21,723 bases of DNA from IMG/VR virus record IMGVR_UViG_3300044618_000039, positions 1-21,723 of that record. The stretch is one strand, 5' to 3'. The stretch is from a virus. The stretch's first letter is position 1. Each line of letters starts with the position of its first letter. This document shows positions 1-21,723 of the stretch, piece after piece. The translations under genes and the position numbers were made by a program. The notes below the pieces were generated by a model, which had not been told where the DNA came from, ran no database searches, and worked only from the letters and a program-made list of their open reading frames with translations.

Positions 1-40
1 CTGCAACGCTCCCGACGATGGTGGTTTCGATTAGGTTCAT
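1..40 (-). CDS. Start of a further gene (cut by window edge)
   Basis: A TAATG overlap with the holin-like stop begins MNLIETTIVGSVA, 13 codons before the window ends. Too little is present to name it. Its place after the holin candidate is compatible with a lysis-region or second membrane gene. Confidence 0.5.
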   Translation of the reverse strand, partial: MNLIETTIVGSVA

Positions 41-264
41 TACTTGTTCGGCTCGCCCTTTGTTTTATCCAAGGCCATCCAACCTACTGACAACAAGGTC
101 AATACGGAACCGATAATTTCGGTGAGCGTGGCTGCATCAATGATACCTTTGGCGACGAGGGTTCCACCGATGAAGGTTAACAGGTGGCGGAGTAAAGCGA
201 TGACTGCTGATTTCATAAAAGGGAGTTTTGGGGTTTCGGGGTTGCGTTTGCGAAATAATCTCAT
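40..264 (-). CDS. Holin-like membrane protein (74 aa)
   Basis: The N-terminus MRLFRKRNPETPKLPF is basic. Two hydrophobic segments follow, AVIALLRHLLTFIGGTLVA (about 19-37) and LTEIIGSVLTLLSVGWMAL (about 46-64), with the loop KGIIDAAT between them and a charged tail DKTKGEPNK. Size, two-pass topology and the 'G-x-x-x-A-K-G-x-I-D' loop match the Pam3-gp28-like holin family as I recall it. A holin would form membrane holes to time lysis. The start (ATGA overlap with the 88-aa gene) is the first in-frame ATG after the upstream stop context; a start further upstream at 387 would overlap that gene widely. The endolysin expected nearby is outside the window. Confidence 0.7.
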   Translation of the reverse strand: MRLFRKRNPETPKLPFMKSAVIALLRHLLTFIGGTLVAKGIIDAATLTEIIGSVLTLLSVGWMALDKTKGEPNK

Positions 265-527
265 AGTGATTTGTGTTGGTGGTAGTCCTCGGTGTACTGC
301 TCGTCCCATCCGAGGAAGGAGTGAACACCGCAGGGGTCGGGCCAAGTTTGGTCTTTTGTCCAGTTCTTCGGTTCGTCGCCTTCCCATAGAATGTCAACGC
401 ACCAAGCCTTTGGATTTGCAGGGTTGATATGTCCAAGTTCAACAACGGTGCGAGGCTCGACCTCCGAGTCGTTAATGGTTCGGAAGTCAGCGTAAACTGC
501 AAATTCGTATTTTCGGAATGTAGCCAT
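261..527 (-). CDS. Small Trp-rich unknown protein (88 aa)
   Basis: An acidic soluble protein, MATFRKYEFAVYADFRTIND at its start, with five Trp (KAWCVDILWEGDEPKNW, TWPDPCGVHSFLGWDE) and two Cys. It looks like a compact beta-type domain. It lies between fibre (TAATG overlap) and holin candidate (ATGA overlap), so it is co-translated with both. Similar tiny proteins occur beside fibre and lysis genes of phages of Bacteroidota as I recall, but I cannot name a function. Confidence 0.6.
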   Translation of the reverse strand: MATFRKYEFAVYADFRTINDSEVEPRTVVELGHINPANPKAWCVDILWEGDEPKNWTKDQTWPDPCGVHSFLGWDEQYTEDYHQHKSL

Positions 528-1828
528 TAGAGGGTCGTAAGGGCAGCGAGTTCTGCGTTGGTTAAGCGAGTGGTGTAGAGGGCCAAGGACCGAATGCGAG
601 TGTCGTAAAGCCTATTAGCGTGAGAACTCATATCAATCAGAACCCTGTTTAATTGAGTAATTACCTGCGAGCCTCCATTTGTCAATGTGTATTGAGTGCC
701 ATTAATAAAGCAGACAACTCCTGATGCATTGTACGCCCAAGCGATTTTAATACCCGATGTGTCTGGTGGTGAGCCTGCTAAATTATCGCTCTGCCCATTA
801 ACTATTGAGCGAATAAGACTACCGAGTGCTAATCCAATCGAGTTTGATATACCCAAGACCGAAAACCAAACAGTAGCAGTAGAGCCTACTGCGTCGTATG
901 TTGCGTCCAAATAAATAGTCCCTTCGCTCTGCCCGATGCATCCGCTGACTGCGCCTGTTACGCTTATGACTTCTGCGTTGCGTGTTGCTGCTGCGGTTGT
1001 TGTGGGGATGTAGGAGGTGGCGATGGAGCCTGTTTCGGTCTGCGCTCCCCAGCCGTAAAGGACATCCGTTGTGGTTCCAGCAAAAGATGGCGCACGAGTA
1101 TCACCACTTGCGGTTATTAAAGTAGCCGTAAATCCATTACCAGTTCCTGTGTTATTGCAAGTTGCCGTAAGCCTGCAGCGATACCATCCGTTGCCATAAT
1201 TTTCAATGCTTGCAGCCCTATTTGAGTCTGCGGTTGTTCCACTTACAACTGCAACCGTTCCAAGTTGAAGGTCAAAATTGGCATAGCCTTCTTGCGTAAA
1301 TCTTCCGGCTGGGTAAGTTAATTGAACGTACCTTCCGGCATTACCTGTTCCTTGCTTAAAAAATGCGCTTTCCGTGTAAATAGTCCCACTTGTAAAACTT
1401 AGAGAACCATCATTTCCAACTTTTAAATGAACTGCGCTTCCGCTTGTCGGACTGATTGCATTGGCCGTGTTTGTTCCCAATGGGTCCACTGTTCCAGTAG
1501 TACCTGTTATTGTTATTGTAAACCCAGTCGCATCCGAACGCCAACCACTTGCAAGCCAGTTTTGGCTTTGAACGATTAAATTCGTCCCAGCAGGCTCAAC
1601 GAGCAAAGCAGGGCAGCCACCGCCAAGAGGATAGTCCAACCTCGGAATCCCCGAAGCGACAACCTCAATCAATCCGCTTGCGTTGACCCTTGTTGCCGTA
1701 GTTGCACGGGTTACATTGAAGTCGCCCGATGCTCCCAAGACCACACCGCCCGAAGTTGTTGCTAAGGGTGTGTAGAGTTTGCCTGTCTTAAAGCGAGCAG
1801 GCACAAGGATTAGCGATGGTGTCGGCAT
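527..1828 (-). CDS. Tail fibre/adhesin with lectin-like C-terminus (433 aa)
   Basis: Probable receptor-binding protein. The N-terminal part (FKTGKLYTPLATTSGG, then DFNVTRATTATRVNASGLIE and GIPRLDYP at roughly 14-65) is a block I know from phage tail proteins. A middle beta-rich region (YTESAFFKQG...NGWYRCRLT) looks like a carbohydrate-binding sandwich. The C-terminal part (GTIYLDATYD to RIRSLALYTTRLTNAELAAL) resembles concanavalin/LamG-type lectin domains. No catalytic motif is seen. ATG at 1828 is chosen, because the longer frame from 1870 would overlap the preceding tiny gene. The DNA looks AT-richer than its neighbours (42 percent G+C in one 60-base line counted at 1321-1380), as is common for exchanged receptor-binding genes. 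Confidence 0.8.
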   Translation of the reverse strand: MPTPSLILVPARFKTGKLYTPLATTSGGVVLGASGDFNVTRATTATRVNASGLIEVVASGIPRLDYPLGGGCPALLVEPAGTNLIVQSQNWLASGWRSDATGFTITITGTTGTVDPLGTNTANAISPTSGSAVHLKVGNDGSLSFTSGTIYTESAFFKQGTGNAGRYVQLTYPAGRFTQEGYANFDLQLGTVAVVSGTTADSNRAASIENYGNGWYRCRLTATCNNTGTGNGFTATLITASGDTRAPSFAGTTTDVLYGWGAQTETGSIATSYIPTTTAAATRNAEVISVTGAVSGCIGQSEGTIYLDATYDAVGSTATVWFSVLGISNSIGLALGSLIRSIVNGQSDNLAGSPPDTSGIKIAWAYNASGVVCFINGTQYTLTNGGSQVITQLNRVLIDMSSHANRLYDTRIRSLALYTTRLTNAELAALTTL

Positions 1829-1830
1829 TC

Positions 1831-2001
1831 TTAGAAATTGTAGATAACTGCAAAGTGATTGAAGAGGCATCCATCCACGGCAGCCTCGGCAGCGGTTGCA
1901 CCGTCAGCCGTAGCCCTTGCGTTGAACAAGGCCCAAACTCCAGCAGCAACGCCACCTTGGAGCATATTGGTTGGATAGCCGTAGCCGTAGCCGATGAGCA
2001 T
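1831..2001 (-). CDS. Tiny Gly/Tyr-rich protein (56 aa)
   Basis: This short frame reads MLIGYGYGYPTNMLQGGVAA and then an Ala-rich helix (GVWALFNARATADGATAAEA) with a Cys and a hydrophobic end (FAVIYNF). Its ATG overlaps the previous stop as TAATG, and its TAA lies 2 nt before the fibre ATG, so it fits the operon exactly and fills a gap that would otherwise be uncoded. The Gly-Tyr repeat is distinctive. I do not recognise a function; it may be a minor virion or fibre-assembly protein. Confidence 0.65.
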   Translation of the reverse strand: MLIGYGYGYPTNMLQGGVAAGVWALFNARATADGATAAEAAVDGCLFNHFAVIYNF

Positions 2002-2276
2002 TAGAGGAAGGTATAACCGATGACCGAACCTGCGCTTGGAGTAACGGCCGTAATCTTACCGCCATTGCGTCCTGAAATCACGATGCCTGCGGAAACGGAT
2101 TTGCCACTCAAAGCGTAAGCGGTTAGTAGGTTCTCGCTTCCAGTTCCAGTAAGGGTTGTAAAAGTCGCAGCGGTGTTGACTACCAAGAAGTCATAGTTTT
2201 TGCCACTCACGGCAGCATCGACAAACTCCATCGTACCGCCCTGACCGAGCATTTGTTGCAATATGGGTGTAGGCAT
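2001..2276 (-). CDS. Small unknown virion-type protein (91 aa)
   Basis: A Gly/Thr/Ala-rich, probably beta-type protein starting MPTPILQQMLGQGGTMEFVD and ending GYTFL. It has no Cys, signal peptide or clear membrane segment; the middle (SGKNYDFLVVNTAATFTTL) alternates like a beta sandwich. It begins with MPTP, as does the fibre two genes further on. Its leader is A-rich (CTAAAAA before ATG). It is coupled to the next tiny gene by TAATG. I do not know its function; a small structural or fibre-associated protein is the likely class. Confidence 0.6.
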   Translation of the reverse strand: MPTPILQQMLGQGGTMEFVDAAVSGKNYDFLVVNTAATFTTLTGTGSENLLTAYALSGKSVSAGIVISGRNGGKITAVTPSAGSVIGYTFL

Positions 2277-2303
2277 TTTTTAGCGTTTAATTGTAAATGT
2301 CTT

Positions 2304-2807
2304 TTAAGTTGGAATTTCACAAACTGAATGGCCGAACGGAATCTCAAAGGTCATCGTCGCCTGCCACCCTGCGGTTCGGTCGTCCCTGCTCTCTACAAAG
2401 CGTGTAAGCGATACGCTTGACGAAAGGGTCCAGTCCTCGCTTGGGTCGTTTGTAAGCGACGATATGAAGTCCTGTGCGATTTGCAACTGGTCGCTTAGGA
2501 CCTCGTCCTCATTGTCCTGCCAACCCAGCGTAGGGCTGCCCGAAACCACTCCGCCCATCGGCTTGATGGACTCCACCCTGTCGCTAAAATAGACACCGAC
2601 CACAAGGTCCAAAGTCCCAGCGTCAGTAGTCGCCGACTGAACGTCCGCAAAGACCAAAGGATAGACGATTCGCTCACGGCTTGGGGTTCGTAGGTTGATG
2701 GTGTTGTCCGTGCCGATTGCAAGAGGGTCGCCCGTCCCGAACGAGTTTACTTGCGGATGGTTGTTGGCAAGGTCCAGCAGGGCTTGCTTGATTTTGATCC
2801 AAGACAT
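2304..2807 (-). CDS. Tail terminator/completion protein candidate (167 aa)
   Basis: Following the connector candidate, this protein has an N-terminal helix MSWIKIKQALLDLANNHPQV, a compact alpha/beta core with VYPLVFADVQ and LDLVVGVYFSDRV, and an end TARW-type strand segment (AGWQATMTFEIPFGHSVCEI). Order and core shape fit tail-terminator-like proteins that cap the tail tube and join it to the neck. It starts 42 nt after the preceding stop, one of the larger gaps here, with an A-rich leader (eight A's, no Shine-Dalgarno). Assignment rests mainly on position. Confidence 0.5.
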   Translation of the reverse strand: MSWIKIKQALLDLANNHPQVNSFGTGDPLAIGTDNTINLRTPSRERIVYPLVFADVQSATTDAGTLDLVVGVYFSDRVESIKPMGGVVSGSPTLGWQDNEDEVLSDQLQIAQDFISSLTNDPSEDWTLSSSVSLTRFVESRDDRTAGWQATMTFEIPFGHSVCEIPT

Positions 2808-2849
2808 AGGCTTGTAGTTTCAGTATGTTTTTTTTATGCGCTCCCATGC

Positions 2850-3431
2850 TTAGCAGTCATTACACGCCCCGAATTGACCGTAGGGGTAGGGGTAGTCAAG
2901 GTTGCTGATTCCCATTCGCCTGTTGCGGTCAAGGACCATCCCGGTTCGGTAGTTGGTTGCGTTCGGGTAGATCGTATCCAAAGCAGATGGAGGCGAGTTC
3001 CACAAGGGGTATGAATTGCGGTTCTCCATGAGGTAGCGGGTAATTCGCTCGGAGTACCACTCGGCATCGTTCTTGACCTTATCGGTTAGCCGTGTGATTT
3101 CTTCCATGCTCATTTGGGAGGATTCCTCGCTTGTTCTGCGGACCATTCCCTTGTTCATATACTTGAATGCAAGGACCATCGGCAACTCGTAGTAGAGCCA
3201 TTGAATCATTGCAGGCTGGATGTAGTCCTCCAGCAGGGTTTGGTTCAGGGCCGTAGTTGAACCGCTGACAACCTGCGTAACTAATTCCCCATACAACGGA
3301 GAGCCAACGATGGGTTGAATCCGCATCTCCTGCACCTTCACAACCGTTGGCCGAATTTGGGTGTAGGATACGTTCTCGTTGATTATCGAGTTGTCCAAGA
3401 GCGTTTCTTCGCTTATAAAGAGTGCCTTCAT
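2850..3431 (-). CDS. Head-tail connector/adaptor candidate (193 aa)
   Basis: A mainly helical protein starting MKALFISEETLLDNSIINEN, with IQPIVGSPLYGELVTQVVSG (37-56), LLEDYIQPAMIQWLYYELP and DAEWYSERITRYLMENRNSY. Such 'Q-P-I-x-G-x-x-L-Y' proteins usually follow portals in phages of Bacteroidota and I place them as neck adaptors. The C-terminus (PYPYGQFGACNDC) holds a Cys pair. It starts at an ATGA overlap with the portal stop, supporting a joint role at the portal ring. No enzymatic motif is visible. Confidence 0.6.
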   Translation of the reverse strand: MKALFISEETLLDNSIINENVSYTQIRPTVVKVQEMRIQPIVGSPLYGELVTQVVSGSTTALNQTLLEDYIQPAMIQWLYYELPMVLAFKYMNKGMVRRTSEESSQMSMEEITRLTDKVKNDAEWYSERITRYLMENRNSYPLWNSPPSALDTIYPNATNYRTGMVLDRNRRMGISNLDYPYPYGQFGACNDC

Positions 3432-5551
3432 GCCTTGCTGATTTTATTGCCTTTGCGGATAACGAGTTGCTGCTCCCAAACGTGCCTGCATTGTGGGCGA
3501 TTCACTCCGCTCGGTGTGTGATACCAACCGCCTCTGCGATTCCATACGGAATAGCCCATGATCGCACTAATTCCGTCGATGTCCTCCCTCGTGTAAACCT
3601 TGCCTTGCCCGGCCAAGTCAAGCATGACCTTGCAGAACTCACGGCTGGAGCCTTTGTCCTTGTTGCTGAAACCTGTCGCCCATGCGTATTTATAGCGGAC
3701 CTCCAGTACAGGCTCGGCAACTTCCTTCACGTTCTTGGGCAGGTTCTGCTCGGCTATCTTGTCCACGGCTCTGCTGATTGGGTAGCGGTCCTTGGTGATT
3801 AGGTAAGCGACTCGCTTGGCGACCTTCGCCTTGCTGACCCCGAACTCCTTTGCCATTTCTTCAACGCTGGCGTCCCGGTTCTTCTTGCGGTATGCTTCAA
3901 TCTTCAGGTCAAGTTCTTTCTCTTCTTCGCCTAATTCGGCAAAGGCCAAGCGGATGTTTTCGTCAATGTTGGCATCAAACCGCATCGGCTTTGAGTGCAT
4001 CACGTGGTAGTCGTCGGCATGGCTTCCAAACTTGCTTGCAACCACTTCCAAGACCTTGAACTCTTCGTCGCCCCATCCGTAGTCCTCATCGTCTTCTTGG
4101 CCCCATTGAGGCTCGCTGAACTCTTGGGACTGAACGCCCAGCATCGTGTCAATTTCTTGGGATGATAGACCGAACCCTGCTGATAGCATGGTCCGAGCCA
4201 TCTCCAGCGTGATTTTCTCTTGCATATACTGACGCACGATTCGCATCAGGTTTTGGTACTCACGGCCTGACAACTTCTTGATGTTGTCATTGCTCTGCAA
4301 GGCTTCCACGGCTTGCGGTTGCTCGTCGGGTTGGGGATTAGGTCCAACCACGTCGGCAGGTTTCTCAAGCGGTTGCAGACCTGCTTTTTCCCTCAATTCG
4401 TCTTGGGTCATAATCTGCAAGAGGGCTTGTTCGCTTAGTCGCTCCGTGATGGGTTCCACAGGTATCAGTTCCATCCCTTCCACGCCATTAAACGAACCGA
4501 GGTAGTTAATCATCCGCTCCACTTTGCGCACTCTGTCGTTGACGTAGGTGGCCTTGAATAGTTCGTAAGCCTCGACCAATTCGTTGCGACCACCTAATTG
4601 GCCCTCGGTCTTCACCCCGAAAAGCATTGGGTTGGTTACACGGTGTGCGATGAATATCTCTTGCTGAATAGCCTTGTTCAGGATTTCGAACTGCTTATCC
4701 ATGTCGCTCGGAGTGAGCGGTTCAAGTGTCGGGGCCTTGGCTGCATCGTCGTTGAAGGTTACCACAAAGCGACCAGCGTTGTCGGTTCCTGAAAACTTGC
4801 GTTTGATTTGACGCTCAATGTCGCCTTGCTCTTCGGGGGTCGGGATGCCGTTGTTGAAGTTTATTAGATATCCCCCCCAAAAGTTGTTGCGGAGGTTGTT
4901 GTTGTGGAAGTTGGCGACCTGTACGTCTGCCTCAATCCAAGCGTTGCCACCGATGTATTCGGGGAGAGGATAGTGCTTCACGCCTGCTGCGTAGACCCGA
5001 TAGTAGAACAACTGCTTTCCGAGGCGGTTCTCGGTGTCAAAGGCTGGAATCTTCTCGATGTCCCCGACCTTGGGGAAGAGTTGCATCATGTCATCGTTGT
5101 ACCAGTCAGCGACTTGGAACATCTTCTCCTCCTTGTCAACCCGAATCTTTTCGAAGGGAACGTGTTCCATCTTAGCGATGGTCCCCAACTTGGACCAAGT
5201 AATCGCAACGGCAAACCCGTTGAAAATCTCTAAGTCCAAGACCAATTTCTCCGTGATGTCGTTCAGGTCCTCCGTGCTGGAAAGTCCATCGAAGAACTTG
5301 ATGAGCCGGGCCTCTTGCTCGACAGTCAGGTTGTCCCCTGCCTGCCATCCACCGCCCATGATGTAATTGACCTTACCATTCACAATAGCGTTGTGCTTGC
5401 TTGACCTGCGATAGTTGTCCAGCAGGTAGTAGGGGTATTCGTTGGCAAAACCATAGGTGATGTACTTGCCGGACCTGTTTTCCAGCATCACTGGGACCTT
5501 ATGCTCTATCCCAAGCCATTGGGTAAAGTGTTGAGTAGATTTATTACTCAT
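3428..5551 (-). CDS. Portal protein fused to a long C-terminal extension
   Basis: Residues about 1-400 look like a phage portal: an ANEYPYYLLDNYRRSSKHNA start, the wing region, a block EQGDIERQIKRKFSG (241-255), then FNDDAAKAPTLEPLTPSDMD and HRVTNPMLFGVKTEGQLGG before the stem helices. The portal forms the dodecameric DNA channel and docks the terminase. The protein is 707 residues, long for a portal. After a Pro/Gln linker (400-415) come a helical region, an acidic stretch QEDDEDYGWGDEE (485-497), a helix-turn-helix-like segment (561-584) and a C-terminal domain with REFCKVML (637-644), YTREDIDGI and CRHVW (688-692), resembling part of head-morphogenesis (MuF/gp7-like) proteins. It is coupled on both sides by ATGA overlaps. 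Confidence 0.85.
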   Translation of the reverse strand: MSNKSTQHFTQWLGIEHKVPVMLENRSGKYITYGFANEYPYYLLDNYRRSSKHNAIVNGKVNYIMGGGWQAGDNLTVEQEARLIKFFDGLSSTEDLNDITEKLVLDLEIFNGFAVAITWSKLGTIAKMEHVPFEKIRVDKEEKMFQVADWYNDDMMQLFPKVGDIEKIPAFDTENRLGKQLFYYRVYAAGVKHYPLPEYIGGNAWIEADVQVANFHNNNLRNNFWGGYLINFNNGIPTPEEQGDIERQIKRKFSGTDNAGRFVVTFNDDAAKAPTLEPLTPSDMDKQFEILNKAIQQEIFIAHRVTNPMLFGVKTEGQLGGRNELVEAYELFKATYVNDRVRKVERMINYLGSFNGVEGMELIPVEPITERLSEQALLQIMTQDELREKAGLQPLEKPADVVGPNPQPDEQPQAVEALQSNDNIKKLSGREYQNLMRIVRQYMQEKITLEMARTMLSAGFGLSSQEIDTMLGVQSQEFSEPQWGQEDDEDYGWGDEEFKVLEVVASKFGSHADDYHVMHSKPMRFDANIDENIRLAFAELGEEEKELDLKIEAYRKKNRDASVEEMAKEFGVSKAKVAKRVAYLITKDRYPISRAVDKIAEQNLPKNVKEVAEPVLEVRYKYAWATGFSNKDKGSSREFCKVMLDLAGQGKVYTREDIDGISAIMGYSVWNRRGGWYHTPSGVNRPQCRHVWEQQLVIRKGNKISKA

Positions 5552-6102
5552 AGCGTATGAACTGTGAATGAAAGGGCTGAAATCGTGATACTTGCACCGC
5601 TATCGATTGCGTTGATGTAGATGGTGAACTCATCGTTGACCGCACCTGTAACGTAGGCCTCCGTATAAATCGCATGGCCGTTCGTGTGGGTCGTCGTGAT
5701 GTCAGTCATTGACTGGTCGATGGTCGTGCCGTTCTTGGCGATGTAGACCTTGATTTGCGTGTTGTTGTTTTGCGCCAAGACCATGGATGCAGCGATGCGA
5801 AGGGTAGCATTTGTTGTGCCTGTGTAGGTTATCGAGTTCGTAGTCCTTGTAAAATTATAGGTTGACAAAACGCCCGATTTCATCGTGCTTGTCAACTTGA
5901 CCCTTTGCCCTTGTGTTGGTGCGAAGGACGTATCGGTGTCAATGTAAAGGTTTGCAAAGCCTCGCTCCCGGTCAAGCGTTGCGGTGTCTGCGAGGTCATC
6001 GAATAGACCACCAACCCTTGTAGCGGTGTTGGCAGCGGCAACGGTTTCGTTGGCAATGGTCGCAGAACTCGCTTGAAGTTGCGCTCTTGTTTGTACGCTC
6101 AT
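5548..6102 (-). CDS. Virion/fibre-like protein (184 aa)
   Basis: The N-terminal 40 residues (MSVQTRAQLQASSATIANET and on) are helical and Ala/Thr-rich, like the assembly stems of phage fibre or head-fibre proteins. The rest is beta-rich with many Thr, Asn and Ile (TTNSITYTGTTNATLRIAAS), which suggests a jelly-roll or TNF-like trimeric head. No enzyme motif is seen. It is coupled by TAATG upstream and ATGA downstream, directly before the portal. Role and fold are inferred from composition. Confidence 0.55.
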   Translation of the reverse strand: MSVQTRAQLQASSATIANETVAAANTATRVGGLFDDLADTATLDRERGFANLYIDTDTSFAPTQGQRVKLTSTMKSGVLSTYNFTRTTNSITYTGTTNATLRIAASMVLAQNNNTQIKVYIAKNGTTIDQSMTDITTTHTNGHAIYTEAYVTGAVNDEFTIYINAIDSGASITISALSFTVHTL

Positions 6103-6491
6103 TAGTTAAAGGTTTGGTCAAAAGTTGGGTCAAATATGCCCCCGGCATAGACGTTGTAAGTAATTGAATTGGCGTAGGTGTTGAAGCCTATTGCTTCGGT
6201 TTGTACAAATGCCAAGCCCGTTTCAACGACCGCCAAAGCCGAGGCAACCGTGCTATTGGTATCGTAAACTTCATATTTATACGAGCCTGTTTCAAGCGAC
6301 CCCACGGCAATCGAAAATTGGTCATAGCGGTTGGTATAAGATGACAGGTTTGCGGATTTCAGCAGGGTGAAATCGGTCGTGGTGTTCTTGGCGATGCTCG
6401 TAAGGCGCAGGATGTACCTGCTCCCCGTACTGGCTCGCTCGGTCCAAGTAACGGTTATCGTGTTGGTCGTGTCAGGGTTCAGGTAAAGCAT
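6102..6491 (-). CDS. Small Ig/Fn3-like virion protein (129 aa)
   Basis: A Thr/Ser/Asn-rich all-beta protein with no cysteine. MLYLNPDTTNTITVTWTERA begins it, and regularly spaced strands such as GSRYILRLTS and GSYKYEVYD suggest one immunoglobulin-like sandwich. A final segment GGIFDPTFDQTFN may be an assembly arm. Small proteins of this type are common beside portal or fibre genes in phages of Bacteroidota and are probably surface decorations or adaptors; that is inference from memory. Its stop overlaps the next start as TAATG. Confidence 0.6.
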   Translation of the reverse strand: MLYLNPDTTNTITVTWTERASTGSRYILRLTSIAKNTTTDFTLLKSANLSSYTNRYDQFSIAVGSLETGSYKYEVYDTNSTVASALAVVETGLAFVQTEAIGFNTYANSITYNVYAGGIFDPTFDQTFN

Positions 6492-6521
6492 CTGCTTGTA
6501 AATGTGCGATGCCCCCGAATT

Positions 6522-7598
6522 TCACAATTTGCGCCCAATCTGCCTGTATAGTTCGGCCCGTTTCTTCGCAGTTTCGGCCACATTAAACCGCTTCTTGATG
6601 TCGGCTGTGAGGTTGTCGGCCAAACCTTTGCGCAGGTCGGGGTCAAGAATCAACTGCTTAATGTACTTGTACCAGTCCTTGGGCTTGTTGTAAGGCACGA
6701 GAAACCCGTTCTCTCCGTGTTTGATTACGTCCGTGTAAGGGATGGTTTCGCTTGCAATGATGGCCTTATTCATCCACCCGGCCTCAACGACCTTCAACTC
6801 GGACTTGAGTTTGTTAAACTTGGTGTCCCGAAGCGGTGCAAGGGTAACGTTCACAAAGTTGTAGCCACCGACGTAGGAGTAGATGTCCGCTGCTTGGATT
6901 CGTCCGTAGTTCGGGTTGTTGCCTTGGTCGCTGATGATCTTCTCGTAGCCTTCATAGACAGGATTATTATCGTTCCACCCTCCGAGGTAGAGCCTGTACT
7001 TGCCGTCCAAGTTTGCATCCCAGCGTAACTTCTGCATCCCCTCTCGGAGTAGTTCCATGTCCTCTCCGTGCTGCGCACCCCCGAACCAACCGAACTTGAC
7101 GAGGTGTTTATCAGGTTCTTCGTCAGGATTCGGAATAAACTGCTGATAGGCTTCGTAGGGTTCGTTTTGCAATATGCTCACATTGGCGTTTAGAGGCCGT
7201 ATGCGGGCAGCAAGATGCTCGGTGGTACAAGTTACCCAATCGGCTAATTTGATGTGCTTACGGATGACCTCTGCGAGTTTGGTCTGGTGATAGTGGCGGT
7301 ACATGATGTGGCCGCTCTCAAGGACCCAATAGTCGTCCAAGTCAAGGATGACTTTCGCTCCGTATTGGGTCAGGGCCTTGTAAACGTTCTCCACTTGCTC
7401 CATCGTGCCTTGACACCACAAACGGCTGAACAGGAACAGGTCTATTGAACGAAGCCCCTCGTCGCTGATAGTCGTGATGTTCTCAACGCAGACGTAATCA
7501 AACTCCGGGTAGTTGTCGCCAAGGTAAGCGTTCGGCATTTCGAGGCGATAGAAACTGCAACCCGTTGGGTGAGCGTTATAGACAATGCAAATCTTCAT
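6522..7598 (-). CDS. GT-B (family 4-like) glycosyltransferase (358 aa)
   Basis: The start MKICIVYNAHPTGCSFYRL matches the N-terminal Rossmann strand of GT-B enzymes. DLDDYW (86-91) lies in the first domain. The second domain starts near KFGWFGGAQHGED (168-180) and holds LAPLRDTKFNKLKSELK (253-269) and EAGWMNKAIIASE, where the KSELK...E block should bind the nucleotide sugar. It is cytoplasmic, with no membrane segment. ATG at 7598 is used because upstream ATGs would add 15 residues that run through the terminator hairpin. It sits between tail-tube and small virion genes, apart from the other two glycosyltransferases. Virion-protein glycosylation is a possible role, by inference. Confidence 0.8.
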   Translation of the reverse strand: MKICIVYNAHPTGCSFYRLEMPNAYLGDNYPEFDYVCVENITTISDEGLRSIDLFLFSRLWCQGTMEQVENVYKALTQYGAKVILDLDDYWVLESGHIMYRHYHQTKLAEVIRKHIKLADWVTCTTEHLAARIRPLNANVSILQNEPYEAYQQFIPNPDEEPDKHLVKFGWFGGAQHGEDMELLREGMQKLRWDANLDGKYRLYLGGWNDNNPVYEGYEKIISDQGNNPNYGRIQAADIYSYVGGYNFVNVTLAPLRDTKFNKLKSELKVVEAGWMNKAIIASETIPYTDVIKHGENGFLVPYNKPKDWYKYIKQLILDPDLRKGLADNLTADIKKRFNVAETAKKRAELYRQIGRKL

Positions 7599-7604
7599 GG
7601 CCGT

Positions 7605-7638
7605 AAAAATAAGAAGGGCAGCCATTGCTGACTGCCCT
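7605..7638 (-). terminator. Rho-independent terminator after the tail-tube gene
   Basis: On the minus strand AGGGCAG (7638-7632) pairs perfectly with CTGCCCT (7621-7615) across a 10-nt loop, followed by TCTTATTTTT. It begins 38 nt after the tail-tube stop and ends just before the glycosyltransferase start at 7598. The loop is longer than ideal, so termination may be partial. Confidence 0.7.
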
Positions 7639-7675
7639 CCCAAACCTCAGATGATGAAAACCTGATGCGAAGATA

Positions 7676-8203
7676 CTATGAACCCGTGATTTGTGTGGCC
7701 AACGGTGTAAAAGTTGTTGACGCAATCAAAAGCATTGGGTCGGGTTCCATCCCGGTCAGCGTCATTTCGTAGCCGTTTCTATCTCCGAAGGCAGTACCAG
7801 TTCCAGCGGTTCCAGCAGTTGCCTCAAGGCCGTTAGCAGCACCCAACACCCAATAGCGGTTGTTGTTGTCTTGGACGATGACCAGCAAGCGGTTGCGAGC
7901 AAGCAGACGGAGTTCGTTGCGGACTGCGACTTGCAGTTTGTTAATCGTGAAGGTTACTTCGGGAGTGTAGTAAAGCGAGCCGTTCTCGATGCTTGCATTC
8001 AAGGTTTCAGTCAAAGATGACGTAGCCTTGGTCAAGTCGTACTCGTAGAAACCCGAAGAGAAACCGGTGAAGCCTGTAACAGTACCGGAGCCATTGGTGT
8101 TAACGGTTCCCGTAGCATTCCAGCCTTGGACGTAAATTGTTTTGATTCCACCTACGGAATCACGGCAGCCGAGGGCGTAGCCAGTTGTTAGGGAGCAGGA
8201 CAT
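7676..8203 (-). CDS. Major tail tube protein candidate (175 aa)
   Basis: The protein resembles tail-tube proteins of phages of Bacteroidota: a beta-rich start, then TPEVTFTINKLQVAVRNELR, LARNRLLVIVQDNNNRYWVL, and a C-terminal stretch with FGDRNGYEMTLTGMEPDP. The 'DNNxRYWVLG...GLEATAGTAGTGTAFGDRNGYEMTLTG' pattern suggests a tube domain with a conserved loop. There is no signal peptide or membrane segment. It lies between two hairpin terminators, which isolates it as a transcription unit and fits a protein needed in many copies. The match is from memory of related families; a decoration protein is the main alternative. Confidence 0.65.
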   Translation of the reverse strand: MSCSLTTGYALGCRDSVGGIKTIYVQGWNATGTVNTNGSGTVTGFTGFSSGFYEYDLTKATSSLTETLNASIENGSLYYTPEVTFTINKLQVAVRNELRLLARNRLLVIVQDNNNRYWVLGAANGLEATAGTAGTGTAFGDRNGYEMTLTGMEPDPMLLIASTTFTPLATQITGS

Positions 8204-8235
8204 ATGTGTATTTGGGTTTTAAGTTTCAAGAGAAC

Positions 8236-8263
8236 AAAAAAGCGAGGGGAGGTTTCCCTCCCC
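8236..8263 (-). terminator. Rho-independent terminator after the capsid gene
   Basis: On the minus strand a 7-bp perfect G+C-rich stem (GGGGAGG with CCTCCCC) closes a GAAA tetraloop and is followed by TCGC and six T's. It starts 9 nt past the capsid stop codon and sits upstream of the tail-tube gene. GNRA-type loop, stem strength and T tract are all typical of intrinsic termination. Confidence 0.8.
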
Positions 8264-8271
8264 CCTACACA

Positions 8272-9192
8272 TTAGGTCAAGCGGAAGTCAACAATCAGGT
8301 CGGGATAAGCGAACTGGACGCCTGCTTTGAAGGCTGCTTGGAAGCGGACTTCGTCGTTGTCTTTGCTGAACCAAATCGAGAACTGCTCCTCGTCGGAAAG
8401 CAAGTCAGTTCCGTAGAACAGGTTGCCGAGGTATGTGCAGACGATGCGGTTGGTGTTGGTCAAGCCGGGAACTGCGACGACACGAACGTTTGTGCCGGGA
8501 TAGATGATGTCCCCGTCAGCAAGTCCAGCCAAGTCAACTTGGTTGTACATAACGCCTGTGGAGGCTTTGAAAGCACCAATCAAGGTACGGAAGTTGTTCC
8601 AGCCGCAGAAGATTACGAGGTCGTTGCGGGTCAGGATGGCCTGCGGGATTTGGTTGTAGATTCCGTCGAAGATTGCAATGACGTTGCTTGTAGTGATACC
8701 AACGGAGGCAGAAACCGCACCCGTGTTACCGCTGATGGTAGAACCTGAAGCAGCGTTCAAAAGTTGGTTGATACCGCTGAAGTAAGCGTTACCCTGCCAA
8801 ATTGCGTTTTCCAACGCCTCGGCAATACGGAGAGCCTTCTGCTCGGAGAAAGCCTGCTCGAAGGGAACGCCGTCGTAGGTAGAGCCAGCGGTCAACTGGG
8901 TCTGCATCCAGTATTGTTCCAAGGAACGAGGACATAAGGTTTCTTGAACCTTCATACGGCCAACGGTGATATTCCGCTGAGTGAAGGCAGTCGTTCCTGA
9001 TGTAGTGTAACCGCAAGAATCACCGCTTTGAATCAAAGCATCGGTGTCCATGAGGTTGAGGGCAGCAGCGAACTTGATGCCCACCTGCTTGGTGAACAGG
9101 GCTGCTGAACGAGCGGAGAATACCGCTTTGGTGATGAGAGGAAGCCTCTCTTGGTCGGTGTAGGAGGTTAATCCTGCGAAAGTAAATGCCAT
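8272..9192 (-). CDS. Major capsid protein (HK97-fold type)
   Basis: The 306-residue product has the size and features of a phage major head protein: Ala/Gly/Thr-rich, with no membrane segment. An N-arm candidate (1-40) is followed by a long helical stretch EQKALRIAEALENAIWQGNA (about 117-136), as in the HK97 spine helix. A later segment NDLVIFCGWNNFRTLIGAFK suggests the A-domain. It directly follows protease and scaffold. No separate pro-region is obvious, consistent with a separate scaffold. Its leader (CCCCTAAACC...CACTAACC before ATG) has no Shine-Dalgarno sequence. A strong hairpin terminator lies right after the stop. Confidence 0.85.
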   Translation of the reverse strand: MAFTFAGLTSYTDQERLPLITKAVFSARSAALFTKQVGIKFAAALNLMDTDALIQSGDSCGYTTSGTTAFTQRNITVGRMKVQETLCPRSLEQYWMQTQLTAGSTYDGVPFEQAFSEQKALRIAEALENAIWQGNAYFSGINQLLNAASGSTISGNTGAVSASVGITTSNVIAIFDGIYNQIPQAILTRNDLVIFCGWNNFRTLIGAFKASTGVMYNQVDLAGLADGDIIYPGTNVRVVAVPGLTNTNRIVCTYLGNLFYGTDLLSDEEQFSIWFSKDNDEVRFQAAFKAGVQFAYPDLIVDFRLT

Positions 9193-9215
9193 GGTTAGTG
9201 GGGGGGTTTAGGGGT

Positions 9216-9851
9216 TTAGTTTTTGGATTTGAGTGATTGGAGTGCTTGTGCGAGAGCGTTGAAGTTCTGTGATGCAGCAGCCTTGCGTTGCTCAACGATT
9301 GCTGAACCGCTTGCTTTTGGGGCTTCGGCAGGAAGTTCGGAAACCTTTTCGACGATGTCGGCCATGGTTTCGACCTGCGATGCAAATGCGGACATTTTCT
9401 CTTTCATCTTTCCCATCTCGGCATAGGCTGCCTTGAGTTCTTCCATGATGGCTCCGAGGTGCTTGGCGACGATGGCCTCGACGACTTCGGGGGTCATGGC
9501 AGGATAGGCTTCTTTGATTTCTTCGGTAACCTCAACGGCAACTTCGGGGGTGATTTCAGCAGCAACAGGCAAGGCTTCGATTTCGGGGGTTGCTACTTCG
9601 GCAGCGATGACCTCAACGATCTTGCCTCCTTCGGTCTTGATTGTGCCAACGCCCTCAACGACGTGTTCGCCATCGGGGGCAGGGAGAGTGCCATCTTCGG
9701 CAACGACGTAAACGGCAGTCCCGGCAACGAGGTCCCCGTCAACACGGACAACCGTGCCATCGGTCAACTTGTAGTCAGCGAAGGACTGCTTTTGAATGCT
9801 GAATTTGCGGAGTTCCGTCCGCAGGGATTCGATTGCGTTTTTCAGGTTCAT
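9216..9851 (-). CDS. Scaffold-like protein (211 aa)
   Basis: The protein lies between protease and capsid, the usual place of a scaffold. A short basic helix at 1-22 precedes a small beta-type domain, DGTVVRVDGDLVAGTAVYVV (31-50) to EGGKIVEVIAAEVA, that I have met in phage head genes. Next is an acidic, Val/Glu/Pro-rich linker (88-120) with three 'TPE(V/I)' repeats, and an amphipathic coiled coil at about 120-170. The C-terminus is basic (LQSLKSKN), as expected for the part of scaffolds that contacts the capsid protein. No catalytic residues are seen. The role is inferred from composition and place; a decoration or capsid-accessory protein is less likely. Confidence 0.7.
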   Translation of the reverse strand: MNLKNAIESLRTELRKFSIQKQSFADYKLTDGTVVRVDGDLVAGTAVYVVAEDGTLPAPDGEHVVEGVGTIKTEGGKIVEVIAAEVATPEIEALPVAAEITPEVAVEVTEEIKEAYPAMTPEVVEAIVAKHLGAIMEELKAAYAEMGKMKEKMSAFASQVETMADIVEKVSELPAEAPKASGSAIVEQRKAAASQNFNALAQALQSLKSKN

Positions 9852-9853
9852 AG

Positions 9854-10447
9854 TTAGTGGGATTTGTAGGTGGGGGTTAATTGTTGCAAAAAAGCGGTAA
9901 GTTCATCGGCAAGGCCAGCGAGTGCGACCTCTAGTTCGGATTCGGTCTTGTCCATCCCAAAAAGCCCTTCAACGGAGAAACCCCGGAACAGGTTGCGGTT
10001 GTCCCACACCTCGTCGTTCTCAACCTTGAAGGAACCGAACCAAGAGCCGTCGGGTGTGTCCTCGTAACCCTTGGGAGGCATAATGCCACGCTCGGAGTCG
10101 GTGATGTAGGATTCGAACATAAACACGCCATCCAGTTCGGCGTTGTGGTAAGCGTTGACGTTGTGCTGGTTGCCTTGCTTGAAATACTTTTGGACTATCT
10201 TGCGGATGGTGGCTTTGTCAAACACGACGTAGTATTCCCCGTAGGTTTCGTCCTTGCGAAAGATGGGCGTGTCTGCAAGCATGAGAGGCCCAGTCAGTAC
10301 CCTGCGTTCGCCTGTTTCGGTGAACTTCTGCTTGGCCTTGCTGAATGCTTGGAATGGCCGTTCGATGGCAGGCATATCGGTCAGGGCCACGAATTGGACC
10401 CCTTCATCCACCTCGTCCACGGTCATCCTGTAAATGGGTAGTTCCAT
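9854..10447 (-). CDS. XkdF-like prohead maturation protease
   Basis: The 197-residue protein matches the pattern of the XkdF/S78_2 putative phage serine proteases. It has an N-terminal strand MELPIYRMTVDEVDEGVQFV, then GPLMLADTPIFRKDE (53-67), NAYHNAELDGVFMFES (98-113) and the late block FRGFSVEGLFG (154-164). H101 and S158 are the best candidates for catalytic residues, by analogy with HK97/herpesvirus-type proteases; this is inferred. Such enzymes cleave scaffold and capsid N-termini inside the prohead. The next two genes are the scaffold candidate and the capsid gene, the classic trio. Its start follows the tape-measure stop by 14 nt. Confidence 0.8.
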   Translation of the reverse strand: MELPIYRMTVDEVDEGVQFVALTDMPAIERPFQAFSKAKQKFTETGERRVLTGPLMLADTPIFRKDETYGEYYVVFDKATIRKIVQKYFKQGNQHNVNAYHNAELDGVFMFESYITDSERGIMPPKGYEDTPDGSWFGSFKVENDEVWDNRNLFRGFSVEGLFGMDKTESELEVALAGLADELTAFLQQLTPTYKSH

Positions 10448-10461
10448 AGTGGTAAATGTGG

Positions 10462-11970
10462 TTAGGCTCCAAGAGTTGCAAATTCCTCCAACCTCCGAAC
10501 CCTGCGAGTGCTTTGGGTGATGTCCCGTTCCACGACATAGGCTCTCATTGGTTGCGTTCCTTGGCCTTGGCCTGCCGAGAGTTCGCCCGTGCCGAGGTTG
10601 GTCGTTTGTGGGTTCGCAAAGATGGGGGGTGGTGCAACGCTTGCTCCTGCACCCGTTACGTCTGCACCGGGTGAGCCTGCACCTGCACCGCCTTGGAATT
10701 GTTGGGCCTTAATCTTGGCGACGTTTGCAAGACCAGCAGCAAGAGCAAGACCTGCTTCCACGAACCTTTGTCCGGGGAATACGGATTCACTCGGCTTCAA
10801 AGCGAGTGCCGAACTGACGGCAAGGTAGGTGTTCACGATGGCTTGGGCTATGGATGCAGCCTTGGCGACATTGAAAGCCCGCTTTTGTGCTGCCTCGCTC
10901 TTTCCTGCCGATGCGATGATGATGTCGTTGATAACCCCAAAGGATTGACCGACGTATTTCTCACGCAATCCAGCAAGGTCCTCTTCACGCTGGGCTTGGC
11001 CCATCTTGGATTTTGAGTCAGCCGTGTCCACCTGCATCCGCCTTTGTGCTTCGGACTGCATGGCTTTGATTTGCAGTTGCTCTTGCTGGCTTAACCTATC
11101 CAACTCCATTTCGTAGAGTTGCAGGTTCAGGTCCTCTACGAACTTGATGATGGCGTTGTTTTCTTCCCTTAGTCGCTCCAAACGCTTCTGCGTGGCTTCT
11201 GCTTCCTTGCGTTGGCGTTCTTTGACCTGTGCCTCCCTCTTTTGGTCTGCTGCGATTTGAGCGTTTGTATGGGCTTCGTATGCATCCCGGTAATTGGAGA
11301 GGGCTGCTTCTTCACGCAATAACGCCTGCTCCCTTGCTTTCGCTGCGATGGCCGGGTCGGGTAGGTTCAGGAACCTGCGGACCGCTGCCGTCAGTTCGTC
11401 CCACTTGGCTATCAATAGACCTACGGCTGCGATGGCTGCACCGATACCCGTAGCAAGGAGGGCGATTCTAAACGCCTTCATCGCCCCCGTACTCGCACCG
11501 ACTGCGGTTGCGTAGAGTGCCTGCGCTGCTGCCTGCCCTTGGGTTATTAGGATGGAGTCCTTGTTGAGCAGGTTGGCGACCTGTTGCACTCCAGTAGCGA
11601 GAGCCATGGCCCCTTGGACCTTGAGTAAAGACTTCTGCAAGTCCTCGTTCTCGGACCCGAACAACGCTGCTGCACCTTGAGCGATTTGGAACCCTGCCGT
11701 TATCCCCTGCACCGCTGAAACAACGGTGTCAATTCTTACGGTGTCGCTTGCAAGGGTCTTGATTCGCTGCGAGGTGTCCCCGATTTGGTCTTTCAGTTTC
11801 CCTGCCTCGGCCTCCATTTGCTTGAAAGCCTTCGTGCCTTCTTGCCCGGCCAAAGACATATCAATGAGCGTCTTTTGGAGTTCACGCAGACGCTGCTTCG
11901 CACTCGTCGTGCCTTGTGCGGTTGAGTCCTTGATTCCTACTTCAAGGACGATTTCTTTAGTAACTGCCAT
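10462..11970 (-). CDS. Tape measure protein
   Basis: At 502 residues this fits a short tape measure, the rod that sets tail length and is ejected with the DNA. Heptad-like helices cover about 20-75. A hydrophobic segment, AFRIALLATGIGAAIAAVGLLIAKW (166-190), could cross a membrane. A highly charged coiled coil follows at about 205-335, rich in Arg, Glu, Lys and Gln. An Ala-rich region with AQAIVNTYLAVSSALA (375-390) and a Gly/Ala/Pro-rich linker complete it; these blocks are common in tape measures. By the usual 0.15 nm per residue, a tail of about 75 nm is implied. It starts at a TAATG overlap with the hub-like gene. The next genes are head genes, an uncommon order. Confidence 0.85.
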   Translation of the reverse strand: MAVTKEIVLEVGIKDSTAQGTTSAKQRLRELQKTLIDMSLAGQEGTKAFKQMEAEAGKLKDQIGDTSQRIKTLASDTVRIDTVVSAVQGITAGFQIAQGAAALFGSENEDLQKSLLKVQGAMALATGVQQVANLLNKDSILITQGQAAAQALYATAVGASTGAMKAFRIALLATGIGAAIAAVGLLIAKWDELTAAVRRFLNLPDPAIAAKAREQALLREEAALSNYRDAYEAHTNAQIAADQKREAQVKERQRKEAEATQKRLERLREENNAIIKFVEDLNLQLYEMELDRLSQQEQLQIKAMQSEAQRRMQVDTADSKSKMGQAQREEDLAGLREKYVGQSFGVINDIIIASAGKSEAAQKRAFNVAKAASIAQAIVNTYLAVSSALALKPSESVFPGQRFVEAGLALAAGLANVAKIKAQQFQGGAGAGSPGADVTGAGASVAPPPIFANPQTTNLGTGELSAGQGQGTQPMRAYVVERDITQSTRRVRRLEEFATLGA

Positions 11971-14195
11971 TATCCGGGGGTTGGTAATTCAGGGTTTACG
12001 GGTGGTTCGTAGTCAGGATCCGCTGGGTCAGGGTCGATAGGTCCGTTCGGTAATCCAGCAGGGTCGCTTGTTATTGGAACGCTCGTTACAGGCACGAACT
12101 CTGCGAGGTTGAGAATCCTTCGGAGCGTTACCCGGCACGGCTTTGCTTCGCCTACGGTATAGTCCCGAATCTCAAGCAAACGCCATCGAATGCCGTTGTA
12201 ATAGATGGGCTTGCGGAAGTCAAGTTGGTAGATGTCCACGCAGTTCAAGACCATCGTCAACTCCAACTGCAAGGCTTCCTTGGAGGTCGTTTCGGTGATG
12301 TAATTCAGCCAATACTTGTTGTAAAGGTTGTTGTTCGTGTAGGTGATTGGCGTACCGCTTGCGTTGACCGCATTGTAGAAGACCTGCCTCGGAATACCAA
12401 AGGCAAGGTCCTCGGTCGGTGCGTAGGGGTTGTCAATGTGGCTGACGAATGGAACGTTGGCGACGTATTCACCAGTTGCAAACGAACCGCTCACGCCTGT
12501 TTGATAGAACCAAGACTTTGTGCCTTGAGCGATTGAGTTGTACTGCGCTAATCGGTATCCCGTGTTCAACTGCTTGACCGTACCGCTTGCCGTGCTGCCT
12601 TCCAAGTCCCAAGCCCTGCCGATGACCTTATCGGTCGTGAACGAACCCGGTATCAGCGTCCCGGCCATGGTTTCGCAGACAAACTCGGATTTGCCATAGA
12701 AGTTTTGCGTCAAGAACTGACGGCCTCCGTAGCCTTCCTTGGCGAGCGGATTGCTTGACTTGTAGGTCTTGGACAGGTAATCGCCCATGTCCTTGTATTT
12801 AAACACCAGCGACTTGTATTGGTTGGGGTCGCCATTGGTTAGCACTTGCTCTTGGTTTTCATCCACCTTCTGCGTCCAGTTGATGGCTTCGCTTGAGTAG
12901 AAGTCCTTGAACGGCTCAATGTATAGGAGTTTTGGATCCTGTGCATCGGGCATGAAGTAAAGGTTGAACATCTTTTGAAGGTCAACGAGCAGGTCGCTCT
13001 GCTTCACATCAGCAGGCAGGGCGGTCCGCATATCAACGACTCCGATGCTTTGGGGGTTTTCAATGCACTCCCAAAGAATTGTCGAGCCGGATGGCAAAGT
13101 GGTCAATGCGTTTCTATCCTCCCTGTATTCTACAATGACACGCTGATTCTCACGTAATTGTACGTTTTGAAAAACTGCTGACGAGTTTGTAGTGATTGAC
13201 AGGATGACCGTTTGGCTTGCAATGGTTCCGCTTGTGTCAATATCCAACAACCTCAAAACACCTTGAGAATCCCTGTTTATAGGGGTTGCCGTTGCTGGTT
13301 TAAAATCAAAACTGACGTTCCATCTTGTCGGCAATGTAGGAGCGACAAACGTGCTGGACGATGCAACCCAATAACCGCTTCGGTCATAATAGGGAGCAAC
13401 GGAATCGTTTTGAAAGAACGCTTTTGTAAACGATGTCCCGAATGCATTTATATTGCCAGTAGTTTGGGCAAAGGCGTTCGACCCGGACAGGGTAACTGGT
13501 ATCGTGCCGGCAGAGTAAGGAATGACCAGTTTCTTGAATAGGGTCGAGTTGAAGAAATTGGATGAATACCGATAGCCTGCCTGTGCAAAAATCAGGTCCA
13601 CCATCTTCTTGACGTAAATGGACGGCCCCATCTTCCAATAAGGAACCGCAAACCATCCCTGCGTAATTACGTCCGTGGCTCCGTAGGAATCCACCAAGCC
13701 ATAAACGTAACCGCTCGCACCCGATGCGGTCCAAGTCGCAGAAACATGGGCCGACGTAAAAGTGTGATTCATCCCGGTAACGCCAGCCGTGTTCACAAGC
13801 AGGTTGTTTTGGATGTCTTGGAATAGGCTCACGTCCTCGCTGAACATCCCGACCTCGTAAGTTACATCACCCTTGGTCTTGGACATAGAGAGCAACTGCA
13901 TCGCACCGCTGAACACTTGAACACCATCCTCCCACATCGCTGCACGAATCTTCTTGTTGGGTTGGAATCCACCGACGAAGGACTGCACGTTGTAGGCAAA
14001 CTTGAATAGGCTTGCGTTGGTTGTCGTATTAGGCAACTCTATCGTCTTGGAGAACGACCCCCTCCGCTTGGTGATGTCGATGATGTCGTCAATGGTGAAC
14101 GTGATGGCGATGTCCGTGCCACCCATTGTATCAACTACATAGGGGACCTCAACATCGGAATCGTTGAGAGGGTAGGCAATCAGCGTGACGCTCAT
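11970..14195 (-). CDS. Large tail-tip/baseplate hub-like protein (741 aa)
   Basis: The N-terminus contains DITKRRGSFSKTIELPNTTT, a block I associate with tail-tip proteins of phages of Bacteroidota ('R-x-S-x-S-K-T-I-x-(L/I)-P'). The rest is a long beta-rich protein with Gly/Ser/Thr/Asn stretches, and then a block VDLQKMFNLYFMPDAQDPKLL resembling hub domains that bind the end of the tail tube. The C-terminus is a low-complexity Pro/Asp-rich tail (GPIDPDPADPDYEPP). No peptidase or glycosidase motif is evident. It is coupled to its neighbours by ATGA upstream and TAATG downstream, directly before the tape measure. In most siphophages the hub follows the tape measure, so the order is reversed here. 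The role is inferred. Confidence 0.6.
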   Translation of the reverse strand: MSVTLIAYPLNDSDVEVPYVVDTMGGTDIAITFTIDDIIDITKRRGSFSKTIELPNTTTNASLFKFAYNVQSFVGGFQPNKKIRAAMWEDGVQVFSGAMQLLSMSKTKGDVTYEVGMFSEDVSLFQDIQNNLLVNTAGVTGMNHTFTSAHVSATWTASGASGYVYGLVDSYGATDVITQGWFAVPYWKMGPSIYVKKMVDLIFAQAGYRYSSNFFNSTLFKKLVIPYSAGTIPVTLSGSNAFAQTTGNINAFGTSFTKAFFQNDSVAPYYDRSGYWVASSSTFVAPTLPTRWNVSFDFKPATATPINRDSQGVLRLLDIDTSGTIASQTVILSITTNSSAVFQNVQLRENQRVIVEYREDRNALTTLPSGSTILWECIENPQSIGVVDMRTALPADVKQSDLLVDLQKMFNLYFMPDAQDPKLLYIEPFKDFYSSEAINWTQKVDENQEQVLTNGDPNQYKSLVFKYKDMGDYLSKTYKSSNPLAKEGYGGRQFLTQNFYGKSEFVCETMAGTLIPGSFTTDKVIGRAWDLEGSTASGTVKQLNTGYRLAQYNSIAQGTKSWFYQTGVSGSFATGEYVANVPFVSHIDNPYAPTEDLAFGIPRQVFYNAVNASGTPITYTNNNLYNKYWLNYITETTSKEALQLELTMVLNCVDIYQLDFRKPIYYNGIRWRLLEIRDYTVGEAKPCRVTLRRILNLAEFVPVTSVPITSDPAGLPNGPIDPDPADPDYEPPVNPELPTPG

Positions 14196-15385
14196 AGGAT
14201 GTTGTTCTTGTAAGCAACTGCCACCTCGACCTGCAACTGCGTGAGGCGGTCGTTCCTTCGGGTCGTGAATTGGTAAGTGTTGGCGTTGACGATAGCCTCG
14301 ACTAACTGCCCATCCAGTTCAAGCCATACCTGCCCGGAGCGAACCATCTCAATAAGCCAAGCCGATTCGGCATCGGTCAGCCAGTCCGAGTTGAGGGCGT
14401 AAACGTAGTCGAACTCCCCAGCCCAAACTTTGTCGTAGGTGGTAGTCGCGTAAACGTCCGAGTTGTAGCCGAACGTCTGCCTGCTGATGTTGGCCCGCTT
14501 GCGGTTCTTCAGCGTGAAGGTGTAGGAGTCAATACCCCCGTACTTGTTTTGGAAGTGTACCGGGATGGAATTGAACCGCTGGCATTGCCCGATGACATAG
14601 CGTTGACGAATCGTGATGTTTGCCCCCCTTGAGAAGTAAACGTCGTAGAAGTCCCCGGGATTGCCTTGGAATAGGTAATCTCCGGGGTTCCCGTCCAAGC
14701 ATTGCCCCGACGTGAGGGCTTTGAGGTTCATCGGCCCGACCCCGAAGCGGACGACATTCGACCCCGATACACTCGACGCTAACACATCGAACTGCCTTGC
14801 AAAGGTCGCTCCTGTTGCACTCCAGTATTGGATGTAAGCCTTCTCGACCCCGTAGTTGAACTGCCCGATGGAAAGCCATCCGTAGCCGTCGGCATAGACC
14901 GTGCGAGTCGTCGGGGTTGTTAGCATTCGAGTCGTGTCGTTGACGATAGCACCACTCGGAAAGTACAGGCCACCACTCCAAGTCGCAAGTTCTAACTGCT
15001 CCAAGTTTCCTGCAAAGGAAACATTCCCCGACACGGTGGTAACGGTTCCTGTCTGCACGACTGGCGTGTTTCCGTATTCCTCCATGAAGTCGAGGCGATA
15101 TCCCGAATAATAACCGGCATGGTCCACGAAGCCCGTTTGGGTCAGCGATGGCTTGGTCGGTGCAATCAGGGTTTCAACGACCTTGGCAACGTCAAAGAAC
15201 CCGAAGTTGGTGGTGGGCAGTTTGTCGCACTTGAGCCGTGCAAGGGTGGTCCCTGCTGGGTTCTTCACATCGCAGACGTAGCGGTAGTTGGGTTGTGCAG
15301 TCAGCGAACCGCTGACCTTGAAGAGCATCTTGTTGTAAACGGGTGTAGCCACTTGAGGCGACCCTGAAAGGACGGTTGTTGCCAT
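14192..15385 (-). CDS. Tail protein of unknown exact role (distal-tail candidate, 397 aa)
   Basis: A beta-rich, Thr/Ser/Tyr-rich protein without signal peptide, membrane segment or catalytic motif. It starts MATTVLSGSPQVATPVYNKM and contains many short alternating hydrophobic strands. A segment NKYGGIDSYTFTLKNRKR occurs about three-quarters along, and the C-terminal part (WLELDGQLVEAIV) could be a beta-sandwich. Similar two-protein pairs in phages of Bacteroidota sit at the tail tip, which fits the large following gene to which it is coupled by an ATGA overlap. A distal tail protein or baseplate collar is my best inference, but I see no diagnostic motif. Confidence 0.55.
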   Translation of the reverse strand: MATTVLSGSPQVATPVYNKMLFKVSGSLTAQPNYRYVCDVKNPAGTTLARLKCDKLPTTNFGFFDVAKVVETLIAPTKPSLTQTGFVDHAGYYSGYRLDFMEEYGNTPVVQTGTVTTVSGNVSFAGNLEQLELATWSGGLYFPSGAIVNDTTRMLTTPTTRTVYADGYGWLSIGQFNYGVEKAYIQYWSATGATFARQFDVLASSVSGSNVVRFGVGPMNLKALTSGQCLDGNPGDYLFQGNPGDFYDVYFSRGANITIRQRYVIGQCQRFNSIPVHFQNKYGGIDSYTFTLKNRKRANISRQTFGYNSDVYATTTYDKVWAGEFDYVYALNSDWLTDAESAWLIEMVRSGQVWLELDGQLVEAIVNANTYQFTTRRNDRLTQLQVEVAVAYKNNIL

Positions 15386-15386
15386 T

Positions 15387-16034
15387 TTATAGTTTGGTTG
15401 CTACGCTTATGGATTTGCCAAGGGTTTCAGCGATGGTGTTCACCAAAACGTCTATCATTTCGGGGGATAGGGCGTTAGACATGAAGTTCGTGGCCCGTGT
15501 TCCTCGTTGGAATACCCAATAGGCAACCGACCTACCATCCACCAATCCCTGCTCCTGCTTCGTCCGCATCCGCTTGAGTTCACGGGAATAGGTTGGCACA
15601 ACGGGTTTTTCCTTGTTGGCTATCCAATCGGCCATTGCTTGGGCAGGTGGGTACTTGTCCCTGTATTGGAATGGCGACCTCGGAGCCTTTAGGCTTGACG
15701 TTTTGCCTCGCACCCCTTGGTCCACATACTTCCAATAGGGGTTGGCCATGATGGCCACGACGATTTGCTTTGCGGATAGTTCGATGTCTTCGGGGGCGAT
15801 GGATGCGGATAGCGTTCCCCCTGCATTTGCGTTGGCTGCTTCGAGGTTTTTCTTCGCAAGTTCAATGACCCGTTCAATCCACTTGACCAGCACGTCGTGG
15901 GTTGGCGACTTGCCTCCACCCTTGGGGCCGAGGACTGAACCAATCCCCTCCAAAGCGGTTTGGTCGATGCCTTTCATCGAACCGCTGCCGAACTTGCCTA
16001 CGGGTTGGCCATTCGCAAGTATGGTTGTTTCCAT
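15387..16034 (-). CDS. HK97 gp10-like tail completion/neck protein candidate
   Basis: The 215-residue protein has a helical segment KWIERVIELAKKNLEAANAN (51-70), then the blocks NPYWKYVDQGVRG at 98-110 and AYWVFQRGTRATNFM at 171-185. The combination of a central aromatic 'Y-V-D/E-x-G' block and a later 'W-x-x-x-R/K-G-T/R' block recalls HK97 gp10-type proteins, which act at the head-tail joint or complete the tail. It is soluble and moderately basic. It begins 31 nt after the stop of the frameshifted chaperone form and ends one base before the next gene. A neck protein placed between chaperone and tail-tip genes is unusual, so a purely tail role remains possible. Confidence 0.5.
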   Translation of the reverse strand: METTILANGQPVGKFGSGSMKGIDQTALEGIGSVLGPKGGGKSPTHDVLVKWIERVIELAKKNLEAANANAGGTLSASIAPEDIELSAKQIVVAIMANPYWKYVDQGVRGKTSSLKAPRSPFQYRDKYPPAQAMADWIANKEKPVVPTYSRELKRMRTKQEQGLVDGRSVAYWVFQRGTRATNFMSNALSPEMIDVLVNTIAETLGKSISVATKL

Positions 16035-16065
16035 ACGGGTAAATGTCCCCCGTGCTGGAATGTGT

Positions 16066-16811
16066 CTATCTGCGCCTCGCTCGCTCCGCCTCCATCCTCT
16101 CTGCTTCCAAGATGTCGTGAATCAGCAGGGCGTAATTCAAGAACTCCACCGCCTTCATCGCGAAGATGGCATCAAACTTGAGAACGTCCTTGTTGGCCAT
16201 CCGCCAGACGACCATGAGCCAACCGTACCCAGCAAGAGGGCTTACGTCAACTCCCCTGCCGTCTTCATCAGGTGCTTGGAATAGTCGCTCAAAACTTTCA
16301 AGTAGGATTCTGAACTTAGCAAAAAAAAACTGACAACCCCCCAAACGTCCCCGACCTTGGCGTGCTTCTTCATTAGTTCGGCTCGCTCGGCATGGGCAGC
16401 CCCGTCGTACTTTTTCGGAAATAATCCGAATAGACCGCCATCCCTGCACAAGGTCGCCATGATTCGGTGGAGGTTCTGCAACAACTGCTTCTCGTCCGTG
16501 GTGTTTGCGTCCATGAGTTCTATCAACTGCCCAGCGGTCAACTCGTCCGTGAACACGGTAGGAATCCACCACTTGCCCCCGGCTTTGAACTTTCGCTTAT
16601 ACCCAAGGGCAGGCAATGCGTTCCACTCGCTGATAATGGTCTTGTAACGCTTTAGGACGCTCTTGGCGGGCATTTCCCTCACGATTGATATATCGACCCC
16701 CTCAACGATTGCGACGACTCCTGCACGCTTGTCGTAGTCCCCAAGGACGCTGGAGAACTCAATGGCTCCGATGCGTTGGAACTGGTCGATGGTCAGGTCT
16801 TGGAGTTTCAT
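16066..16811 (-). CDS. Tail assembly chaperone, -1 frameshift (GT-like) form
   Basis: A -1 slip on T TTT TTG (16326-16320) continues the 189-aa chaperone into the overlapping frame. The predicted product has 164 zero-frame residues plus 84 new ones, 248 in all. The extension contains SPLAGYGWLMVVWRMANKDV and ends in a charged helix rich in Glu and Arg (EAERMEAERARRR). It stops with TAG at 16066, 31 nt before the next gene. The unshifted gene alone would leave 207 nt uncoded in a genome with almost no gaps, which is good support for real use of this frame. An alternative is a homopolymer error in the assembly, in which case the 248-aa protein would be the only product. Confidence 0.7.
16242..16811 (-). 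CDS. Tail assembly chaperone, short (G-like) form
   Basis: The unshifted frame gives 189 residues, starting MKLQDLTIDQFQRIGAIEFS. It is mostly helical and polar, with no membrane segment. I recognise it chiefly by context and architecture. It precedes the tail completion, tail-tip and tape-measure genes, and near its end it runs over nine T's (codons 161-164, AGT TTT TTT TTG), where a -1 shift opens a long second frame. This is the G/GT arrangement of long-tailed phages, in which the short form coats the tape measure during tail assembly and the shifted form recruits tail-tube protein. If the frame is kept, 25 more residues follow the slip site. Function is inferred; the family could not be confirmed by homology here. 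Confidence 0.65.
   Translation of the reverse strand: MKLQDLTIDQFQRIGAIEFSSVLGDYDKRAGVVAIVEGVDISIVREMPAKSVLKRYKTIISEWNALPALGYKRKFKAGGKWWIPTVFTDELTAGQLIELMDANTTDEKQLLQNLHRIMATLCRDGGLFGLFPKKYDGAAHAERAELMKKHAKVGDVWGVVSFFLLSSESYLKVLSDYSKHLMKTAGELT
16320..16331 (-). promoter_or_regulatory. Programmed -1 frameshift slippery site (run of nine T's)
   Basis: On the coding strand the sequence is AG followed by nine T's and G. In zero frame it reads AGT TTT TTT TTG. Both T TTT TTT and T TTT TTG fit the X XXY YYZ slippery rule, with full re-pairing possible for Phe tRNA. The frame entered by -1 slipping is open for 84 codons. I did not identify a convincing downstream pseudoknot by eye. Such sites in tail chaperones usually set a fixed ratio of short to long product. 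Confidence 0.65.
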
Positions 16812-16814
16812 AGG

Positions 16815-17324
16815 TCAGTAGTTTATGTAGTAGCCGTACACCGCATCCCCAACGAGCAATTTCAGTTCGGGGTATCTCAACGCCATTACTTCGGGGGTCA
16901 GGTCGGGTTGCCAATGCGTTTCGTACACATTCCCTTCCCATTCGCCCTGCCTGTACATATAAGGCACGGCAATCATGACCCTCTTGCCATTCATTCGGGT
17001 AAGCAGGTCCCTCGCCTCGTTAAAGGTTAAATGCTCAAAAACATCGCCCATAATCAGGTAGGTGTAGGCCGAAAAATCGAACTCACGAATATCCCCAATA
17101 TGCAGGGTTTGGTAAAGGTCCTGCAAACCGAATCGGTTGACATACGGCTCGTGAATCTCGATGCCGTCCATCTTGATTTCGGGAAGCAGCAGGGCGTAAG
17201 TTCCGCAACCGCATCCAATGTCAAGCACCCGGTCGGATTCAGTTAGAACCGATCGGATATGGTTGCCAACAAAGTCCTTGTGGAATGGGTGTGAGTAGGG
17301 CATATTATCCGATTTGAAGTCCAT
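16815..17324 (-). CDS. Class I SAM-dependent methyltransferase (169 aa)
   Basis: A compact Rossmann-fold methyltransferase. Motif I is VLDIGCGCG at 33-41, the acidic end of strand 2 is E56 in DGIEIHEP, and the motif IV-like segment is MGDVFEHL at 92-99. The GDVFEHL form is typical of small-molecule or sugar methyltransferases of the Methyltransf_11/23 type, not of DNA methyltransferases, which would carry a DPPY or PC motif. Two starts are possible. ATG at 17324 overlaps the previous gene by 20 nt. ATG at 17303 (MPYSHPFHKDF) follows the previous TAA by one base and fits the local packing better. Next to two glycosyltransferase-type genes, it may methylate the transferred sugar. Confidence 0.8.
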   Translation of the reverse strand: MDFKSDNMPYSHPFHKDFVGNHIRSVLTESDRVLDIGCGCGTYALLLPEIKMDGIEIHEPYVNRFGLQDLYQTLHIGDIREFDFSAYTYLIMGDVFEHLTFNEARDLLTRMNGKRVMIAVPYMYRQGEWEGNVYETHWQPDLTPEVMALRYPELKLLVGDAVYGYYINY

Positions 17325-18048
17325 CGGCTATCTTCTTGGCCGTGCTGGAGTGGTTTGCTTTGTCAAGGTACTGCCGAAACTCCCAGTCCGAGTTCATCTC
17401 AACGGGCGTGATGTAGTAGGGCAGATGCCTCACCTCATAGGGGGCCAAAGTCCTCGCACCGCTAATGCATACTTGGTAGGTGTCGGCATGGTAGAAGGCG
17501 AAGGTCGTATCAACTGGAGCCAAGCGAAGGTTGCCATAGGTCGGCTGCTTGTGGTAGCGATGTTCAGCAGGTTGGAAGAATAGGGCGTTTTCGGGAACGT
17601 CGTCAACACGAATGCCGAGGCCAATTTTGTCCTTGACGTTGAACTGCACCCCATTGAAGTCCTTGGCTTCTTCGTCCCGATAGATGTAAGGGTAGGAAGG
17701 TGAATCGTACCAAAGTTCACGCATTCGAACGATGGTGTCGTCAGGGCATCCCGAAAGGTCGAGGTCGGGGTCGGTTACGATGTAATCGGGGTAGCCAAAG
17801 TCGGCTTTGATGCGTTTGTCAATGCCGAGTCTCCATGCCACAAGATGTCCCAAGTTCTGCCCGGTACGGACCACCGAAACGTCCTCGTTACCTTTGAGCG
17901 ATTCGTACCACTCCAAGGTAGGGCCGTAAGTTGAACCGTTGTCAATGATGATGATGGGACCGCATTCCTTCATCCGTTGCAGTTCCTTGACCATTGCCTT
18001 GGGCCAAGTGAAAAGATTAAAGTTGGTAATGAGGATAGGGACCTTCAT
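17305..18048 (-). CDS. Family 2-type glycosyltransferase (247 aa)
   Basis: The N-terminus has the GT-A Rossmann start PILITNFNL (4-12), then IIIIDNGST (32-40), the usual nucleotide-sugar-binding strand and loop of family 2 enzymes. DPDLD at 93-97 supplies the DxD-type metal-binding acids. The region around GNLRLAPVDTTFAFYHAD may form the acceptor side. No membrane segment is visible, so it should act in the cytoplasm. It starts 1 nt after the stop of the preceding glycosyltransferase-like gene and its stop touches the methyltransferase gene. Likely targets are a virion protein or a surface or carrier sugar; the sequence does not decide which. Confidence 0.8.
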   Translation of the reverse strand: MKVPILITNFNLFTWPKAMVKELQRMKECGPIIIIDNGSTYGPTLEWYESLKGNEDVSVVRTGQNLGHLVAWRLGIDKRIKADFGYPDYIVTDPDLDLSGCPDDTIVRMRELWYDSPSYPYIYRDEEAKDFNGVQFNVKDKIGLGIRVDDVPENALFFQPAEHRYHKQPTYGNLRLAPVDTTFAFYHADTYQVCISGARTLAPYEVRHLPYYITPVEMNSDWEFRQYLDKANHSSTAKKIADGLQIG

Positions 18049-18049
18049 G

Positions 18050-18703
18050 CTAAAACGTGATTACAAACTTTTCGGGACCCGGCCATCCGGGGTTGGAGTC
18101 GTGGACCTTGGTGTCGGGTTTCTTCCCTATCCAATGCTCGGCCTGCCAGCGTTGCTTGCGTTCCGGCTCACCCAGTTCCTTGATGTGGGACGACTTGGCC
18201 CACCAATAGGTCCCCCCAAAATAGGGGTAGCCTTCGGGGTTGTTGTGGTCAGCCATGTGAGGGAATTGTTCTTTTGTAATCCAATGGCATCCCACCGCAT
18301 CCACGCCTTCCAGCAGTTGCAAGCATCGCTCCCAAGCCACGACGTTGAAGAAGGTCATGCTGCGATTCCAAAGTTGGTTGATGAGGGACGGGTCGCTTGC
18401 CCCCTTGGTGTGGGCGTACATGTACACGGCTTCTTCTTCTTGACTTGCCCGGTACATCTCGGTCAGGGTCGCCTGCTCCCAAGCGTTGGTCCGGGTAACC
18501 ACGACTTTGACCTTATCGGCTATCATCGAGTTTTCCAGCACCTCCTTGACCGCCTTGCGTTGTTCGGGTGGTCCGACGATGCCGACACGGATTTCGTCCA
18601 AGACATTGATGAGGCCGTAATTGCAAACCGCCATCATATGCTGGTTGAGTATTAACTGCCAGTTGCCTCCGCAGTAGATGTGGTAGTAGTGAACGACTTT
18701 CAT
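18050..18703 (-). CDS. Glycosyltransferase-like protein (217 aa)
   Basis: The protein starts MKVVHYYHIYCGGNWQLIL and carries YAHTKGAS at 96-103, FGGTYWWAKSSHI at 162-174 and AEHWIG at 188-193. These blocks recall a small family of phage and bacterial proteins grouped with GT-A-type glycosyltransferases, where the HTKG and G-x-(F/Y)-WW-AKS segments are the conserved signature. No classical DxD motif is evident, so the sugar donor and activity are inferred only. The ATG at 18703 is preferred over a TTG at 18712, because it overlaps the preceding TGA as ATGA. It is followed one base later by a second glycosyltransferase and then a methyltransferase, suggesting a shared sugar-modifying pathway. 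Confidence 0.65.
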   Translation of the reverse strand: MKVVHYYHIYCGGNWQLILNQHMMAVCNYGLINVLDEIRVGIVGPPEQRKAVKEVLENSMIADKVKVVVTRTNAWEQATLTEMYRASQEEEAVYMYAHTKGASDPSLINQLWNRSMTFFNVVAWERCLQLLEGVDAVGCHWITKEQFPHMADHNNPEGYPYFGGTYWWAKSSHIKELGEPERKQRWQAEHWIGKKPDTKVHDSNPGWPGPEKFVITF

Positions 18704-18801
18704 AAGGTCCAAAGGAGGGTTAGAAGGGTGAGGATGAAGAAAACGGCTGCAAGCGTCTTGCCGATTTCGATTAGCAGGTCAAGGATTTGTTCCTTGTTCA
18801 T
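18700..18801 (-). CDS. Single-pass membrane microprotein (33 aa)
   Basis: A very short frame encodes MNKEQILDLLIEIGKTL followed by a hydrophobic stretch AAVFFILTLLTLLWTL that reaches the C-terminus, enough for one membrane pass. The start lies inside the end of the 82-aa gene. The stop overlaps the next ATG as ATGA, so the frame fits the gapless packing on both sides and fills an otherwise uncoded stretch of about 75 bases. An AAGG sequence sits 7 nt before the chosen ATG; an ATG directly upstream at 18804 would add one Met. Small one-pass proteins in phages can act in lysis, membrane perturbation or superinfection exclusion, but nothing in the sequence chooses among these. Confidence 0.55.
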   Translation of the reverse strand: MNKEQILDLLIEIGKTLAAVFFILTLLTLLWTL

Positions 18802-19027
18802 CATTGAACCTTGCACTTGTTGCACTTGTAAATTCAATAAACTCCTCTGGCGCATACTTCTTGCCAACTCCAATCGGGTCTTTGGTGTATGCCACAAGTT
18901 CTGCCATCGCTTCCTCAATGCTCTCAGAGGCAAATGACTTGCATCCCACCTTGACAAGGCATCCTCGGTCAAAGAATATGATTTCAACATTCCATTGCTT
19001 TAATCGTCTGATTTGTTCCTGTGTCAT
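18779..19027 (-). CDS. Small unknown protein (82 aa)
   Basis: I do not recognise this protein. It begins MTQEQIRRLKQWNVEIIFFD, has a basic amphipathic start, a short hydrophobic strand (VEIIFFDRGCLVKVG) and an acidic helical middle (SIEEAMAELVAYTKDP). There is no signal peptide or membrane segment, and the tail is polar. It looks like a small soluble alpha/beta protein. It starts 25 nt after the large-terminase stop, and its 3' end overlaps the next small membrane gene. The leader before ATG is ACTAAACCCCTAAACA, without a Shine-Dalgarno motif; a near-identical leader precedes the capsid gene. Position after terL suggests an accessory role, but no function can be assigned. Confidence 0.7.
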   Translation of the reverse strand: MTQEQIRRLKQWNVEIIFFDRGCLVKVGCKSFASESIEEAMAELVAYTKDPIGVGKKYAPEEFIEFTSATSARFNDEQGTNP

Positions 19028-19052
19028 TGTTTAGGGGTTTAGTACTGCAAAG

Positions 19053-20225
19053 TTACACCACAACATACTTCCCTGAGTTGCTAACCCTCAATTTGTTAAG
19101 TGCCACATACCGCATCGCATCGCAGGCGTGGTTGAAGGAATCAATCGGGACCCCCGTGTTCTTGCCCTCCTTATCCGTAGCCCAAGTGTAGGACCGCAGT
19201 TCCTTGATGAGGTTGGTGCTATCCTTGGTTACCTGCAACTTAAAGCGTTTCAGGATGTCGATGCCGTTCCTGACCGAATCGGGGCCTTTCTCCGCCGGCT
19301 TGATGTTAAAGCCTAACCGATAGATTTCCTCGATGGACTTGGGTTCTGCTGAATCGGCAACTATCTCCCAAGCCCTTGTAATGCCGAGCGACCGCAACTT
19401 ATCTGCGATGTCTTGGTTAGTCAGGCCCGTGGAGTAGATCAGTTCCTGAATCAGCAGGCAGTCCCCTTGGCGATAGATAGCGACCAATGCCGTAGGGTCG
19501 TTGCTAAAGCCCCAGTCAAGCCCAAGGGCAACGAATTTGGCTCGGCTGACATCTATACCCTCCACGACCTCGAAGTCCTCGTATATCGCACCCTGAAGCG
19601 TCCCGACCTGACCGAGGCCGTACACCTTCCACCAGTTCGCCCAATACGCAGAGGTTTCGGCTTTGGTGCGGTTTAGTTCGATGTCCCTCCTAATCGTGTC
19701 GGGCAAAGCCTCGTTGTCGTTGTAGGTAAGGATGACCAGTTCTGCATCCTGTTCGGGCAGGACCTCCGTATGCGCCCAAAACTCGTGGGTCGGGTTGAAG
19801 TCGATGTAGATGGCCTCGCTGGTACGAATGGCGAGTTGGTAGTAGGACTCGAAGTCGATGTTGTTCGCCTCGTTGATGTAAACGACCTGCCTCCTTGCAC
19901 CTCGGAGCCTTGCCTCGGAATCAGCCGAAAAGAACTCGATGATTGAACCGTTGGCGAAGTGATAGGTGAGCAGAGTCTTGTTCCATCGGTCTGCGACCCA
20001 TCGGCCCGTCCATTGCATGACCTTGGCGAAGTCTTTGATTGCACCCCTCCGTAGGTGGGGGATGGATTCGGAAACCACCGATATCTCGGTCTTGTTCTTT
20101 GCTGCGATGTCTATGAGGACCGCAAGGATGGCAAGGGTCTTGCCTGCACTTGTTCCGCCTTGGATGACCTTCTTCCGGGCCGTCATCCGACGGATTCGGC
20201 TGATAGCGGTCGTGAGGGTAAACAT
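19053..20225 (-). CDS. terL: Terminase large subunit (ATPase plus nuclease)
   Basis: This is the motor that pumps DNA into the prohead and cuts the concatemer. The 390-residue protein has a Walker A loop, GGTSAGKT, at 23-30, and a Walker B-type strand, VVYINEA, at 114-120, with the catalytic Glu in INEAN. The RNase H-like nuclease domain begins at about 233. Its expected metal-binding acids are D237 (LDWGFSNDP), D291 (VADSAEPKSI) and D369 (NHACDAMRY). Length and domain order fit compact phage large terminases (Terminase_3/Terminase_6C type). ATG overlaps the methyltransferase stop as TAATG. A portal gene normally follows directly; here the portal lies about 13.5 kb further downstream. Confidence 0.95.
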   Translation of the reverse strand: MFTLTTAISRIRRMTARKKVIQGGTSAGKTLAILAVLIDIAAKNKTEISVVSESIPHLRRGAIKDFAKVMQWTGRWVADRWNKTLLTYHFANGSIIEFFSADSEARLRGARRQVVYINEANNIDFESYYQLAIRTSEAIYIDFNPTHEFWAHTEVLPEQDAELVILTYNDNEALPDTIRRDIELNRTKAETSAYWANWWKVYGLGQVGTLQGAIYEDFEVVEGIDVSRAKFVALGLDWGFSNDPTALVAIYRQGDCLLIQELIYSTGLTNQDIADKLRSLGITRAWEIVADSAEPKSIEEIYRLGFNIKPAEKGPDSVRNGIDILKRFKLQVTKDSTNLIKELRSYTWATDKEGKNTGVPIDSFNHACDAMRYVALNKLRVSNSGKYVVV

Positions 20226-21502
20226 TAAAGCAAGCCGACTGCGGATTGAATGCGAGCCTTGGCGATGTCGATGTATTCCGCTTCCCGTTCTATCCCGACA
20301 AACGCAAAGCCTTCCAGCATCGCTGCCTTGCCTGTTGAGCCTGACCCCATGAACGGGTCGAGGACGATTCCGCTTGGTGGGGTTACAAGTCGGCAGAGGT
20401 ATCGCATGAGGTCGGTGGGCTTGACGGTTGGGTGATGGTTGCGTGATCCGCTTGTCCTGCCTGCCCCTGCCCTTGGGCTTTCCATCCCTGCGCTTCCTTC
20501 AACCCGATCCACGCATTCGCCCGCAGAACGCTCTTGCAATTTATCACACCCCTCATCCCTATCCGCTTTGCTTGCTTTGGCGCAGTAGAAGAAACGAGCC
20601 GAAGCCCCAAGCAGGTCGGTGGCTTCCTCGCTCCCATCGTGGATGAAGTTGGCGGGCCAGCGTTCTCCAACCCTTCCCCCATCCACGTTAATCGCACCCG
20701 TCCCGTGTTGCAGCACGTTCTCGGCTACCGTGCCAATCAAGGGCTTGCGAGCCACTGTAATCGGTTCGAGTGCGGGTTTGAGTGCAGTCCCCCAGCCTTG
20801 CCATTGCTTTGCTTCGGGGGTGGCGGCTATTGTGATATCGCCTCCTTTTTGTCCTAACCTTTCGCCACCAAGTCCCCCCATGTCGGTTTGATGTTGCCCC
20901 ACCACCTCACGCTCGGCAAAGTTCTTGCTCTCAACGCTACGAATGTCTGCCTCACGCTCCACCCATTCAGGAATATCTCCAAGCAAATGACGGCAAGCCT
21001 CCAAATGCTCACGGGTCATTATTGCTGGTTGGCTTGCTGCCGTAGTGTAGTGGCCTCCCATATTCGTTTGGGTTGCATCGTCAATCTGCTTTGATGTGAT
21101 ACCCGTTGACCTAACCCACTCCGTGAATCGGTATCGCCTCGCCTGCTGCTCTTGCGCTGCATCCATCTTATCAATCGCCTTGCTTACGTCCAACGACTTC
21201 GGAAACCCCGACCCATACACCCAAGCAATCATGTCCCGAATCTCAAAGCCTGCGTCCTCAATCCGCACCGCCATTCGGTGCTGCGTCCTTGTTCCTGCAA
21301 ACGCAAGCAGATGACCGCCCGGCTTCAAGACCCGAAGGCACTCGGCCCAGACCTCAACGCTTGGCACATCGTAATCCCACCGCTTCCCCATGAAGGACAA
21401 CCCGTAAGGCGGGTCGGTTACTATCGAATCAACGGAGCAGTCAGGTAGTGAACGAAGCACCTCCAAGCAGTCGCCATGATGCAGGGTTAGTTTGTCAGTC
21501 AT
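20225..21502 (-). CDS. Orphan DNA methyltransferase, beta-class (N6-adenine or N4-cytosine)
   Basis: This 425-residue protein should transfer a methyl group from S-adenosylmethionine to an exocyclic amino group in DNA. The catalytic motif IV is DPPY at residues 30-33, near the N-terminus. The SAM-binding motif I is DPFMGSGST at 382-390, near the C-terminus, preceded by HPTVKP at 357-362. The order IV then I defines the beta class. DPPY is most often seen in adenine enzymes. Residues about 110-300 form a long insert, presumably target recognition. The chosen start (MTDKLTLHHGDC) puts the family core at the N-terminus. An upstream ATG at 21601 is rejected because its 33 extra residues lie over the small-terminase frame. 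The stop overlaps the terminase start by one base (TAATG). No restriction nuclease is visible, so it may protect phage DNA or mark it. Confidence 0.9.
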   Translation of the reverse strand: MTDKLTLHHGDCLEVLRSLPDCSVDSIVTDPPYGLSFMGKRWDYDVPSVEVWAECLRVLKPGGHLLAFAGTRTQHRMAVRIEDAGFEIRDMIAWVYGSGFPKSLDVSKAIDKMDAAQEQQARRYRFTEWVRSTGITSKQIDDATQTNMGGHYTTAASQPAIMTREHLEACRHLLGDIPEWVEREADIRSVESKNFAEREVVGQHQTDMGGLGGERLGQKGGDITIAATPEAKQWQGWGTALKPALEPITVARKPLIGTVAENVLQHGTGAINVDGGRVGERWPANFIHDGSEEATDLLGASARFFYCAKASKADRDEGCDKLQERSAGECVDRVEGSAGMESPRAGAGRTSGSRNHHPTVKPTDLMRYLCRLVTPPSGIVLDPFMGSGSTGKAAMLEGFAFVGIEREAEYIDIAKARIQSAVGLL

Positions 21503-21723
21503 TGTCGGGGAATAGGGGTTGCTCGATGTGGACCGTGTTCTCCTGCTTGTCAACCAAGCCAAGCAGACGAGAGGCGATGTTGGCCGAGTAAACCCCGGCA
21601 CTTGAACCCTCCAGCATATCCTTGTCGCAGGTCAGCCTTATGCGTGTAATGATTGATAAGAATTCCTTGTGATGGTCGCTATCTCCATTTCGATACTGCG
21701 ATAGGTTATGGCAAACGCCATTT
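21495..21723 (-). CDS. Probable terminase small subunit, C-terminal part (cut by window edge)
   Basis: An open frame enters from the right edge and gives 75 residues before a TGA; the gene's start lies outside the window. The readable part contains TCDKDMLEGSSAGVYSANIA (about residues 31-50 of the fragment) and then a segment around GLVDKQENTVHIEQ and a short acidic tail. The pattern 'DKQ followed by a short acidic tail' is one I associate with C-termini of phage small terminases, which recognise viral DNA and hand it to the large subunit. Position supports this: it is the first gene before the DNA methyltransferase and large terminase. Its stop overlaps the next start by 8 nt (ATGACTGA), implying translational coupling. 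The assignment rests on context and a partial sequence, so it is probable rather than certain. Confidence 0.65.
   Translation of the reverse strand, partial: NGVCHNLSQYRNGDSDHHKEFLSIITRIRLTCDKDMLEGSSAGVYSANIASRLLGLVDKQENTVHIEQPLFPDND

Follow-up and report, generated by a model that had tools for sequence, protein, structure and literature searches.

A conserved run of nine T's as a candidate site of RNA polymerase slippage in a probable tail assembly chaperone gene of tailed phages

The virus record IMGVR_UViG_3300044618_000039 (positions 1 to 21,723; this whole 21,723-nt stretch, as analysed here, is referred to as the window) holds a gene of the probable tail assembly chaperone type in which a run of nine T's precedes the end of the first open reading frame, and this locus raises the question whether two reading frames are joined at the run and, if so, which machine slips there. 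A -1 programmed frameshift had been predicted from the letters alone, and the layout on which this prediction was built was recovered in full. The run, read as AGT TTT TTT TTG in the frame of the gene and thereby including the heptamer T_TTT_TTT, is exactly nine T's long, the -1 frame stays open for 84 codons past it (85 when the re-read TTT is counted), its TAG is followed after 31 nt by the ATG of the next gene at 16034, and 207 nt (16241-16035) would be empty without the shift. A -1 shift yields a long form of 163 + 85 = 248 aa. The accompanying assumption that a run of either 8 or 10 T's would create one continuous frame holds true for T10, and likewise for T7, whereas T8 leads to a TAA after one codon. 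The features are collected in Table 1.

Table 1. Features of the candidate chaperone locus and of its surroundings in the window
Feature	Position	Strand	Remark
0-frame ORF, short (G-like) form, 189 aa	16242..16811	-	ATG 16811 to TAA 16242, stop included
Slippery T9 run, codons AGT TTT TTT TTG	16321..16329	-	A9 on the plus strand
T-like extension in the -1 frame, 85 codons counting the re-read TTT	16066..16323	-	TAG 16068-16066 included
+1-frame TAA closing the frame reached by one-base loss in the run	16316..16318	-	one codon past the run
Next gene, 215 aa, phrog_29822, unknown function	15387..16034	-	follows the chaperone gene
Tape measure protein gene, 502 aa	10462..11970	-	PHROG tape measure families, E down to 1e-9

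A scan of viral contigs with the 0-frame protein yielded 422 relatives, and in the best 80 of these 422, which were retrieved from separately assembled contigs, T9 is found at the same place throughout (80/80), coming along with a 0-frame product of 189 aa in all 80 and with an identical position of the extension stop codon wherever the relative's contig extends that far. Neither a run of 8 or 10 T's nor a second frame lacking conservation, both of which had been named beforehand as speaking against the shift, was encountered among these 80. The proposed comparison of codon conservation in both frames was carried out with the 56 distinct sequences of this set and revealed that the 0-frame pattern of position-3 variation gives way to a -1-frame pattern at the run: before it, 114 of 159 variable sites locate to codon position 3 of the 0 frame and 7 to position 2, while past the 0-frame stop 48 of 58 locate to position 3 of the -1 frame and one to position 2. 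Where both frames overlap, variation is damped, as dual coding predicts. Phe is mostly encoded by TTC elsewhere in the gene, but at the site by TTT in 56/56 sequences, and the Ser codon at the site is AGT in 56/56. These close relatives have no start codon in the stretch from the run to the 0-frame stop, and in two of them a -1-frame TAG resides immediately 5' of the run; entry into the -1 frame therefore has to occur at the run. Both the invariance of T9 and the substitution patterns exceed chance by far, and two coding frames are judged to be used, with the switch between them confined to the T run.

More distant relatives were approached from several sides. A tblastn search of phage isolates with both window parts gave no match, and 26 pattern matches in GTDB genomes contained no relative, but a search with the capsid protein identified Nonlabens phage P12024S and Microcystis phage Mea-Yong924-1. 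In P12024S, gp38 carries T9 (CTT TTT TTT TAT), and its -1 frame spans the annotated gp39. A scan with gp38 identified 63 relatives, the most distant at 25% identity, of which 62 have T9 and one has T10; no relatives of the Mea-Yong924-1 protein were found in IMG/VR. Because one earlier search peptide overlapped the site, three repeat searches were carried out with only the downstream part of the extension, using differing lead sequences, and here the run was present in all 239 matches with a complete site, one further contig ending before the run. Altogether, the searches gave 383 records, in which some contigs recur; they contain 298 distinct 150-nt sites, 231 with T9, 65 with T10, one with T12 and one with T8. 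When these were grouped at 60% identity, 36 of 37 clusters were found to possess at least nine T's and 32 exactly nine. The site occurs in all three codon phases, always with T_TTT_TTT in frame, and alternative heptamers such as A_AAA_AAG were seen in no lineage sampled. Lineages with T10 still need a shift, since their extension stays -1 relative to the upstream ORF. The sole T8 lineage (L275, L281; run near 3001 minus 97 nt) offers a natural test of whether a length of at least nine T's is required. The named hosts of the relatives are mainly Bacteroidota.

The two parts joined by the shift are also recognizable as one protein. When fused in silico, the window clade matches the other T-run lineages, a set which takes in the P12024S relatives, in profile-profile comparison with a probability of 98.5% (E 3e-15, 232 columns), and the extension alone does so with 91.7% (E 8e-7), while two unrelated window proteins used as controls score below 1%. 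The fused proteins of these other lineages in turn match, with 98.7% (E 2.5e-16, 236 columns) and in register across the shift point, the single-frame proteins of Duneviridae (Flavobacterium phages 2A and laban6-1, Cellulophaga phage Ingeline_1) and of Mea-Yong924-1, which belong to phrog_25418 and are encoded by one continuous ORF of about 274-302 aa. As the direct match between the window clade and this single-frame set is weak (13%), their link goes through the other lineages. At the place corresponding to the shift, the single-frame homologues possess Phe-Phe, in one case Tyr-Phe, and Mea-Yong924-1 has only T6 there, with no shift needed. Mea-Yong924-1 (28730-29554) and the Duneviridae appear to make the long form only. 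Flavobacterium phage 6H (2459-3400) has an interrupted single-frame homologue, in contrast to phage 2A (2459-3340): about 2 extra nt are present near the part encoding the C-terminus, which may reflect an error or decay.

What stands of the original prediction is a -1 switch at the T run with a short product of 189 aa and a long one of 248 aa, as known for G and GT; the ribosome as its agent is somewhat less probable than RNA polymerase. Slippage of the ribosome would mean that the P- and A-site tRNA-Phe pair slips back by one base on U_UUU_UUU. The very sequence data which document use of the -1 frame fit this as well, T_TTT_TTT is in frame in every lineage (although any run of nine implies that), and the product layout equals that of G/GT (PMC5009743). 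The length of the run, however, exceeds what the ribosome needs. In phase NNT TTT TTT TTN, to which six clusters including the window's belong, T7 would be enough for a ribosomal slip, yet T9 is always found; in phase NTT TTT TTT TNN, T8 is needed and T9 or longer is found except in one T8 cluster, and phase TTT TTT TTT TNN comes with T10. The flanking codons compensate in a manner that holds at least nine T's, with Fisher p 1.2e-5 and permutation p 6e-5 for the 37 clusters at 60% identity, and with Fisher p 1.4e-3 and permutation p 5.7e-3 for 15 clusters at 50% identity, these values being optimistic because the clusters are related and hence not independent. RNA structure 5-64 nt downstream was not found to be enriched (mean z +0.32, 0/30 below -2) in a test covering pseudoknot-free structures, and no signal of an upstream stem-loop stimulator was obtained. 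The third frame was likewise informative: a +1-frame stop lies at most three codons past the run in 33 of 37 clusters, as compared to an expectation of 36% derived from upstream positions of the same genes (30-cluster set), and in the window clade it is a TAA one codon past the run in 81/81. Different codons serve this end, namely TAA in the window clade and in L249, TGA in L286, L235 and L376, and TAG in L244. Dual coding of a shared motif, TATCATTTAGG (TTTAGG), may partly account for both the flanking T's and the +1 stop.

T runs with n>8 have been given for transcriptional slippage (PMC3711429), and a run of 9A or 9T that is length-conserved among homologues was considered very likely to reflect purposeful transcriptional slippage (Baranov et al., PMC1088944). 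The RNA:DNA hybrid within RNA polymerase comprises 9-10 bp (PMC5009743), which would provide a physical reason for the run length. Slippage of RNA polymerase is favoured because the run of at least nine T's goes beyond need, its flanks compensate, structure is not enriched and a +1 stop is close, and from comparative evidence of this kind it is considered somewhat more probable than -1 ribosomal frameshifting. RNA polymerase would slip on T9, adding or dropping bases, as weak rU:dA pairing fills most of the RNA:DNA hybrid. Most mRNAs would retain U9 and give the short form, U10 mRNAs would present one continuous frame for the long form, and U8 mRNAs would terminate at the TAA just past the run; the role of both forms towards the tape measure protein would then be that of G and GT. 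The explanation as a whole, i.e., a probable tail chaperone made in two forms whose ratio is set via RNA polymerase slippage, is likewise regarded as moderately probable. In the wider sense, we see an even chance that polymerase slippage at T9-T10, in place of ribosomal frameshifting, sets the ratio of two chaperone-like forms in a large and diverse group of tailed phages whose hosts are probably Bacteroidota, a nearby stop closing the third frame, and that Duneviridae possess the fused form only.

Ribosomal frameshifting nevertheless retains a substantial, if lesser, probability. Known phage chaperones mostly use it, a longer U run might boost ribosomal slipping where a stimulator is absent, and the one T8 cluster counts against a slippage length rule. 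A run longer than seven T's throughout the clusters of the phase for which seven would be enough, the compensating flanks and the lack of any alternative heptamer argue against the ribosome, as does the lack of enriched downstream structure, such a stimulator being common but not universal. Both processes may contribute. Far less probable is the assumption of two separate genes, with the downstream part translated from its own start codon, for which an ATG in the -1 frame, about 27 nt past the 0-frame stop, could be invoked as the only one of that frame. Constraint on the -1 frame reaches upstream of this ATG, which is hence not the start; ATG, GTG and TTG are absent from the first 25 extension codons in 253 of 303 records; and, next to the missing start codons ahead of the 0-frame stop and the TAG directly before the run in two relatives, distant relatives carry both parts joined in a single frame. 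A separate downstream gene was rejected for the upstream constraint, the start-less extension and the fused homologues. Least credible is that sequencing error conceals a true T10 run with a single frame, or that the gene decays: homopolymers are error-prone, but this reading was rejected as contradicted by the relatives, with T9 in 80 separate contigs and in the isolate genome of P12024S, the same arrangement in 37 clusters and an overlap constrained in both frames.

With respect to the identity of the protein, a tail assembly chaperone is judged likely on the basis of the two-form layout and of the location ahead of the tape measure gene. At the level of sequence, two features typical of G/GT-type genes are found: a common N-terminus with the frameshift placed late in the first ORF, and proximity to a tape measure gene lying downstream. 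The distance of three genes, pointed out in the original prediction as a peculiarity, was verified and turned out to be usual in this group, as Cellulophaga phage Ingeline_1 has two intervening genes and Mea-Yong924-1 has four. The tail-tube gene, said in the same prediction to lie far from the signal, was not located with confidence. Pfam gave no family match and PHROG no named family; the relatives fall into phrog_32199 or, if encoded in a single frame, into phrog_25418, both of unknown function. AlphaFold2 predicted the 0-frame product as a mostly helical domain (pLDDT 87.7), whose structural neighbours are uncharacterised phage proteins, one of them from P12024S. A PDB fold search returned HK97 gp13 (2ob9) only at E 7.9, which is not significant, and one viral protein named tail assembly chaperone was matched at E 0.17.

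Several neighbouring genes of the window, all on the minus strand, deserve mention in their own right. Between the terminase and the chaperone gene, 16815-18712 holds two glycosyltransferase-like genes and one methyltransferase-like gene (by eye); in P12024S the chaperone gene directly follows the terminase, and the window's genes are possibly an inserted modification cassette. Another glycosyltransferase-like gene (by eye) is located at 6522-7643 among structural genes, downstream of the capsid gene. At 18700-19027, ORFs of 96 and 82 aa overlap heavily in different frames of the same strand, and the portal protein (3428-5551, 707 aa) has a long C-terminal part past the portal-family match, perhaps a fused minor head domain.

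Chaperones made in two forms and slippage at T9 are each already known; a limited literature search found no paper on slippage in phage tail chaperone genes, which is no proof of novelty. If RNA polymerase slips here, the site would be a transcription-level parallel to textbook ribosomal recoding, with the ratio of the proteins determined in the mRNA pool. The site, being short, lends itself to direct tests, and P12024S is an isolate possessing it. The frameshift furthermore explains the hypothetical genes gp38 and gp39 of P12024S as well as their relatives in many environmental phage genomes.

Compared to lambda G/GT, the gene described here is likewise predicted to give rise to a short and a long form with a common N-terminus by a -1 shift near the end of the first ORF, and it too resides upstream of the tape measure gene. 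It differs in that three genes intervene, in that a T run of nine or more replaces the GGGAAAG-like heptamer, and in that the slipping machine is probably a different one. HK97 gp13 has no detectable sequence similarity and no significant fold similarity to the protein. With the T9 run of Shigella mxiE and the 9A/9T runs of IS elements (PMC3711429, PMC1088944) it shares the conserved length, the second-frame product and the dispensability of a nearby stimulator, slippage at mxiE amounting to 20-30% (PMC4256274); those sites, however, serve a secretion activator and a transposase, respectively, whereas the site described here, where slippage is predicted, belongs to a phage structural-assembly gene. 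The closest counterpart among isolates is the homologous pair gp38/gp39 of P12024S (phrog_32199), which has T9 at the same place but in another codon phase and is annotated as two separate hypothetical genes, while the homologues of Duneviridae and Mea-Yong924-1 comprise the same two parts near the tape measure gene in a single ORF.
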